Below, piece by piece: positions 1 to 64,000 of a stretch of DNA of 64,000 nucleotides. A program made the position numbers and the translations under genes. Each line of letters opens with the position of its first letter. The first letter of the stretch is position 1. The notes under the pieces were generated by a model. The model was not told the origin of the DNA. It did not search any database and saw only the letters and a list, made by a program, of their open reading frames with translations. The stretch is from Halobacterium jilantaiense (GTDB lineage: Archaea > Halobacteriota > Halobacteria > Halobacteriales > Halobacteriaceae): assembly GCF_900110535.1 (NCBI RefSeq), contig NZ_FOJA01000001.1:1302001-1366000 (forward strand), given 5' to 3'.

Positions 1-1046
1 AGGAGCGCTTCGACGTGAGCGAGGACGAGGGGGCGTCGCACCTGTTCGCGGGCGACCTCTTCGACGGCGTCCGGGGCGGGGGCTTCCTCTACACGAACGA
101 GGACACGCTCTCGGTCGGGACGGTGTTCCACCTGGACTCGCTGGCCGACGAGCGCGCCGAACCCCACGAGCTACTGAACAGGCTGCTGACGCACCCGCTG
201 CTCGCGCAGTGGCTGGACGGCGACGACGACGAGGTCGAGTACTCGGCGAAGCTCGTGCCGGACTCGAAGCACATGGCCCACCCCGCGCCCCACGAGGACC
301 GGCTGCTGCTGGTCGGGGACGCCGCGGGTCAGATGCAGGCCCAGGGCCCCATCATCAAGGGGATGAACCACGCCGTGTCCGCGGGCGGGCTCGCCGCGGA
401 GGCGTTCGTCACCTCGCGGACGCGCGGGAACGCGACCGCGGGCGAACTCTACGAGCAGAAGCTCCGCGAGGAGGGCGTGATGGACGACCTGCGGCCCGCG
501 CGCTACCGGGCGTCCAGCGCCGTCACCGAGCACGAGACCGTCGAGCAGGTGACCGAGGCGCTCGTGGACTCGCCGCTCGGCCGGCTGGGCGTCCGGGCGC
601 TGGCGGGGACCGTCGAGCGGCTGTTCAACTCCCCGTTCGTGCTCGGCACAATCCCGGACACGAAGACCTCCTACGTGACGGTTCCGACCGTGCTCGCGGA
701 GGAGCTCGGCGAGCGCGTCACCGGCGAGTCCGACGTGGAGCCGCCGAGTCTCGCCGACCGCATCGGCGACCTGACCTACGATACGGACGTCGGGAGCGCG
801 CACATCGAGGTCCGCGACGAGTCCTACGCGGCCAGCGGCGCGGCCGTGACGGCGTGTCCCGTGAGCGCCGAGGACTTCGGCGGCGGCTGCTATCGCTCGG
901 AGACCGTCAAGTCCAACGGCGACGAGGAACGCGTCGTGAGCCTCGACACCCAGCCCTGCGTGGAGTGCGGGACGTGTGCGGTCGTCGCGGACACCGACTG
1001 GGAGCACCCGCGCGGCGGGAAGGGCGTGGAGTTCCGGGAGGGATGA
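1..1046 (+). CDS. fixC: ETF:quinone oxidoreductase, FixC with C-terminal FixX-like ferredoxin domain (5' end outside window)
   Basis: Membrane-associated flavoprotein expected to pass electrons from electron transfer flavoprotein to quinone, for example during fatty-acid or amino-acid oxidation. The frame is open through the left edge (first full codon at base 3), so the N-terminal FAD-binding part is missing; about 347 residues remain. Visible are the second FAD contact (LLLVGDAAGQ) and, at the C-terminus, a ferredoxin-like segment: ACPVS, then CVECGTC, then a W-HPRGGKG-FREG ending like FixX. These four cysteines fit one [4Fe-4S] cluster. Bacteria often encode FixC and FixX separately; here they are one chain, as in mitochondrial ETF-QO. 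The next gene overlaps its stop, so the two are co-translated. The GTG at 15 is internal, not the start. Confidence 0.88.
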   Translation, partial: ERFDVSEDEGASHLFAGDLFDGVRGGGFLYTNEDTLSVGTVFHLDSLADERAEPHELLNRLLTHPLLAQWLDGDDDEVEYSAKLVPDSKHMAHPAPHEDRLLLVGDAAGQMQAQGPIIKGMNHAVSAGGLAAEAFVTSRTRGNATAGELYEQKLREEGVMDDLRPARYRASSAVTEHETVEQVTEALVDSPLGRLGVRALAGTVERLFNSPFVLGTIPDTKTSYVTVPTVLAEELGERVTGESDVEPPSLADRIGDLTYDTDVGSAHIEVRDESYAASGAAVTACPVSAEDFGGGCYRSETVKSNGDEERVVSLDTQPCVECGTCAVVADTDWEHPRGGKGVEFREG

Positions 1047-1450
1047 CCGCAGACGGCGCGGGCACCGAGTCGGGCGAGCGGTCCGCGTACTGGGAGCGCG
1101 TGCGGGAGTTGGCTGCGCGCGCGGAGCGCGACCGGGCGGGCTTCGCGCCGCCGCCCGACCCGCCGGACGAGTCGCAGGCGATGCGCTACCTCCGGACGGG
1201 CGTCGGCCCCGCGGTTTCCGTCTACGTAGAGGGGCGCACCGGCGGCGACCTGGCGGCGTTCAGCGAGACGGAGGTGTCGCTGCTGGAGGACGCCGTCCGG
1301 ACGTGGCTCGGGCTGTACGCGCGCTGCTACGGCGTCGAGCGGGACGTCGACGTTTCGCTCCGGCAGGCCGCCGAGGTGCTCGTCGACACCCGGAACGTCG
1401 CGGACACGGCGGCGCTGCTGACACGCGTCCCCGAAAGCGGGTCGCGTTAA
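1043..1450 (+). CDS. Small conserved protein translationally coupled to fixC
   Basis: Unrecognised protein of 135 residues. The ATG overlaps the fixC stop as ATGA, which indicates translational coupling and a role tied to the ETF electron-transfer unit. The N-terminal half is charged, rich in Arg/Glu and then Pro (APPPDPPDES); the C-terminal half looks helical (FSETEVSLLEDAVRTWLGLYARCYGV). There is no signal peptide, membrane segment or metal motif. I infer a small haloarchaeal accessory or assembly protein from position alone; no catalytic function can be supported. Confidence 0.7.
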   Translation: MTADGAGTESGERSAYWERVRELAARAERDRAGFAPPPDPPDESQAMRYLRTGVGPAVSVYVEGRTGGDLAAFSETEVSLLEDAVRTWLGLYARCYGVERDVDVSLRQAAEVLVDTRNVADTAALLTRVPESGSR

Positions 1451-1462
1451 CATTTGACAAAA

Positions 1463-1471
1463 GACTAAGTA
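1463..1471 (+). promoter_or_regulatory. TATA box for HTH-GNAT gene
   Basis: The A/T-rich GACTAAGTA lies centred 27 bases before the ATG at 1494 in otherwise GC-rich DNA. This spacing is typical of leaderless haloarchaeal transcripts and supports the ATG at 1494 over the methionine codon next to it. Confidence 0.55.
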
Positions 1472-1493
1472 CTCGCGTTTTGTATGAACAATT

Positions 1494-2228
1494 ATGATGG
1501 ATACCGAGCGCCGCCTGGAGTTCGGCCACGACGACCGCGAGCAGGTGTACAACTACGTAGAGCGCCACGGCGAGTGTTCGTTCGACGACCTCGAGTCGAG
1601 TCTCAGAATCGACCCGCGAGGCATCAGACACCACGTCGCAATCCTGCGACGCGACGGCTACCTCACAGTCGAGGACGACACCGTCGCCGTCGCGTTCGAC
1701 GACGCGGCGGCCGAGGAACACCGCGCGGACGACGTCGAGTTCGTCGTCCGGCCCGCCCGCCAGTCCGACCTCGCCGGGCTGGTGGGGGCGATTCGTCAGG
1801 TCGCCGACGACGGCAGCTACATCGAGGCGGAGTCGGTCGCCGACGTCGTCGACCACGAGGACGTGCTGCTGCGGCACAACGAGGTCGAGGAGCGCATGTT
1901 CTTCGTCGCCACCGTCGGCGAGGACGTGGTCGGGTGGGTCCACCTCGCCGGCTCCGAACTGGAGAAACTCGCGCACACAGCGAAGCTCACGGTCGGCGTC
2001 ATCGAGACGTACCGCGGCCACGGCATCGGCAGCCACCTCCTCGAACGCGGTCTGGAGTGGGCGCAGGGCCGCGGCTACGAGAAGCTGTACAACAGCGCGC
2101 CGTCGACCAACGAGGACGCCATCGCGTTCCTCGAAGCGCGCGGCTGGGAGGTCGAAGCGCGGCGCGCGGACCACTACCGCCTCGGCGACGACTACGTGGA
2201 CGAGGTGATGATGGCTCGCCGGCTCTGA
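1494..2228 (+). CDS. Winged-helix domain fused to GNAT acetyltransferase
   Basis: Two-domain protein of 244 residues. Residues about 10-65 form a winged-helix DNA-binding domain (REQVYNYVERHGECSFDDLE, then IRHHVAILRRDGYLTVED). Residues about 82-244 form a GNAT N-acetyltransferase (FVVRPARQSDLAGL at the start, VIETYRGHGIGSHLLERGLEWA as the acetyl-CoA loop, then SAPSTNEDAIAFLEARGWE). The combination suggests either a regulator whose effector is acetyl-CoA or an acetyltransferase recruited to DNA. The acetyl acceptor is unknown. A TATA box at the leaderless distance fixes the start. The next small gene overlaps its stop by one base and is probably co-transcribed. Confidence 0.82.
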   Translation: MMDTERRLEFGHDDREQVYNYVERHGECSFDDLESSLRIDPRGIRHHVAILRRDGYLTVEDDTVAVAFDDAAAEEHRADDVEFVVRPARQSDLAGLVGAIRQVADDGSYIEAESVADVVDHEDVLLRHNEVEERMFFVATVGEDVVGWVHLAGSELEKLAHTAKLTVGVIETYRGHGIGSHLLERGLEWAQGRGYEKLYNSAPSTNEDAIAFLEARGWEVEARRADHYRLGDDYVDEVMMARRL

Positions 2229-2389
2229 TGGACTGCGCGGAGGACGGCTGCCGGCGGCCGGCGGCCGTCCGGGTGCACGACCCGCGAGGCGACGACAGAG
2301 ACGTCTGCCTCCCGCACGCTCGCAGCCTCGCCCAGCGCGAGGGCGTCGTCGCAGCGCCCATCGAGGACGCCGACGCGGAGTGGCCGTAG
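2228..2389 (+). CDS. Small Cys/His-rich protein, possible zinc ribbon
   Basis: Protein of 53 residues whose ATG shares one base with the stop of the HTH-GNAT gene. Residues that could bind metal are C3, C8, C27 and H30 (MDCAEDGC near the start, then VCLPHA), a spacing compatible with a single small zinc site. It has no other domain. Overlap with the upstream gene suggests an operon partner. Its stop (TAG) abuts the stop of the convergent DUF21 gene. Function unknown. Confidence 0.6.
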   Translation: MDCAEDGCRRPAAVRVHDPRGDDRDVCLPHARSLAQREGVVAAPIEDADAEWP

Positions 2390-2905
2390 CTACTCGTCGT
2401 CGAGCAGTTCGCGCTCGATGTCGGGGCTGCCGCCGGTCGCGCCGGAGAGCCCGCGAGTCAGGGTGTCGAAGACGACGGTCAGCGGCCACAGCAGCAGGCC
2501 GACGTAGCGCATCGGCTTCGCGACGCGGAGCGCCCACGACTCGGCGTTTGCGAGCCCCCAGGACTTCGGGAGAATCTCCCCGCAGACGAGCACCAGCGTC
2601 GTCGCCGCGAGCGTCGTCCCGGCGACCGCCAACTGCGGCGGGAGGTACGCAACCAGGAGCACGGTGAGGATGCTCGATATCGCGATGTTCACGACGTTGT
2701 TCCCGACGAGGATGGTCACCAGCAGCCTGTGTGGGTCCGCGCGGAGGTCAGCGAGGTCCTCTCCCCGGACGTCGCCGCCCGCGAGTTCGGCGATACGGTC
2801 GTCGGACAGCGAGAACAGCGCAATCTCCGTGCTGGAGAAGAACGCAGACACCGCCAGCAGCACGGCGACGCCGGCGAGCGACGATAGTACGGTGGCATCG
2901 ACCAT
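2390..2905 (-). CDS. DUF21 (CNNM-type) membrane protein without CBS domains
   Basis: Integral membrane protein of 171 residues consisting of a single DUF21 domain with about four hydrophobic segments. Typical family features are FFSSTEIALFSLSDDRI, ILVGNNVVNIAISSI and LVCGEILPKSWG. The family includes CNNM/CorC-type proteins linked to Mg/Co transport, but the usual cytoplasmic CBS pair and CorC domain are absent, so this is a short form. Compare the full-length relative at 52766-54127. The ATG at 2905 was chosen because the hydrophobic segment begins immediately after it. It is divergent from the gene at 3011. Confidence 0.8.
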   Translation of the reverse strand: MVDATVLSSLAGVAVLLAVSAFFSSTEIALFSLSDDRIAELAGGDVRGEDLADLRADPHRLLVTILVGNNVVNIAISSILTVLLVAYLPPQLAVAGTTLAATTLVLVCGEILPKSWGLANAESWALRVAKPMRYVGLLLWPLTVVFDTLTRGLSGATGGSPDIERELLDDE

Positions 2906-3010
2906 AGCGCGGTCGACGGCGGGCAGGCGGAAAAGCCGTGGGTCGGCGCGGGTGCTGCGTGGGCCGCGCCGGCACGAACACTTTTCTCCTGCCCGTCCCC
3001 GCCTGTCGGC

Positions 3011-3670
3011 ATGGAGGCCGTCGAGACGGCCGCGCTCTGGACGCACGTCGCGGCCGGCGTGCTCGCGCTGATTGCCGGCGGGCTGGCGCTCGCCACCGAG
3101 AAGGGCGGACGGCGGCACGTCCGGGTCGGTCGCGTCTACGTCGGCTCGATGGCCGTCGTCGTCGCGACGGTGGTGCCGCTGTTCGCTGTCGACCCGACGA
3201 CGTTCCGGGCGTTCCTCCTGCTCGTCGCGGTGTTCAGCGGCTACTTCGTGCTGTCCGGCTATCGGGCGCTCGCCCGGAAGCGCCCCGGAGACGGCCCGAC
3301 CGCCGTCGACTGGGCCGGTTCCGGAGCGGTGCTGGCGGCGTGTCTCGCGCTCGGTGTCTGGGGCGTCTGCCTGCTCGCCGACGGCGACTCGTTCGGCGTC
3401 GTGATGGCGGTGTTCGGCACCATCGGTGCGCTCGTCGGCGCGGCCGACCTGCGGGCGTTCCGCGCGGACACCGACGGGCCGTGGCTCGTCAGCCACCTCT
3501 CGCGGATGGTCGCCGGCTACATCGCGACCGTGACCGCCGTCGCCGTCGTGAACGCCGGACCGGTTCCGGACGTGCTGGCGTGGCTGTCGCCGACGGTCGT
3601 CGGCGTGCCGCTCATCTGGTACTGGCAGGCGGTGTACGGGGACGCGGGGCCGCTCGCCGGCCGCGTGTGA
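3011..3670 (+). CDS. Polytopic membrane protein, DUF2306-like
   Basis: Protein of 219 residues with about six to seven predicted membrane helices. These include an N-terminal HVAAGVLALIAGGLAL segment and internal pairs around residues 45-80, 105-145 and 165-205. The HVAAG start and the paired helices resemble the DUF2306 predicted membrane-protein family. No transport or redox motif can be pointed to with certainty, although the His residues in the first and later helices could be haem or metal ligands. It is monocistronic, between a divergent DUF21 gene and a convergent MutS5-like gene. Confidence 0.65.
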   Translation: MEAVETAALWTHVAAGVLALIAGGLALATEKGGRRHVRVGRVYVGSMAVVVATVVPLFAVDPTTFRAFLLLVAVFSGYFVLSGYRALARKRPGDGPTAVDWAGSGAVLAACLALGVWGVCLLADGDSFGVVMAVFGTIGALVGAADLRAFRADTDGPWLVSHLSRMVAGYIATVTAVAVVNAGPVPDVLAWLSPTVVGVPLIWYWQAVYGDAGPLAGRV

Positions 3671-3706
3671 GGAGAGAGCCACCGGACCGCTGGTACGGGG
3701 AACGCG

Positions 3707-5440
3707 TTACTCCGACCACTCGGCGTCGGCGAGCGTGCGCTGGACGGCTTCCTCGCCGACGGCGGCCGCGAGCGTGCGGAAGCCGGCGCGCTCGGCGCGG
3801 TCGTCGGCGTCCGCCACCAGCCGGGAGACGATGAACTCCGGCGTGGACTTCCCGACGGTGTCGAAGCGCGGCTGGTAGTCGACGAGCAGGTCGAGGTCGC
3901 TGTCCAGCCCCTCCGCGAAGATGCCGTCGAGGCGGGCGGCGTCGGGCAGCGGTTCGAGGTCGTCGGCGAGGTGCGTGACGAACACGCCGAGGGCGTCTTC
4001 GTCGACGGTGAGCGTGACGAGGCCGTGGAGGAGGTCGGCGGCGCTGCCGGGCTCGGTGATGGCCTCGAACTCGTCGACGAGCATCAGCGTGCGCTCGCCG
4101 GTCGACAGCGGCGGGACGACCGAGTTCAGCGTGGCCTCCAGCACGCCGGCGTTGAACGAGGCGTGGCGGCGGTGGAACACCACCGAGTCGATGCGGCCGA
4201 CCTGGGCGCGCGCGGCGGGCACCGGGAGCCCCATCCGAGCGAGCAAAGCGACCTGACAGAGCGTCTCCAGCAGCGTCGTCTTCCCGCCGGAGTTCGCGCC
4301 CGTCAGCACCGTCACCCGGTCGCCAGAGGGCGCGCCCGCCAGTTCGTGGTCGCCGACGGCGTACGTCACCGGCTGGACGTCCTCGCCGTCCGCTTCGAGG
4401 GCGACGTTCCGGGCGTCCTCGACGGCGAGCGCGTCCCCGTCGACGAACTCGGGGCGCGTGAGGTCGTGGGCCTCGGCGAACCGCGCCAGCGAGAGGTGGA
4501 AGGCCAGGTCACTGACGGCGTCGACCGCGGCCTCGACCTCGTCGCGGGCCGCGGAGAGGTCGCCCCGCAGGTCGGCCGCCACGTCGCGCTCGCGGTCCGC
4601 GGCGCGCTCCCGGACGTCGTCGGCGAGGTCCCGCAGGGTCGTACTCACGAAGTCCGCGGCGTCCGCGGCGTCGGCAGACATCGCCTCCCGGACGAGGCGC
4701 GACTCGACGCTGGCCTCGTCGGCGACGTACTGGACGAACGCGGTCCGGAACTCCTCGGTCCCCTCGACGCCCTCCGAGCGCACGGCTTCGAGCACGTCGA
4801 AGGTGTCGCGTTCGAGCGCAGAGAGCGTCTCCGCGCGCTCCCGGAGTCGGTCGAGTTTCGCGTCCGCGCCCGCCCTGACACCGTCGTCGCCGAGGAAACG
4901 GAGCGCGTCGGCGGCCGCCTCCAGCGCCTCGCGGTCGAGGCCCGCGACGGACGCGAAGACGCCGTCGGTCGCGCCGGCGTCCCGCAGCGCGAGCGCCGTC
5001 CGCACGGCCGCCCGCCGGCTGTCGCCGTCGTGTTCGGCGAACACCGACAGCACGGACGCTCTGGTGTCCTCTCCGAGGCCCCGCCAGGTGTCGCGGGCCG
5101 CCTCCACGCGGTCCAGTCGCTCGGTCATCTCGTCGCGGTCGGTCAGCGGCGTGAGCACCCGGATACGGTCGCCGGCGTGGCGCGTGACGGCGTGGGCGGC
5201 GACGAGTTCGACGAGGTCCTTGTACACCTCGCGGGTGTCGTCGGTCGCGAGCGCGTCCAGCCCCGCGCCGCCGTTCGCGCGCCGCAGAATGCGCGTCGCC
5301 CGCCCCCGCGAGATGCCGGCGTCGACGAGCGCGCGGACGTCGGCGGACTCGATGGCGTCGACGGCGTCGGCGGTCCCCAGCTCGGTCTCCAGGCGCTCGG
5401 CCGTCTTCGGGCCGACCCCCCAGTACGCTTCGAGTCGCAT
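3707..5440 (-). CDS. Archaeal MutS-family ATPase with N-terminal helix-hairpin-helix (MutS5-like)
   Basis: Protein of 577 residues. The first 50 residues carry a helix-hairpin-helix element (YWGVGPKTAERLETELG and GISRGRATRILRRAN). The middle is long and coiled (alternating Glu/Arg/Ala). The C-terminal MutS-type ATPase has Walker A GANSGGKT near residue 380 and a Walker B-like LMLVDEFEAIT. The N-terminal mismatch-binding domain with its Phe-X-Glu motif is absent, so this is not a classical mismatch sensor. Archaeal relatives (MutS5 type) have been reported to bind Holliday junctions. I infer a role in recombination or branched-DNA handling. The gene stands 1.6 kb from the canonical mutS. It is followed on the other strand by a membrane gene. 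Confidence 0.8.
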   Translation of the reverse strand: MRLEAYWGVGPKTAERLETELGTADAVDAIESADVRALVDAGISRGRATRILRRANGGAGLDALATDDTREVYKDLVELVAAHAVTRHAGDRIRVLTPLTDRDEMTERLDRVEAARDTWRGLGEDTRASVLSVFAEHDGDSRRAAVRTALALRDAGATDGVFASVAGLDREALEAAADALRFLGDDGVRAGADAKLDRLRERAETLSALERDTFDVLEAVRSEGVEGTEEFRTAFVQYVADEASVESRLVREAMSADAADAADFVSTTLRDLADDVRERAADRERDVAADLRGDLSAARDEVEAAVDAVSDLAFHLSLARFAEAHDLTRPEFVDGDALAVEDARNVALEADGEDVQPVTYAVGDHELAGAPSGDRVTVLTGANSGGKTTLLETLCQVALLARMGLPVPAARAQVGRIDSVVFHRRHASFNAGVLEATLNSVVPPLSTGERTLMLVDEFEAITEPGSAADLLHGLVTLTVDEDALGVFVTHLADDLEPLPDAARLDGIFAEGLDSDLDLLVDYQPRFDTVGKSTPEFIVSRLVADADDRAERAGFRTLAAAVGEEAVQRTLADAEWSE

Positions 5441-5464
5441 ACAGCGGGGTCGGCGGGGCGGCGA

Positions 5465-6445
5465 CTAAGCGTTAGTGGTCTCTGCGAGCCGCCGCACCGC
5501 GGTCCGGTCGGGAACCGCGCCCAGCCCGCCGGTCTCGGTGGTCGCGAGCGCGCCGGTGGCGGACGCGAACGCCAGCGTCTCGCGCAGTTCGGCGGGAGAC
5601 AGTCCGGGTTCGAACCGCGAGAGCGCGCCGGCGCAGAAGGCGTCGCCAGCGCCAGTCGTGTCGGTCACGTCCACGTCGAAGGCGGGCAGCGAGTGCGTGA
5701 CGCGCTCGCCGCTGTCGGTGGCGTCGGAGACGACCGTCGCGCCTGCCGACCCGCGCGTGAGGAACACCGTCGACGGGCTGCCGGCGAGCAGGTCGGCGGC
5801 TGCGGCTCCGGGGTCGTGGCGCGCGAGTTCCCCGAGACCGAGCGGCGCGAGGTCGGCGGCGCTACAGCACACCACGTCGGCGGCGGCGAGGAGCGACCCG
5901 AGCGCGTCGGTCGCCTCGTCCGGGTCCCGCCAGAGCGCCGGCCGGTAGTTCGGGTCGACGGAGACGACGCAGCCGGCCTCGTCCGCGCGGCGAGCGAGGT
6001 CGAGGGTCGCCTCGCGGCCCGTGGGATTTGCGAGCGCGACGCCGCCGACGTGCACACAGTCGAACTCGGCGAGCGCGCTGTCGGGAACAGTCCCCGTGTC
6101 GAACGCGAGCGTGGCGGTGTCGCGCTCGTAGAAGGAGAACGACCGGTCGCCGTCCGGCGTCGGGGAGACGACGGCGAGCGCGGTCGGCGCGTCCCCCCGG
6201 ACGACGAGGTCGTCGGGGAGGCCGTGGTCGGTGAGGGCGTCGGCGAGGAAGTCGCCGAACGGGTCGCTGCCGAGTCGCGTCCAGAACGCCGGCGGGCCGC
6301 CGAGCGCGGCGAGGCAGGCGGCGACGTTCGCGGGCGCGCCGCCGGGCCGGTGGACGAACCCCGCGACGTCGGCAAGGTCGCCGTCGCCGTCCGGGAACAG
6401 GTCGACGAGCGTCTCGCCGGCGACGAGGATTCGGTCGGTTCGCAC
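5465..6445 (-). CDS. PfkB-family sugar kinase (fructokinase/ribokinase-like)
   Basis: ATP-dependent carbohydrate kinase of 326 residues. It shows the N-terminal PfkB signature region (GETLVDLFPDGDG, then RPGGAPANVAACLAALG) and the C-terminal signature DTTGAGDAFCAGALS near residue 265, where the aspartate acts as catalytic base. The GGAPANVA form with LGSDPFGDFL is typical of fructokinase-type members, so fructose is the best substrate guess, though ribose or a nucleoside cannot be excluded. It lies 24 bases upstream of the MutS5-like gene on the same strand and may be co-transcribed without a functional link. A second PfkB protein, KDG kinase, is at 30909. Confidence 0.83.
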   Translation of the reverse strand: MRTDRILVAGETLVDLFPDGDGDLADVAGFVHRPGGAPANVAACLAALGGPPAFWTRLGSDPFGDFLADALTDHGLPDDLVVRGDAPTALAVVSPTPDGDRSFSFYERDTATLAFDTGTVPDSALAEFDCVHVGGVALANPTGREATLDLARRADEAGCVVSVDPNYRPALWRDPDEATDALGSLLAAADVVCCSAADLAPLGLGELARHDPGAAAADLLAGSPSTVFLTRGSAGATVVSDATDSGERVTHSLPAFDVDVTDTTGAGDAFCAGALSRFEPGLSPAELRETLAFASATGALATTETGGLGAVPDRTAVRRLAETTNA

Positions 6446-6543
6446 GCCTCCGCCGACGGCATCCGGGTACTTAGTCTTCCGCTGGTGCGAGCGGCCGCCC
6501 GAGACCGACGCGTTATTTCCCGTGGTCCGCCAACGCTGAGCCG

Positions 6544-6978
6544 ATGAGCCTCGATGTCACTGCCGCTCGCGTCGTCCACGCGGTGTTCGGTGCCGCGTGG
6601 ACCGGGAGCACCCTCGCCGTCGCGCTGTTCGTCGTCCCGGCCGCGCGCAGCGGCGTCCTCGACGCCGCGCCCGTCGAGTGGATCGCCGACCGCTTCACGA
6701 AACTCAGCGTCGCGAGCGTCCTCGTGATGTTCCTGTCCGGCGGCCACCTCGCCGGGAACCTCTACACGTTCGAGGTGCTCGCGGAGTCCTCGCGGGGCCA
6801 CCTCGTCCTCGGCATGACCGGCCTGTGGCTGGTGCTGGCCGGGCTGGCGCACGTCGCGACGAGTCGGCTCACCGCCGACGGCGTCGACGTGGCCGCGGCC
6901 GCCGACGACGCGACCCCGTGGTTCGGGGCCGCCGGCGTCGTGAGCGTCGCGCTGCTCGTGCTCGCCGGCCTGCTCTGA
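6544..6978 (+). CDS. Small four-helix membrane protein
   Basis: Protein of 144 residues with four clear hydrophobic segments: residues about 10-30, 55-70, 80-105 and 125-144. The first contains [20 protein letters not shown] and the third [19 protein letters not shown]. The arrangement resembles small CopD/DUF4149-like membrane proteins, but no diagnostic metal site is present, so a transport role is not claimed. The start at 6544 follows a TATA-like TTATTTC by the leaderless distance. It sits 58 bases before mutS with its own promoter between. Confidence 0.62.
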
Positions 6979-7002
6979 GGGGTCGCTGTCCCCGGAATCG
7001 GT

Positions 7003-7012
7003 GAGCATAACA
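7003..7012 (+). promoter_or_regulatory. TATA box for mutS
   Basis: AGCATAACAG is centred about 28 bases before the ATG at 7037. It decides the start: the in-frame GTG at 7001 lies upstream of this box and would not be transcribed from it. Confidence 0.5.
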
Positions 7013-7036
7013 GCCGGCGTCTCGTTCCCGTCGGGC

Positions 7037-9670
7037 ATGGACGCGGCGCTCGGCCCCCCCGAGGCGATGGCCGACAGCGAGGGCGACCTGACGCCGATGA
7101 TGAGCCAGTACTTCGAGCTCACGCGGCGCTACGACGACGCCCTCGTCCTCTTCCAGGTGGGGGACTTCTACGAGCTGTTCTGCGAGGCCGCCGAGGCGGC
7201 CGCCCGCATCTGTGAGGTGACGCTGACCGCCCGTGAGGACTCGACGGGGCGCTACCCGATGGCTGGCGTCCCCATCGACAACGCCGAGCCGTACATCGAG
7301 GACCTGCTGGACGCCGGCTACCGGGTGGCGGTCGCCGACCAGGTCGAGGACCCCGACGAGGTCTCGGGGGTCGTCGACCGCGCGGTGACTCGCATCGTCA
7401 CGCCGGGCACCATCACGGAGGACGAACTGCTCGCGGGCGCGGACAACAACTTCGTCGCGGCGCTGGCCTCCGACCAGGTGGAGCGACGCGCCACCGAACG
7501 AACGAGCGGCGACAGCCGCGAGTACACGGGCGGCGGCTTCGGACTCGCGCTGCTGGACGTCTCGACGGGCGACTGTTACGCGACGAGCCTCGACGACGAG
7601 ACCCGGGTGCGGGACGAACTCGGCCGGTTCGCGCCCGCCGAACTCGTCGTCGGGCCGGGGGTCGCGCCGGACCGCTTCGCGGACGAGGCGTTTGTCGCCG
7701 AGTACGACGACAGCGCCTTCGAGCACGCCAGCGCCCGGGAGCGCGTCGCCTCCTACTTCGGGAGCGTGGACGCGCTCGCCGCCGACGCCGAAGTACGGGC
7801 CTGCGGCGCGCTGCTGTCGTACGCCGAGTACACGCGGGGCGGAGAGGGGCACCAGCGCCTAGAGTACCTGAATCACGTCACGCGCTACGACCCGCGGGAG
7901 TACCTCCAGCTGGACGCCGTCGCGCTGCGCAGCCTCGAACTGTTCGAGCAGCGCAGCGTCCACGGCGCGAACGGAACGGCGCTCGTGGACGTGCTGGACG
8001 AGACAGCGTGCGCGCTCGGTCGCCGCGAACTCACCGACTGGCTGCGACGGCCGCTGGTCGACCGCGAGGCCATCGAGGCGCGCCACGACGCCGTCGGCGA
8101 ACTCGTCGGCGACCCGCTCACGCGGGAGGAACTCCACGAGCACCTGCGGAACGTCTACGACATCGAGCGGCTGGTGTCCCGGGTTTCGCGGGGCCGGGCG
8201 AACGCCCGGGACCTGCGCTCGCTCAAAGACACTCTGGACGTGGTGCCCGAAGTGCGGGGCCTCCTCTCCAATGCCGACTGCGAGAAGCTCCGGGACCTGC
8301 GTGCCGAACTGGACGACCTCCCGGAGATTCGGGACCTGCTGGACTCGGCCATCGTCCCGGACCCGCCCCAGGAACTCACGGAGGGCGGCGTCATCCGGGA
8401 CGGCTACGACGACGACCTCGACGCCCTCCGCGAGACCGAGCGGTCGGGGAAGGCGTGGGTCGACGACCTCGAAGCCAGCGAGCGCGAGCGCACGGGCGTC
8501 GACTCGCTGAAAGTCGGGAACAACGCCGTCCACGGCTACTACATCGAGGTGACGAAGGCCAACACCGACGCGGTCCCCGACGACTACCAGCGCCGCCAGA
8601 CCCTGAAGAACGCCGAGCGGTACGTCACGCCCGAACTCAAAGAGCGCGAGGAGGAAATCGTGCGCGCCGAACAGCGCGCCCAGGACCTCGAATACGACCT
8701 GTTCTGCGAGGTCCGGGACCGCGTCGCGGCCGAGGCCGAGCGGATGCAGAACGTGGCCCGGGCACTCGCTGCGCTGGACGCACTCGCGTCGTTCGCAACG
8801 GTCGCCGCCGCCCACGACTACGCCCGGCCCGAGGTGGGCGGCGACGGCATCCACGTCGAGGGCGGCCGCCACCCGGTCGTCGAGCGCACCGAACCCGGGT
8901 TCGTGCCGAACGACACGGACCTGACCGACGACCGCCGCGTCGCGGTCGTCACGGGCCCGAACATGAGCGGGAAGTCAACGTACATGCGGCAGGTCGCCCT
9001 GATAGTGCTGCTCGCGCAGGCCGGGAGCTTCGTCCCGGCTGCCGACGCCCGCCTCCGAGTCGTCGACCGCATCTTCACGCGCGTCGGCGCGAGCGACGAC
9101 ATCGCGGGCGGCCGGTCGACGTTCATGGTGGAGATGACCGAGTTGGCGTCGATTCTGCGGGCCGCCACCGACGACTCGCTGGTCCTGCTGGACGAAGTGG
9201 GACGAGGGACGTCGACGACCGACGGCCTCGCCATCGCGCGCGCCGTCACCGAGCACGTCCACGACGAGGTCGGCGCGACGACGCTGTTCGCCACCCACCA
9301 CCACGAACTCACCGCGGACGCCGAGCGGCTCCCGGACGCCGTGAACCTCCACTTCGCGGCGACCAGGACGCCGGAGGGCGTCACGTTCGAACACGAGGTC
9401 AGCGAGGGTGCCGCGACGGCGTCCTACGGCGTGGAGGTCGCTCGGACGGCTGGCGTCCCCGACGACGTGGTCGAGCGCGCCCGCGAACTCCTCGACGCCC
9501 CGGAGCCGGCGGCCGAAGAGGACACTGCGAGCGAGCGCAGCGAGGCCGCGACCAGCGACGACGGAGCGGCGTCGAGCGACCTGGCCGAGCGGCTGGCCGA
9601 CGTGAACGTCGCGGAGTTGACGCCAGTGGAGGCGCTGAACGTCCTCAACGACCTGAAGCGAGATATCTGA
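7037..9670 (+). CDS. mutS: DNA mismatch repair protein MutS
   Basis: Mismatch-recognition ATPase of 877 residues. The mismatch-binding domain contains the Phe-X-Glu motif in VGDFYELF near residue 44. Connector, lever and clamp regions follow. The ATPase has Walker [16 protein letters not shown] near residue 640, Walker [17 protein letters not shown], and the H-loop THHHEL. An acidic, low-complexity tail of about 40 residues precedes a short conserved C-terminus ([14 protein letters not shown]). Length fits bacterial-type MutS. It would act as a dimer with MutL, encoded at 28896. A second full MutS is encoded at 22117. A 235-base region with several hairpins separates it from the next gene. 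Confidence 0.95.
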
Positions 9671-9693
9671 GCGACCGCACAGGAGACAACGAG

Positions 9694-9735
9694 ACGCCAG
9701 TATGGCGTCCCTACCACCGATTTGACCCGCCATAC
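9694..9735. repeat. Overlapping inverted repeats after mutS
   Basis: ACGCCA-GTA-TGGCGT (9694-9708) is a perfect 6-bp palindrome with a 3-base loop. Its right half is also matched by CGCCATAC at 9728-9735, which pairs over 8 bp with GTATGGCG at 9700-9707. Two mutually exclusive stems are thus possible, or a protein could bind three half-sites. Confidence 0.6.
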
Positions 9736-9750
9736 GGGACGAAAGCGACG

Positions 9751-9765
9751 CCCGGCTTTTTCGGG
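9751..9765 (+). terminator. Possible terminator after mutS
   Basis: CCCG and CGGG flank a central GCTTTTT, giving a short stem with a T-run 80 bases after the mutS stop. Archaeal terminators are mainly T-runs, so the five T residues are the functional part if it works. Confidence 0.35.
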
Positions 9766-9823
9766 TTCGCCGCCGACACCACTACTCCGGACTCCGGGTC
9801 GCTGGCGGGCCGACAGCCGGCGA

Positions 9824-9846
9824 CGACACTTCGGCGGGTAGTGTCG
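9824..9846. repeat. Hairpin CGACACT-N9-AGTGTCG before Tat lipoprotein gene
   Basis: A perfect 7-bp inverted repeat with a 9-base spacer ends 59 bases before the ATG at 9906. It could be an operator for the lipoprotein gene or a further termination structure for mutS; the sequence does not decide. Confidence 0.5.
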
Positions 9847-9905
9847 CCGCACTCGCGGCAGGACACCCGCGGACGCGGCCAGCGCACAACCACAACCAAG
9901 ACACC

Positions 9906-10394
9906 ATGAACCGACGAACGTTCCTTCGGACGACGAGTCTCGCGGCGGTGAGCGCAGGACTCGCGGGCTGCACCGGGACGAGTGACAGCGACGGTGGCGA
10001 CGTGGACGTCTCGACGACTGTCGTCCGGAACGCGCCCGAGAACCCAGCGCCGGCCGCGGACGCCGTCGGGCCGGTGACCCAGCAGGAGTCAGACGTCCTG
10101 CTGCTGGCGAACCTGGTGTTCCAGCGCGCCGGCGAGAAGGGGGTCGTCGTGGCGGGCGACGCGACGAACGACGGCGACCGGGCGTTCTCGGACGCCACCG
10201 TCGAGGTGAGTCTCTGGGACGACGACGCGGCCGAGGACGACATCGCCGACTCGGCGACCGTGCAGACGGACCGCGGCCGACTCGAGGCCGGCGACACCTG
10301 GCAGTGGGCGGCGACGTTCGAGGAGGACCCGAGCTTCGAAATCGCGCGCTACGCAGTGACGGCGACCGCCAACTACGCCGACGGGGGCGAGTAG
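9906..10394 (+). CDS. Tat-exported lipoprotein with FxLyD-like domain
   Basis: Secreted, membrane-anchored protein of 162 residues. The N-terminus has a twin-arginine signal (MNRRTFLRTT) and lipobox LAGC with the cysteine near residue 22, followed by an acidic Ser/Asp/Gly linker. The mature part resembles the FxLyD-type beta-sandwich seen in many haloarchaeal lipoproteins (VVVAGDATNDGDRAFSDATVEVSLWDDD, then a W-QWAATFEEDP segment). No catalytic residues are apparent, so it is probably a binding or structural surface protein. It has its own upstream region with a hairpin at 9824-9846. Confidence 0.72.
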   Translation: MNRRTFLRTTSLAAVSAGLAGCTGTSDSDGGDVDVSTTVVRNAPENPAPAADAVGPVTQQESDVLLLANLVFQRAGEKGVVVAGDATNDGDRAFSDATVEVSLWDDDAAEDDIADSATVQTDRGRLEAGDTWQWAATFEEDPSFEIARYAVTATANYADGGE

Positions 10395-10422
10395 GCGCGG
10401 CCGCTACTGGGACCAGCCCGCG

Positions 10423-11142
10423 TCACGAGACCTCGGAGAACGTCAGGCCGCTCTCGGCGAGCAGCCGTCGGGTCTTCTCCGTCACCCCGGGCGCGACCAG
10501 CACGCCGCGCACCGTCGCGTCCGCGTGGAGGTCCCGGCGGAGCGCCGTCACGTACCGCTCCAGTTGTGAGGCCGCCGACGGGCCGGCGCGGACGTTCTTC
10601 AGTTCCACGGCGGCGACGTTCCCGTCGGCGTCCCGGCCGTAGACATCGACGCGCCCCGCGGGCGTCTCGCGCTCGGTGGCGAGCGGCCGGAAGCCGGGTT
10701 CGACGAGGTCTGGGTCGGCGAGCACGCGCTCCTTGAGGTCGGATTCGGTGCCCGAGACGGTGGCGTCCGCACTCGCGGGGTCGAAGGCCGTCGCGGCGTG
10801 AACCGCGGAGAACTGGACGCGGAGCGCGTCCGCCGCGCCGCCGTCGGTTTCGACGACGAGGTGGTCGTCGCTCGCGTGCCCGCTGGCACGTTCGACCGCA
10901 ACGGCGACAGCCGCCCCGGAGGCCCAGGCGTCGGGGTCGCGACCCGACGCGCCGTGGACGAGCAGGGTGTCGTCGGGCTTCCAGAGTAGCTGGCGGACGC
11001 CACCGGGGAGTCGGCGCTCCGCCCGCCCCGAGAACGTCGCCTCGCAGGTGCCGACCAGCGAGACCGCGAGGCCGTCGCCGGCCGCGTCGCTGGCGAAGTC
11101 GGCGGCGGCGTCGAGGCTCGGGTCGGCGAGCGTGCGCGTCAC
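10423..11142 (-). CDS. nucS: Mismatch-specific endonuclease NucS/EndoMS
   Basis: Protein of 239 residues. The C-terminal RecB-like nuclease core is recognisable by GRVDVYGRDADG followed by VAAVELKN. The Asp and Glu are 14 residues apart and the Lys follows two residues after Glu, the same spacing as the D-E-K catalytic triad of Pyrococcus NucS. The later SAASQLERYV matches the conserved helix after the active site. The N-terminal half is the DNA-binding/dimer domain. EndoMS cuts both strands at mismatches and in many archaea replaces MutS/MutL; here both systems occur together. The GTG at 11142 was chosen for the family-typical length and a CTTTTGC TATA-like box about 27 bases upstream. Confidence 0.85.
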   Translation of the reverse strand: MTRTLADPSLDAAADFASDAAGDGLAVSLVGTCEATFSGRAERRLPGGVRQLLWKPDDTLLVHGASGRDPDAWASGAAVAVAVERASGHASDDHLVVETDGGAADALRVQFSAVHAATAFDPASADATVSGTESDLKERVLADPDLVEPGFRPLATERETPAGRVDVYGRDADGNVAAVELKNVRAGPSAASQLERYVTALRRDLHADATVRGVLVAPGVTEKTRRLLAESGLTFSEVS

Positions 11143-11427
11143 GGCCGCCGGTTGGGTGGCGGCGCGCAAAAGCGACCGGGTGTGCGCACGGCGGCCGCGA
11201 GGGAACGGGTGTCGCGAGCGCGGCCGTGGCGGGTAGCGGCCCGGTGGCGGCGGGAGAGAGACGAGACGCGGCCCCGGCACCAGGCTGTCGGAGGCGTGCC
11301 GCCGTCGAGCGGACGCCGGCGGGGCGGGTGGCACGAGTCGCCCGCGTCGGCGCGGCTACTCGCCACGTATCGCTGGTTGTGACGGCCGTCCCGTGGGTGT
11401 TCCCCCGAACGTGTTTCGCCGACGTGC
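11143..11427. other. Non-coding GC-rich stretch between nucS and the repeats
   Basis: No frame here resembles a haloarchaeal protein, and no tRNA-like or strong hairpin structure is seen. The segment next to 11142 holds the nucS promoter. The rest may be decayed coding DNA, but nothing identifiable remains. Confidence 0.5.
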
Positions 11428-11490
11428 TTTAACTTCCTCTGGCGACAAGCAGTAGATACGAGCGGCGACGTGCGGTGTTCTGCAGAAGAC
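11428..11490 (+). repeat. TATA-containing repeat, copy 1
   Basis: Core 11428-11464 matches the 37-base consensus TTTAAGTGG...GATACGAGCG with four differences, all in the first ten bases; the last 27 are identical. The TATA form TTTAAC is kept. The 3' extension ends in the palindrome TTCTGCAGAA followed by GAC. Confidence 0.9.
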
Positions 11491-11544
11491 TCGCCTCGTA
11501 GCGTCGGCCAGCGGCTGCCAGACACGTCTAATATCCCACATTCG

Positions 11545-11607
11545 TTTAAGTGGTTCTGGCGACAAGCAGTAGATACGAGCGGCGTGACGCCGCGTTCTGC
11601 GGAAGAC
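11545..11607 (+). repeat. TATA-containing repeat, copy 2
   Basis: Perfect consensus core at 11545-11581, identical to copy 3. It is followed by GCGTGACGC and a TTCTGCGGAAGAC extension that closely matches copy 1. It lies 139 bases before the frnE start and points toward it. If the TATA box works, RNA would begin near 11574. Confidence 0.92.
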
Positions 11608-11683
11608 TACCCGGAAGCGACTGCTATCGGCACGCACCCCCGGAGACGGCGCGCTCTTTTGTCGGGCTACCGTAGCCGCGAGC

Positions 11684-12304
11684 GTGAGCGACACCATCAC
11701 CATCTACTCGGACTACGTCTGTCCGTTCTGTTACCTCGGCCGGCAGTCCCTGAACGACTATCAGGCGACCCGGGAGGAGGCCCTCGACATCGACTGGCAG
11801 CCCTTCGACCTGCGGAGCCGCCAGCGCCGCCCGGACGGCACGCTCGACGACAGCGTCGACTCCGGGAAGGACGAGGAGTACTACGAGGAAGCTCGGAAGA
11901 ACGTCGAACGGCTGCGCGACGAGTACGACGCCGACGAGATGAGCACCGACCTCGTCGGTGACGTCGACGGCTTCCTCGCGCAGGTGGCGTCGCTGTACGT
12001 CCGCGAGGAGTACCCCGAGCAGTGGCTCGCGTTCGACGAGGCCGTCTTCACGGCGCTCTGGGAGGACGAACGCGACATCGGCGACCGCGACGTGCTCGCC
12101 GACCTCGCAGCGGATGTCGGCCTCGACGGCGAGGAGATTCGCGAGGTCGTCGACGACGAGGACTGGCGGGACCGCCTGCGCGACGAGTTCGCCGACGCCC
12201 GCGAGTTCGGCATCACGGGCGTGCCGACGTTCGTCTACGACGGCCACGGGGCCCGCGGTGCCGTGCCCCCGGCCCAGCTCGAACGACTGGTCGAGGGCGT
12301 CTGA
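11684..12304 (+). CDS. DsbA-family oxidoreductase, FrnE-like
   Basis: Cytoplasmic thioredoxin-fold protein of 206 residues with no signal peptide. The redox motif CPFC (C13, C16) follows ITIYSDYVCPFC at the N-terminus, and the conserved cis-proline region appears as GITGVPTFVYDG near residue 180. The long helical insertion between them is typical of the FrnE/DsbA-like subfamily, which catalyses disulfide exchange or isomerisation and has been linked to oxidative stress. The GTG start at 11684 is supported by a CTCTTTTGTC element about 27 bases upstream. The gene is flanked by two pairs of direct repeats (copies 1-2 and 3-4), an unusual setting. Confidence 0.85.
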   Translation: MSDTITIYSDYVCPFCYLGRQSLNDYQATREEALDIDWQPFDLRSRQRRPDGTLDDSVDSGKDEEYYEEARKNVERLRDEYDADEMSTDLVGDVDGFLAQVASLYVREEYPEQWLAFDEAVFTALWEDERDIGDRDVLADLAADVGLDGEEIREVVDDEDWRDRLRDEFADAREFGITGVPTFVYDGHGARGAVPPAQLERLVEGV

Positions 12305-12310
12305 ACGCGG

Positions 12311-12412
12311 CTACGTTTCGTCGAGGAACTCGTGGGCACCGGCTCGGAGGAAGCCGACACCGGCAGCGGCGAGCGCGCGGCGGGGCTCTGGGGACGGTCC
12401 GGCCCGCCGTTC
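12311..12412 (-). pseudogene. Possible 3' remnant of a protein gene, ending at repeat copy 3
   Basis: On the minus strand one frame reads as a plausible haloarchaeal C-terminus (RALAAAGVGFLRAG, then AHEFLDET and TAG at 12313-12311). It has no start codon before running into repeat copy 3 at 12413. It may be the tail of a gene whose front was lost when the repeat or frnE arrived. The evidence is composition only, so confidence is low. Confidence 0.25.
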
Positions 12413-12475
12413 TTTAAGTGGTTCTGGCGACAAGCAGTAGATACGAGCGGTGGCGTGCGGTGTTCTGGTAGTAAT
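12413..12475 (+). repeat. TATA-containing repeat, copy 3
   Basis: Perfect consensus core at 12413-12449, identical over 38 bases to copy 2, 868 bases away. The 3' extension begins with GTGCGGTGTTCTG as in copy 1, then diverges (GTAGTAATCTCGT). Confidence 0.92.
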
Positions 12476-12566
12476 CTCGTCTCGCAGCCACGGCTGTCGG
12501 CTCGGAGTGACTGCACACGTGTCTGGGTCGTTTCGGTGTCAGTGTCCCGCGCTCGGCCGGCAGCCG

Positions 12567-12615
12567 TTTAAGTGATTCTGGCGACAAGCAGTAGACACGA
12601 GCGAGGATTCTCCGG
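12567..12615 (+). repeat. TATA-containing repeat, copy 4
   Basis: Core 12567-12603 differs from the consensus at two positions (G to A at 9, T to C at 30). The TATA box is intact. The extension AGGATTCTCCGGATAG is shorter. It lies 79 bases before the ATG at 12683 and could provide its promoter, with a leader of about 85 bases. Confidence 0.9.
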
Positions 12616-12682
12616 ATAGCGACGCCCAGTAGCGGCGTCGCCGGGCCGAGGGTTTATTCGGTGGAAGCACGGAACTGGGCGT

Positions 12683-13372
12683 ATGCCAGCAGACGCCGGC
12701 TCCGCCATCCGGTGGGACGACGGCGACGAGCGGGAGGTCGACACCCGCACGGGCTCGGGGTCGCTCTCCCGCGCGGAAGCCCGCCGCGACTCGACGGTCC
12801 GCCAGTGGGGCGTCGTCTCCCCGAGCGCCACCGTCATCGGGCGCGCGGAGTCCCCGGACGCCGACGTCTCGGAGAGCGTGCGGCGGCTGCACGACGAACG
12901 CCACCACGCCACCGACGGCCACAGCGAGCGCGCCCACCGCCTCGACCGGCTGCGCACCACGCAAGCCCTGTGTAACGCCATCGGCGTGACGCCGTGGCAG
13001 CGAGACGTGGCGCTCGGCGTGATGGACGAGATAGATTTGACGGCGTTCGGCAGCCAGCGCGCCATCGAGAAGGTCGCGCTCGTCGCTGTCCGGCACGTCG
13101 TCGACGTCGACCGGCGCGAGTACTTCGGGCTCGACGACCTCGACGGCGCGGAACTCACGCAGGGCCGCATGGAGGAGCTGTTCGAGCGGTACAAGCGCCA
13201 CGACGTCACGGACGAGCCGACGTTCCGCCGGCTCGCCGACCGCTACGAACTCGACCAGACGAGCCTGAACCGGCTGCGGCGCGTGCTCACCGACCAACTG
13301 GACGACAGGCTGCCGGCGTACGGCCGGAACACCAACCGCGACCCGCACCTGCCGTCGCTCTCCGAGGAGTAG
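12683..13372 (+). CDS. Probable DNA-directed RNA polymerase subunit epsilon (haloarchaeal)
   Basis: Soluble protein of 229 residues. The N-terminus contains VRQWGVVSPSATVIGRAESP, the centre TQALCNAIGVTPWQRDVALGVM and LTAFGSQRAIEKVALVAVRHVVDVD, and the C-terminus a helix-turn-helix-like FRRLADRYELDQTSLNRLRRVL. This layout matches, from memory, the haloarchaeal protein annotated as RNA polymerase subunit epsilon. Its biochemical role is poorly defined; the cyclin-like helical middle and terminal HTH suit a transcription or DNA-binding protein. It stands alone, preceded by repeat copy 4. Assignment rests on remembered motifs, not on a search. Confidence 0.62.
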   Translation: MPADAGSAIRWDDGDEREVDTRTGSGSLSRAEARRDSTVRQWGVVSPSATVIGRAESPDADVSESVRRLHDERHHATDGHSERAHRLDRLRTTQALCNAIGVTPWQRDVALGVMDEIDLTAFGSQRAIEKVALVAVRHVVDVDRREYFGLDDLDGAELTQGRMEELFERYKRHDVTDEPTFRRLADRYELDQTSLNRLRRVLTDQLDDRLPAYGRNTNRDPHLPSLSEE

Positions 13373-13408
13373 GACCCGCGGCTGTTCTCCGCCGCCGGCG
13401 CGCTCGGA

Positions 13409-13741
13409 CTACGTGTGCTCGGCGATGAAGTCCTCGATCGCCTGCCCACCCTGGAAGCCGTCGGCGAGCCGCGCGACCTCCACACCGTCTTCGACGAGGA
13501 CGAGCGTCGGGACGCTCCGGACGTTCCACTCGTCCACCAGGTCGATGTCCTCGCCGGGGTTCACCATCGCTACGGGAACGCCCGTCTCTCTGGCGACGTT
13601 CCCGAGCACGGGCTCGATGGACTGACACAGCGTGCAGCCCTTCGTGTAGAACTCCACGAGCACGCGGTCGTGGTCGGCGAGCACGTCGTCGAGTTCCTCG
13701 CCGCCCGCCACGCGCATCGGTCGCTGGTGCTGTTCGCTCAC
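13409..13741 (-). CDS. Thioredoxin-family protein
   Basis: Protein of 110 residues with a single thioredoxin fold. The active site is CTLC (C36, C39) in VLVEFYTKGCTLCQS, and the cis-proline loop is VRSVPTLVLVEDG. The usual W-C-G-P-C is replaced by G-C-T-L-C, so its redox potential and partner probably differ from general thioredoxin. No signal peptide, hence cytoplasmic. The GTG at 13741 is preferred over the internal ATG at 13717 because a CCTTTTGCG box lies about 27 bases upstream and the N-terminal strand would otherwise be shortened. Confidence 0.8.
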   Translation of the reverse strand: MSEQHQRPMRVAGGEELDDVLADHDRVLVEFYTKGCTLCQSIEPVLGNVARETGVPVAMVNPGEDIDLVDEWNVRSVPTLVLVEDGVEVARLADGFQGGQAIEDFIAEHT

Positions 13742-13840
13742 GGGACTGGGTAGGCGACGGAGACGCAAAAGGACTGGTTCGCGGGTCGACACCGCCGCAA
13801 CCCGGCTGCCGGCCGCCGCGACGCCCGGCGTCGGGGTGCG

Positions 13841-14596
13841 TTACTCCTCGGTCTCTTCGTCGTCCGTCTCGACGGCCTCGATGTCGTCGATGTAGGACTG
13901 GGACTCCTCGGCTTCGAGTTCGCGGTACGTCCCGGTCTCGGCGTCCACGACGGCGACGCCGACGCCCTCGCCCTGGAGCGCGCCGTCACGGCCCTCGTTC
14001 AGGGCGCGCAGCGCGAGGTCGATGCCGCCGTCGACGTCCAGGTCGGTCTCGTACTCGTCCTCGAGGAACTCCTGGATGTCGCCGCGGTTCGAGCCGATGG
14101 CGACGGCCTTCCACTCGTTGGAGGTGCCGGACGGGTCCGTCTCGAAGAGGCGGGGTTCGCCGTCCTCGACGCCCGCGACGAGGAGCGCGACGCCGAACGG
14201 GCGCGCGCCGCCGACCTGCGTGTACTGCTGGATGTGGTCGGTGACTTCCTTCGTGAGCGTGCGGACGCCGATGGGCTCGTCGTAGCGCACGCGCTCGACC
14301 TGCGACTGCTGGCGCGCGAAGTCGATGAGCTGGCGGGCGTCGGCGACGTGGCCGGCGCTGGCGGCACCGACGTGGTCGTCGACCTTGTGCAGCTTCTCGA
14401 CGCTGGAGCCCTCCAGAAGCGGGGAGCGGGTGCGCTTGTCCACGACGAGGACGACGCCCTCGGGGGTGCGGACGCCGATGCTCGCCGTCCCTCGCTTGAC
14501 CGCTTCGCGGGCGTACTCCACCTGGTAGAGCCGGCCGTCGGGGGAGAAGATGGTGATTCCCCGGTCGTAGGCCTGCTGCTGGTTCTGACCCTGCAT
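13841..14596 (-). CDS. psmA: 20S proteasome subunit alpha
   Basis: Outer-ring subunit of the archaeal 20S proteasome, 251 residues. The N-terminal gate and family signature are clear (AYDRGITIFSPDGRLYQVEYA, residues about 9-29). The non-catalytic alpha-type core follows (GVVLVVDKRTRSPLLEGSSVEKLHKVDDHVG, read in parts), and the C-terminus is an acidic tail. The alpha subunit has no catalytic Thr. It forms heptameric rings that gate the chamber and dock PAN-type ATPases. The beta subunit is not in this window. A CCCTTTACG element on the minus strand about 35 bases upstream suggests a short leader. It is divergent from the livK operon. Confidence 0.95.
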   Translation of the reverse strand: MQGQNQQQAYDRGITIFSPDGRLYQVEYAREAVKRGTASIGVRTPEGVVLVVDKRTRSPLLEGSSVEKLHKVDDHVGAASAGHVADARQLIDFARQQSQVERVRYDEPIGVRTLTKEVTDHIQQYTQVGGARPFGVALLVAGVEDGEPRLFETDPSGTSNEWKAVAIGSNRGDIQEFLEDEYETDLDVDGGIDLALRALNEGRDGALQGEGVGVAVVDAETGTYRELEAEESQSYIDDIEAVETDDEETEE

Positions 14597-14729
14597 GGTT
14601 TCCTTGCCGCCCTGTTGTACCCCCCGACGTAAAGGGCTTTGACATTCGGCAGTGACGCGGGCGGTCGACCGCCGCCACCCCAACCGGTCTGACACGTCCT
14701 CGAGGAAACCCCCCGAGGGAGGGGCAAGC

Positions 14730-14753
14730 CGTATATGGGTGTACATCCGATGT
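14730..14753 (+). promoter_or_regulatory. livK promoter with palindromic operator
   Basis: A TATA box (GTATAT, 14730-14735) is followed by the perfect palindrome TACATC-C-GATGTA at 14741-14753, located between the TATA box and the ATG at 14766. A protein bound there would cover the expected transcription start near 14760 and repress the five-gene operon. Confidence 0.6.
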
Positions 14754-14765
14754 AGCATTGTTACC

Positions 14766-16001
14766 ATGACAAACGGAACCAAGGGACTGAGCAGGCGGGA
14801 CGTACTGAAGGGCACGGGTGCGGCAGGCATCATCGCGACGGCGGGCTGCGTCGACCTCGGGGGGAGCGGCGACAGCGGACCGTACCAGATCGGAATGGTC
14901 GACTCCCAGACCGGGTCGCTGTCCGCGTTCGGGGAGCGCAACCAGCGCGGCCGCGAGCTCGCGCTGTCGGCCGTCAACGACGTCGGCATCGGCGGCCGCG
15001 AACTCTCCATCAGTGTTCAGGACTCCCAGAGCCAGCAACAGACGGGCGTCAGCGCAGCCCAGCAGCTCGTCAACCAGCAGGAAGTTCCGTTCCTCATCGG
15101 GGCAGTGGGCTCGGGCGTGAGCCTCGCGATCTACCAGAGCGTCGTCCAGAGCACGGACGTCGTCCAGCTCTCCCAGAACTCCACGAGCCCGCAGCTCACC
15201 GACTACCCCGGGCTCCTCCGGATGTCGCCGACCGGGCGCACGCAGTCGACGGCGCTCGCCGACATCATCACCGAGGACGGCGGCGAGTCAGTCGCCATCA
15301 CGTGGATCAACAACGACTACGGCTCCGGCATCAAGGACGCGTTCGTCGACGCCTACGACGGCGAGGTCGTCTACAACTCCTCGCACGACCAGGGCCAGTC
15401 CTCGTACAGCAACGTCGTCAGCCAGATGGCGAACACGGACGCGGACTCCTGGCTGTTCATCACATACCAGCCCGAGTTCACGACGATGACCCAGGAGGCG
15501 TACAGCAGCGGCGTCAACGAACAGGCGACCTGGTACGGTGCCGACTCCGTCCAGGGCTCGGACGTCCTCGCGAACACGCCAGACGGCAGCCTCGACGGCA
15601 TGAAGGTCGTGGTGCCGTCGGCCGCCCTCGACCAGGAGAACTACCAGTCGTTCGCCTCGGAGTTCGAGAGCGAGTACGACCGCTCGCCGACCGCGTGGGC
15701 GGCGTACGCCTACGACTGCGTGGTGACGGCCGCCCTCACCATCCAGGCCGCCGACGACTTCACGGGGTCGGCGCTCGGCGACGTGGTGCGGGACGTCACG
15801 CGGCCGGAGGGCGAGACGGTGACCTCCTTCGAGGCCGCCAGCGAGATTCTCTCGGACGGCGGGAGCGCCACCGACGTGGACTACCAGGGCGTCAGCGGCC
15901 CCATCGACTTCGACGAGAACGGCGACCCGGTGGCGTACCTCCAGGTCCTCACCGTCCAGGACCACGAGTACGAGTCGACGGACTTCGTCACGGGCGAGTA
16001 G
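14766..16001 (+). CDS. livK: ABC transporter substrate-binding lipoprotein, branched-chain amino acid type
   Basis: Extracellular ligand-binding protein of 411 residues. The N-terminus has a Tat signal (LSRRDVLKGTG) and lipobox (TAGC), so it is lipid-anchored outside the cell. The mature protein is a type I periplasmic-binding fold: YQIGMVDSQTGSLSAFGERNQRGRELAL as first strand-helix, then VPFLIGAVGSGVSLAI and the domain-crossing VAITWINNDYGSG. It is first in an operon with two permeases and two ATPases in LivKHMGF order. The exact ligand could be leucine-type amino acids, or urea or short amides, which use the same family. The ATG at 14766 fits the TATA box. Confidence 0.88.
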   Translation: MTNGTKGLSRRDVLKGTGAAGIIATAGCVDLGGSGDSGPYQIGMVDSQTGSLSAFGERNQRGRELALSAVNDVGIGGRELSISVQDSQSQQQTGVSAAQQLVNQQEVPFLIGAVGSGVSLAIYQSVVQSTDVVQLSQNSTSPQLTDYPGLLRMSPTGRTQSTALADIITEDGGESVAITWINNDYGSGIKDAFVDAYDGEVVYNSSHDQGQSSYSNVVSQMANTDADSWLFITYQPEFTTMTQEAYSSGVNEQATWYGADSVQGSDVLANTPDGSLDGMKVVVPSAALDQENYQSFASEFESEYDRSPTAWAAYAYDCVVTAALTIQAADDFTGSALGDVVRDVTRPEGETVTSFEAASEILSDGGSATDVDYQGVSGPIDFDENGDPVAYLQVLTVQDHEYESTDFVTGE

Positions 16002-16013
16002 CCCCACACGCTC

Positions 16014-17018
16014 ATGCTCGCCAGTCTCGTCGCCACCTGGAGCGGAGTCGTCGCCGGTGCGCTCGCACCGGGCATCGCACAGGGCGGACTCGACTACCTG
16101 CCACAGCTACTGAACTACCTCGCGAACGGCGTCGTGTTCTCGGCCATCATCGTGCTCGGCGGCATCGGCCTGTCGCTCGTGTACTCCATCGCGGACTTCG
16201 CGAACTTCGCGCACGGCGACACGATGACGGTCGGCGCGTACGCCGGCCTCGTCACGCTCGGAGCCATCGGCACCGCCGGTCCGACGCTGTTCGCGCTCCC
16301 GCTGGGGTTCTACGCGGCGCTGCTGGCGGGCATCGCCGTCGCCGCAGTCGTCGCCGTCGCCACCCACTACCTCATCTACGAGCCGCTGGACACGGACTCC
16401 ATCGGCCTGCTCATCACGAGCATCGGCGTGGCGTTCGTCTACCGGGCGCTCATCCAGATTCAGTTCGGCACGGGCTACACGGTGTACGACGTGCCCACGC
16501 TCCGGCCGATTCCCTGGATAGAGGACCTCACCGGCATCACGCTCACGGAGCACGAGGTCGCAATCGTGCTCGTCGCGTCCGTACTCGTCGCCGCGCTGCA
16601 CGTCGTCCTCCAGTACACGACGCTCGGCCGGACGATGCGCGCGACCGCCGACAACGAGGCGCTCGCGAAAGTCTCGGGCATCCGCACCGAGCGCGTCATC
16701 ACCTCGATGTGGGTCATCGGCGCGGGGCTCGCTGGCGCTGGCGGCGTGTTCCTCGGGCTGTACAACCAGCTCAGCCCCCGCATGGGGTTCAATCTCCTGC
16801 TGGTCGTGTTCGCCGCCGTCATCCTCGGCGGCATCGGCAGCGTCTACGGCGCGATGCTCGGCGGCGTCGTCATCGGGATGGTGAACAAGCTGACGCCGGT
16901 GCTGTCGGACGTCGGGCTCCCCATCGAGCCGGCGTACGCCAACGCCATCGCGTTCGTCATCATGGTGCTCGTGCTGCTCGTTCGGCCGACCGGCATCGCC
17001 GGGGAGGGGGTGTCGTAG
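16014..17018 (+). CDS. livH: Branched-chain amino acid-type ABC permease LivH
   Basis: Inner membrane permease of 334 residues with about eight hydrophobic segments. Diagnostic features are LSLVYSIADFANFAHGDTMTVGAY near the N-terminus and the coupling region RTMRATADNEALAKVSGI with VFAAVILGGIGSVYGAMLGG later. It begins 12 bases after livK and its stop is followed directly by livM, so it is translated from the same message. It would pair with LivM to form the channel driven by LivG and LivF. Confidence 0.93.
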   Translation: MLASLVATWSGVVAGALAPGIAQGGLDYLPQLLNYLANGVVFSAIIVLGGIGLSLVYSIADFANFAHGDTMTVGAYAGLVTLGAIGTAGPTLFALPLGFYAALLAGIAVAAVVAVATHYLIYEPLDTDSIGLLITSIGVAFVYRALIQIQFGTGYTVYDVPTLRPIPWIEDLTGITLTEHEVAIVLVASVLVAALHVVLQYTTLGRTMRATADNEALAKVSGIRTERVITSMWVIGAGLAGAGGVFLGLYNQLSPRMGFNLLLVVFAAVILGGIGSVYGAMLGGVVIGMVNKLTPVLSDVGLPIEPAYANAIAFVIMVLVLLVRPTGIAGEGVS

Positions 17019-18164
17019 ATGGCCGACGACCACGGCGAGAACGGAGCCGACCCAGCCGACGACGACAGCACTCGCTCCGCCTTCGAGGGCGGCGAGGACA
17101 CCAGTCAGGAGCGCATCGAGACCGCCACGAACGTCGTGCTGGCGGTTGCGGCGCTCGGCCTGCTCGGCGGCGCGATGGTCGGCCTCATCTCGCCGGCGTA
17201 CCTCGTCTTCCTCGTGTCGCTGGCGGGCATGTACGCCCTGCTCTCGCTGGGTTTGAACGTCCAGTGGGGGTACGCGGGCCTCATCAACTTCAGCGTCGCC
17301 GCGTTCTTCGGCATCGGCGCGTACGTCCCCGTGTTGCTGTCGGCGACCCGGTCCCCCATCACGGACTCGGTCCCGCCGATTGCGGGCGTCTTCGTCGCCG
17401 TCATCGTGACCGTCGTGCTCGCGCTCGCCATCGGCATCCCGACGCTGAGTCTGCGCGAGGACTACCTCGCCATCGCCAGCCTCGGCCTCGCGGAGGTCGT
17501 GCGACTCGTCTTCCGGAACCAGGCGGACTGGACGGGCGGCACGAGCGGCGTCGGCGGCATCCCCCTGTTCTTCGACGGGGTGCCCGTGCTCGAGACGCTC
17601 CCCCGCGACATCGGTACCGTCGATGTCGGCTTCTACACGCTGGGCTTCCAGTTCTGGAACAGCCTGCTGAACGCCGCAATCGTCGGTGCGTTCGTCCTCG
17701 GGTCGTTCCTCGTGTTGCGCCGCATGCACCGGTCGCCGTGGGGGCGCGTGCTGCGCACCATCCGCAGCGACGAGGACCTCGCCGAGGCGCTCGGGAAGAA
17801 CACGTACGCGTTCCGGATGCAGGCGTTCGTCCTCGGGAGCGTCGTCGCGATGCTCGCCGGCGTCTACTACGCGTACTCGAACTACTACCTCACGCCCGAC
17901 ATCTTCGACCCCATCTACACGTTCTACGCGTGGATTGCGGTCATCCTCGGGGGCAGCGGCTCCAACCGGGGCGCGCTGCTCGGCGGCGTCGTCATCGTCA
18001 CTATCGTCGAGGGGACGCGGTCGCTGGGCATCGGTGCGTCCTGGCGGCTGTTCGCGGTCGGCCTGCTCATCATCGCCGTGATACGGTTCCGGCCGCAGGG
18101 CGTGTTGCCGCCCCGGGACGAACTCATCTGGCCAGGTGCCCGCGGGGGTGAGGCCGATGAGTGA
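17019..18164 (+). CDS. livM: Branched-chain amino acid-type ABC permease LivM
   Basis: Second permease of 381 residues. An acidic cytoplasmic N-terminus of about 35 residues precedes about nine hydrophobic segments. LSLGLNVQWGYAGLINFS and the coupling segment VLRTIRSDEDLAEALGKNTY are typical of LivM, as is AVILGGSGSNRGALLGG. The start immediately follows the livH stop, and the end overlaps the livG start by eight bases (ATGAGTGA). The first ATG is used because the frame is closed upstream by the livH stop region. Confidence 0.92.
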   Translation: MADDHGENGADPADDDSTRSAFEGGEDTSQERIETATNVVLAVAALGLLGGAMVGLISPAYLVFLVSLAGMYALLSLGLNVQWGYAGLINFSVAAFFGIGAYVPVLLSATRSPITDSVPPIAGVFVAVIVTVVLALAIGIPTLSLREDYLAIASLGLAEVVRLVFRNQADWTGGTSGVGGIPLFFDGVPVLETLPRDIGTVDVGFYTLGFQFWNSLLNAAIVGAFVLGSFLVLRRMHRSPWGRVLRTIRSDEDLAEALGKNTYAFRMQAFVLGSVVAMLAGVYYAYSNYYLTPDIFDPIYTFYAWIAVILGGSGSNRGALLGGVVIVTIVEGTRSLGIGASWRLFAVGLLIIAVIRFRPQGVLPPRDELIWPGARGGEADE

Positions 18165-18984
18165 GCCAGACGCCGACCCGGCGAGCGAGCCGGCCACGGC
18201 GCAGTCGAGCGGCCGGGACGCGGTGTTGCGCACCGAGGACCTCCGGAAGACGTTCGGGGGCCTCACCGCCACCGACGACGTGACGATGGAAGTCGAGCGC
18301 GGCACCATCACGGGCATGATCGGCCCGAACGGCGCGGGGAAGTCGACGTTCTTCAACCTCGTGTCGGGGTTCTACCAGCCGGACGGCGGCAAAGTGCTCG
18401 TCAACGGCGAGGAGACGACGGACATGGAGCCCCACGAGGTGACCGAACACGGGCTCGTGCGGACGTTCCAGACCCCCCGCAAACTGGAGGGGATGACGGT
18501 GCGCGAGGCGATGCTCGTCGGGCCGCAGAACCAGCTCGGGGAGTCCGTCGTCCCGCTGTTCACGCAGCCCGGCGCGGTCGAAACCGAGGAGCGCCGGAAC
18601 CTCGAACGCGCCGAGGAACTCCTCGAACGCTTCGAGATTGCGCGCCTCGCCGACCAGCCGGCGACCGACATCTCCGGCGGCCAGCTCAAGCTCGTGGAGC
18701 TCGCACGCGCGATGCTCGCCGAGCCCGACGTGCTGTTGCTGGACGAGCCGGTCGCGGGCGTGAATCCGACGCTCGCGAACAAGCTGAAAGCCATCATCCG
18801 GGAACTCAACGAGGACGGCATCACGTTCCTCATCATCGAGCACGACATGGGCTTCATCATGGACCTCGCCGACCCGATTGTGGTACTGAATCAGGGTGCC
18901 GTCCTGATGGAGGGCACCCCGGAGGCGGTGCGCAGCGACGACCGCGTCGTCGAGGCGTACCTCGGGGGTGGTGGAGATGTCTGA
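18157..18984 (+). CDS. livG: ABC ATPase LivG
   Basis: Nucleotide-binding subunit of 275 residues. Walker A GPNGAGKST, ABC signature ISGGQLKLVELARAM, Walker B VLLLDEPVAGVNP and H-loop IIEHDMGFIMDLAD are all present. The LVRTFQTPRKLEGMTVRE Q-loop region and the VAGVNP after Walker B are typical of LivG. The ATG at 18157 within the ATGAGTGA overlap is preferred over 18136 because it preserves translational coupling to livM. The N-terminal 25 residues are an acidic low-complexity extension. Confidence 0.92.
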   Translation: MSEPDADPASEPATAQSSGRDAVLRTEDLRKTFGGLTATDDVTMEVERGTITGMIGPNGAGKSTFFNLVSGFYQPDGGKVLVNGEETTDMEPHEVTEHGLVRTFQTPRKLEGMTVREAMLVGPQNQLGESVVPLFTQPGAVETEERRNLERAEELLERFEIARLADQPATDISGGQLKLVELARAMLAEPDVLLLDEPVAGVNPTLANKLKAIIRELNEDGITFLIIEHDMGFIMDLADPIVVLNQGAVLMEGTPEAVRSDDRVVEAYLGGGGDV

Positions 18985-19687
18985 GCGCGTCCTCGACGTC
19001 GACTCGGTCGACTCCGGGTACGGCGACGTACAGGTGCTCGACGACCTCTCGATGCGCCTCGATTCCGAGGAAATCATCTGTCTCATCGGCCCGAACGGTG
19101 CCGGCAAGTCGACGGTGCTGAAGACCGTCTTCGGGCTGTTGACGCCCTGGACGGGGTCGGTGACGTTCCGCGACGAGGACATCACGGGTGCCGAGCCCGC
19201 CGACCTCGTCAGGATGGGGATGGGCTACGTCCCCCAGGTGGAGAACGTCTTCGGGTCGATGACCGTCGAGGAGAACCTCCGCATGGGCGGCGTCTCCCGC
19301 GAGGGCGGCGTCGACGAGACCATCGACCGGCTGTACGACCGCTTCGACATCCTCGACGACAAGCGCTCTGCGAAAGCCCGCACGCTCTCGGGCGGCCAGC
19401 GCCAAGTGCTGGCGTTCGCTCGCGCGCTGATGACCGAGCCCGACGTCCTGCTCATCGACGAGCCGTCGGCGGGCCTCGCGCCGAACATCGTCGAGGACGT
19501 CTTCGAGAACGTCCAGACGGTCAACGACCTCGGCACGGCCATCATGATGGTCGAGCAGAACGCCGTGGAGGGGCTGGGCATCGCCGACCGCGGCTACGTC
19601 CTCGACCAGGGCACCGTGCGCTTCGAGGACGACGCCGACGCGCTGCTGGACAACCCCGAGGTCGGGCAGCTCTACCTCGGCGGCTGA
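18977..19687 (+). CDS. livF: ABC ATPase LivF
   Basis: Second nucleotide-binding subunit, 236 residues. It has Walker A GPNGAGKST, Q-loop YVPQVENVFGSMTVEENL, signature LSGGQRQVLAFARALM, Walker B VLLIDEPSAGLAPN and H-loop MVEQNAVEGLGIAD, the last three in the LivF form. The ATG at 18977 overlaps the livG stop by eight bases (ATGTCTGA); the ATG at 18968 would overlap more and is less likely. It is the last gene of the operon. Confidence 0.92.
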   Translation: MSERVLDVDSVDSGYGDVQVLDDLSMRLDSEEIICLIGPNGAGKSTVLKTVFGLLTPWTGSVTFRDEDITGAEPADLVRMGMGYVPQVENVFGSMTVEENLRMGGVSREGGVDETIDRLYDRFDILDDKRSAKARTLSGGQRQVLAFARALMTEPDVLLIDEPSAGLAPNIVEDVFENVQTVNDLGTAIMMVEQNAVEGLGIADRGYVLDQGTVRFEDDADALLDNPEVGQLYLGG

Positions 19688-19749
19688 GTCGGCGAGCGTC
19701 GCCCGGCCGGTCCGCCGGGGTACTTGTGGGCGGGCCGCCAAGCCGAGGT

Positions 19750-20763
19750 ATGGACGACGGGAAGGCCAGCGGCGCGTTCTTCGACGAGCACATCGCCGAC
19801 CGCACGGGTGCGGACCGAACGGACGTCCGCCTGGGGCCGACGTACGGCGCGGACTTCGGTGTGGTCGACGTCGGCGACCGGGTGGTGGCGCTCGCCACCG
19901 ACCCCGTGTTCGTGCTGCGGGAACTCGGCCTGGAACGCGCGGCGTGGTTCGCGTTCCACATCTGCGTCAGCGACGTGGCGCTCTCCGGGCTGCCGCCCGC
20001 GCACCTCGCCGTGGACCTGAACCTCCCGCCGGGCACGAGCACGGAGACCTTCGACCGAATCTGGGACGTGTTCGACCGGGAGGCCCGCGACCTCGGCGCG
20101 AGCCTCACCACGGGCCACACTGGGACCTACGAGGGGTGTGCGTTCCCGACGGTCGGCGGCGCGACTGCGCTGGCCGTGGGCGACCCCGACGACCTCGTGG
20201 TGCCGACGGGCGCGCGGCCCGGCGACCGCGTCGTCGTGACGAAGGGGCCGGCCGTCGAGACCACCGGCTTCCTGGGCGTGCTGTTCGGCGACGACCTCCC
20301 CCTCGCGGAGACCGAGGCCGCCGCGGCCCGCGAGCGGTTCGCGGACGCCAGCCCCGTCCGGGACGCGCTGACGATGGCGGCGGCCGGCGACGTGACGGCG
20401 ATGCACGACGCGACCGAGCGCGGCCTCGCCAACGGCTTCCACGAACTCGCCGCCGCCAGCGGGGTCGGCCTCGCAGTCGACCGGGACGCCGTCCCCGTCC
20501 TCCCGGGCGTCGACGCCGTCTGCGAGCACTTCGGAATGGACCCGTGGACGGCGTCCAGCGAGGGCACCGTGATTGCGGCCGTCGCCCCCGACAGCGTCGA
20601 CAGCGTGCTCGCGGCGCTCGACGAGGCGGCGATTCCGGCTGCCGAGGTCGGGGTCGTCGAAGCCGGCGCGGGCGTCACCGTCGACGGCGACCCGCTGCCG
20701 GAGCCGACGGCGGACCCGCTGTGGCCGGCGTACCAACGGGCGCGAGAACAGTACGGCGAGTAG
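19750..20763 (+). CDS. AIR synthase-related protein (PurM/ThiL/HypE fold)
   Basis: Protein of 337 residues with the PurM-type ATP-binding layout. The N-terminus is FGVVDVGDRVVALATDPVF, the central hinge FHICVSDVALSGLPPAHLAVDLNLP, and the C-terminal half shows GDRVVVTKGPAVETTGFLG, then VTAMHDATERGLANGFHELAAASGVG. The Asp residues in the first strand and the MHDATERGL helix resemble HypE/SelD/ThiL proteins, which phosphorylate or dehydrate small substrates using ATP. Substrate unknown. No hydrogenase or thiamine genes are near, so this is called only at the superfamily level. A GGTACTTGTGG TATA-like element precedes the ATG. Confidence 0.75.
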   Translation: MDDGKASGAFFDEHIADRTGADRTDVRLGPTYGADFGVVDVGDRVVALATDPVFVLRELGLERAAWFAFHICVSDVALSGLPPAHLAVDLNLPPGTSTETFDRIWDVFDREARDLGASLTTGHTGTYEGCAFPTVGGATALAVGDPDDLVVPTGARPGDRVVVTKGPAVETTGFLGVLFGDDLPLAETEAAAARERFADASPVRDALTMAAAGDVTAMHDATERGLANGFHELAAASGVGLAVDRDAVPVLPGVDAVCEHFGMDPWTASSEGTVIAAVAPDSVDSVLAALDEAAIPAAEVGVVEAGAGVTVDGDPLPEPTADPLWPAYQRAREQYGE

Positions 20764-20767
20764 CGCG

Positions 20768-21970
20768 TCAGGCCGCGACCGTCACGTTCCCCGAGGCCTC
20801 GGCGTTCGCGACGAACTGCTCGCTGCCCGCGAACACGACGACGGTGTCCTCGGTCACGCGCTCGGTTCTGTACGTGTTGTCCGTCTGCCGGTCGCCGAGG
20901 GTGCGCGCCGCGGCGGCGAACTCGTCGGCGTCCGCGGGCGTGTCCCACCGAGTCACCCACGCGACCGACGACCCGTTCGGCGTGGCGAACGCGAGGACGC
21001 GGTCGGTCCCCCAGCCGGCGGCCGCCTCGCGGGCCGTCGAGCGAGTCGTGGTCTGCCGGAGGACGACGCGAGCGAGCAGTTCGCCGGCGCGGCGCGTCTG
21101 GGAGCGCTCGCGGTCGACGGACTCGGCCTCGACGGTGACGTTCAGGGCGAGCGGGTCGTCGCGCGTCCCCGGGTGGAGGACGTTCTCGGTGGTCTCCGGC
21201 GGGTCCTCGTAGAGGTCGGGGAGGTCCGCGGGGCCGTCGAGGGTCGCGTTCGCGTACTGTGCGCCGAAGCGGTACTGGCCGTAGACGAACCGGTTGGCGG
21301 CGGAGGCGTTCGCGTACGCCGCCGCCATCTGGTCGGTCTGGCTCCCGAGCCCCGGCTGGTGGGCCCGGGTGTAGGCGTCAGTCACGTAGACTGCGCCGCC
21401 CTCGACCAGCGCGCGGCGCGCGAACTGCTCGTCGAGGCTGTCGACCGCGCCGGCCCGCCCTCCGAACCACGGCACCATGTTCTGGCGCACCTGCGCGACG
21501 TGGACGAACTCGTGGGCGAGCACCTGTTCGACGCGCGCCGAGTCCGCGGCGGCCGGTGACAGGTAGACCGTGGCGTCGAGTGTCGTGAGCCCCGCGACGC
21601 CGGTGCCGGTGCCGGACGCCCCGGAGCCGGACAGACCGAACGCCGAGAAGAACGGGAGCGCGGAGAAGCCGCCCGCCCGGCGACTGGAGAGGTCCTGCAC
21701 GACGACTCTGGTGGGCGCGTAGTCGGCGTCCAGCAGCGCCGCGACCCGGTCGAACGTGACGTTGGCGTCCACGGAGAGGTCGCCGGTCACGACGACGTGC
21801 TCGGGCGCACCACCGGCGTCCCCCGGCGTGGACGTCGTCGCCGTGGTCGTGGTGGTGGCGTCGGAGCCGTCCGCGGCCGGGGACGCTCCCGGCGCGTTCG
21901 CGGCCGGCGCGACACAGCCGGCGACGGCGAGAACGAGACAGAGCGCGAGCGCCAGTCGGGCGGTGGTCAC
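20768..21970 (-). CDS. Surface lipoprotein with HExxH motif (Hvo_1808 family)
   Basis: Protein of 400 residues. The N-terminus is a hydrophobic signal with lipobox VAGC, then a Thr-rich acidic linker. The central region carries VLAHEFVHVAQVRQN, a metallopeptidase-type HExxH helix, followed by GAVYVTDAYTR with a possible third ligand. The C-terminus repeats a beta-rich segment (RWDTPADADEFAAAARTLG). From memory this matches the haloarchaeal Hvo_1808 surface-protein family. Proteolytic activity is an inference from HExxH. The protein ends five bases from the convergent AIR-synthase-like gene. Confidence 0.72.
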   Translation of the reverse strand: MTTARLALALCLVLAVAGCVAPAANAPGASPAADGSDATTTTTATTSTPGDAGGAPEHVVVTGDLSVDANVTFDRVAALLDADYAPTRVVVQDLSSRRAGGFSALPFFSAFGLSGSGASGTGTGVAGLTTLDATVYLSPAAADSARVEQVLAHEFVHVAQVRQNMVPWFGGRAGAVDSLDEQFARRALVEGGAVYVTDAYTRAHQPGLGSQTDQMAAAYANASAANRFVYGQYRFGAQYANATLDGPADLPDLYEDPPETTENVLHPGTRDDPLALNVTVEAESVDRERSQTRRAGELLARVVLRQTTTRSTAREAAAGWGTDRVLAFATPNGSSVAWVTRWDTPADADEFAAAARTLGDRQTDNTYRTERVTEDTVVVFAGSEQFVANAEASGNVTVAA

Positions 21971-22034
21971 GCCTCCGAGTCGGGCCAGCAGCCACTAACA
22001 GATTGCGGTGAGTGACACCGAGCGCAGCCCGCGG

Positions 22035-22076
22035 GGCCGCGAGCGCGGGACACCGCAAGCCTTCTTGCTCGCGGCC
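22035..22076. promoter_or_regulatory. 10-bp inverted repeat upstream of second mutS
   Basis: GGCCGCGAGC (22035-22044) and GCTCGCGGCC (22067-22076) are perfect inverted copies separated by 22 bases. They sit in the divergent interval between the Hvo_1808-type gene and mutS. The spacer contains the only T-rich stretch (CCTTCTTG), a possible TATA element, so the repeat could be an operator. Confidence 0.5.
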
Positions 22077-22116
22077 GCGACCGGACCACCGTGACGCGAA
22101 CGGAGGCGGGAGCGCG

Positions 22117-24792
22117 GTGGGGATAGTCGAGGAGTTCCTCGACCTGAAGGAGGACAGCGACGCCGACCTGCTGGCGATGCAGGTGGGAGACTTCTACGAG
22201 TTCTTCGCGGAGGACGCCCGGACCGTCGCGGAGACGCTGGACCTCAAGGTCTCCGAGAAGGCCAGTCACGGCTCCTCGTACCCGATGGCGGGCGTGCCCG
22301 TCGACGACCTGACGCCGTACCTCGCGGCGCTCGTGGAGCGCGGCTACCGGGTGGCCGTCGCCGAGCAGTCCGAGGACGACGACGGCGACATCGAGCGCGA
22401 GGTCGAGCGCGTCGTGACGCCGGGCACGCTCCTGGAGTCGACTGACGGCGACGCCAGGTACCTCGCGGCCGTCGTGCGTGAGGACGGCAGCCGGGGCGGC
22501 AGCAGCGACGAGGGCGGCGACTGGGGGCTGGCGTTCGTGGACGTGACGACCGGCCAGTTCCGCGTGACGGACGCCGACAGCCGGGCCGGGGCCGTCACCG
22601 AGCTCTACCGGTTCGCGCCGGCCGAGGTGCTGCCCGGGCCCGACCTCAGAGGTGACGACGACTTCCTCGGCGTGCTGCGGGAGCGCACGGACGCGACGCT
22701 GACGCTGCACGACGCCGGCGCGTTCGACGCGGGACGGGCCGCGCACGCCGTCCGCGGGCAGTTCGGGGACGGCGCAATCGAGAGCCTCGGCGTCGACGCC
22801 GACGGCCCGACGGTTCGGGCGGCGGGCGCGGCCGTCGGCTACGTCGAGGACACGGACGCGGGCGTGCTGGCGTCGCTGACGCGCATCCAGCCGTTCGGCG
22901 CGGACGACCACGTCGAGCTGGACGCGACCACGCAGCGCAACCTCGAACTGACGGAGACGATGACGGGCGGCAGCGACGGCTCGCTGCTGGCGACCGTCGA
23001 CCACACCGCGTCCGCGGCGGGCGGCCGGCTGCTGCAAGCCTGGCTCACGCGGCCGACGCGGGACCGCGCGGAACTGGAGCGCCGGCAGGCCGCGGTCGGC
23101 GCGCTGGCGGACGCCGCGCTCGCCCGTGACGCCCTCCAGGACGCACTCGGGGACGCCTACGACCTCGAACGGCTGGCGAGCCGGGCGGCCAGCGGGCGCG
23201 CCGACGCCACCGACCTGCTGCGGATTCGGGACACGCTCGCCGTACTACCCGAAGTGGCGGACGCGCTCGCGACGACGCCCGCTCTCGCGGAGTCGCCCGC
23301 TCGGGACGTGCTGGCGCGCGTCGACCGCGAGGCGGCGGCGGGCGTCCGCGAGGAGCTGGCGGGCGCGCTCGCCGAGGACCCGCCGAAGACGCTCTCGGAG
23401 GGCGGGCTGCTCCGGGAGGGCTACGACGACGACCTGGACGAACTGCTGGCCGAGTACCGCGAGCACCGCGAGTGGATGGACGGCCTCGCCGCCCGCGAGA
23501 AGGACCGACTGGGCGTCACCCACCTCCAGGTCGACCGGAACAAGACCGACGGCCACTACGTGCAGGTCGGGAACAGTGAGACCAACGCCGTCCCCGTCGA
23601 GGACGGCGAGTACCGAGAAATCAAGCAGCTGAAGAACTCCACGCGGTACACCACCGAGGAACTGGAGTCCCGGGAGCGCGAGATTCTGCGCGTGGAGGCC
23701 GAGCGCGCCGACCTCGAACGAGAGCTGTTCGGGGACCTCCGCGACTGGGTGGGGACGCGGGCCGCGCTCCTGCAGGACGCCGGCCGCGCGCTCGCCGAAC
23801 TCGACGCGCTGGCGAGCTTCGCAGAGCACGCCGCCGCGAACCGCTGGGTGCGGCCGGACCTCGTTGACGGCGACGCCCTCGTCGTGGAAGCTGGCCGCCA
23901 CCCGGTCGTCGAGCAGACCACCGAGTTCGTCCCGAACGACGCCCGGTTCGGCGAGGGCCGGCGCTTCCAGGTGGTCACCGGGCCGAACATGAGCGGGAAG
24001 TCGACGTACATGCGGCAGGTCGCGTTGATCGTCCTGCTCGCGCAGGTCGGGAGCTTCGTCCCGGCGGAGTCCGCCAGAATCGGGCTCGTGGACGGCATCT
24101 ACACCCGGGTCGGCGCGCTCGACGAGCTCGCGGGCGGCCGGTCGACGTTCATGGTGGAGATGCAGGAGCTGTCCCGCATCCTCCACGCCGCCACCGGGGA
24201 CTCGCTCGTGATTCTGGACGAGGTCGGCCGCGGCACCGCGACCTACGACGGCATCAGCATCGCGTGGGCGGCGACCGAGTACCTCCACAACGAGGTCCGC
24301 GCGAAGAGCCTGTTCGCCACGCACTACCACGAACTCACGTCGCTCGCCGACCACCTCGCGGACGTGGCGAACGTCCACGTGGCAGCCGAGGAGCGGGACG
24401 GCGAGGTGACGTTCCTACGGACGGTGCGGGACGGCGCGACCGACCGGTCGTACGGCGTCCACGTCGCCGACCTCGCGGGCGTCCCGGACCCTGTCGTGGA
24501 GCGCTCGCGGGACGTGCTCGACCGGCTGCGCGACGAGCAGGCCGTCGAGGCGAAGGGCTCGGCGGGCGAGTCGGTGCAGGCCGTCTTCGACGTCGGGAGC
24601 GGCGAGTTCGTGGCGGGCGATGACGGTGCTGGGAGGGACGATGACGCGGGCGACAGTGCGTCGGACAGCCTCGACGCCGATTCCGAGGCCGTGCTTGACG
24701 CCCTCCGGAACGTGGACGTGACGGAGACGCCGCCGGTCGAACTGCTCTCGCGGGTCCGGGACTGGCAGCAGCGACTGGACGACGACTCGTAG
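22117..24792 (+). CDS. mutS: DNA mismatch repair protein MutS, second paralog
   Basis: Second canonical MutS, 891 residues, with all domains. Phe-X-Glu is present in MQVGDFYEFFAED near residue 25. The ATPase has Walker [16 protein letters not shown], Walker [17 protein letters not shown] and H-loop THYHEL. The C-terminus DVTETPPVELLSRVRDWQ resembles that of the first MutS. Sequence between motifs differs widely from the 7037 gene, so the duplication is old. Start is uncertain: GTG at 22117 gives the expected VGIVEEF beginning, but the only TATA-like element fits a transcript starting near 22091, where another GTG begins an 11-codon out-of-frame peptide. ATG 22012 would place coding sequence over the likely promoter. 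Confidence 0.92.
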   Translation: MGIVEEFLDLKEDSDADLLAMQVGDFYEFFAEDARTVAETLDLKVSEKASHGSSYPMAGVPVDDLTPYLAALVERGYRVAVAEQSEDDDGDIEREVERVVTPGTLLESTDGDARYLAAVVREDGSRGGSSDEGGDWGLAFVDVTTGQFRVTDADSRAGAVTELYRFAPAEVLPGPDLRGDDDFLGVLRERTDATLTLHDAGAFDAGRAAHAVRGQFGDGAIESLGVDADGPTVRAAGAAVGYVEDTDAGVLASLTRIQPFGADDHVELDATTQRNLELTETMTGGSDGSLLATVDHTASAAGGRLLQAWLTRPTRDRAELERRQAAVGALADAALARDALQDALGDAYDLERLASRAASGRADATDLLRIRDTLAVLPEVADALATTPALAESPARDVLARVDREAAAGVREELAGALAEDPPKTLSEGGLLREGYDDDLDELLAEYREHREWMDGLAAREKDRLGVTHLQVDRNKTDGHYVQVGNSETNAVPVEDGEYREIKQLKNSTRYTTEELESREREILRVEAERADLERELFGDLRDWVGTRAALLQDAGRALAELDALASFAEHAAANRWVRPDLVDGDALVVEAGRHPVVEQTTEFVPNDARFGEGRRFQVVTGPNMSGKSTYMRQVALIVLLAQVGSFVPAESARIGLVDGIYTRVGALDELAGGRSTFMVEMQELSRILHAATGDSLVILDEVGRGTATYDGISIAWAATEYLHNEVRAKSLFATHYHELTSLADHLADVANVHVAAEERDGEVTFLRTVRDGATDRSYGVHVADLAGVPDPVVERSRDVLDRLRDEQAVEAKGSAGESVQAVFDVGSGEFVAGDDGAGRDDDAGDSASDSLDADSEAVLDALRNVDVTETPPVELLSRVRDWQQRLDDDS

Positions 24793-24925
24793 CTCGCGCC
24801 GCCCGTGGGACGCCCGACCGTCGGGCAGAGTTACAACGGACGTGGGACGGAGTTCGGTCAGAGCCGAGCGGAGTTTGCACAGACCTTGAAAAATCCACTA
24901 CGTGGTCCGGCACCACCGTAGGTGT

Positions 24926-24994
24926 ATGTCAGACACGGACAGCCGAGGGGACGTCGAGCCAACCACCGACGATAGACGGGACGACGATGGGTAG
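24926..24994 (+). CDS. 22-codon leader ORF overlapping the molybdoenzyme start
   Basis: An ATG at 24926 opens a 22-codon frame, very acidic with several Asp/Arg pairs (begins MSDTDSRGDV). It ends in TAG at 24992-24994, overlapping the next gene's ATGGGTAG. A TTGAAAAATCC TATA-like element lies 30-40 bases upstream, so this is the first ATG on the expected transcript. It could couple translation of the downstream gene, or be an N-terminal extension separated by a frameshift. It has no similarity I recognise. Confidence 0.45.
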   Translation: MSDTDSRGDVEPTTDDRRDDDG

Positions 24995-26456
24995 CCGGCT
25001 GCGGGTGGCCGCGCTGGCGGGCGTGAGCGGCGTCGCGGGGTCGTTCGCCGCCGCGGGGTACACCCGCCAGTTCGTCGCCGCGCCGGTAGACGCGCTGGTC
25101 GTCCGGGCGACCCCGGGCGCGCTCGTCGCGTGGATGATCACGAACGTCGGCGAGTCCGCCCACGTGCTCCACGTCGCGCTCGCAGTCGGCATCGTGGCCG
25201 GCCTGTTCGGGGCGACCGCGGTCGTCGGACGTGCCGTCGCGGCGCGCAGCGGCTGGCGGCTGGCGGGCGCGGGGCTCGCCGGCGTCCTCTCGTGGGCGGT
25301 CGCGGCCACCATCACCGACGCGCCGGGGCTGGCGCTGGCGGCGGGCGCTCCGGTCGCGGTGGTGACCGCCGTCGAGGCCGGGCCGGCCGCCCGCCGCGAG
25401 TTGGACGTGACGCGGCGGCGAGTCGTCCGGTCTACGGTCGGCGCGCTCGGGTTCGCGTCCGTCGCGAGCGCCGTCGGGTGGTACCAGAGTGTTGGCGTCG
25501 GCGACGACGCGGTGCCGGCCGCCACCGGCGAGCGTTCGGAAGCGGTGCAGGAGCGACTGGAGGCGGCGGCGGACCGAGAACTCGACCTGGCGGCCGACGA
25601 CGTGCCCGGGCTCGTCAGCCCCATCGGCGAGTTCTACAACGTCGACATCGCGGAGTTCGACCCCACGGTGCCGGACGACGACTGGACGCTGACGGTCACG
25701 GGCGAGGTCGAGTCCCCGCAGCAGTTCGACTTCGCGGACGTGCGGGAACGGCCGACCGAACACCGCTTCGTCACGCTGCGCTGTGTCGGCGAAGGGCTCA
25801 ACGGCCGCAAACTCGACACCGCGGTCTGGACCGGGACGCCGCTGAAGCCGCTGCTCGAAGAAGTCGACCCCGGCGGCGACTGCGGGTGTGCGATGCTGCG
25901 GGCGCACGACGACTACTTCGTGCAGTTCCCCGTCGACGCGCTGGAGGACGCGTTCCTCGCGTGGGGAATGAACGGCCGGCCGCTGCCGAAGTCCCACGGC
26001 CACCCCGTTCGCGTGCTCGTGCCCGGTCACTGGGGCGAGACGAACGTGAAGTGGCTCTCCGAGATCGAGTTGCTGGACGAGGAGGCGGACGGCTACTGGG
26101 AGGAGCGCGGCTGGCACGGCACCGGCCCCGTGAACACGGTCGCGAAGCTGTGGGACGACACCAGGCTGGCCGACGGCCGCATCGAGGTCGCCGGCCACGC
26201 GTACGCCGGGACGCGAGGCATCGAGCGCGTCGAGGTGTCGACCGACGGCGGGCGCACGTGGACCGACGCCGAACTCTCGGAGCCGCTGCCCGGCGAGGAC
26301 GTCTGGCGGCAGTGGCACCACGTCTACGAGCCGGACGGCACCCACGAGGTCGTCGTCCGCGCGACCGACGGCGAGGGCCAGTTGCAGCCCGAGGAGCGGG
26401 CCGACTCGTTCCCGAGCGGGGCGACGGGCTGGGTGTCCAAACGCATCGAGCCATGA
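24987..26456 (+). CDS. Membrane-anchored molybdopterin oxidoreductase, sulfite oxidase-like
   Basis: Protein of 489 residues. The N-terminal third has about four hydrophobic helices, a membrane anchor facing outward. The catalytic part begins near residue 190 with the oxidoreductase molybdopterin-binding domain. The Mo-ligand cysteine is C266 in FVTLRCVGEG, followed by the pterin contacts WTGTPLKPLLEE and LPKSHGHPVRVLVPGHWGE. A C-terminal Mo-co dimerisation domain follows (GIERVEVSTDGGRTWTDAEL). Family members oxidise sulfite or reduce sulfoxides/nitrate; no haem domain is present. Substrate unknown. It is preceded by a 22-codon overlapping leader frame. Confidence 0.82.
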   Translation: MGSRLRVAALAGVSGVAGSFAAAGYTRQFVAAPVDALVVRATPGALVAWMITNVGESAHVLHVALAVGIVAGLFGATAVVGRAVAARSGWRLAGAGLAGVLSWAVAATITDAPGLALAAGAPVAVVTAVEAGPAARRELDVTRRRVVRSTVGALGFASVASAVGWYQSVGVGDDAVPAATGERSEAVQERLEAAADRELDLAADDVPGLVSPIGEFYNVDIAEFDPTVPDDDWTLTVTGEVESPQQFDFADVRERPTEHRFVTLRCVGEGLNGRKLDTAVWTGTPLKPLLEEVDPGGDCGCAMLRAHDDYFVQFPVDALEDAFLAWGMNGRPLPKSHGHPVRVLVPGHWGETNVKWLSEIELLDEEADGYWEERGWHGTGPVNTVAKLWDDTRLADGRIEVAGHAYAGTRGIERVEVSTDGGRTWTDAELSEPLPGEDVWRQWHHVYEPDGTHEVVVRATDGEGQLQPEERADSFPSGATGWVSKRIEP

Positions 26457-26514
26457 CCCGGGTACCCACCAGTATCTCTTTACAGCGGCTCGCAGAACGA
26501 CGAACCACGCCGGG

Positions 26515-26859
26515 ATGGAGAAAGCACTCTGGTACCTGCTGGCGGGGACGCGGGGCGGCGCGAACCGCGCCCGCATCATCCGTCTGCTCGACGAGCGCCC
26601 GCGGAACGCGAACCAGCTCGCCGACAGCCTCGACGTCTACTACAACACCGTCCGCCACCACCTCGACATGCTGAGCGACCACGGCGTCGTCGAGGCCGGC
26701 GGGGAGGACTACGGGGAGCTGTACTTCCTCACGGACCGCTTCGAGCACAACCGCGAGGCGTTCGAGCGCATCACGGACCAGGCCGACCTCGACACCGGCA
26801 GCGGCGACGCGACCGACCGCGACGACACGACAGACTGCGACACGGAGACACCGAACTGA
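26515..26859 (+). CDS. ArsR-type winged-helix regulator
   Basis: Protein of 114 residues. Residues about 8-75 form a winged helix (ANRARIIRLLDERPRNANQLADSL, then NTVRHHLDMLSDHGVVEAGG). The C-terminal 25 residues are acidic low complexity and probably disordered. The following small membrane gene starts one base after its stop, and this HTH plus three-helix membrane pair is a familiar haloarchaeal module. A CTTTACA TATA box lies at 26478-26484. It lacks obvious metal-binding cysteines. Its target is unknown; self-regulation of the pair is likely. Confidence 0.78.
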   Translation: MEKALWYLLAGTRGGANRARIIRLLDERPRNANQLADSLDVYYNTVRHHLDMLSDHGVVEAGGEDYGELYFLTDRFEHNREAFERITDQADLDTGSGDATDRDDTTDCDTETPN

Positions 26860-26860
26860 C

Positions 26861-27160
26861 ATGGCGAGCATGACCACGTATCTGACTGTCGCGACCGTCC
26901 TCTCCGGACTGAACATCCTGCTGCTGGTGCTGCTGGGGCGAGTGTGGGTGCGGAACTACCGGCAGTTCGGCACGCCGCTGACGCTCGGGCTGCTCGGATT
27001 CGCCGTCGTACTCGCCGTGGAGAATCTGGTGGCGCTGGCGTTCTTCTTCAGCATGGGGATGCTGTACGCGGACTCGGCGACGGCCCAGCTCGCGGTGCTC
27101 GCGATGCGCGGGCTGCAGTTCGTCGCGGTGCTGTTCCTGACCGTCGTCTCGATGCGGTGA
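26861..27160 (+). CDS. Small three-helix membrane protein paired with HTH regulator
   Basis: Protein of 99 residues with three hydrophobic segments (residues about 8-27, 39-65 and 72-96). The short polar loop RVWVRNYRQFGTP joins helices one and two. It starts one base after the HTH gene and must be co-expressed with it. Such pairs may act as a membrane sensor with its regulator, but no sensory residue is visible. The gene ends three bases before the stop of the convergent ligase gene. Confidence 0.72.
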   Translation: MASMTTYLTVATVLSGLNILLLVLLGRVWVRNYRQFGTPLTLGLLGFAVVLAVENLVALAFFFSMGMLYADSATAQLAVLAMRGLQFVAVLFLTVVSMR

Positions 27161-27163
27161 CGC

Positions 27164-28774
27164 CTACCCCTGTCCGACCATCGAGTCCTCGTCCTCGAAC
27201 TCCTGTTCGCGGAGTTCGTACTTCTGGACTTTCCCGGTGGCCGTCGTCGGGAGGTCCGAGACGAACTCGACGCGGCGGACGGCCTTGTAGGACGCGAGGT
27301 GCTCTCGCGTGAAGTCGACGAGGTCGGTCTTCGTCACACCGGGGTTCTCGGGGTCGCCGGAGTCGGGGACGACGAAGGCCTTCGGCGTCTCACCCCAGTC
27401 CTCGTGCGGCGACGGGACGACCGCGACCTCGCCGACGGCGTCGTGTTCGAACAGCGCGTCCTCCAGTTCGATGGAGGAGATGTTCTCGCCGCCGGAGATG
27501 ATGATGTCCTTCTTGCGGTCCTGAATCGAGACGAAGCCGTGTTCGTCGACGACGGCGAAGTCGCCCATGTGGTAGTAGCCCTCCGCGCGTTCGGTGAACG
27601 CCTCCTCGGTGGCGTCGGGCTTGTTCCAGTACTCCTTCATCACCTGGTTGCCCGAGACGACGATTTCGCCGATGGTCTCGTCGTCCCACGGCACGTCCTC
27701 GCCGTCCTCGTCGACGACCCGGACCTCGGTGCCGAGGAAGCCGACGCCCTGCCGTTTCTTCAGCGAGTAGCGGTGCTCGTCGTCGAGCAGCCGCTCCGCC
27801 TCCGAGGTCGTGATGAGTGGGCCGGTCTCGGTGGCACCGTAGACGTGGACGAGGTCCCAGTCGAACTCCTCTTCGACGGTGCGGATGGTGGCCTCGGGCG
27901 GCGCGCTGCCCGCCGTCGCCGCCCGGACGTCGGCGTCGCCCGTGGTCGCGACGTCGTGGTCGTCGTAGTAGTTCTGGAGCATGTTCAGCACCGTCGGCGC
28001 GGCACAGAGGTAGGACACGTCCTCCTCGCGGACCGTCTCGAAGATTGACTCGGCGTCGACGCCGCGCGTGCAGACGTGGGTGCCGCCGGCCCCCGTGACC
28101 GCGTAGATGTGGCCCCAGCCGTTCACGTGGAACATCGGGAGCGTCCAGAGGTAGGTGTCGGTGTCCCGGACGTTCTGGTGGTAGGAGACGAGGAACGCGT
28201 GCAGCGTCTCGTTGCGGTGCGTGCGGCAGACGCCCTTCGGGTCGCCGGTCGTGCCGGAGGTGTAGTTGATGGTGACGACGTCGCTCTCGTCCATCTCGGG
28301 CCGGTCGTAGCTGTCGGGGTCGGCGTCGGACAGCAGGGCGTCGACGTCCTGCCAGTCGCCGTCGACGGCGTCGGCGTCGTTCGTGACGAACGTCTCGGTG
28401 GGCACCTCGTCCCGGACGGCTTCGACCTTCTCGGCGTACTCGTAGTCGGCGTAGATGGCCGAGACGCCGGCGTCGTTCAGGATGTACGCGAAGTCCTCGG
28501 GCGTCAGCCGGTAGTTCAGCGGCGTGTGGATGCCGCCGGCCTGCATCGTCCCGTAGGCGGCTTCGAGGTGGTAGTGCGTGTTCGGGTCGAGGACGGCGAC
28601 GCGGTCGCCCGGTGCGACGCCCGCCGACTGCAGGACCGCCGAGAAGCGGTCAGCGCGGTCGCCGAGGTCGCTGTACGTGTACCGCTCGCCGGTGGTCGCG
28701 ACGACGGCCGTCTCGTCGCCGTAGTACTTGCGAGCGCGGTCGAGGAAGTCCGTGACGAGGAGTTGGCGCTGCAT
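27164..28774 (-). CDS. AMP-forming acyl-CoA synthetase
   Basis: Enzyme of 536 residues that activates a carboxylic acid with ATP and CoA, probably a medium- or long-chain fatty acid. Motifs are complete: P-loop-like INYTSGTTGDPKGV, VYGATETGP, GYYHMGDFAVVDEHGF, DRKKDIIISGGENISS, and the catalytic lysine in TTATGKVQKYEL near the C-terminus. The sequence most resembles the fatty-acyl-CoA ligase branch (SSIELEDALFEHDAV). The ATG at 28774 (MQRQLLVTDFL) starts the conserved fold; upstream codons are not conserved in type. It is divergent from mutL. Confidence 0.88.
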   Translation of the reverse strand: MQRQLLVTDFLDRARKYYGDETAVVATTGERYTYSDLGDRADRFSAVLQSAGVAPGDRVAVLDPNTHYHLEAAYGTMQAGGIHTPLNYRLTPEDFAYILNDAGVSAIYADYEYAEKVEAVRDEVPTETFVTNDADAVDGDWQDVDALLSDADPDSYDRPEMDESDVVTINYTSGTTGDPKGVCRTHRNETLHAFLVSYHQNVRDTDTYLWTLPMFHVNGWGHIYAVTGAGGTHVCTRGVDAESIFETVREEDVSYLCAAPTVLNMLQNYYDDHDVATTGDADVRAATAGSAPPEATIRTVEEEFDWDLVHVYGATETGPLITTSEAERLLDDEHRYSLKKRQGVGFLGTEVRVVDEDGEDVPWDDETIGEIVVSGNQVMKEYWNKPDATEEAFTERAEGYYHMGDFAVVDEHGFVSIQDRKKDIIISGGENISSIELEDALFEHDAVGEVAVVPSPHEDWGETPKAFVVPDSGDPENPGVTKTDLVDFTREHLASYKAVRRVEFVSDLPTTATGKVQKYELREQEFEDEDSMVGQG

Positions 28775-28860
28775 CTCGCGGTAACGTTTACCGACGTTCG
28801 TGATATTCGTTCGGGTCGGTTCAACAACTGCCCGGCGCGCCGACGACGGAGCGGTCGGGG

Positions 28861-28870
28861 GATTGATACG
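28861..28870 (+). promoter_or_regulatory. TATA box for mutL
   Basis: GATTGATACG is centred about 30 bases before the ATG at 28896 and supports that start over upstream in-frame codons. Confidence 0.45.
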
Positions 28871-28895
28871 CGCGCCGCGCCTGCCGACGAGTGTA

Positions 28896-30884
28896 ATGAG
28901 CGGCGGCCACGTACGCGAACTGGACGAGGCGACTGTGGCCCAGATTGCGGCGGGCGAGGTCGTCGAGCGGCCCGCGAGCGTCGTGAAGGAACTCGTGGAG
29001 AACAGCCTCGACGCGGGCGCATCGAGCGTGGACGTGAGCGTCGAGTCCGGCGGCACGGAACGCATCGTGGTCGCCGACGACGGCCGCGGGATGACCGCCG
29101 ACGACCTCCAGGTGGCGGTCCGCCAGCACACGACGAGCAAGCTCGGTGACGCCGACGACCTCGACGCCGTCTCGACGCTCGGCTTCCGGGGCGAGGCGCT
29201 GTACACGGTCGGCTCCGTCTCCGAGATGACGGTGACGACGCGGCCCCGGGACGCCGGCGGCTCGGGCTCGCGCATCGTCGTCGACCACGGCGACGTGGGC
29301 GACGTGACGCCCGCGGGCCGACCCGCCGGGACGACCGTCGAAGTCGCGGACCTGTTCGGGGAGACGCCGGCGCGCCGGAAGTACCTCAAGCGCGCCGCGA
29401 CGGAGTTCGGGCACGTGAACCGGGCGGTCACGCGGTACGCGCTCGCGAACCCCGACGTGGCCGTCTCGCTGACCCACGACGGCCGCGAGGTGTTCGCGAC
29501 GACGGGCACCGGGGACGTGCGGGACGCCGCGCTCGCCGTCTACGGCCGCGAGGTCGCCCAGTCCCTGCGGGAGGTCGACGCCGAACCGAACACCGGGAGT
29601 GTCGAGCGCGTCCACGGCTACGTCTCCGACCCCGAGGTCACGCGCTCGACCCGCGAGTACCTCGCGACGTTCGTGAACGGGCGCGCCGTCACGGACACCG
29701 TGCTCCGAGAGGCAGTCCTCGACGGCTACGGCGGCCAGCTCGCCCCCGACCGCTACCCGTTCGCGGTGCTGTTCGTGGACTGCGAGGGCGTCGACGCGAA
29801 CGTCCACCCGCGCAAGCTCGAAGTCCGCTTCGAGGACGAGGCCGGCGTCAAATCTGCCGTCGAGTCCGCGGTCCGGGACGCGCTCCTGGACTCGGGGCTC
29901 GTGCGCTCGGGCGCGCCCCGCGGCGCGTCGAAGCCCGAGAACGCCGAGATTTCGCCAGAGCGGGAGACGGCGGACGACGACGAGCACGATACGACGCGAG
30001 TGAGTGACGGCGACGAGCAGACCGCGGAGCTGTCTGGAGCCATCAGCGAGTCCGCGAGTTCCGGGTTCAGAGCCAGCGAGAGCGCCGGGACGACCGGCAG
30101 CAGCGACCCGGCCACCGACGCGACGCGGTCCGGTTCGCCGCGACGGGAAGACTCGGAATCGGAGACCGAGTCGGAGACCCGCAGCTTCGACCCGCCGGCC
30201 GAGAACGCGCGGCTGACGGCGGACGCAGGGGGCGAGAAGCGCGACGACACCGACCCCGCACCCGAGCGCGACAGCCTCCCCGACCTGCGGGTGCTGGGCC
30301 AGCTCCACGACACCTACGTCGTCGCCGAGGCCGACGACGGCCTCGTCCTGATAGACCAGCACGCGGCCGACGAGCGCGTCCACTACGAGCGGTTGCAGGA
30401 CCGACTCGACGGTGCCTCGCAGGCGCTCGTCGCCCCCGTCGAACTCGAACTGACGGCGGGCGAGGCGGCGGTCTTCGAGTCGGCGCTCGACGGCCTGCGC
30501 GAACTCGGGTTCGACACCGACCTGTCCGGCCGGACCGCGGAAGTGACGGCCGTGCCGGCGGTTCTCTCGGACGTCCTCGACCCCGAACTGGCGCGGGACG
30601 TGCTCGCGGCGTTCCTGTCGGACGCGGGCGGCGACCCAGTGGGCGACGCCGCGGACGCGCTGCTCTCGGATTTGGCGTGTTCGCCGGCGATCAAGGGCAA
30701 CACGTCGCTGACGGAGGGGTCTATCGTGGGGTTGCTAGACGAGCTCGACGCCTGCGAGAACCCCTACGCGTGCCCGCACGGCCGGCCGACGGTCGTCGAG
30801 GTCGACGGCGACGAACTCGCCGAGCGCTTCGAGCGGGACTACCCCGGGCACGCGGGCCGCCGGCGCGAGGACGCGGGGAACTAA
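28896..30884 (+). CDS. mutL: DNA mismatch repair protein MutL with endonuclease motif
   Basis: Protein of 662 residues. The N-terminal GHKL ATPase is complete: ELVENSLDAGA, VADDGRGM and TSKLGDADDL followed by TLGFRGEAL. A long acidic Ser/Glu-rich linker occupies residues about 350-465. The C-terminal domain has DQHAADERVHYE beginning at D487, an exact match to the metal-binding endonuclease motif DQHA(X)2E(X)4E, plus CSPAIKGNTSL and ACPHGRPT as additional site elements. This is therefore the nicking type of MutL, consistent with the lack of MutH. It presumably serves either or both MutS proteins. kdgK follows 24 bases later. Confidence 0.95.
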   Translation: MSGGHVRELDEATVAQIAAGEVVERPASVVKELVENSLDAGASSVDVSVESGGTERIVVADDGRGMTADDLQVAVRQHTTSKLGDADDLDAVSTLGFRGEALYTVGSVSEMTVTTRPRDAGGSGSRIVVDHGDVGDVTPAGRPAGTTVEVADLFGETPARRKYLKRAATEFGHVNRAVTRYALANPDVAVSLTHDGREVFATTGTGDVRDAALAVYGREVAQSLREVDAEPNTGSVERVHGYVSDPEVTRSTREYLATFVNGRAVTDTVLREAVLDGYGGQLAPDRYPFAVLFVDCEGVDANVHPRKLEVRFEDEAGVKSAVESAVRDALLDSGLVRSGAPRGASKPENAEISPERETADDDEHDTTRVSDGDEQTAELSGAISESASSGFRASESAGTTGSSDPATDATRSGSPRREDSESETESETRSFDPPAENARLTADAGGEKRDDTDPAPERDSLPDLRVLGQLHDTYVVAEADDGLVLIDQHAADERVHYERLQDRLDGASQALVAPVELELTAGEAAVFESALDGLRELGFDTDLSGRTAEVTAVPAVLSDVLDPELARDVLAAFLSDAGGDPVGDAADALLSDLACSPAIKGNTSLTEGSIVGLLDELDACENPYACPHGRPTVVEVDGDELAERFERDYPGHAGRRREDAGN

Positions 30885-30908
30885 GCCACGGCGGGCGTAC
30901 GAGCGGGC

Positions 30909-31865
30909 ATGGACGTAGTGACGTTCGGGGAGACGATGCTGCGGCTGTCGCCGCCCGGCCACGAGCGCATCGAGCAGGCCGGCGAACTCGACGTGCGCGC
31001 GGCGGGCGCGGAGAGCAACGTCGCGGTGAACGCCGGCCGCCTCGGCGCGGAAACGGCGTGGCTGTCGAAGCTCCCGGAGTCGCCGCTCGGTCGCAAAGTC
31101 GCCGCGGCGCTGCGCGCGCAGGGCACGACCCCCGAGGTCGTCTGGAGCGACGACGGCGAGACCCGGCAGGGCCTCTACTTCCTCGAACAGGGCGGCGAGC
31201 CCCGCGGGACGAACGTCGTCTACGACCGCGCGGACGCCGCGGTGACGACGGCGACGGCCGACGAACTGGCGACGGAGTTCGTGGAGCGCGCCGGCTACCT
31301 CCACACGTCGGGCATCACGCCCGCGCTCTCCGAGACCCTCGAAGCGACGACCGCGGACCTGCTCGAACTGGCCCAGGAGACGGGGACGACCGCCACGTTC
31401 GACGTGAACTACCGGAGCAAGCTCTGGAACCCCGAGGACGCCCGGGCGACGCTGGAGGCGCTGTTCCCGGACGTGGACGTGCTGTTCGTCGCCGAGCGCG
31501 ACGCGAAGGAAGTCCTCGACCGCGAGGGTGACGCAGAGGCTGTCGCCCGGGGGCTCACCGACGAGTTCGCGTTCGGCACCGTCGTCGTCACGCGCGGCGA
31601 CGCGGGCGCGCTCGCGGTGCGGAACGACGACGTGTTCGAGCAGCCGACCGTCGAGACGGAGACCCACGACCCCATCGGGACGGGGGACGCGTTCGTCGGC
31701 GGCTACCTCGCCGCTCGCGTGGACGGCGGGAGCGTCGCGGACGCGCTGGAGTGGGGCGCTGCGACTGCCGCGCTGAAACGAACCGTCCCGGGGGACGTGG
31801 CGCTCGTCACGCGCGAGGAGGTCGAGGCGGTGCTGGCGGAGAACGACTCGGGCATCGACCGGTAG
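30909..31865 (+). CDS. kdgK: 2-keto-3-deoxygluconate kinase
   Basis: PfkB-family kinase of 318 residues. The N-terminus [23 protein letters not shown] and the [16 protein letters not shown] signature are typical of KDG kinases. Substrate contacts [10 protein letters not shown] and DVNYRSKLW follow, and the catalytic signature is [11 protein letters not shown] near residue 258. It phosphorylates 2-keto-3-deoxygluconate (and perhaps the galactonate analogue) in the semi-phosphorylative Entner-Doudoroff route used by haloarchaea for glucose. It follows mutL closely, probably by read-through rather than function. The oxidative pentose phosphate enzyme azf is 31 kb away. Confidence 0.86.
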
Positions 31866-31881
31866 GTGTGGGTCGCCGCGG

Positions 31882-33507
31882 CTAGAAGCCCTGCGCGTTC
31901 CCGTCCTTCCGCGGTTCGGTGGCCGCGGAGAGCGTGCCGTTGTCGTTCCGGACAATCTGCGCGCCGCCGAACAGCTCGGACGTGAGCGTGCGGACGTCGT
32001 GTTCCTTGCGGACGAGTTTCGCGGCGACGTGCGAGTCGAAGTGCGGTTCGAGGGCGAGTTCGCCGTCCTCCCGGTAGCGCCAGCGCGGCCGGTCGAGGGC
32101 GGCCTGCAGCGGGAGGTCGTAGTCGACGATGTTCGAAATCACCTGCGTGTGACCCTGGGGCTGCATGTAGCCGCCCATCACGCCGAACGCCGCCCAGTCG
32201 TCCTCGTCGAAGCGCGCGAGCGCCGGAATCAGGGTGTGGAACGGGCGCTTGCCCGGTTCGAGGCGGTTCGGGTCCTCGCGGTCCAGCGAGAACGACGCGC
32301 CGCGGTTCTGCAGGGCGATGCCGGTGTCGCCGGCGACCAGCCCGGAGCCGAAGCCCGCGAACCGGGAGTTGATGAAGGAGACGAGGTTGCCCTCGTCGTC
32401 GGCGACACAGAGCAGGACGGTGTCGGCGTCCTCGGCGTCGCCCGCGTTCGGGACGCCGAAGGAGACCTCGGTGTTGTTCGTCTCCCCGACGTGCTCGGCG
32501 CGCTTGGCTGCCCAGTTCTTCGAGCCGAGCGGCGGGTGGTCCTCGAACTCGGGGTCGGTGATGTAGTGGTGGCCGTCCTCGAAGGCGAGTTTCATCGCCT
32601 CCGCGAAGTAGTGGACGCGCTCGGGGGAGCCGATGGGGTGGTCGCCGGCACCGAGTTCCTCGGCGATGTTGAGCGCTTCGAGCGCGACGAGGCCCTGGTT
32701 GTTCGGCGGGAGTTCGAAGACCTCCGCGCCGTTGTACGTCGTGGAGACGGGGTCCGGCCACTCCACCTCGAAGTCCGCGAGGTCGTCGACGGTGAGGAAG
32801 CCGCCGCGGGACTGGACCTCGTCGGCGATTGCGTGAGCGATGTCGCCCTCGTAGACGACGTCCGCGCCCTCCTCGGCGATGCGGCGCAGCGACTCGCCGA
32901 GCTTCGGGAGCGTGACGGTCTGGCCGACGTCCGGGCTCTCGCCGTCGAAGAGGTAGGCGTCGCGGGCGTTGTCGTGCTCGAACAGCTCCTCGCCGTAGTC
33001 CCACGCCGAGGCGATGCCCTCGGAGACCGGGTAGCCCTGAGTGGCGTACCGGATGGCGGGCTGGAGGAGTTCGGAGAGGTCTTTCTCGCCGAAGCGCTCG
33101 GCGGTCGCCTCCCAGCCGCGGGCGGTGCCGGGGACGGTGACGGTCTGCGGGCCCGTCATCGGCATCTCGGCGTCCTCGGGGTCGACGTCCTGCTCGTCGG
33201 CGAGCGCCTCGCTGACGGTCTCGATGGTGGCGTCGGCGGGCGCGTGTCCGCAGGACCGCATCGCGCCGACCTCGCCGTCGGCAGTCCGGTAGAGCGCGAA
33301 CACGTCGCCGCCCAGCCCCGTCGACGTGGGTTCGACGACGTTCAGCGCGGCGGCCGTCGCGACCGCGGCGTCGAAGGCGTTGCCGCCGTCCTCCAGAACT
33401 GAGACGCCGGTCTGTGCGGCGAGCGGCTGGCTGGTGGCGACGACGCCGCGCTGTCCGTAGACTGTCGAGCGGCGGGACGAGAACCGGTCGAGGTCCGGTG
33501 TCTGCAT
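31882..33507 (-). CDS. ggt: Gamma-glutamyltransferase family protein (YwrD-like)
   Basis: Ntn-hydrolase of 541 residues that would self-cleave into two chains. The N-terminal half has GVSVLEDGGNAFDAAVATAAALNVVEP and GLGGDVFALY. The expected nucleophile is the Thr in DADTVLLCVADDEGNLVSFINS, with GFGSGLVAGDTGIALQNRG next. In classical enzymes the Thr is followed by Thr-His; here it is Val-Leu, as in a divergent branch resembling YwrD, so true glutathione hydrolysis is uncertain. No signal peptide, unlike secreted bacterial enzymes. It is divergent from a DUF1028 gene, another Ntn-hydrolase-like protein. Confidence 0.85.
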   Translation of the reverse strand: MQTPDLDRFSSRRSTVYGQRGVVATSQPLAAQTGVSVLEDGGNAFDAAVATAAALNVVEPTSTGLGGDVFALYRTADGEVGAMRSCGHAPADATIETVSEALADEQDVDPEDAEMPMTGPQTVTVPGTARGWEATAERFGEKDLSELLQPAIRYATQGYPVSEGIASAWDYGEELFEHDNARDAYLFDGESPDVGQTVTLPKLGESLRRIAEEGADVVYEGDIAHAIADEVQSRGGFLTVDDLADFEVEWPDPVSTTYNGAEVFELPPNNQGLVALEALNIAEELGAGDHPIGSPERVHYFAEAMKLAFEDGHHYITDPEFEDHPPLGSKNWAAKRAEHVGETNNTEVSFGVPNAGDAEDADTVLLCVADDEGNLVSFINSRFAGFGSGLVAGDTGIALQNRGASFSLDREDPNRLEPGKRPFHTLIPALARFDEDDWAAFGVMGGYMQPQGHTQVISNIVDYDLPLQAALDRPRWRYREDGELALEPHFDSHVAAKLVRKEHDVRTLTSELFGGAQIVRNDNGTLSAATEPRKDGNAQGF

Positions 33508-33594
33508 GACACCACAGTGGGGGTAGCCCCGTGAAAAGACCGTACCGGATATGTCCGCGCGGGGTTCTTTGACACGGCCGGCACACCTCGGAGT

Positions 33595-34275
33595 ATGACG
33601 TTCTCACTGTGCGTTCGCGCGGAGACGCCCGACGGCCCGGCGTTCGGCGTCGGGGTCGCGACCGACGCGCCGGCCGTCGGCGCGCTCGCGCCCTACGTCA
33701 GCCACCGAGGCGCGGTCAGCACGCAGAGCTTCGTGAACGTGCGACTCGGCCGCAGGGGCGTCGAACTGCTTGACGACCTCGCGGTCTCGGACGCGCTCTC
33801 CGGGGTGCTCGCGCGGGACGACTACAGGTCGCTCCGACAGCTCCACGGCGTCGACGCGCGCGGAGACACGTACGCGTTCACGGGCGAGGACTGCGAGCCC
33901 TGGACCGGTCACGTCGTCCGGGACGACGAGGGCGTGACGGCCGCCGGGAACATGCTCGCGAACGGCGAGACGCTGGACGACACCGTGGAAGCGTTCCTCG
34001 GTTCCGCCGACGACGCGAGCAACGACCCGGTGCCGGACGCCGACCTGGTGCCGCGGCTGGTGGACGCGCTCGCGGCGGGCCGGGACGCCGGCGGCGACGG
34101 CCGCGGCCACACGTCGGCAGCGGTGAAAGTGAAGGCCCCGCAGGCGACGGCCTACCACGACCTCCGGGTGGACGAACACGAGACGCCCATCGAGGAACTG
34201 CGGCGGGTGTACGAGGCCGCCGAGGCCGCCAGCGACACCTTCACCGAGTCCAGGAAGTCCCGCATCTTCGACTGA
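33595..34275 (+). CDS. DUF1028 protein (Ntn-hydrolase-like)
   Basis: Protein of 226 residues with a single DUF1028 domain. Characteristic parts are MTFSLCVRAETPDGPAFGVGVATDAPAVGALAP (read in parts), AVSTQSFVNVRLGRRGVELL and VTAAGNMLANGETLDDTVEAF. Thr2 would become N-terminal after Met removal and could act as nucleophile as in other Ntn hydrolases; this is inference. Its divergent partner is gamma-glutamyltransferase, and these two families are frequently neighbours, suggesting a shared amide substrate. A TTCTTTGACA TATA box lies at the leaderless distance. Confidence 0.82.
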   Translation: MTFSLCVRAETPDGPAFGVGVATDAPAVGALAPYVSHRGAVSTQSFVNVRLGRRGVELLDDLAVSDALSGVLARDDYRSLRQLHGVDARGDTYAFTGEDCEPWTGHVVRDDEGVTAAGNMLANGETLDDTVEAFLGSADDASNDPVPDADLVPRLVDALAAGRDAGGDGRGHTSAAVKVKAPQATAYHDLRVDEHETPIEELRRVYEAAEAASDTFTESRKSRIFD

Positions 34276-34316
34276 GTCGACGGCCCAGTGGTCGTTCTCG
34301 CGAGGGGCGAGTCCGC

Positions 34317-35615
34317 TCAGTCGTCGGTGCCGGCGGGAGCGCGGTCTCCCGTACCCGACGGGTCCGAGTCGTCGTCGGGCGGCGCGGGTGCCTCCAGCAG
34401 GAGGGCGGCCGCACCGGCGAGGATGGCGAGCACGCCGCCGAGCAGGAAGGTGTTGTCCCAGCCCAGCGAGACGACGAACGCGCCCGTGACGGTGCCGCCG
34501 AAGACGCCGCCCCACATCTTCCCCGAGTACAGCAGCGCGTAGTTCGCGCTGGAGTGCTCTTCGCCGTAGTAGTCGCCGACGACGCTCGGGAACAGCGTGT
34601 ACTGGGGGCTCCAGAAGAACGTCGCGACGGCGACCGCTGCGACGAACGCCGCGCCCATGCCGTTGATGCCGAAGTAGACCACCGCGAACAGTCCGAGGCC
34701 GAGAATCGTGAACGCGGCCGCCATCGCGTTCGTGCGGGAGACGCGGTCGCTGACGCCGCCGAGGACGAGTCGGCCGACCCCGCCCGCCAGCGGCAGCAGG
34801 GTGGCGGCGGCGGTGGCGATGAGGCCGGCGAGCCCGAGCTGGTCGGCGTAGGAGACGATTTTCTCCGTGAGCATCAGGCCGGCCCCGGAGACGGCGACGA
34901 ACATGACGTACATGAGCCAGAACTGCCAGGTGCGGAGCATCTCCCGCCACGTGAACTGGGGGCCGACGTAGTCCGCGCTGTCGCCGTCCGAGCGCCAGCC
35001 CGCGGGCGGGTCACGGAGGACGAGCGCGCCGACGAGAACGACGGCGAAGATGAGTACACCGACGTTCTGGAGGACGTCGACGTACGCCTCTGCGGGGAGG
35101 TCCGGCCCGGTGTTCGCGCGGACGTACGGGACGAGCGCGGCGCTACCGCCGGCGAACGCCATCGTGCCGACGCCGGAGGTGAGCCCGCGGCGGTCCGGGA
35201 ACCACTTGAGCGCGGTGTTGACGGCGACGGTGTAGACGATGCCGACGCCGAGCGCGCCCAGCGAGTACGCGAGGTATATCTGCCAGACCGTCTGGGCGAC
35301 GGAGAGGCCAACGTAGCCGCCGCCGGCGAGGAACGCCGCGAGGACGGCCAGCCCGCGGGGGCCGTGGCGGTCGCGCCACCAGCCGACGGGGAACTGGCTG
35401 CCCGCCTGCACGATGACGAACAGCGTGAACACCGTCGAGAGCGCGGCGGCCTCGATGCCGAGTTGGCGCGCGACGGGGCCGCGGAGGCTGCTCCAGACGT
35501 ACTGGTAGGGGCCGACGACGGCCATCATGCCGGCCGCCGCCAGCACCAGCCACCACCGCGAGAAGCCGAGGTGGTCTCGTGCGCGCGCCGCGTGGTCGAC
35601 GTCCTCCTCGCTCAT
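34317..35615 (-). CDS. MFS transporter, oxalate/formate antiporter (OFA) type
   Basis: Major facilitator protein of 432 residues with twelve hydrophobic segments. OFA-like features are the N-terminal MMAVVGPYQYVWSSLRGPVARQLG, RHGPRGLAVLAAFLAGGGYVG in loop 2-3 and the ALKWFPDRRGLTSGVGTMAFAGG segment. The C-terminal tail is acidic. Substrate is probably a small carboxylate, but oxalate specificity cannot be claimed. It lies downstream of the DUF1028 gene on the opposite strand and may transport products of the GGT/DUF1028 pair. The upstream region has a direct repeat and a hairpin (35674-35727). Confidence 0.85.
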   Translation of the reverse strand: MSEEDVDHAARARDHLGFSRWWLVLAAAGMMAVVGPYQYVWSSLRGPVARQLGIEAAALSTVFTLFVIVQAGSQFPVGWWRDRHGPRGLAVLAAFLAGGGYVGLSVAQTVWQIYLAYSLGALGVGIVYTVAVNTALKWFPDRRGLTSGVGTMAFAGGSAALVPYVRANTGPDLPAEAYVDVLQNVGVLIFAVVLVGALVLRDPPAGWRSDGDSADYVGPQFTWREMLRTWQFWLMYVMFVAVSGAGLMLTEKIVSYADQLGLAGLIATAAATLLPLAGGVGRLVLGGVSDRVSRTNAMAAAFTILGLGLFAVVYFGINGMGAAFVAAVAVATFFWSPQYTLFPSVVGDYYGEEHSSANYALLYSGKMWGGVFGGTVTGAFVVSLGWDNTFLLGGVLAILAGAAALLLEAPAPPDDDSDPSGTGDRAPAGTDD

Positions 35616-35673
35616 CGGCGCTCACCGTCTCCGTGCATCAGTATCACTCCGACGTTGCGTGTCGCTCATACTG

Positions 35674-35727
35674 TATCTGGCGTCGCGCCACCCGCAATAG
35701 CGGGCACCCGATTATATTTGGCGTCGC
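35674..35727. promoter_or_regulatory. Direct repeat and hairpin upstream of MFS gene
   Basis: TGGCGTCGC occurs at 35678-35686 and 35719-35727, each preceded by an A/T-rich TATCT or TATATT. Between them is the hairpin CCCGC-AATA-GCGGG (35691-35704). The spacing of 41 bases is about four helical turns, which suits a regulator bound on one DNA face. The region separates two minus-strand genes. Confidence 0.45.
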
Positions 35728-35786
35728 ACTAAGGAAGTGTGAGAGAGTACCAAACAAACGCGGCAGGCGGAGAGGTTGTCATCCAC

Positions 35787-36482
35787 TCAGTGACCGCGGG
35801 CGGCGAGGTACTCGCCGACCTCGGCCATCACCTTCTCCTCGGCGCGCGAGAGGTGCTCCCAGGTCGTCGTGCCGGCGAGCCCGATCTCGTCGGCGATGTC
35901 CTCGACCCGGACGTCCGACCCCTCGTCGTAGTACCCCATCCCCGTCGCCATCGCCAGCACCTCCCGCTGTCGGTCGGTCAGGTCCTCCAGTATCCGGGAG
36001 AGCGCGAGGTGTTCTTCGCCGTCGACCTCGTCGAGCGCGACGTCCCGCATGAGTTCGGTGTCGTTGCCGGCGGCCTCCAGGGAGTCGACGACCGCGCTCA
36101 GGTCGTCGTCCTCTTCGAGGTACAGCGTCCAGTGCTCCCAGCCCGCGCGGATGGTGGTCCCCACCCGGTAGTGGACGCCGTGGTCGGCGAGCCGCTGGGC
36201 GATGGAGTCCCACTGGTACGAGTCGTAGGTGACGGCGACGAACACGCGGTCGTTGTCCAGCGGCGACAGCGGCTCTGCGGACTTCACGGAGGACGCGGCG
36301 GCGAACTCCTCCAGAAACGCGCGAATCTCGTCGGCCGGGCCGCGAGCCTCCACGATGCGCTTTCGTTCCGCGGCGCTGCCCGACAGCGACGAGACGGACC
36401 GGAGGGTGAGGTCGGGGTGGTCCGCGCTCACGTCGCTCTCGGGCTCGCCGTGGTGGCGCACCCGCAGCGTTACTTCCCGCAT
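35787..36482 (-). CDS. HTH-10 (bacterio-opsin activator-type) regulator
   Basis: Transcription regulator of 231 residues. The C-terminal 60 residues are an HTH-10 domain: LTDRQREVLAMATGMGYYDEG, then VEDIADEIGLAGTTTWEHLSRAEEKVM. The N-terminal about 155 residues form an effector domain with beta-strands and no recognised ligand motif. Haloarchaea carry many such Bat-like regulators. It is divergent from the peptide ABC operon with 121 bases between starts, so it is a candidate regulator of that operon. A TGTAAGAC element about 27 bases upstream supports the ATG at 36482. Confidence 0.82.
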   Translation of the reverse strand: MREVTLRVRHHGEPESDVSADHPDLTLRSVSSLSGSAAERKRIVEARGPADEIRAFLEEFAAASSVKSAEPLSPLDNDRVFVAVTYDSYQWDSIAQRLADHGVHYRVGTTIRAGWEHWTLYLEEDDDLSAVVDSLEAAGNDTELMRDVALDEVDGEEHLALSRILEDLTDRQREVLAMATGMGYYDEGSDVRVEDIADEIGLAGTTTWEHLSRAEEKVMAEVGEYLAARGH

Positions 36483-36545
36483 CGCCCGATAGTACGGAGG
36501 CCACGGTCTTACAGTTGGTGTCCGGGGAGAGTCTGTCGAACCCCC

Positions 36546-36554
36546 GGATATACT
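36546..36554 (+). promoter_or_regulatory. TATA box for peptide ABC operon
   Basis: GGATATACT predicts a transcription start near 36576, giving leaders of about 13 bases to the ATG at 36589 or 28 bases to the ATG at 36604. Confidence 0.5.
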
Positions 36555-36603
36555 CGGTGTCAACGTAAACCCAGTGGGGTCTAGAGCAATGTGTAGCCGG
36601 CTC

Positions 36604-38289
36604 ATGGCAGACACTGACAAACCAACCGACGAACAGCTGAGTGGTCCCGTCGTGGACCGCCGCACCACGATGTCGCTGCTCGGCGCGGCCGGTCTCGGTG
36701 CCATCGCGGGCTGCACCGGGGGCGGTGGCGGCGACGGCGACAGCGACGAAACCACCGCCGGCAGCGACGACGGCGGCGACACCACCACGGCCGACGAAGG
36801 TGCCCCCAGCATGGGCGGCCGCCTCAAGGCCGGCTGGTTCACCGGCAGCATCGACGAACTCGACCCGGCGTTCATCAGCGTCGGCCAGTTCTTCCAGCTG
36901 GCCGGCAACGTCTTCAGCGGGCTGACGAAGCTCGGCCCCGACCTCGAAATCGTCGGCGACCTCGCCGAGGACTGGGAGGTCACCGACGGCGGCAAGACGT
37001 TCACCTTCCAGCTCCGGGACGACGTCACGTTCCACAACGGCGTCGAGTTCACCGCGGAGGACGTCAAGTACACCATCAACCGCACCATCTCCGAGGAGGC
37101 ACCCGCGGCCTCGAAGCTGTCCTCGCTCCAGCCGATCGAAGAGGGCGGCGTCGAAGTCGTCGGCGACTACGAAGTCACGCTCCGCTGGGAGGAAGCGAAC
37201 GTCACCTCGCTGGTCTACCTGACCCGCGGCCCGGGCCGCGCGGCCACCATCGTCAGCAAGGAGGCCATCGAGGAGATGGGCTCCGACGAGTACAGCGTCA
37301 CGCCGGTCGGGACCGGCCCCTTCGAGGTCACCGGCCACGACGTCGGCTCCAGCGTCACGCTGGACGCCTACGACGACTACTTCGAGACCGACGAGGACGG
37401 CAACAGCCTCCCGTACCTCGACGGCATCGACGTCCAGCCGATTCCGGAGCCGTCGTCCATCGTGAACGCGCTGCGCAGCGGCGACATCCACTTCGCGAAC
37501 ATGGTGCCGCTGCAGAACCTCTCCCAGCTGGAGAGCGACAGCGCCGCGAACGCGGACCGCGCGCCCGGCATCAACTGGTACGGCCTCGCGATGAACCAGG
37601 ACCGCGAGCCGTTCGGCTCCCGGCAGGTCCGCCGCGGCATGGCGAAAATCATCGACAACGAGCGCTTCGTCGAGACCGCGTACTTCGGGAACGCGCTCCC
37701 CGACACCGGCCCCATCAACAAGGGGACCGGCTGGGTGTGGCGCGACGACAAACCGAGCGACCAGGACTTCGCCCTCGAAGAGGGGATGTCCATGCTGGAG
37801 GACGCCGGCGCTGCCGACGCGAGCTTCTCCATCCTGACCGCCGAGAGCTCGCTCCGGCAGGCGAAGGCGATGCGCCAGCAGCTCAACGAGCGCGGCCTCG
37901 ACGTGGACGTCGAACAGGTCACGTCCTCGACGTACTGGACGCGCTACGAGGAAGGCGACTACGACGTCACCATCTCGGGCAGCGTCATCGACCCCGACCC
38001 CGAGCAGTCGCTCTGGAACTTCTACCGGCTGCCCGACGAGGGCGGCGTCTGGAACTGGGTGAACTACCAGAGCCAGGAGGCCCACGACCTGCTGGCCGAG
38101 CAGCGCGCGGAGACCGACCGCGACGCGCGCCGCGACCTCCTCCACGAACTCGAAGACACGCTCATCGCAGACGCCCCGCACGCGTACCTCGTCCATCAGG
38201 ACGACATCGCCGGCGTCCGCCAGGAGGTCGGCGGCTTCAAACACCTCTCTGGTCTGCGGAACTTCCACCAGGTGTACCTCGACGAGTAA
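36604..38289 (+). CDS. Peptide-type ABC transporter substrate-binding lipoprotein
   Basis: Extracellular solute-binding protein family 5, 561 residues. The signal is Tat-like (VDRRTTMSLLGAAGLG) with lipobox IAGC, followed by a Gly/Asp/Thr linker. The mature domain shows GDLAEDWEVTDGGKTFTFQL, FHNGVEFTAEDVKYTINR and VGTGPFEVTGHDVGSSVTL, typical of dipeptide/oligopeptide-binding proteins, whose members also bind nickel or haem. First gene of a five-gene dppABCDF-type operon. The start could also be the ATG at 36589; 36604 is chosen because the acidic MADTDKPTDE start is commonplace in haloarchaea. Confidence 0.88.
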   Translation: MADTDKPTDEQLSGPVVDRRTTMSLLGAAGLGAIAGCTGGGGGDGDSDETTAGSDDGGDTTTADEGAPSMGGRLKAGWFTGSIDELDPAFISVGQFFQLAGNVFSGLTKLGPDLEIVGDLAEDWEVTDGGKTFTFQLRDDVTFHNGVEFTAEDVKYTINRTISEEAPAASKLSSLQPIEEGGVEVVGDYEVTLRWEEANVTSLVYLTRGPGRAATIVSKEAIEEMGSDEYSVTPVGTGPFEVTGHDVGSSVTLDAYDDYFETDEDGNSLPYLDGIDVQPIPEPSSIVNALRSGDIHFANMVPLQNLSQLESDSAANADRAPGINWYGLAMNQDREPFGSRQVRRGMAKIIDNERFVETAYFGNALPDTGPINKGTGWVWRDDKPSDQDFALEEGMSMLEDAGAADASFSILTAESSLRQAKAMRQQLNERGLDVDVEQVTSSTYWTRYEEGDYDVTISGSVIDPDPEQSLWNFYRLPDEGGVWNWVNYQSQEAHDLLAEQRAETDRDARRDLLHELEDTLIADAPHAYLVHQDDIAGVRQEVGGFKHLSGLRNFHQVYLDE

Positions 38290-39245
38290 TGTGGAGGTAC
38301 ATCGCGAAACGCACCGGCCACGCCATCTTCGTGATGTGGATGGTGGCCACCACGGTGTTCGTCGGTCTGCGGTCGGTCCCGGGCGGCCCCGTCCGCGCGA
38401 TGCTCGGGCAGGAGGCCACGCCGGAGGCCGTCGCGAGCCTGCGCGCCGACCTCGGGCTGGACCAGCCGCTGCACGTCCAGTACGTCGACTGGCTCGGCGG
38501 GATGCTCTCCGGCGACTTCGGCCGGTCGATCACGTCCAGTGAGACGGTCGGCGCGCTCATCGGGAGCGCCGCGCCGAAGACCGTCTCCATCGCCGCGTTC
38601 GGCGTCGTGCTCGGGCTGGCCGTCGCCATCCCGGCCGGCATCATCGGCGCGACCCGCCGCAACGAGCCCGCCGACTACGCCACCACGGTCGGCGCGTTCG
38701 TCGGCATCTCGATGCCGGCGTTCTTCATCGGCATCCTGCTCGCCATCGTGTTCGGCGTCCAGCTCGGCTGGTTCCCCGTCGTGGGGTACACGCCGCTCTC
38801 GGAGGGCGTCGTGCCGTGGCTGGAGAGCATCGTGTTGCCCGGCATCGCCGTCGGGCTGCCGTACGCGGCCGGCGTCACGCGCATGATGCGGTCCTCGCTC
38901 ATCGAGATTCTCGACGAGCAGTACATGCGCACGGCGGTCGCGAAAGGCATCAGCAGCCGCGTCCAGCTGTACAAGCACGCCCTCCAGAACGCGATGATTC
39001 CCGTCGTCACCATCGCCGGCATTCAGCTGGCGCTGGTGCTGGGCGGCAGCGTCACCGTGGAGATCGTCTTCGGCATCCAGGGCCTCGGACGGCTGCTCGT
39101 GAACTCGATCCTGGAACGCAACTACCCGGTGACCCAGATGACGATTCTGCTGGTCGCCGGCATCTTCGTCTTCATGAACCTACTCGTCGACATCGCCTAC
39201 ACCGCCATCGACCCGCGCATCCGGTACGGAGGTGAACAGTCGTGA
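38289..39245 (+). CDS. dppB: Peptide-type ABC permease DppB
   Basis: Permease of 318 residues with six main membrane helices. It has the N-terminal RTGHAIFVMWMVATTVFVGLR (read in parts), LGLDQPLHVQYVDWLGGMLSGDFGRS and the EAA-type coupling loop YMRTAVAKGISSRVQLYKHALQNA. The ATG shares one base with the preceding stop. It would pair with the next permease, into which it overlaps by four bases (GTGA). Confidence 0.92.
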   Translation: MWRYIAKRTGHAIFVMWMVATTVFVGLRSVPGGPVRAMLGQEATPEAVASLRADLGLDQPLHVQYVDWLGGMLSGDFGRSITSSETVGALIGSAAPKTVSIAAFGVVLGLAVAIPAGIIGATRRNEPADYATTVGAFVGISMPAFFIGILLAIVFGVQLGWFPVVGYTPLSEGVVPWLESIVLPGIAVGLPYAAGVTRMMRSSLIEILDEQYMRTAVAKGISSRVQLYKHALQNAMIPVVTIAGIQLALVLGGSVTVEIVFGIQGLGRLLVNSILERNYPVTQMTILLVAGIFVFMNLLVDIAYTAIDPRIRYGGEQS

Positions 39246-40228
39246 GCGGCGACGCTCCCGACTTCGCCCGCAACGAGGGCGAGTTCGGCTCCGGAGAGGT
39301 GCCCCCCGAGTACGAGACCGAGGAGTCCGTCGAGGAGTACAAGAGCACCGCCGAGCGCGTCGCCGGCGTGCTGAAACGGGACAAGCTCGCGCTCGCTGGC
39401 GCAATCATCGTCGTGGCGTTCGTGCTCACCGCGGTGTTCGCGCCGTACGTCGCGCCCCACGGCCCCGAGGAGCAGTTCGGCTTCATGCAGGAGCCGATGA
39501 GCCAGTCCACCGGGGACTTCGACGGCGACGGCGAGATGGAGACGGTCACGCACTACCTCGGCACCGACGACTTCGGGTACGACGTCCTCACGCGCATCGT
39601 CTACGGCTCCCAGATATCGCTGCTGGTGGCGTTCGCCACCGTGGCGTTCGCGTTCACCGTCGGGACGACGCTCGGCGTTCTCGCCGGGTTCTACGGCGGC
39701 TGGATCGACACCCTCGTGATGCGCGGCGTCGACTTCATCTGGGCGTTCCCCACCATCATCCTCGGCGTCGGGGTGATTGCGGTGATGGGCGGCCTCGGCT
39801 GGATGAACGTCGTGGTCGCCATCGGCATCGCGTTCGTCGACGACTTCGCGCGCATCATCCGCGGTGAAGTCCTCTCGATACGCGAAGAGGAGTACATCAC
39901 GGCGGCGCGAGCCGTCGGCATGGGCGACGGCCGCATCATGTTCAAGGAGATGCTGCCGAACGCCGTGTCGCCGCTCATCGTGCAGGCGACGCTGATGGTG
40001 CCCTTTGCCATCCTCGGGGAGGCGTCGCTGTCCTTCCTCGGGCTCGGCGTGAAACCGACGACGCCGACCTGGGGGCTGCTCATTTCGAGCGGCCGCGGGT
40101 TCATCTCGCAGGCGTGGTGGATTTCGGTGATGCCGGGGTTCGCCATCATGGCGGTCGTCCTGGCGTTCAACACACTCGGGGACGGCCTCAGGGACGCCTT
40201 CGACCTCTCCGAGGGGGAGGTGAACTGA
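39242..40228 (+). CDS. dppC: Peptide-type ABC permease DppC
   Basis: Permease of 328 residues starting with GTG in a GTGA overlap. An N-terminal cytoplasmic extension of about 45 acidic residues precedes the membrane part. The LGTDDFGYDVLTRIVYGSQISL segment and the EAA loop ITAARAVGMGDGRIMFKEMLPNA are diagnostic. A short acidic loop with D-F-D-G-D-G-E after the first helix resembles a calcium-binding motif; it is exposed on the outer face and unusual for the family. Confidence 0.92.
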   Translation: MSGDAPDFARNEGEFGSGEVPPEYETEESVEEYKSTAERVAGVLKRDKLALAGAIIVVAFVLTAVFAPYVAPHGPEEQFGFMQEPMSQSTGDFDGDGEMETVTHYLGTDDFGYDVLTRIVYGSQISLLVAFATVAFAFTVGTTLGVLAGFYGGWIDTLVMRGVDFIWAFPTIILGVGVIAVMGGLGWMNVVVAIGIAFVDDFARIIRGEVLSIREEEYITAARAVGMGDGRIMFKEMLPNAVSPLIVQATLMVPFAILGEASLSFLGLGVKPTTPTWGLLISSGRGFISQAWWISVMPGFAIMAVVLAFNTLGDGLRDAFDLSEGEVN

Positions 40229-40229
40229 G

Positions 40230-41279
40230 ATGGCAGCGAACCAGCCACCGGTCCTCGAGGTCGAGGACCTCCACACGCAGTTCCCGACCGACCGCGGCGT
40301 CGTGCGAGCGGTCGACGGCGTCGACCTCTCCATCGAGTCCGGCGAAATCGTCGGGCTCGTCGGCGAGTCCGGCTCCGGGAAGAGCGTGCTCGCGGAGAGC
40401 GTGCTCGGCATCGTCGAGGAGCCCGGCGAGATTGCCGGCGGCGACATCCGGTTCGGCGGCGAGTCGCTGCTCGCGATGAGCGAGCGCGAACGCCAGTCGA
40501 TTCGCGGCGGCCGCGTGTCGATGGTGTTCCAGGACCCGATGAACAGCCTGAACCCGACGCTCACCGTCGGCGAGCAGATTGCGGAGACGGTCCGGCTCCA
40601 CCAGGACACCGGCGAGTCGGTGTCGCTGTCCGCGGAGATGAAGCGGAAGATCGTCGGCGCGGCGAAGAACGGCGAGGCGTGGCGGCGCGCCATCGAGATG
40701 CTAGAGACCGTCGAGATTCCGGAGCCGGAGGCGCGGGCGGCCGACTACCCCCACCAGTTCTCCGGCGGGATGCGCCAGCGCGCGATGATCGCGATGGCGC
40801 TGGCCTGCGAGCCCGACCTCGTGGTGGCCGACGAGCCGACGACCGCGCTCGACGTCACCATTCAGGCCCAGATTCTCGAAGAGCTGGAGGACCTGAAAGA
40901 CGAGTTCGACACCGCCATCCTGCTCATCACGCACGACCTCGCAGTGGTCGCGGAGACCTGCGACCGCGTGAACGTGATGTACGCGGGCGAGATTGTCGAG
41001 CGCGCAGAGACCGAGGAGCTGTTCGCGAACCCCGAGCACCCCTACACGCAGGGGCTCATCGCGAGCACGCCGCAGCTCGACAATCCGGACGCGAGCCTCG
41101 AACCCATCGAGGGGAACGTCCCGGACCTCATCGACATCCCGTACGCGTGTCACTTCGCGCCGCGGTGTCCGGAGGCGGAACGCGAGTGCTTCGAAGTACA
41201 CCCGGACTTCCGGCCGGTCGGGGACGGCGACCACGAGGCCGCCTGTCTCCGCCGCGGGCCGGAGGAGGACCAGCTATGA
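40230..41279 (+). CDS. dppD: Peptide-type ABC ATPase DppD
   Basis: ATPase of 349 residues. Walker [10 protein letters not shown]-loop [19 protein letters not shown], signature [16 protein letters not shown], Walker [15 protein letters not shown] and H-loop [15 protein letters not shown] are present. The C-terminal oligopeptide-type extension contains four cysteines in [16 protein letters not shown] and AACLRRG, a pattern that binds an iron-sulfur cluster in some family members. It starts one base after dppC and overlaps dppF as ATGA. Confidence 0.93.
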
Positions 41280-42640
41280 GCTCCGAACAGACCACGGCGA
41301 CGGGCGCGGAGAGCGCCGCGCCCGGCGAGGACGCGGCGGCCGGCGAGGTCGTCCTCGAAGCCGAGGGCGTGAAGAAGCACTTCGACCAGAGCGACGGCTT
41401 CCTCGACAAGCTGCTGGGCGGCGGCGGCTCCGTGAAGGCGGTCGACGGCGTCGACCTGCAGGTGCGGGCGGGCGAGACGCTCGCCGTGGTCGGGGAGTCC
41501 GGCTGCGGGAAGTCGACGCTCGGTCAGACGCTGCTGAACCTCCACGAGGCGACCGCGGGGACGGTGCGGTTCCGCGGCGACGAGATATCCGGCCTGAGCG
41601 GGACGGAGATGCGGCCGTACCGGAAGGAACTCCAGATGGTGTTCCAGGACCCGCTGGCGTCGCTGAACCCCCGGCAGACCGTCGGGGACATCGTGACCGC
41701 GCCGATGGAGGTCCACGGCATCGGCGACTCCGACGAGGACCGGCTGAGGCGCGCCGAGTCGCTGCTGGAGCGCGTCGGCCTCAAACAGTCCCACATCGAC
41801 CGGTACCCGGGACAGTTCTCCGGCGGCCAGCAGCAGCGCGTCGGCATCGCCCGCGCGCTCGCCGTGGAGCCCGACGTCATCGTCGCGGACGAGCCGGTGA
41901 GCGCGCTGGACGTCTCCGTGCAGGCCCAGATTCTGAACCTCATGGGGGACCTCCAGGACGAACTCGGGCTGTCGCTGGTGTTCATCGCCCACGACCTCTC
42001 GGTCGTGCGGCAGGTCTCCGACCGGGTGGCCGTGATGTACCTCGGGGAAGTCGTGGAGACGGCACCGACGGACGAACTGTTCGAGGACCCGAAACATCCC
42101 TACACGAAGTCGCTGCTGTCGGCGGTGCCGCGCATCGACCCGTCGGCGCGCACCGACCGCGTGGTGTTGCGGGGGTCGGTGCCGTCGCCAATCGACCCGC
42201 CGTCGGGCTGTCACTTCCACACGCGGTGTCCGGCGGTGATTCCCGGCGAAGGCTGGGACGGCGACCAGGCGGCGTTCCGGAGGGCGTTCACGTTCCGGAA
42301 CCGCGTCGAGAACGGCAGCCTCGAAGTCGAGGTCGTCCGCGACCGCCTCGAGGGCGACGGCGGGAGTGTGAGCGACGACGACGTGGCGGCGCGCATCGTG
42401 GACACGACGCTGCCCGGCGACCTGACGGACCTGCCGGCGGACACCGCGGAGCGCATCCGGGAGGCCGCGCGGCTCGTCGTCGACGGCCGGGACGACGAGG
42501 CGGCCGCGCTGCTGCAGGAGGCGTGCCCGTCGCCGTGCGCGGGCGACCACCCCGAGCCCGTCGACGTCGGCGACGGCCGGCAGGCGGCCTGCCACCGCGT
42601 CGACCCGTCGTACGACGCGCCCCTCGAAGTCGACGACTGA
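41276..42640 (+). CDS. dppF: Peptide-type ABC ATPase DppF with large C-terminal insertion
   Basis: ATPase of 454 residues, about 100 longer than usual. It has Walker A GESGCGKST, Q-loop MVFQDPLASLNPRQTVGD, signature FSGGQQQRVGIARALA, Walker B VIVADEPVSALDVS and H-loop IAHDLSVVRQVSDRV. The C-terminal cysteine region is split: HFHTRCPAVIP is followed by about 110 helical, acidic residues (containing LTDLPADTAERIREAARLVVDG) before the remaining cysteines in ACPSPCAGDHP and ACHRVDP. The insertion may modify the metal or cluster site. The ATG overlaps the dppD stop. Last gene of the operon. Confidence 0.92.
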   Translation: MSSEQTTATGAESAAPGEDAAAGEVVLEAEGVKKHFDQSDGFLDKLLGGGGSVKAVDGVDLQVRAGETLAVVGESGCGKSTLGQTLLNLHEATAGTVRFRGDEISGLSGTEMRPYRKELQMVFQDPLASLNPRQTVGDIVTAPMEVHGIGDSDEDRLRRAESLLERVGLKQSHIDRYPGQFSGGQQQRVGIARALAVEPDVIVADEPVSALDVSVQAQILNLMGDLQDELGLSLVFIAHDLSVVRQVSDRVAVMYLGEVVETAPTDELFEDPKHPYTKSLLSAVPRIDPSARTDRVVLRGSVPSPIDPPSGCHFHTRCPAVIPGEGWDGDQAAFRRAFTFRNRVENGSLEVEVVRDRLEGDGGSVSDDDVAARIVDTTLPGDLTDLPADTAERIREAARLVVDGRDDEAAALLQEACPSPCAGDHPEPVDVGDGRQAACHRVDPSYDAPLEVDD

Positions 42641-42751
42641 GGCGGCCCGCGGTCTCCCGTTCTCGCGGTCGCTGGGCGGCCGCGACGCCGGGAGCCGGCG
42701 AGCGCCGCGCGGTGGCGAAACCATTTCACTCCAGGTGGCCGAGGTAGGGGT

Positions 42752-44137
42752 ATGACTCGACCACACGTCGCCGTCGTCGGCGCGTACGGGAGCGCGGGCG
42801 TGGCGGCCGCCGAGGAACTCGTCGACGAGGACGTGGAACTGACGCTCATCGACGACGGCGAGCCCGGGGGCGGGCTCTGTATTCTCCGGGGTTGCATGCC
42901 GTCGAAGGAAGTGCTGTCGGCGGGCGCGCACAAGTACCAGGCGCGCCACGACCACCGGCTCGACGGCGTCCCCGAGGTCGACCTCGAATCCGTCGTGGAG
43001 ACGAAAGACGACCACGTGCTCGGGTTCGCGGAGCACCGGCGGGCGGCCGTCCACGAGATGGCCGAGCGCGACAACGTCACCTTCCACCACGACACGGCGA
43101 AGTTCGTCGACGACCACACCATCGAGGTCGCCGGGGAGACCATCGAAGCCGACTACGTGGTGCTGGGGACGGGCTCGGACCTGAACGTCCCGACGCTGCC
43201 CGGACTCGAAGCCGTCGACTGGATGGGCAGCCGGGACGTCCTCGACGCCACCGAGTTCCCGGACTCGGGCGTCGTGATGGGGTTCGGGTACGTCGGCGTC
43301 GAACTCGTCCCGTACCTCTCGGAGGCCGCGGACATGGACCTCACCGTCATCGAGCACGACGACCGGCCGCTCGACGACAAACACCCCGCGTTCGGCGAGG
43401 AGATTCTCGACCAGTACCGCGAGGAGTTCGGCGTCGACATCCGCACCGAGGTGTACGAGGAGGAGGTCGAGGCGACCGAGGACGGCGGCGTCCGTCTCCA
43501 CCTCACCGACGGGTCGAGCGTCGAGGGCGACCAGCTGTTCCTGTTCACGGGCCGGACGCCGTCGTTCCCCGACGGCATCGAGGCGACGGGGCTGGACCCG
43601 CGGCGCGACTGGGTGCAGAACACGATGCAGACGGTCGACGACGACCGCGTGTTCGTGGTCGGTGACGCGACCGGCGACAACATGCTGCTGCACAACGCCA
43701 AGGAGGAGGGGTACGCCGCCGGCCGGAACATCCTCGCGGCGGAGCGCGGCGACGCTCTGGAGACCTACGAACCGATGACTCACGAGGTGATGTTCTCGGG
43801 GCTCGGCGTCTTCCCGTTCGCGTCGCTCGGGCTGACGGAGACGGAGGCCCGCGAGCAGGGCCACGAGGTCGTGACGGCCCAGCGGGATGCCTCCAGCGAC
43901 GGCGTGTTCAAGACGAAAGACGTGGCCCGCGGCACCGCGCGGCTGGTCGTGGATGCCGACGACGGCACCGTCCTCGGTTACCACGGCATTCACTACCACG
44001 CCGACGCGATGGCGAAGACGATGCAGGTGATTCTGGCGGCTGGGATGGACGTCCGAGAGATTCCGGACCGGGCGTACCACCCGACGACGCCCGAGGTCCT
44101 CGACGGCCTGTTCCGCGACACCGCCGCCCAGCTCTAG
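42752..44137 (+). CDS. Class I pyridine nucleotide-disulfide oxidoreductase
   Basis: FAD enzyme of 461 residues in the dihydrolipoamide dehydrogenase/mercuric reductase fold. The redox disulfide is CILRGC in GGGLCILRGCMPSKEV near residue 47. The NAD(P)-binding motif is VVMGFGYVGVELVPYL, the second FAD contact is DDRVFVVGDATG, and the C-terminal HPTTPE pair supplies the catalytic His-Glu. The N-terminal motif is VGAYGSAG rather than GxGxxG-perfect. No mercuric N-terminal domain, lipoyl or pyruvate dehydrogenase genes are adjacent, so the disulfide substrate is open (lipoamide, gamma-glutamylcysteine-type thiol or CoA disulfide). Confidence 0.83.
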   Translation: MTRPHVAVVGAYGSAGVAAAEELVDEDVELTLIDDGEPGGGLCILRGCMPSKEVLSAGAHKYQARHDHRLDGVPEVDLESVVETKDDHVLGFAEHRRAAVHEMAERDNVTFHHDTAKFVDDHTIEVAGETIEADYVVLGTGSDLNVPTLPGLEAVDWMGSRDVLDATEFPDSGVVMGFGYVGVELVPYLSEAADMDLTVIEHDDRPLDDKHPAFGEEILDQYREEFGVDIRTEVYEEEVEATEDGGVRLHLTDGSSVEGDQLFLFTGRTPSFPDGIEATGLDPRRDWVQNTMQTVDDDRVFVVGDATGDNMLLHNAKEEGYAAGRNILAAERGDALETYEPMTHEVMFSGLGVFPFASLGLTETEAREQGHEVVTAQRDASSDGVFKTKDVARGTARLVVDADDGTVLGYHGIHYHADAMAKTMQVILAAGMDVREIPDRAYHPTTPEVLDGLFRDTAAQL

Positions 44138-44526
44138 TCGTCTGCGTGGGCGGCGAGGACGCTGCGGGCTGCCGACGCGAGTTCGTCGAAGTGGTCGATG
44201 GGGAGTTCGTCGGTGGTGACGAACGCGCCGTGGCCGTCCTCGATGACCCGGGTGAGGTAGCCGCGGTCGAACGCCCGCATCGTGTACTGGTACTCGCCGA
44301 GTTCGGACTCGCCGTAGACCGTCTGCGAGCGGAAGCCCTGACGCTCCTGGTCGGCGAACCCGACGATGTCGGCGTCCGGTTCGAGGTCGCCGCGGAGGTA
44401 GATCTGTTCCTCGCCGCTGTCGTCGAAGTACGCGACGCTACGCAGCTGGTCGCCGACGGACGTTCGGCAGGCGCTGACCAGTTCGTCCGCGAGCGTCGCC
44501 GGCGCGTAGCTCGGGTCGCTGCTCAT
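44134..44526 (-). CDS. Small conserved haloarchaeal protein
   Basis: Soluble protein of 130 residues. The first half includes LADELVSACRTSVGDQLRSVAYFDDSGEEQIYLR, the second YTMRAFDRGYLTRVIEDGHGAFVTTDELPIDHFDEL, each read in parts. It resembles small haloarchaeal DUF proteins of alpha/beta type and has no metal or DNA-binding motif. Its stop overlaps that of the convergent disulfide oxidoreductase within a CTAG tetranucleotide. Function unknown. The ATG at 44526 is preferred to an upstream Met that would read through CVAAEPDP. Confidence 0.68.
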   Translation of the reverse strand: MSSDPSYAPATLADELVSACRTSVGDQLRSVAYFDDSGEEQIYLRGDLEPDADIVGFADQERQGFRSQTVYGESELGEYQYTMRAFDRGYLTRVIEDGHGAFVTTDELPIDHFDELASAARSVLAAHADD

Positions 44527-44628
44527 GGGGTCGGGTTCGGCGGCGACACACAAGAAGCGTGTGGGTAATTATCACGAATCGGGCGTACGGCAAGAAGACA
44601 TTTGGCGTCCGCGCATCAACGAGCGCAC

Positions 44629-45732
44629 ATGTCCGACGGAGACGAGGCAGCCAGCGACGAAGAGCACACAGACGACGACAGCGCCGGCGAGATGGAGTTC
44701 GGGGACCAGCCGTCCCCGCTCGGCGTGAAAGTCGGAAGCACGCGGACAGTGGTCGCTGCGGGCGACGCAGACAACCCCGAGGTCACCCAGACGCTGACGT
44801 GTCTGGCGACGTACGACGACGCGCTCACGGGCGAAGAGCACGTCATCTACGGCGAGGAAGCCGCGACCGAGTACCCCGACCGCGTCCGGTTCATGCTGCG
44901 GTCCGGACTGCCCGAGGACGAGGAGACGACCGGGCTCGCCAAACGGTTCTTCGAGGAGTTCGCGGCCGCCAACGGCCTCGGCGCTGACTCGGTGGTGGTC
45001 TACGCCATCCCGACCATCGACAACGACGCCGGCCTGCAGCGGCTCTCCGAAATCATCGAGGAGGGGCCCGTCGGCGAGCGCCGCGTGGCGTCCTACCCCG
45101 AGAGCCTCTGTGGCGCGGTGCCCGCGCTCGGCGACGGCCTCGACGCCATCGAGGACACGTTCGTCGCTGTCAACATGGGGTCGACGAACCTCGAAGCGTG
45201 CGCGTACCGCCGCGGCGAACAGCTCGCGCCATTCTCGACCGGAGCCGTCACCGGCAGCGAGGTCGACCGCCGCATCGCCAACTACGTCGAGGAGGAGACG
45301 CAGGGCCGCGTGAACATCGACGTCCAGACCGCCCGCGAGTACAAGGAGACCCACGCCGACTTCGACGACTACGAGCCGTTCAGCGACATCATCCAGCAGC
45401 CCGGCGGCGGCACCTACGAGTTCACCATCGAGGACGCCGTGATGGACGCCGTCGACGAGTTCGTCGACGACGCGGTCAACGAGGTCGCGAACATCTTCAT
45501 GCCGGACTTCGCCAACGACTACATGAAGGTCTACCAGCAGGCGCTGGACAACCCCGTGGTGTTGACCGGCGGGATGGCCTGCATCCCGGGCATCGTCGGC
45601 GAGTTCGAGCGGCGACTGACCGAGGAAGTCGGCCGCGAGGTCGAGGCGACGACCGCCGACCACCCGGAAACCGCGGCCGCGCGGGGCGCACACCGCATCG
45701 CGGAGCGCCTCGTCGACCTCGGTGAGTACTAG
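44629..45732 (+). CDS. Actin/MreB-like ATPase, probable salactin
   Basis: Actin-superfamily protein of 367 residues with an acidic 30-residue N-terminus. Phosphate-1 region is PLGVKVGSTRTVV, phosphate-2 FVAVNMGSTNLEACAYRRG, and the adenosine loop VVLTGGMACIPGIVGEFERRL. In between, GAVTGSEVDRRIANYVEEE and NIDVQTAREYKETHADF match MreB/ParM-type connectors. Salactin of Halobacterium salinarum is a dynamically unstable filament-forming actin needed for chromosome partition at low phosphate; the gene neighbourhood here looks like that of the salactin gene, from memory. A TATA-like ACATTTGG precedes the ATG at 44629. Identity with salactin needs an alignment. Confidence 0.8.
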   Translation: MSDGDEAASDEEHTDDDSAGEMEFGDQPSPLGVKVGSTRTVVAAGDADNPEVTQTLTCLATYDDALTGEEHVIYGEEAATEYPDRVRFMLRSGLPEDEETTGLAKRFFEEFAAANGLGADSVVVYAIPTIDNDAGLQRLSEIIEEGPVGERRVASYPESLCGAVPALGDGLDAIEDTFVAVNMGSTNLEACAYRRGEQLAPFSTGAVTGSEVDRRIANYVEEETQGRVNIDVQTAREYKETHADFDDYEPFSDIIQQPGGGTYEFTIEDAVMDAVDEFVDDAVNEVANIFMPDFANDYMKVYQQALDNPVVLTGGMACIPGIVGEFERRLTEEVGREVEATTADHPETAAARGAHRIAERLVDLGEY

Positions 45733-45742
45733 CATTTATCAG
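45732..45742 (+). promoter_or_regulatory. TATA box for alpha/beta hydrolase gene
   Basis: AGCATTTATCA is centred 28 bases before the ATG at 45765 and overlaps the end of the actin-like gene, showing that the two genes can be transcribed separately. Confidence 0.6.
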
Positions 45743-45764
45743 TCGTCGCGGAGACCAGCGACCG

Positions 45765-46682
45765 ATGGCAGCCCACTCCACGCGGGCCGCCGCCACCGTC
45801 TCGCTGTCCGCGAGCGAGCGCGACCGCACCGACGCCGTCGCGGCGACCGACAGCGGTGACGAGCGGGCGCTCGCCTACGCCGAGTACGGCGACCCCGACG
45901 GCACGCCGCTCGTCTTCTGTCACGGCTTCCCCGGCTCCCGCATTCAGGGGAGTCTGCTCCGCGAGGCGGCCCGCGAACACGGCGTCCGCGTGCTCGCGCC
46001 CGACCGGCCCGGCGTCGGGCAGTCGGGCGCGGCGGGCGTCCGGCCGCTCGGCGCGTGGGCCGACGACGTCGCGACCCTCGCCGACCGCCTCGGCGTCGAC
46101 GAGTACGGCGTCCTCGGGTTCTCCGCGGGCGGCCCGCGTGCGCTCGCCTGCGCCGCTCGCACGCCGGAACGCGTGACGCGCTGCGTGGTCGCGTCCGGCT
46201 CCCCGCCGCCCGCGCTCGCGGACGACCTCGACGGCTTCGTGCGCGCGGCGACGCGACTGGGCCGGCACTCCGTCCACTTCGTGCGGCCGCTCGCGTGGCT
46301 GTGCTGCCGGCGCATCGAGACCGCGACGCGGTTCACCGACGTGGTCGGCGACCCCCAGGACGGCGACCTGGCGGACCCGCGGCTCGGAGAGTCCGGGCGG
46401 ATGCTGCTGGCGGACGCCCGGGAAGCCGTCCGACAGGGGCCGAGGCCGGTGGCGGCCGAGCTCGCGGCACTCGGCCGCGACTGGGGGTTCGACCTCGGCG
46501 ACGTCGCCGTGCCGACGCGCGTGGTCCACGGTGCCCTCGACGAGACAGTCCCCGTCTCTGCCGCCGAGTACGTCGCCGACGGGGTTCCCAGCGCGGAGTT
46601 CGACACCTACGACCACGCCGGCCACTACCTCGTGCTGACCGAGTACGCCGGCGACGCCGTGACGTGGGCGGCCGGCGAGTGA
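45765..46682 (+). CDS. Alpha/beta hydrolase
   Basis: Hydrolase of 305 residues with a single alpha/beta fold. The oxyanion region is VFCHGFPGSRIQ, the nucleophile elbow GFSAGG (Ser near residue 126), the acid VVHGALDETVPV and the histidine FDTYDHAGHYLVL. An N-terminal 30-residue Ser/Thr/Ala stretch precedes the fold, and a cap region with ARLGRHSVHFVRPLAWLCCRR covers it. Substrate unknown; esterase or epoxide-hydrolase-like activity is equally possible. No signal peptide. Confidence 0.8.
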   Translation: MAAHSTRAAATVSLSASERDRTDAVAATDSGDERALAYAEYGDPDGTPLVFCHGFPGSRIQGSLLREAAREHGVRVLAPDRPGVGQSGAAGVRPLGAWADDVATLADRLGVDEYGVLGFSAGGPRALACAARTPERVTRCVVASGSPPPALADDLDGFVRAATRLGRHSVHFVRPLAWLCCRRIETATRFTDVVGDPQDGDLADPRLGESGRMLLADAREAVRQGPRPVAAELAALGRDWGFDLGDVAVPTRVVHGALDETVPVSAAEYVADGVPSAEFDTYDHAGHYLVLTEYAGDAVTWAAGE

Positions 46683-46907
46683 GGACGCTGTCGGGGCGGC
46701 GAGAAGGACGGGGCGGGGCAGCCGGGGCGTCGAGCGCTGCCGCTGTCTGCCGACCCCCCGGAAAGAACTCGGGTACCCCTACCCGGCGGCTGTCCTTGTG
46801 AACCGGGCCGGTAAATGTCTTGTCAGACTCTCGGGGTTCGGGCCGCAGATTCCTATCGTGTGAGAAACGCGCCAGAACGTAAGCCCGGGGGACGGGAATC
46901 GGCCCGC

Positions 46908-47615
46908 ATGGACGACGGTCGCGACCGACACAGCGGAACTCCGACGGGGAGCCGGCGAGCCGTCCTCCGGTCGACGGTCGGCGTGGCAGCCGCCGGCTCG
47001 GTCGCCGGCTGCCTCGGCGTCCTCGGCGACGACTCGCCGACGGTGTTGAGCGAACCGGACAGACAGTTCGACAGCGGCGACCTCCCGTACCCGGCGTGGG
47101 GCGAGCGCGTCCCCGACGTGACTGTGCCGGCACCGCTGTCGGGCGGCGAGGTCGCCACGCGTGACGTGGCGGAGCCGGCGCTGTACACGTTCTTCTACAG
47201 CCACTGCAACACGGTCTGTCCGGTCCTGATTTCGACGATGCGGAACGTCCAGACCCACGCCGCCAACGAGGGGTACGCCGACGAGGTGTCGCTGTTCCCG
47301 GTGACGTTCGACCCGGAGCGGGACACGGCCGACCGGCTCGGCGAGTACGCCGGCGAGATGAACGTCGACGCCGACGCCGACAGCTGGACGTTCCTCCGGC
47401 CGGACGGACCCGAGCGCGCCGACGCCGTCGTCTCGGACGCGTTCGGCGTGACGTTCCAGCGCACGCACCCCGACGACATGGACGCGTACATGTTCACGCA
47501 CTCGGCACTGACGTTCCTCGTGAACGGCGACGGCTACGTGGAACGCGCCTACCGGTCGAAAGCGCCGAACGAGGACCAGATACTCGACGACCTCGCGGCG
47601 GTGAGAGACGCGTGA
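46908..47615 (+). CDS. SCO1/SenC family lipoprotein (copper/thiol chaperone)
   Basis: Tat-exported lipoprotein of 235 residues. The signal has SRRAVLRSTVG and a lipobox cysteine at C35. The SCO motif is CNTVC (C100, C104) in TFFYSHCNTVCPV, with the conserved distal histidine in MFTHSALTFLV. SCO1 proteins deliver copper to, or reduce thiols in, the CuA site of cytochrome oxidase. It heads an operon with a TlpA-like thioredoxin and a CcdA-like membrane protein that overlap by four bases each. GAACGTAAG about 27 bases upstream supports the ATG at 46908. Confidence 0.88.
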   Translation: MDDGRDRHSGTPTGSRRAVLRSTVGVAAAGSVAGCLGVLGDDSPTVLSEPDRQFDSGDLPYPAWGERVPDVTVPAPLSGGEVATRDVAEPALYTFFYSHCNTVCPVLISTMRNVQTHAANEGYADEVSLFPVTFDPERDTADRLGEYAGEMNVDADADSWTFLRPDGPERADAVVSDAFGVTFQRTHPDDMDAYMFTHSALTFLVNGDGYVERAYRSKAPNEDQILDDLAAVRDA

Positions 47616-48148
47616 AACGGCGGCAGGTCCTCGGAGCGCTGGCGGGCGCTGGCCTGACCGGCGGCAGCCTCTGGGTCGCCCGGAACGGCGTCCCGCGTCC
47701 CGGTGGGAGCGACAACGACCCGGCCGGGCTGCCCCGGGAAGTCGAGACCCTCGACGCGCCCGGGTCGACCGCGGGCACCGCGACCGTCCCGCGGCCCGGG
47801 ACGCCGACCGTCGTCGACCTGTTCGCGACGTGGTGTGCGCCCTGCGACGAACAGCTCGCCGAACTCCGGGCGGTCCACAGCGACTACCCCGAGGTGGCGT
47901 TCGTCTCGGTGACGAACGAGCGCGTCGGCGACACACTCACCCGGACGGACATCGCGGACTGGTGGGCCGACAACGGCGGCGCGTGGCCCGTCGGCATCGA
48001 CCCCGGCAGCGGACTGCTGGCGGCGTTCGGCGCGAGCGCGCTGCCGTACGTCGCCGTCGCCGACGCCGACGGCCGCATCGTCGCCGAGTACAGCGGGGTC
48101 GCCGCGGCGAATGCCCTCCGGGACGACCTCGACACCCTCGACGCATGA
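47612..48148 (+). CDS. TlpA/ResA-like membrane-anchored thioredoxin
   Basis: Protein of 178 residues. It has an N-terminal twin-arginine/anchor segment (MKRRQVLGALAGAGLTGG) and an outward-facing thioredoxin domain. The active site is WCAPC in VDLFATWCAPCDEQLAEL, and the cis-proline loop is ASALPYVAVADADG. It would reduce disulfides outside the membrane, taking electrons from the CcdA-like partner downstream and passing them to SCO1 or apocytochromes. The start GTG overlaps the SCO1 stop as GTGA. Confidence 0.85.
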   Translation: MKRRQVLGALAGAGLTGGSLWVARNGVPRPGGSDNDPAGLPREVETLDAPGSTAGTATVPRPGTPTVVDLFATWCAPCDEQLAELRAVHSDYPEVAFVSVTNERVGDTLTRTDIADWWADNGGAWPVGIDPGSGLLAAFGASALPYVAVADADGRIVAEYSGVAAANALRDDLDTLDA

Positions 48149-48816
48149 CCGCCAGCGCGTCGGTCGCGGGTGCCACTGCGTTCGCTGCGGGTACGGGCGT
48201 CGCGACGTTCTTCGCGCCGTGTGCGTTCCCGCTGCTGCCCGGCTACGTCGGCTACTACGTCGCCGAGAGCGACAGCGACACCGCCGTGCTGGCGGCCGCG
48301 GCCGCCGCCGCAGTCGGCGCTGTCACCGCGATTGCGGCCGTCGCGGGGCTGGTGCTGGCTGTCGGCCAGCCCGCCAGAGCCGCGCTCCCGGTGCTCGAAC
48401 CAGTCATCGGAGTGGGACTGGTCGGGTTCGGCGCGCTCGTGGTCGCCGGTCGCGGCCCACAGCTCCACGTGGCGCTGCCCGAACGGCCGTCGTCCGTACT
48501 CGGGTTCGGCGCGTTCGGTGCAGTGTACGCCGTCGCAGCCGCCGGCTGTGTCGTCCCGCTGTTCGTCGGCGTCGTCGCGCAGGCGCTCGCGCTCCCGGCG
48601 GCCGGCGCTACCGTAGTGCTCGGTGCCTACGCCGGCGGCGTCGCAGCCCCGCTCGTCGGCGTCACGCTGCTGGCGGGCGCGGGCGTCGAGGCGTGGCGAG
48701 ACCTCGGCGCGCACGCCGGCAGCGTCCAGCGGGCGGCCGGCGCTGTGATGGTGCTGGCCGGCCTCGGCCAGCTCTACCTCTCTGTCGTCGAACTGAACGT
48801 CCTCGGCGTCGCGTGA
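48145..48816 (+). CDS. CcdA/DsbD-like transmembrane electron carrier
   Basis: Membrane protein of 223 residues with about six helices. The two reactive cysteines expected of CcdA are visible: FFAPCAFPLLPGYVGYY near residue 27 and AVAAAGCVVPLFVG near residue 136. It transfers reducing equivalents from cytoplasmic thioredoxin (for example the protein at 13409) to the extracellular TlpA-like domain upstream. The ATG overlaps the preceding stop as ATGA. Its stop lies 9 bases from the convergent P1B ATPase stop. Confidence 0.85.
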   Translation: MTASASVAGATAFAAGTGVATFFAPCAFPLLPGYVGYYVAESDSDTAVLAAAAAAAVGAVTAIAAVAGLVLAVGQPARAALPVLEPVIGVGLVGFGALVVAGRGPQLHVALPERPSSVLGFGAFGAVYAVAAAGCVVPLFVGVVAQALALPAAGATVVLGAYAGGVAAPLVGVTLLAGAGVEAWRDLGAHAGSVQRAAGAVMVLAGLGQLYLSVVELNVLGVA

Positions 48817-48825
48817 GCGCGTCGG

Positions 48826-51114
<2,289 letters not shown>

Positions 51115-51182
51115 TATCTGGAGATAGCGGACGCGGTCTTATGAAGACTACTGCTATGAACCCGGGTTCTATTGAATATGAT

Positions 51183-51209
51183 TAACAACGAATTCGGATT
51201 GAGTTGTTA
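51183..51209. promoter_or_regulatory. NikR-type operator A (upstream of P1B ATPase)
   Basis: Perfect inverted repeat TAACAAC-N13-GTTGTTA, located 69 bases upstream of the ATPase start and beyond its probable TATA box (51137-51148). Half-site sequence and spacing are identical to operator B. Its position upstream of the TATA element would suit activation, or roadblock of a farther promoter. Confidence 0.78.
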
Positions 51210-51351
51210 ACTCGGGCGTCCGGTGAGTCCGCGAGCCACTGACGGAGGCCTTGCTCCCAACCCGCGACAACCCCGGACATGGAGGCGTTCGTCGCCGAGA
51301 ATCCTGCACTAGCAACTTGGGACGCTCACAGCCGAAATCGATAGGATAGTT

Positions 51352-51378
51352 TAACAACTCGTAGCGCCCGTGTTGTTA
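51352..51378. promoter_or_regulatory. NikR-type operator B (over nikR promoter)
   Basis: Perfect inverted repeat TAACAAC-N13-GTTGTTA from inside the nikR TATA region (AGTTTAACAA) to two bases before the ATG. A dimer or tetramer bound here would block TBP and the transcription start, giving autorepression. The 27-base extent is close to the 28 bases of the E. coli NikR operator. Confidence 0.82.
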
Positions 51379-51379
51379 C

Positions 51380-51808
51380 ATGAGCGTCGTCAGCGTCTCT
51401 ATGCCAGAGGAACTGCTCGAACGCATCGACGAGTTCTCCGAAGACCACGGCTACACCGGCCGCAGCGAGGTCGTCCGGGAAGCCAGCCGGAATCTGCTCG
51501 GCGAGTTCGAGGACAAGAAACTGGAGGGGCGCGAACTGATGGGCGTCGTCACGGTGGTCTTCGACTACGAGACGACGACCGTCGAGGAGAAGATGATGCA
51601 CCTCCGCCACGAACACGAGGACCTCGTCGCGTCGAACTTCCACAGCCACGTCGGCGGCCACCACTGCATGGAGCTGTTCGTTCTGGAGGGCGGTCTGGAG
51701 GACATCTCGACGTTCGTCGGGAAGATTCGCGCCACCCAGGACACGCTCACCATCGACTACTCGGTGCTGCCCGTCGACGACTTCGGCCCGCTGGCCGACA
51801 TGGACTAG
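51380..51808 (+). CDS. nikR: Nickel-responsive regulator NikR
   Basis: Ribbon-helix-helix regulator of 142 residues. The DNA-binding part is residues 1-45 ([30 protein letters not shown], read in parts). The C-terminal ACT-like domain keeps every high-affinity nickel ligand: H77, H88, H90 and C96, each offset by one from E. coli H76, H87, H89 and C95 ([14 protein letters not shown]). It should bind DNA when nickel-loaded. It is divergent from the P1B ATPase rather than from a nik ABC importer. Two identical operators flank the intergenic region. Confidence 0.93.
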
Positions 51809-51834
51809 CGGCGAGAGACCAGAATTTCTCCGCT

Positions 51835-52071
51835 TCAGGCGTCGCAGGCGACCCAGTGGCTGCCCTCGTTGGCGACCAGACCGTCGTCCCGGAGGTCGGG
51901 CAGCACGCGCAACAGCGTGAGGAACGGCAGTTCGAGGTCTGCTTTGAGTTCGTCGAGCGTCGCGCCGCCCTGCACGGCGAGGTAGAGGTAGACGAGTTTG
52001 CGGCGGTCGGACTCGATGTCGCGGACTGCCGACAGCACACCGGCGGTCTGCTCCAGCTGACTGGCGCTCAT
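51835..52071 (-). CDS. Small winged-helix protein
   Basis: DNA-binding-like protein of 78 residues, essentially one winged helix: QLEQTAGVLSAVRDIESDRRKLVYLYLAV, then GATLDELKADLELPFLTLLRVLPDLRDDGLVANEGSHWV, each read in parts. It resembles TrmB/ArsR-type folds without an effector domain. The leaderless ATG at 52071 is fixed by a strong TATA element TTTTTATTATC at 52092-52104 (minus strand). It converges with nikR, 26 bases from its stop. Target unknown. Confidence 0.75.
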   Translation of the reverse strand: MSASQLEQTAGVLSAVRDIESDRRKLVYLYLAVQGGATLDELKADLELPFLTLLRVLPDLRDDGLVANEGSHWVACDA

Positions 52072-52162
52072 ACCCCACCCCAGAATTTCGACGATAATAA
52101 AAACTCGTTGACTACGATTGTCGAAACCCAGTGGCAGTCCGTAGCCCCTCGCTAACTCACGG

Positions 52163-52474
52163 TCAGTCGTCGACGCGCGTGCTGATGTCCTCGGCGGCTG
52201 CCAGCGGGTGCGCCACCAGATACCGGACCCACGCTGCACGCGCCTCGTCGATGTCGCCGGATATCCACTCCCAGTCAGCGACCGGCGCGTCTCACTCGGC
52301 GAGTCCGCGAACACCGAACTGAATGTGCAGAACCGGAACCGCAGCCACGGTCGCGACTAGCGCCACCACCAGCGGCAGGACGCCCGAGGTCGTGACAGGC
52401 AAGGCGCGTGTGAGCGCGAACGTCGCGAAGAACACCACCCAGGAAGCACAGATCACGCACGTTCGATGTCTCAC
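52163..52474 (-). pseudogene. Small membrane protein interrupted by in-frame TGA
   Basis: The frame from ATG 52474 gives 60 residues with two hydrophobic segments and a CVIC motif near the start, then a TGA at 52294-52292. Without a shift, the same frame continues for 42 codons of clearly haloarchaeal type (DAPVADWEWISGD, then RAAWVRYLVAHPLAAAEDIS) to TGA at 52165-52163. The tail has no start of its own. A CGA-to-TGA change would explain the break, since Arg fits the context LAE-x-DAPVADW. A good TATA element (GATTTATGTG) still precedes the ATG. The product may be the 60-residue short form. Confidence 0.68.
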
Positions 52475-52584
52475 ACTGACCCCGGACCCGCGGCGTTCAC
52501 ATAAATCGCGTGTCGTGTTCTCTCACCGTGCAGTTTCAGGTGTGTGGCAAGCCGACGCGAGCCGAGAACCGCAGAGAGAGTGGA

Positions 52585-52695
52585 TGGGCCCTGGCGGATT
52601 TGAACCACCGCTCACCCGGTGTCCCACAGTGCCGCCGTCGGGTCGACGGCGCTGGTATGAGCCGGGGGCTTTGAACCAGACTAAGCTAAGGGCCC
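52585..52695 (-). tRNA. tRNA-Met (CAU), elongator type, with intron
   Basis: The minus strand folds into a cloverleaf. Acceptor GGGCCCT pairs with AGGGCCC and discriminator A. The D-stem is GCTT/AAGC, the anticodon stem CCCGG/CCGGG with loop CTCATAA after splicing, and the T-loop GGTTCAAATCC. The anticodon CAT is followed at position 37/38 by an intron of 35 bases, about 52655-52621, so the exons are 52695-52656 and 52620-52585 (76 bases mature). Introns at this place are established for haloarchaeal elongator tRNA-Met and are cut at a bulge-helix-bulge. CCA is not encoded. Confidence 0.9.
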
Positions 52696-52765
52696 TGTAC
52701 GTGGGTATCCCGTGGGACGGCCTTTAGCGTATCGGGACACGGCAGCGCCGGCACGGTGAGCGGAG

Positions 52766-54127
52766 TCAGGCGTCGGACTCGTCGTCGCTGGCGTCGCCGT
52801 CGGTCGCAGTTGGTTCGGGTGGCTGGACGACGAGCCGGTCGATGCGGGCGTCGGTGACGGCGTCGACGCGCAGCAGAACGCCGTCGTGTTCGAGTTCGTC
52901 GCCGACTTCGGGGACGCGGCCGAGCCGGCTGAAGACGAAGCCGCCGATGGTCTCGACGTCGTCGCTCTCGAAGTCGGTGTCGAGGCGGTCGTTGACGGCC
53001 TGAACGGGAACGCCGCCGTCAACGAGGTACGTGCCGTCCTCGCGGGCGTCGATAGACGGCTGCTGGCCGTCGGTGTCGAACTCGTCTTGGATGTCGCCGA
53101 CAATCTCCTCGAGGACGTCCTCGATGGTGAGCACGCCCTCGAAGACGCCCCACTCGTCGATGACGACGGCGAGTTGACTGCCCTCCTGGGCCTGGAAGTC
53201 AGCGAGGATGGAGTCGACGCGACGGGTCTCGGGGACGGCCAGCGCCTCGCGTGCGAGGTCGCGAGCAGTCACTGCCTCGCCGCGGTCGGGCTCCGTCTCG
53301 GTGGCGTGCAGGACGTCCTTGGCGTGGACGAAGCCGACCGGCTGCTCGCCGTCGTCGTCAAGGACGAGGTAGCGCGTGTACGCGCCGCCGGCGACGATGC
53401 CGCGGAGTTCCGGCAGCCCCATGGACGCGGGGACAGTGGCGACGTCCGGTCGCGGCACCATGATTTCGCGGGCAATCGTGTCCCCGAGCTCGAAGACGCT
53501 CTCGATCATCTCGACTTCGTCGAGGTCGATTTCGCCGGTCTCCTCCGAGCGCGTGAGAATCATCCGAATCTCCTCCTCGGTGTGGGTCTCCTCGCTCTCT
53601 GAGGCGGGGGAGACGCCTGCGAGGCGCGTGAAGTAGTTCGCAGTGCCGTTGAACACGACGAGACCGGGCCGGAACACGAAGTAGAAGACCTTCATCAGGG
53701 GCGCGACGACGAGCGCGACCTTCACGGCCTCCTGGATGGCGAACGTCTTCGGTGCGAGCTCCCCGAAGACGACGTGGAGGAACGTGATAGTGCCGAACCC
53801 GACGGCGAACGCGACGAGGTGGACGAGCGTCGCGGGCAGCACCTGGCCGAGCACGGGGTCGATGAGCGCGGCGACCGCGGGCTCGCCCACCCACCCGAGG
53901 CCGAGCGAGGACAGCGTGATACCGAGCTGGCTCACCGCGAGGTAGCTGTCGAGGTTCTCGACGGCGTCCTGGACGGCCTTTGCGCCGGGTTTCCCGCGCT
54001 CGACGAGCGCGTTCACCTGCGTCGGCCGTACCTTCACGAACGCGAACTCGGCGGCGACGAACACGCCATTCATCACCACCAGAAACAGCGCGAGCAGCAC
54101 GCCACCGACGTCGAGCAGTTCGACCAT
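52766..54127 (-). CDS. CorC/HlyC-type hemolysin family protein (DUF21-CBS-CBS-CorC)
   Basis: Membrane protein of 453 residues with the complete domain order. A DUF21 region with about four helices (residues 1-200: VVMNGVFVAAEFAFVKVR, LGLGWVGEPAVAALI, VVFGELAPKTFAIQ) is followed by two CBS domains (about 215-335: REIMVPRPDVATVP, then VIDEWGVFEGVLTIEDVLEEIVGDI). A CorC/HlyC transporter-associated domain forms the end (about 355-435). Related proteins act in Mg2+/Co2+ homeostasis; haemolysis is a historical name. The C-terminal 20 residues are acidic low complexity. Confidence 0.9.
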   Translation of the reverse strand: MVELLDVGGVLLALFLVVMNGVFVAAEFAFVKVRPTQVNALVERGKPGAKAVQDAVENLDSYLAVSQLGITLSSLGLGWVGEPAVAALIDPVLGQVLPATLVHLVAFAVGFGTITFLHVVFGELAPKTFAIQEAVKVALVVAPLMKVFYFVFRPGLVVFNGTANYFTRLAGVSPASESEETHTEEEIRMILTRSEETGEIDLDEVEMIESVFELGDTIAREIMVPRPDVATVPASMGLPELRGIVAGGAYTRYLVLDDDGEQPVGFVHAKDVLHATETEPDRGEAVTARDLAREALAVPETRRVDSILADFQAQEGSQLAVVIDEWGVFEGVLTIEDVLEEIVGDIQDEFDTDGQQPSIDAREDGTYLVDGGVPVQAVNDRLDTDFESDDVETIGGFVFSRLGRVPEVGDELEHDGVLLRVDAVTDARIDRLVVQPPEPTATDGDASDDESDA

Positions 54128-54241
54128 ACGGGTGCTTGGGCAGTCACTGTCTTGTAGGAGGTGGTCGGCGAACGGCAGACGGAGAACGGGCCACGGTGAG
54201 GGGAGCCATCGCTGCGCGAGTAGCTATCAGAGAAGCGCCGT

Positions 54242-54330
54242 CGTGAGACTGCGTCTCACGGGCCGTGAATTTCGGAGAAATTCACGCCGTCGGAGGGCTA
54301 CGCCCCCCGGGCCGTCAGAAGTATTCTGAC
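54242..54330. repeat. Tandem array of four short-loop hairpins
   Basis: Four palindromes with three-base loops follow one another: CGTGAGAC-TGC-GTCTCACG (54242-54260), CGTGAATTTC-GGA-GAAATTCACG (54264-54286), GGAGGGC-TAC-GCCCCCC with one mismatch (about 54291-54307), and GTCAGAA-GTA-TTCTGAC (54314-54330). The links are short and GC-rich. No protein frame is conserved here. Stems differ in sequence but share architecture, and the array ends exactly at the duplicated tRNA-Asn end. Confidence 0.8.
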
Positions 54331-54350
54331 GCCGCCACCAGGGCTCGAAC
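54330..54350 (-). repeat. Duplicated 3' end of tRNA-Asn (att-like)
   Basis: Twenty-one bases are identical to 54470-54490, the acceptor and T-arm end of the tRNA-Asn gene, in the same orientation and 140 bases downstream of it. This is the usual footprint of an integrase using a tRNA gene as attachment site. Confidence 0.7.
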
Positions 54351-54431
54351 GTCGGAAGACGGTCCTGCTCGCTCCGCTGCGCGGGCTGCGGCTTCCGGGC
54401 TCGAGCCCTTCCGGCGCTACAACTGGACTCA

Positions 54432-54453
54432 TCGCAGAGCCGACGCTCTGCGA
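54432..54453. repeat. 9-bp hairpin between tRNA-Asn and its duplicated end
   Basis: TCGCAGAGC-CGAC-GCTCTGCGA is a perfect 9-bp stem with a four-base loop, extendable by ACTCA/TGAGT with a bulge. It lies 17 bases after the tRNA-Asn 3' end and could be its terminator or an element-derived repeat. Confidence 0.6.
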
Positions 54454-54469
54454 GTGAGTGTCTGAGAAG

Positions 54470-54542
54470 CGCCGCCACCAGGGCTCGAACCTGGGACAAC
54501 GTGGGTAACAACCACGTGCTCTACCAACTGAGCTATGGCGGC
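54470..54542 (-). tRNA. tRNA-Asn (GUU)
   Basis: The minus strand forms a standard 73-base tRNA. Acceptor GCCGCCA pairs with TGGCGGC and discriminator G, the D-arm has AGCTCAGTTGGTAGAGC, the anticodon loop TTGTTAC carries GTT, and the T-arm is GGTTCGAGCC. CCA is not encoded, consistent with the nearby CCA-adding enzyme gene. Confidence 0.95.
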
Positions 54543-54642
54543 TTGCAATCCAGCGTAGCCGCGGCGTTTTGAAATGGCTTTCGTTTCGCAAGCAGGCCCG
54601 GGCATCGACACGGCTTAGGTCCGCACCCGAAAACGAGGGGGC

Positions 54643-55995
54643 ATGAGCGACTTCGAGGCGGTCGTCGCGGGCGTCCGGGAGCGCGTGGACCCGACGCCCG
54701 AGGAGCGGCGGGCGCTCGCCGCGACCGCCGGCCGGCTGGCCGACCGCGCGCGGGCGGCCATCGCCGACCTGCCCGTCGAAGCGGACGTCCTCCAGGTCGG
54801 GAGTACCGCCCGGGGGACGTGGGTGGCGGGCGACCGCGACATCGACCTGTTCGTCCGGTTTCCGGCAGACCTCCCACGAGAGGACCTCGAAGCCCACGGG
54901 CTGACCGTCGGAGCGGCGGTGCTGCCCGACGGCCACGAGGAGTACGCCGAACACCCCTACGTGAAAGGCGAGTTCGAGGGCTACGACGTGGACCTGGTGC
55001 CGTGCTACCGGCTGGACGCGGCCACCGACATCCAGTCGGCAGTCGACCGGACGCCGTTCCACAACGACTACCTCCTCGGTCGGCTGGACGACGACCTCGC
55101 CGGGGACGTGCGGCTGTTCAAGCAGTTCCTCAAGGGCATCGGCGTCTACGGCAGCGACCTCCGCACGCAGGGGTTCTCGGGCTACCTCGCGGAGCTACTC
55201 GTCGTCGAGTACGGCGGCTTCCGGGCGACACTAGAGGCGGCGCGAGACTGGCACCCGACGGTCGTTCTCGACCCCGAGGACCACCAGGCGGCGGACTTCG
55301 ACGACCCACTGGTGGTCGTGGACCCGACGGACCCGGAGCGGAACGTCGCAGCCGTCGTCTCCGAGACGAACATCGCCGTGCTCCAGCACCACGCCCGCGA
55401 GTTCCTCGACAACCCCAGCGAGGACGCCTTCGAGCCGGACGACCCGGAGCCGCTCGACGAGGACGACGTCCAGTCCCACCTCGACCGCCGGGGGACGACG
55501 CCGCTGGCGGTCGTCTTCGACGCGCCGGACCTCGTCGACGACCAGCTCTACCCGCAGCTCTACCGGTCCCGGGACGGCCTCGCCAGGGGGCTCCGCGAGT
55601 ACGGTTTCGAGGTGGTCCGAACGGCGACCTGGGCCGACGACCGCGCCGTCCTGTTCGCGGAACTCTCGGTCGCCGAACTCCCCGCCGTCGAGCGCCACGA
55701 GGGCCCGCCGGTCCACGTCGCGGACCACGCCCGGGGCTTCTACGAGAAGTACGCCGACGACGAGGACGTCTACGGCCCCTTCGTCGACGACGGCCGGTAC
55801 GTCGTGGAGCGCGAGCGCGACATCAGGACCGCCCGCGAGTTCGCCGACGAACACCTCCACGAGGTCGCGCTCGGCGCGCACGTCGCGTCGCTCGTCGACG
55901 CCGGTGACTACGACGTGCTGGTCGGCGAGAGCGTCACAGGGCTCGCAGGAGCGTTCGGAACCGAACTGGCCGCTTACTTCGACCCGAGCGCCTGA
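54643..55995 (+). CDS. cca: CCA-adding tRNA nucleotidyltransferase, archaeal class I
   Basis: Enzyme of 450 residues that adds or repairs the 3' CCA of tRNAs; none of the tRNA genes here encode CCA. The class I nucleotidyltransferase motif is LQVGSTARGTWVAGDRDIDLFV around residues 48-69, supplying two metal-binding aspartates, with the third in YDVDLVPCYRL. The archaeal-specific central part HNDYLLGRLDD and KGIGVYGSDLRTQGFSGYL follows, and the C-terminal tail domain binds the tRNA. The gene begins 100 bases from the divergent tRNA-Asn. Its 3' end overlaps the convergent deacetylase gene by 22 bases. Confidence 0.94.
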   Translation: MSDFEAVVAGVRERVDPTPEERRALAATAGRLADRARAAIADLPVEADVLQVGSTARGTWVAGDRDIDLFVRFPADLPREDLEAHGLTVGAAVLPDGHEEYAEHPYVKGEFEGYDVDLVPCYRLDAATDIQSAVDRTPFHNDYLLGRLDDDLAGDVRLFKQFLKGIGVYGSDLRTQGFSGYLAELLVVEYGGFRATLEAARDWHPTVVLDPEDHQAADFDDPLVVVDPTDPERNVAAVVSETNIAVLQHHAREFLDNPSEDAFEPDDPEPLDEDDVQSHLDRRGTTPLAVVFDAPDLVDDQLYPQLYRSRDGLARGLREYGFEVVRTATWADDRAVLFAELSVAELPAVERHEGPPVHVADHARGFYEKYADDEDVYGPFVDDGRYVVERERDIRTAREFADEHLHEVALGAHVASLVDAGDYDVLVGESVTGLAGAFGTELAAYFDPSA

Positions 55996-56990
55996 CTGGC
56001 GGCCCGGGCGTCCTCGAAGACGTCCTGAACGGCCGCGTCGACGCCGTCGTCCGGCTCCGCGGGCGTGCGCCCGTCGAACGTCTCGTGGACCATGCCGACG
56101 CCGTCCGAGAGCGCGTCGAGGCTGTACCCACCTTCGAGGATGAACGCCAGCGGCGCGCCGACGGCGTCGGCCACTCCGCGGACGCGGTCGGCGAGCAGCC
56201 CGTAGCCCTCCGTGGAGAGGTGGAGCCGCGAAATCGGGTCGTGGCGGTGCGCGTCGAAGCCCGCGCTCACGAGGAAGATGTCGGGGTCGAACTCCGCGAC
56301 GGCCGGCGCAATCAGGTCGTCGACGGCGGCCGCGTAGTCGGCGTCGCCCGCACCCGCCGGGAACGGGAGATTCAGCGTCGCGCCCTCGCCGTCGCCCTCG
56401 CCCGTCTCGTCGATAGCGCCCGTACCCGGGTAGAGGCCGTCCTCGTGGATTGACGCGTAGAAGACGTCGCCGCGGTCGTAGAAGATGTCCTGGATGCCGT
56501 TGCCGTGGTGGACGTCCCAGTCGAAGATGGCGACCCGGTCGAGGTCGTGCTCGTCGAGCGCGTACTGGGCGGCGACGGCCGCGTTGTTCACGAAACAGAA
56601 CCCCATCGCGTCGTCCTCGACGGCGTGGTGGCCGGGCGGCCGGCCCAGCGAGAACGGCGTGTCGCGACCGCTCGCGCCGTTCATCGCGGCGCGAACCGCG
56701 TCCATCGCGAGCCCCGCGCTCGCCAGCGCGGCCGACCACGTCGCCTCCGTCGCGACGGTGTCAGGGTCCCAGTTCCCACCGCCGCGCTCGCAGAACTGCC
56801 GGACCTCCTCGACGTAGCCGTCCTCGTGGACGGCAGCCACGTCGGCGGCGTCGGCGGGCGCGGCTCCCTCGTAGGTGACGCCGTGGCGCTTCTGGAGCCC
56901 GCGTTTGATGGCGCGCAGGCGGTCCGGGCTCTCCGGGTGGCGCGGCCCCGGGTCGTGGTCGAGACACGTCTCGCTGAATCCGAATCTCAT
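55974..56990 (-). CDS. Histone deacetylase-family protein (acetoin utilisation-like)
   Basis: Zinc-dependent deacetylase of 338 residues. The catalytic histidines lie in RPPGHHAVEDDAMGFCFVNN, zinc ligands in FDWDVHHGNG and VSAGFDAHRHDP, and the glycine-rich rim in LEGGYSLDAL. These are the full class I/II HDAC set, so activity is expected. The start ATG overlaps the stop of the histone gene (ATGA on the minus strand), so the enzyme is translated together with a histone. Candidates for substrate are acetyl-lysine of that histone or other proteins, or acetylpolyamines. Confidence 0.9.
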   Translation of the reverse strand: MRFGFSETCLDHDPGPRHPESPDRLRAIKRGLQKRHGVTYEGAAPADAADVAAVHEDGYVEEVRQFCERGGGNWDPDTVATEATWSAALASAGLAMDAVRAAMNGASGRDTPFSLGRPPGHHAVEDDAMGFCFVNNAAVAAQYALDEHDLDRVAIFDWDVHHGNGIQDIFYDRGDVFYASIHEDGLYPGTGAIDETGEGDGEGATLNLPFPAGAGDADYAAAVDDLIAPAVAEFDPDIFLVSAGFDAHRHDPISRLHLSTEGYGLLADRVRGVADAVGAPLAFILEGGYSLDALSDGVGMVHETFDGRTPAEPDDGVDAAVQDVFEDARAASQALGSK

Positions 56991-57418
56991 CCCACGAGCT
57001 CGAAGTACGTGCTGACGTCCTCGGCCTGAACGGTGCGACGGTCGGCGTGCTCCGCGAGCAGCGCGGCCCCCTCGGAAGCCTCGGAGGCGTAGTCCTCGAG
57101 GATGTCCGCGAGCGCGACGCGGGCGTCTTTCGACACCCGGAAGCGGTCGTCGACGTCCAGGCGCGCGATTCGGTCGACGGGCGCGACCGGCAGGTCGAGG
57201 TCCCCGCCGTCCGGCACGGACGTCACGCCGAAGTCCTCGGCCATCAGTGTCTTCCGCCCGTCGGCGTCCGCGATGGCCGCCGCGTCCACGGCCAGGGCGG
57301 CCCCGTGGCGCTGGATGCGGCGCGCCAGTTCCTCGGCCGCGTCAGCGCTCACCCGCAGGTCACCCGCGTGCCGCCGGATGATGGCGTCCACCGGCGCGAA
57401 CGGGAGTTCGACGCTCAT
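56987..57418 (-). CDS. Archaeal histone with two fused histone folds
   Basis: DNA-binding protein of 143 residues made of two consecutive histone folds joined by an acidic linker. The first spans about residues 4-65 (LPFAPVDAIIRRHAG, KTLMAEDF) and the second about 75-140 (LPVAPVDRIARL, DRRTVQAEDVSTYF). The tandem form is known in haloarchaea and folds like an H3-H4-type pair within one chain. The protein has many acidic residues, as expected at high salt, so its DNA compaction may be weak and regulatory. It is coupled to a deacetylase gene downstream and follows an RPA gene. Confidence 0.9.
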   Translation of the reverse strand: MSVELPFAPVDAIIRRHAGDLRVSADAAEELARRIQRHGAALAVDAAAIADADGRKTLMAEDFGVTSVPDGGDLDLPVAPVDRIARLDVDDRFRVSKDARVALADILEDYASEASEGAALLAEHADRRTVQAEDVSTYFELVG

Positions 57419-57572
57419 GCGTCAATGCGTGGCGCTCGCACGCTTAACTGTTTCCGTTACTCCAGCCAACTGGCCACTACGCGCTGCGCGGCGGCCCACC
57501 CAGAGACGGTCGCCGCTACTGGAATTCGGGGCGTCCGGAGGGGACAATGCGAGAATCAGGGGTGGCCCGCGA

Positions 57573-58994
57573 CTACCGCAGTTCGTCGGCCTGCAGGCGG
57601 CCGTCCTGCAGCGACCCGCGCACCGTCACTTCCTGCCCGAGCGTCACGTCGGCGTCCGTGTCGACGCTCATCGTCTCTTCGCCGTCGTCCAGAATCACGG
57701 GGTCCTGGGCCTGTACGACGACGCCCGTGAACTCGACGTCCTCCGCGTCGCCGGGGCGCTGACCGTTGGTCTTCGCCGCGCCGTCGTCGGCGGAGCGCGC
57801 GTCCTCCGCGTCGTCGCTGTCGTCGTCGCCCGCGAACGCGCCGAGGCCCTGACTGGCGTCGTCGCCGCCAGACTGGTCGGTCGCGCCCTCGGCGAGCTGG
57901 ATGACCGACGCCTGCCAGCCGGCCGACGCCTCGATGTCGTCCTGCCAGCCGTCCTGAATCTCCACGTCGACGAACGCCACCTCGTCGCCGGGTCCGATGT
58001 CGAGGTCGGCCTTGTCGCCCCACATCGCCACCCGGATGTCACCGGTGTCGTCCTGCACGCGCACGTTCCGCACCTGGCCCTCACTGCCGTCGTCCCGGTC
58101 GAACGTGCGCTTGGGGTCGGCGGAACGCACGACGCCCGCGATGTCCGCCACGTCGTCGAGTTCGAGGTCCTCGATGGGCGTGCTGTCGGGCTCGAAGGCC
58201 ACGTCCGCGTCGACGGGGTCGACCGCGCCCCGGTCGCCGACGTGGAGTTCGAGGCTGCCGTCGCGCTCGCGGACGTAGCCGTCCACGACCTCCACGACCT
58301 CGCCCGGGTCGAGGTCGAGGGCGGTCTCGGCCTGCTCGTCCCAGAGCGTCACGCGGACGCGGCCCGTCTCGTCCCCGAGGACCAGATTCGAGACCTTTCC
58401 CTCGCTGCCGTCGTCCCGGTCGAACGTGCGAACGGCCTCCGTCGACAGCACCTCGCCGACGAGGTTCACGTCCGAGATGCCCAGCGAGAGGTCCGCGACC
58501 GCGTACTCGTCCTGCACCTGGACGTCGACCTCCTCGTCGTCGTCGACCTCCAGCTGGTCGACGCTCACCTCCACGCCGTTGTAGCCGTCTTTGGGCCGGC
58601 CCTTGACGCGTAGCACCTGACCGACCTCCAGTTCGTCGCTGGCCGCCTCCGCCTGCTCGTCCCACAGCGAGACGCGGACGCTGCCCGTCTCGTCGGCGAC
58701 CTCGACGTTCACCACGCGACCCTCCGGCTGCTCGTCGTCGTCGCGCTCGAACGTCCGCACGTCGCCGACGCTCGTCACCTTCGCGATGAACTTCACCTCG
58801 TCCATCTCGGGCTCGATGTCGGCGATGCCGTTGACCTCGCCGTCGTCGACCTCGTGGGCGATGAGCATGGCTGCCGTCTCCTCGTCGGCCAGCCCGCCCA
58901 TCTGTTCGACCTTCGACTCGACGGCCTCCCGGAACTCTTCGAGGGAGACGTCGTCGGTGTCGAGGTCCTCGTAGATGTCCTCGATAGCCCCCAT
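57573..58994 (-). CDS. Replication protein A-like single-stranded DNA-binding protein
   Basis: Protein of 473 residues built from three similar OB-folds and a shorter C-terminal fourth. Each of the first three begins with a variant of VGDVRTFERDDDE or STEAVRTFDRDDGSEGKVSNL and contains GxVRVxLWDEQAE. They occupy about residues 68-155, 180-260 and 282-370. An acidic linker precedes the last OB-like segment (about 415-473). There is no zinc finger, unlike some RPA. It would coat single-stranded DNA during replication and repair. It is upstream of the histone-deacetylase pair, 154 bases away. CGCTTATG serves as TATA element. Confidence 0.9.
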   Translation of the reverse strand: MGAIEDIYEDLDTDDVSLEEFREAVESKVEQMGGLADEETAAMLIAHEVDDGEVNGIADIEPEMDEVKFIAKVTSVGDVRTFERDDDEQPEGRVVNVEVADETGSVRVSLWDEQAEAASDELEVGQVLRVKGRPKDGYNGVEVSVDQLEVDDDEEVDVQVQDEYAVADLSLGISDVNLVGEVLSTEAVRTFDRDDGSEGKVSNLVLGDETGRVRVTLWDEQAETALDLDPGEVVEVVDGYVRERDGSLELHVGDRGAVDPVDADVAFEPDSTPIEDLELDDVADIAGVVRSADPKRTFDRDDGSEGQVRNVRVQDDTGDIRVAMWGDKADLDIGPGDEVAFVDVEIQDGWQDDIEASAGWQASVIQLAEGATDQSGGDDASQGLGAFAGDDDSDDAEDARSADDGAAKTNGQRPGDAEDVEFTGVVVQAQDPVILDDGEETMSVDTDADVTLGQEVTVRGSLQDGRLQADELR

Positions 58995-59157
58995 AATCGT
59001 AGTCAGGCCAAGGTGACCGCCGACATAAGCGTTTTCGGTGTCGGTACGCCCCCGCTCGCGTCGCCCGGTTTGCTCACGTCGAGTGTGGCTCCCGCCCCCG
59101 TTTGAACGTTCGGCCGACCAGTGGCTCCGAGCCGGTGTCGAGACCGCGTCGTTCCGG

Positions 59158-59607
59158 TCAGAGGTCGACGGACGCGACTTCGTTCCGCTCGCCCCGGGCC
59201 TCGTGGACGACGACGACGCGCTCGGGCAGTCCGCCGACCGGGGTCACGGAGGCGCTGTACGACACGTCGGTGAGACACTGCACGCACTGTTCGACGCCCT
59301 CGCGCTCGACGCTCGCGACCACCACCCGGAGTTCGCCGTCGTCGACGGTGGCGTCGTCGAGTTCGACAGTCTGACACCCGCTCGCGACGGTCACCGTCCC
59401 CCGAACCGCGACCGCCGCGTCTTCGGTACGCACGGTCGCCGAGTCGCTGCCCTCCCCGCAGTTCGCGTCCCCGACTGTGAACGACGACTCCGAGACGCCG
59501 GCACCATCGGCCGTCCCGTCGTCACTCCACGCGGGCAGGCGAGCACACCCGGCTGTCGCCGTCACCGCCCCGGACGCCACGGCCGCGAGCATGGTGCGTC
59601 GACGCAT
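59158..59607 (-). CDS. Tat lipoprotein with paired cysteines
   Basis: Exported protein of 149 residues. The signal is MRRRTMLAAVASGAVTATAGC, given here in its RR and AGC parts, with the lipid-modified cysteine near residue 21. The mature domain has four further cysteines (DANCGEG, VASGCQTV, EQCVQCLTD), probably forming two disulfides. It looks beta-rich. I do not recognise a function. The ATG at 59607 is chosen because it begins the signal. CTCTTTCAC about 27 bases upstream may be its TATA element. Confidence 0.72.
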   Translation of the reverse strand: MRRRTMLAAVASGAVTATAGCARLPAWSDDGTADGAGVSESSFTVGDANCGEGSDSATVRTEDAAVAVRGTVTVASGCQTVELDDATVDDGELRVVVASVEREGVEQCVQCLTDVSYSASVTPVGGLPERVVVVHEARGERNEVASVDL

Positions 59608-59698
59608 ACCAACCACTTCGACGCGAACCGTGAAAGAGCTTGGCACCGGACCCGCCAATCGTAACCGCTTTACGTAATCCGGGGATACTGGAGAGTGA

Positions 59699-59771
59699 GT
59701 CCGGATAGGGTAGTGGACTATCCTCTTGGCTTGCGGAGCCAGGGACCGGCGTTCAAATCGCCGTCCGGACG
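59699..59771 (+). tRNA. tRNA-Arg (GCG)
   Basis: A 73-base tRNA with acceptor GTCCGGA paired to TCCGGAC, discriminator G, D-arm TAGGGTAGTGGACTA, and anticodon stem TTGGC/GCCAG around loop TTGCGGA. The T-arm is CGGCGTTCAAATCGCCG. The anticodon GCG reads CGC/CGU. CCA is not encoded. Its 3' end is partly repeated twice downstream. Confidence 0.93.
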
Positions 59772-59793
59772 TTTCCTCTGCGAACTACGCCCG

Positions 59794-59815
59794 AGAGCGA
59801 CGCCCGTGTCGCTCT
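59794..59815. repeat. Hairpin of the GAGCGAC family, first copy
   Basis: AGAGCGAC-N6-GTCGCTCT is a perfect 8-bp stem beginning 23 bases after tRNA-Arg. The same GAGCGAC/GTCGCTC stem with a similar six-base loop recurs at 59998-60023. Confidence 0.65.
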
Positions 59816-59884
59816 TAGTGTATCGCTGTGTCAACGTCGAGGCGAGTTGAGCGAGCGAGACGAACGCCAGTGAGTCTCGCTACC

Positions 59885-59912
59885 GTTCAAATCGCCGTCC
59901 GGGCGTTTCCTC
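59885..59912 (+). repeat. First duplicated 3' end of tRNA-Arg (att-like)
   Basis: Twenty-seven of 28 bases match 59751-59778, which covers the tRNA-Arg T-loop to its 3' end and seven bases beyond. The single difference (A to G) disrupts the acceptor pairing. Direct orientation. Confidence 0.75.
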
Positions 59913-59962
59913 ACTGCGTTCGTCACGACCGGCCGAGCCCGTGCTCGCTTCGCTCGCACGGA

Positions 59963-59977
59963 CGCCGTCCGGGCGTT
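59963..59977 (+). repeat. Second, shorter duplicate of tRNA-Arg 3' end
   Basis: CGCCGTCCGGGCGTT repeats the last part of the previous duplicate, including its A-to-G change, so it was copied from that duplicate or shares its origin. It is 78 bases further on. Confidence 0.6.
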
Positions 59978-59997
59978 ACTTATCCCGCTGCCACGAC

Positions 59998-60023
59998 CGC
60001 GAGCGACCGCCGTGTCGCTCGCG
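59998..60023. repeat. Hairpin of the GAGCGAC family, second copy
   Basis: CGCGAGCGAC-N6-GTCGCTCGCG is a perfect 10-bp stem, extended by CACGA/TCGTG after one bulged base. It shares stem and loop type with the hairpin at 59794-59815. The rest of 59772-60137 contains no gene; 60101-60117 holds the TATA-like GGGCTTTTGCG for the next gene. Confidence 0.65.
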
Positions 60024-60137
60024 TCGTGCAGGGAGTGATTCCGTCAGGTGATTCGAGCAGGAGAGCCGCAGCGCCGAGTGTCGGCTCTCGACTTCGGTGG
60101 ACGAGGGGCTTTTGCGCGCGCCGCCGCAAGCGCACTC

Positions 60138-60755
60138 ATGGATGCGGCGCTGCGCGCGGGAATCGCGATTCACAACGCCGGCCACCACCACGCCGCCCAC
60201 GACGCCTGGGAGGACGAGTGGCTGGCGCTCGACGACGGCTCGGACGAGCGACTGCTCCACGGCCTCGTCCAGTTCACGGCGGCGGTCCACCACGCACGGA
60301 ACCGGAACTGGACGGGCGCGGTCGGGCTCTGTGAGAGCGCGCGCGAGTACCTCGCTGACCTCCCGGCGGACTACCGCGGCGTGAACGTCGGGGCGGTTCG
60401 GGGGTACCTCGGACGCCTCGGCGACGACCCCGAGCGCGTCGAACGGGAGCCGGTGCTGGCGCTCACGCTGGACGGCGACGAACTGGCGCTGGCGGACCTC
60501 GACGCCCCCGCCGCGGTCGAGGCGGCGGTGGTGCTCGCGGCCCACCACGGCTACGACGACGCGGCGTTCGAGGCTGCCGCCGAGTACGCCCGGGACGGGC
60601 TGGCCGACGGCGAGTACAACGAGTTCGCGGCGCTGCTCTGTGACTTCGCGGCGGGCGACGCCCAGCGCGCGCTCGTCGCGACGCGGCTCGGCCAGCACGT
60701 CCAGCGCCGCCAGCGCCGCGAGGACGACGTGGCGGGCCTGTTCGACGAGAGCTAG
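60138..60755 (+). CDS. DUF309 protein
   Basis: Soluble helical protein of 205 residues. The DUF309 part is at the N-terminus: GIAIHNAGHHHAAHDAWEDEWLAL and LLHGLVQFTAAVHHARNRNWTGAVGL, the conserved His/Glu/Trp helix pair, with GVNVGAVRGYLG next. The histidine cluster might bind a metal, but this is unproven. The remaining C-terminal half is helical and acidic. A TATA-like box at the leaderless distance fixes the start. Its stop overlaps the convergent membrane gene inside CTAG. Confidence 0.8.
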   Translation: MDAALRAGIAIHNAGHHHAAHDAWEDEWLALDDGSDERLLHGLVQFTAAVHHARNRNWTGAVGLCESAREYLADLPADYRGVNVGAVRGYLGRLGDDPERVEREPVLALTLDGDELALADLDAPAAVEAAVVLAAHHGYDDAAFEAAAEYARDGLADGEYNEFAALLCDFAAGDAQRALVATRLGQHVQRRQRREDDVAGLFDES

Positions 60756-60997
60756 AGGAGTTCGGCGTACGCGATGTAGGCCGCGACGAGCAGGCACGCG
60801 AGGCCGAGGGCGCGCACGAACCACGCCGCCCACGCGCCGAACGGGTCGCCATCACTGCCGTACTCGCCGCTGCGCCGCCGGCGCTGAGTGGGGCCGACGA
60901 ACACCGACAACAGCAGCATCGACCGGGGTTTCGCGAGCAGGGCGACGCCCAGCAGGACGCCGAGACCGACCGCGAGGAGTTCGCGGACGCCAGCCAT
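60752..60997 (-). CDS. Small two-helix membrane protein downstream of htpX
   Basis: Protein of 81 residues with hydrophobic segments at about residues 6-22 and 58-80, joined by an Arg-rich then acidic loop (QRRRRSGEYGSDGDP). The ATG follows the htpX stop with no gap, so the two form an operon. A role beside a membrane protease is likely but undefined. Confidence 0.68.
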   Translation of the reverse strand: MAGVRELLAVGLGVLLGVALLAKPRSMLLLSVFVGPTQRRRRSGEYGSDGDPFGAWAAWFVRALGLACLLVAAYIAYAELL

Positions 60998-61834
60998 CTA
61001 CGAGCGCAGGCGCTGGATGCGCTTCTCCATCGGCGGGTGCGTGGAGACGAGCTTCGTCAGGAGGCTCGTGCTCTCGCCGAAGATGCAGAGCGCGGAGACG
61101 TTCTCGTCGACGCGGGACTCCTGGCCGCGCTGGTGGCCCTGAGAAATCTTCTCCAGGGCGCGGGCGAGCGGTTCGCCGGTGCCGATGGCTTCCCGGGCGT
61201 CCGAGTCCGCGACGTACTCGCGGTAGCGGCTGATGGCGAGCACGAACAGCATCACGAAGAACTGCACGAGGTTGCCGACCACGATACCGAGGAAGAGGTC
61301 TGCGAGGTCGTTGTCGCCCGTGAACATCACGATGTACTGGGCGACGATGCCGACGACGGACGCGATGCCCTGTCCGATGACCATCGTCACCACGTCGCGG
61401 TTGGCGATATGCGCGAGTTCGTGGGCGAGCACGCCGTCGAGTTCCTGGTTGTCCAGAATCTGGATGAGTTCCTCGGAGACGACGACGGTCCCGTTTCCTT
61501 TCCGGCCGACGGCGAAGGCGTTCGGGACGCCCATCCGAGCGACCTTGAGCGTGGGCTTCTCGATGCCCATGTCGCGGGAGAGCGCTTCGACGCGCTGGTG
61601 GATGCGGGAGTACTGCTGCGGGTCCATGTCCTGAGCGCCGACGCTCCGGAGCGCGGCCCACTTCCCGACCTTGTACTGGACGCCGACCAGCAGGATGCTG
61701 CCGACGATGGCGATGCCGAGAATCGTCTGGCTCTGCCCGAAGAAGAACCACGCGGCAGCCACCGCTACCGAGTAGAACGCGAAGAGGATGGCACCGACGA
61801 GCGCCATCCGTAGCTTGAGTCCGGTGTGTCTCAT
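60998..61834 (-). CDS. htpX: Membrane metalloprotease HtpX
   Basis: M48 zinc protease of 278 residues that degrades misfolded membrane proteins. Two N-terminal helices (about residues 10-50) precede the catalytic HELAH in GVLAHELAHIANRD near residue 142, with the third zinc ligand in RYREYVADSDA about 60 residues later, after two more helices. PNAFAVGRKGNGTVVVSEEL is the usual substrate-groove sequence. The C-terminal THPPMEKRIQRLR is conserved. A strong minus-strand TATA element (GGATTTATAAGTG) at 61851-61866 gives a leaderless start. Confidence 0.94.
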   Translation of the reverse strand: MRHTGLKLRMALVGAILFAFYSVAVAAAWFFFGQSQTILGIAIVGSILLVGVQYKVGKWAALRSVGAQDMDPQQYSRIHQRVEALSRDMGIEKPTLKVARMGVPNAFAVGRKGNGTVVVSEELIQILDNQELDGVLAHELAHIANRDVVTMVIGQGIASVVGIVAQYIVMFTGDNDLADLFLGIVVGNLVQFFVMLFVLAISRYREYVADSDAREAIGTGEPLARALEKISQGHQRGQESRVDENVSALCIFGESTSLLTKLVSTHPPMEKRIQRLRS

Positions 61835-61936
61835 GTAGCCGGTACTTACGCGTCGTCACTTATAAATCCACTCGCGATGCTGCCAGGAATTCGCACGGCC
61901 ACGACGGGACACGTGTCGGCGGCCTCGTGGGCGAGT

Positions 61937-61998
61937 TCAGGCGACGTGGTCGCCATCGTTCCACTCCGCGGGGGTGTCGACGGAGCCGTAACCGCTAG
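61937..61998 (-). pseudogene. Remnant of an azf 3' end
   Basis: Minus-strand codons read SGYGSVDTPAEWNDGDHVA and stop at 61939-61937. Aligned from the stop codon, 43 of 62 bases match the end of azf at 62773-62834, including CCACTCCGCGG (61961-61971 versus 62797-62807). No start or upstream part exists; the frame is cut off by the AN1 gene's 3' end. It is best read as the old azf terminus left behind by an insertion. Confidence 0.6.
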
Positions 61999-62019
61999 CG
62001 GCGAGTGAAAAATGCGTAG

Positions 62020-62631
62020 TTAGTCGCCAAATAGGGCGTTCTTCACACGCCGAAGGATGCCAGACTCTCCGGAGGGATTCTGGGTCGGTGGGCACTCGTG
62101 GTTCAATTGGCGTCGGTGGCGGAGGCAGAAATCCTGGCCACACCCATCACACTCGAACCGTGCGTCTCTTCCGCACTTGACGCAATCTGGGAGGTCGACA
62201 GCTGGAGCGTCTTGCTCCTCGCGCCCCTCATCAGTAACTGAAGCCTGCTTCCCGTGGCTTACTGGGGTGCAGTCGTGTGCGGCTGACTCTCGGTGCTCCT
62301 CACAGTAGGGGTCGCCGCATTCACCACAGTTCGCCCGGGCCGCCCGGTCGCACTCGGAGCAGGTCATTCCCGGTCCAGTTGTGGCTCCATTCTTCCTGGA
62401 CGGAGCCCCTTTGTCCGACTCACTCGTGGGAGAATTACGCTGAATCTGCGTCTGGCGGCGATTCTTCCGGACAGAGAGGTCCTCCTTGAACCAGCCCTCA
62501 CCGTTCTTCGAAAGCAGCGCCTCACAACGGTGGTCCTCGGGTAGTCTGTGATTGGAACAGAACGTTCCACCACACTCGTTGCAGGTGTAGGAGATTTTGT
62601 CGTCGCCTGCGCAGAGTTCGCAGTCCCCCAT
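62020..62631 (-). CDS. Triple AN1-type zinc-finger protein
   Basis: Protein of 203 residues with three AN1-like zinc fingers, each with eight possible ligands. They lie at about residues 4-38 (CELCAGDDKISYTCNECGG, then FCSNHRLPEDHRC), about 88-120 (CSECDRAARANCGECGD, YCEEHRESAAHDC) and about 150-180 (CVKCGRDARFECDGCGQ, FCLRHRRQLNHEC). Polar linkers separate them, and a basic end (RRVKNAL) closes the chain. Base composition is visibly lower in GC and codon use is less biased than neighbours, suggesting transfer. It lies between two copies of an azf 3' end. In eukaryotes AN1 proteins interact with ubiquitin or chaperones; the archaeal role is unknown. Confidence 0.8.
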   Translation of the reverse strand: MGDCELCAGDDKISYTCNECGGTFCSNHRLPEDHRCEALLSKNGEGWFKEDLSVRKNRRQTQIQRNSPTSESDKGAPSRKNGATTGPGMTCSECDRAARANCGECGDPYCEEHRESAAHDCTPVSHGKQASVTDEGREEQDAPAVDLPDCVKCGRDARFECDGCGQDFCLRHRRQLNHECPPTQNPSGESGILRRVKNALFGD

Positions 62632-62772
62632 CAGGACTTCGGTGACGCGCTGTTGTAATAATTCCTACGTATACGATGATTTGAGGTCTCTCAGCTTCAG
62701 AGAGCCAAGGTGGGCTTCCAGAAGGAACGCTTCGGGCAGTAAACTGCTACCGAGAGAGGAATCGTCTTCCAG
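62632..62772. other. Low-GC spacer between azf and AN1 gene
   Basis: This 141-base stretch contains the AN1 promoter (A/T-rich GTAATAATTCC at about 62655-62666 on the plus strand) and a short CTCTC/GAGAG hairpin. Its composition matches the AN1 gene rather than azf, so it probably belongs to the inserted segment. Confidence 0.4.
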
Positions 62773-63531
62773 TTATTCGACCTGCTCGTCGCCGTCCCAC
62801 TCCGCGGAGTTGTCCGCGGGGTCGTAGCCGAGCGCTTCTTTCGCGCGCTCCAGACTGTAGTACTTGCGGTCGTTGTCAGAGATACCGTAGACGATTTCGT
62901 AGCCGTAGTCCGCAGAGAGACAGCGGTCGAAGAGGTGCGCGCAGTCCCGGTAGGACAGCCACATCGCCTGCCCGCGCTCGTAGTCGATGGGTGGGTGACC
63001 CTCGGTGAGATTGCCGATGCGGACGGCGGCGAAGGAGAGGTCGTGTTCGTCGTGGTAGTACCGGCCGAGGGTCTCGCCGGCGGCCTTCGAGACGCCGTAG
63101 AGGTTGCCGGGGCGCGGGAGTTCCGTGCCGTCCAATTGGAAGTCGTCGTCGCTGCGGTAGAGGTCGGGTTTGCGCTCGGTCTCGTAGTGGCCGACGGCGT
63201 GGTTCGAGGACGCGAACACGAACCGGTCGACGCCCGCGTCGACGGCGGCGTCGAGAATCGTCTGCGTGCCGTCGATGTTGTTCCGGAGGACGCTGTCCCA
63301 GGGCGCTTCCGGCCGGGGGTCGCCGGCGAGGTGAATCACCGCGCCGCAGCCGTCCACGGCCGCCCGGATGGCGTCCTCGTCGGTGACGTCCGCGACGACG
63401 AACTCGTGGTCGGACTCGCCCGTCGGGGGCTCGCGGTCGAGGAGCCGCCAGTCGTAGTCCTCACCGATGCCGCCGAGGATGGCCTGACCGACGCGTCCGG
63501 AAGCGCCCGTGAGGAGGACCGGGTCGTCCAT
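62773..63531 (-). CDS. azf: NAD-dependent glucose-6-phosphate dehydrogenase, archaeal type (Azf)
   Basis: Extended short-chain dehydrogenase of 252 residues. The NAD motif is LLTGASGRVGQAI near residue 6, the Asp for NAD selection is in LLDREPP, and the catalytic Tyr/Lys are in LYGVSKAAGETLGRYYHDEHD. VIHLAGDPRPEAPWDSVLRNNIDGTQ (read in parts) and WLSYRDCAHLF match, from memory, Haloferax volcanii Azf, which oxidises glucose-6-phosphate at the start of an oxidative pentose phosphate pathway. The C-terminal end shows a partial duplicate 836 bases downstream. Confidence 0.85.
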   Translation of the reverse strand: MDDPVLLTGASGRVGQAILGGIGEDYDWRLLDREPPTGESDHEFVVADVTDEDAIRAAVDGCGAVIHLAGDPRPEAPWDSVLRNNIDGTQTILDAAVDAGVDRFVFASSNHAVGHYETERKPDLYRSDDDFQLDGTELPRPGNLYGVSKAAGETLGRYYHDEHDLSFAAVRIGNLTEGHPPIDYERGQAMWLSYRDCAHLFDRCLSADYGYEIVYGISDNDRKYYSLERAKEALGYDPADNSAEWDGDEQVE

Positions 63532-63713
63532 TCGATTGGGTCTCCGCCCGACTGGGCTATCAATGGTGCGGTTCGTCGCGTGTAGTCAGCGAGCCAGCCA
63601 ACGGGGGTGGACGCGACGAGTGACGGAGCGGTCGTCTCGCCGGCGGCGGCCGTCTGTGGTCGTCGGCCGTGGGACGGCGACAGTGCTTAGTCCGGGCCGG
63701 CCCCAGCCGACGT

Positions 63714-64000
63714 ATGGCGAGTGACGCCCAGCAGGCGTGTTTCGAGGCGGGCATCAAGTTCGGGGCGCTCTACCACCAGTTCGCGGGGACGCCCGTGAGC
63801 CCGGCGAGCGCGCCGAGTCTGGAGACGGCCATCGAGGAGTCCATCGAGAACCAGCCGTTCTGCGAAGGGGTGGCCGTCGACATCCTCACCGACCGGCTGG
63901 ACGTCGAGCACGGCTACACGGAGCTGACGGGCGAGTACATGGAGGTCGAGATGCGCATCGACTACGAGGGCACCGAGGTGGTCGCGGAGATGGCGATGCA
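63714..64000 (+). CDS. Dihydroneopterin aldolase, archaeal MptD-like (3' end outside window)
   Basis: The first 95 codons of a small protein that runs off the right edge. The start AQQACFEAGIKFGALYHQFAGTPVSPASAPSLETAIEE (read in parts) resembles archaeal MptD-type 7,8-dihydroneopterin aldolase, which acts in tetrahydrofolate or tetrahydromethanopterin synthesis. ESIENQPFCEGVAVDI and ELTGEYMEVEMRIDYEG follow. A TATA-like GTGCTTAGTCC lies about 27 bases before the ATG. The missing end prevents a length check. Confidence 0.75.
   Translation, partial: MASDAQQACFEAGIKFGALYHQFAGTPVSPASAPSLETAIEESIENQPFCEGVAVDILTDRLDVEHGYTELTGEYMEVEMRIDYEGTEVVAEMAM

Follow-up and report, generated by a model that had tools for sequence, protein, structure and literature searches.

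The locus

The window, i.e., the whole stretch of DNA that was analysed, is 64,000 nucleotides of the Halobacterium jilantaiense genome. Within it are found a ‘nikR’ gene and the gene for a P1B ATPase, transcribed divergently, with two copies of an inverted repeat lying between them. These copies are described here as ‘site A’ (toward the ATPase) and ‘site B’ (toward nikR). Features are as follows, with numbering that of the window:

48826 to 51114, minus strand: P1B ATPase, 762 aa, with HMA domain and P1B-2 (ZntA-like) signature CPCx4SxP, N-x7-K, DxG-x7-N
51138 to 51145, minus strand: ATPase TATA box, TTCATAAG, at -31 to -24 from the ATG, a position conserved in start-codon alignments
51151 to 51155, minus strand: AGCAG block directly upstream of the ATPase TATA box, kept in ATPase and CDF promoters
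51183 to 51209, no strand: site A, at -95 to -69 of the ATPase, with 37 bp between its near edge and the ATPase TATA box
51350 to 51355, plus strand: TATA-like TTTAAC in the promoter of nikR, lying in part within site B, assigned from its position at -30
51352 to 51378, no strand: site B, at -28 to -2 of nikR, overlapping TATA to start, a position expected for autorepression
51380 to 51808, plus strand: NikR-family regulator, 142 aa, RHH plus NikR_C, assigned by domain search and ligand residues

Beyond nikR there is a small winged-helix-like ORF (51835-52071, minus strand; 78 aa, no Pfam match), which adjoins nikR also in TGN-42-S1 and salinarum. Downstream of the ATPase is a cluster encoding SCO1-like, thioredoxin-like and CcdA/DsbD-like membrane proteins (46815-48818, plus strand), and a SCO1-like gene is found near nikR in several other species as well.

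The regulator and the ATPase

The regulator exceeds domain cut-offs for both PF08753 (75.7 bits) and PF01402 (29.0 bits), and its H77, H88, H90 and C96 correspond to the ligands H76, H87, H89 and C95 of the E. coli protein, a nickel-ligand quartet that is kept in 88 of 88 relatives. With curated equivalog models it is narrowly over threshold for NF002815 (85.3 versus 83) and under threshold for TIGR02793 (73.3 versus 175) and NF003381 (83.6 versus 105). In a phylogenetic tree it is found on a long branch within a separate haloarchaeal clade (support 100/99) and does not group with characterised NikRs, with those of E. coli, Pyrococcus and Helicobacter, and canonical-looking haloarchaeal NikRs as well, all falling apart from it. 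As this tree carries long-branch warnings and is midpoint-rooted, it can be read for distance but not for exact ancestry.

The H. jilantaiense genome has one NikR gene, and nikR is present in 253 of 255 good genomes. Within Halobacterium, nikR comes in two sequence types (92-94% and 72-75%), single copy each and interchanged between species, hinting at replacement of nikR by gene transfer. In many species, as at L107, L108, L110, L111, L113, L118, L124 and L128, this nikR has an SsuABC/TauABC-like transporter after it and, beyond that, another NikR-like gene, of about 41% identity. Loci with nikR and such a transporter often have CbiM-type genes, a neighbourhood unlike that of the window.

The ATPase has the CPC in TM6, N-x7-K in TM7, DxG in TM8 and HMA CxxC of P1B-2 (ZntA-type, Zn/Cd/Pb) enzymes, and is above cut-off for TIGR01512 (515 bits) and TIGR01525 (590 bits). 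Assignment instead to the P1B-4 (Co/Ni) ATPases was rejected, as these require SPC in TM6 where CPC is found.

Two identical putative operators

Sites A and B are both TAACAAC-N13-GTTGTTA with zero mismatches, that is, with all 14 half-site positions identical, and their spacers are unlike each other. Shuffles of the window give 0.07 matches expected by chance at three or fewer mismatches. Across the 2.95 Mb genome the two sites are the sole matches at two or fewer mismatches, the reversed-pattern control giving zero. At three mismatches the whole genome yields four further matches, which is below the reversed-control number, and a degenerate TAAYAA-N15-TTRTTA search at one or fewer mismatches returns sites A and B alone, with no larger regulon seen. 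The original prediction, which was of two identical NikR-type operators joining nikR to an efflux ATPase, was correct with regard to the exactness of the pair, to NikR-type geometry (a 27-bp inverted repeat with N13), and to the partner genes, which are indeed neighbours.

Conservation across haloarchaea

Nearly all of some 100 haloarchaeal nikR genes have a palindrome in register at -28 to -2 of their upstream sequence, in forms that include TAATATTT...GTTGTTA and TAATAG...GAGTTATTA. Eight other Halobacterium species have a different-looking nikR half-site, TATTACTCGA...TCGATTAATA, with their ATPase site still TAACAAC-like; both of their sites score well with both of the matrices described below. 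Site B may be viewed, by its conservation, as a putative autoregulatory operator to which the regulator is predicted to bind. As site B spans TATA to start, such binding should therefore block the nikR promoter. Where the left half is degenerate (TAATATTT), as at many loci, an additional half-site-like ATAAYAAT is seen 11 bp before it, at approximately -39 to -33 of nikR, and this is perhaps a third contact.

The adjacency of nikR and the ATPase is restricted to three Halobacterium species, i.e., that of the window, TGN-42-S1 and salinarum, all with site A at -95 and with A-to-B spacings of 169, 662 and 318 bp. The site also is possessed by Halobacterium ATPase orthologues for which nikR is far off, and indeed by all Halobacterium short-form ATPases that are readable in that frame, nikR adjacent or not. 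Outside of Halobacterium it is found at -92 to -98 in most of the ATPase promoters examined, over many genera, and these include ATPases extended by some 100 residues at the N terminus. Site A appears to be a conserved, putative exporter operator, and the selection on both sites that had been proposed is borne out by this constancy of position. ATPase neighbourhoods elsewhere display no recurrent adjacent regulator gene.

That the nikR and ATPase sites represent one motif can be seen by using either to find the other. With a matrix built from 58 ATPase sites from outside of Halobacterium, the top-ranked position is -28 for 91 of 98 nikR upstream regions. When a palindrome is made from the right halves only of nikR sites, and is for that reason TATA-free, it finds -92 to -96 in 52 of 66 ATPase upstream regions. 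A spacer of N13 is clearly best, with scores dropping sharply at other lengths. Held-out Halobacterium genes, i.e., those outside of the training set, have the site at -28 of nikR (13/13) and at -95 to -98 of the ATPase (12/12), or 25/25 together. These results bear on whether the palindrome might be an artefact, with an AT-rich TATA box and initiator mimicking an inverted repeat within a GC-rich genome. The left half of the nikR site does overlap TATA, as such mimicry would have it. Site A, however, lies well away from TATA, the ATPase sites can be located with nothing more than the TATA-free right half, and both spacer and null controls argue against mimicry, which is refuted for site A and overall is scarcely credible.

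Enrichment of the motif is positional rather than residing in raw counts. In a scan of 293 genomes the near-exact motif is no more numerous than its reversed control, so that counting over genomes, the check which had been suggested, is not diagnostic. The 29 near-exact loci from that scan include four ATPase promoters, four nikR promoters and three CDF exporters.

CDF exporters and promoter geometry

The operator is present at 28 of 31 loci of exporters which we take, from sequence, homology and the known features of the family, to be CDF proteins, versus 24 of 468 other upstream regions (Fisher 3e-28). These CDF targets look to be zinc-type relatives. In one genome (L390) the CDF gene is directly 3' of nikR, and in two small-genome species (G012, G039) nikR has the site and the CDF gene is without it. 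Searches of the H. jilantaiense genome found no CDF of the operator-bearing type and no CbiM-type importer.

The distance from operator end to TATA box is 37 bp for 50 of 61 ATPases, while the distance from TATA to ATG varies, and it is 37 bp for all 24 of the 24 CDF genes with a recognisable TATA box. Operator and TATA centres are about five helix turns apart at exporters. Such fixed phase upstream of BRE and TATA suits an activator-like contact with the transcription machinery, as judged from position only. The ATPase TATA box, found at -31 to -24, suggests an mRNA that is leaderless or short-leader. The AGCAG block (tagcagctgaattaataa) precedes TATA in ATPase and CDF promoters of other haloarchaea too; it is unlike the usual haloarchaeal BRE and perhaps is a BRE nonetheless.

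Proposed mechanism and its alternatives

We consider it likely that a single, autorepressing NikR-family regulator (51380-51808) controls divalent-metal exporters by way of these predicted operators, and that it probably activates them. A metal-loaded tetramer would sit on the operator with one RHH dimer per half-site. At site B that tetramer would cover TATA to start and so repress nikR itself. At site A it would instead be positioned upstream of BRE and TATA, on a fixed helical face, there helping TBP/TFB or RNA polymerase to start ATPase transcription, with excess divalent metal exported as a consequence. Candidates for the metal sensed are Ni, Zn, Co and Cd. Autorepression via site B and possible activation via site A had both been suggested previously: the positions fit, and it is from position only that we infer the sign of action.

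From a different perspective, the same protein might repress at both sites, at site A either by keeping an activator away or by action over a long range, with metal releasing it much as it does ArsR/SmtB-type efflux repressors. The nickel regulators of exporters named in one review are in fact all derepressed by metal, with NikR described there as a metal-dependent corepressor of import (PMC7055735). A fixed gap between operator and TATA is typical instead of activators, however, and site A, since it ends 37 bp before TATA, does not block TBP/TFB. Looping between sites A and B was considered and rejected, as the three spacings are not conserved, which makes a conserved repression loop unlikely. 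Repression at both sites strikes us as quite improbable.

Alternatively, a different transcription factor might bind all of the sites, those of nikR included, such that NikR is merely a target. Here the strongest contrary fact to NikR control is G264, a genome 99% complete and lacking this nikR clade, which keeps a near-consensus ATPase site; G086 (89% complete), with no nikR detected, has a perfect one. Taken as natural knockouts, the nikR-less genomes comprise two that are incomplete, two with degenerate sites like those of nikR-bearing relatives, and G264. The winged-helix-like ORF adjoining nikR in three Halobacterium species could be offered as the other factor. Against such a factor are a nikR site at -28 nearly everywhere, which is the usual sign of autoregulation, the 27-bp inverted repeat with N13, which is known NikR signal geometry (PMC545781), the lack of any regulator gene recurring beside ATPases, and the near-constant presence of nikR itself (253/255). 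We hold its involvement to be highly doubtful.

A last alternative concerns not the regulator but its metal. The original prediction, in full, was of a nickel-specific sensor paired with a nickel-efflux ATPase. Consistent with this are the conserved NikR ligand set and the nickel sensitivity of a delta-zntA Halobacterium NRC-1, as given where a review cites Kaur et al. (PMC3600143), with zntA not being equated here with the nikR-linked ATPase. The same review nevertheless has the mutant sensitive to Zn, Cu and Cd as well, and the P1B-2 Zn/Cd signature, the zinc-type CDF targets and the distant NikR clade all point away from nickel specificity. A dedicated nickel-efflux circuit now seems rather unlikely. 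The label ‘nickel’ is based on family name and ligands only, with the targets looking Zn/Cd-type.

Implications

NikR is usually taken as the standard example of a repressor that shuts off nickel import in response to metal, and here conserved putative operators tie a NikR-family protein to export pumps and not to any CbiM-type importer. The proposed regulon would be a novel variant for an already known family of regulators. Judging from the sequences compared, the architecture is haloarchaea-wide and inclusive of CDF exporters, and the earlier interpretation was right on operator and partner and too narrow on metal and scope. A broader proposal, about which we are evenly divided, is of a haloarchaea-wide NikR subfamily that has moved from repression of nickel import to sensing of divalent-metal overload (Zn/Cd/Co/Ni). 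This subfamily would activate P1B-2 ATPase and CDF genes from an operator exactly 37 bp upstream of TATA, and repress itself via the same operator, as a position-dependent archaeal metal switch. If true, then a regulator of zinc/cadmium-type efflux in haloarchaea can be named, promoters of this kind become predictable from their code (operator, 37 bp, TATA), and there is a compact example in which a single archaeal factor represses or activates according to its position and nothing else. NikR is classed in review among the repressors of import genes (PMC7055735), so that a regulon of exporters would depart from this. Our literature search found no haloarchaeal link between NikR and exporters and no published description of one, and a Cu/Ni proteome paper on H. 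salinarum R1 mentions neither NikR nor ZntA.

Comparison with known systems

A close parallel is Helicobacter pylori NikR, which has the same RHH plus NikR_C fold and, as in the predicted operators of the window, AT-rich half-sites separated by some two turns of the helix (TRTTA-N15-TAWTA; PMC5385501). This protein activates ureA when bound upstream and acts as a repressor at sites that overlap the promoter (PMC4464171), a position dependence of sign that we infer for the window regulator as well. Bound at the promoter, H. pylori NikR represses nixA among other genes. Its targets, however, are uptake, storage and urease genes rather than P1B or CDF exporters, and the window protein belongs to a separate haloarchaeal clade.

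With regard to the operator itself, those of E. coli and delta-proteobacterial NikRs (GTATGAT-N13/14-ATCATAC and GTGTTAC-N13/14-GTAACAC) are, as in the window, 27-28 bp inverted repeats with a spacer of 13 or 14 (PMC545781), and the window operator is close to the reversed-orientation form of D. psychrophila, GTAACAC-N13/14-GTGTTAC. The window operator differs in its half-site, TAAYAAC, and the predicted targets of the window regulator are exporters and itself rather than importers.

Canonical haloarchaeal NikRs (e.g., L003, L008, L017) share the NikR_C family and the order of organisms with the window protein, but are just 26-31% identical to it. Canonical genes at L003, L008, L014, L017 and L028 have their own upstream palindrome, TAATACT-N12-AGTATTA, and two NikR types with different operators therefore coexist in haloarchaea. 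The pairing of a metal sensor with a P-type ATPase exporter, lastly, is known from the Ni/Co-sensing NmtR-NmtA of M. tuberculosis (PMC7055735). NmtR is an ArsR/SmtB repressor that is released by metal, and so it differs from the window regulator in both fold and logic.
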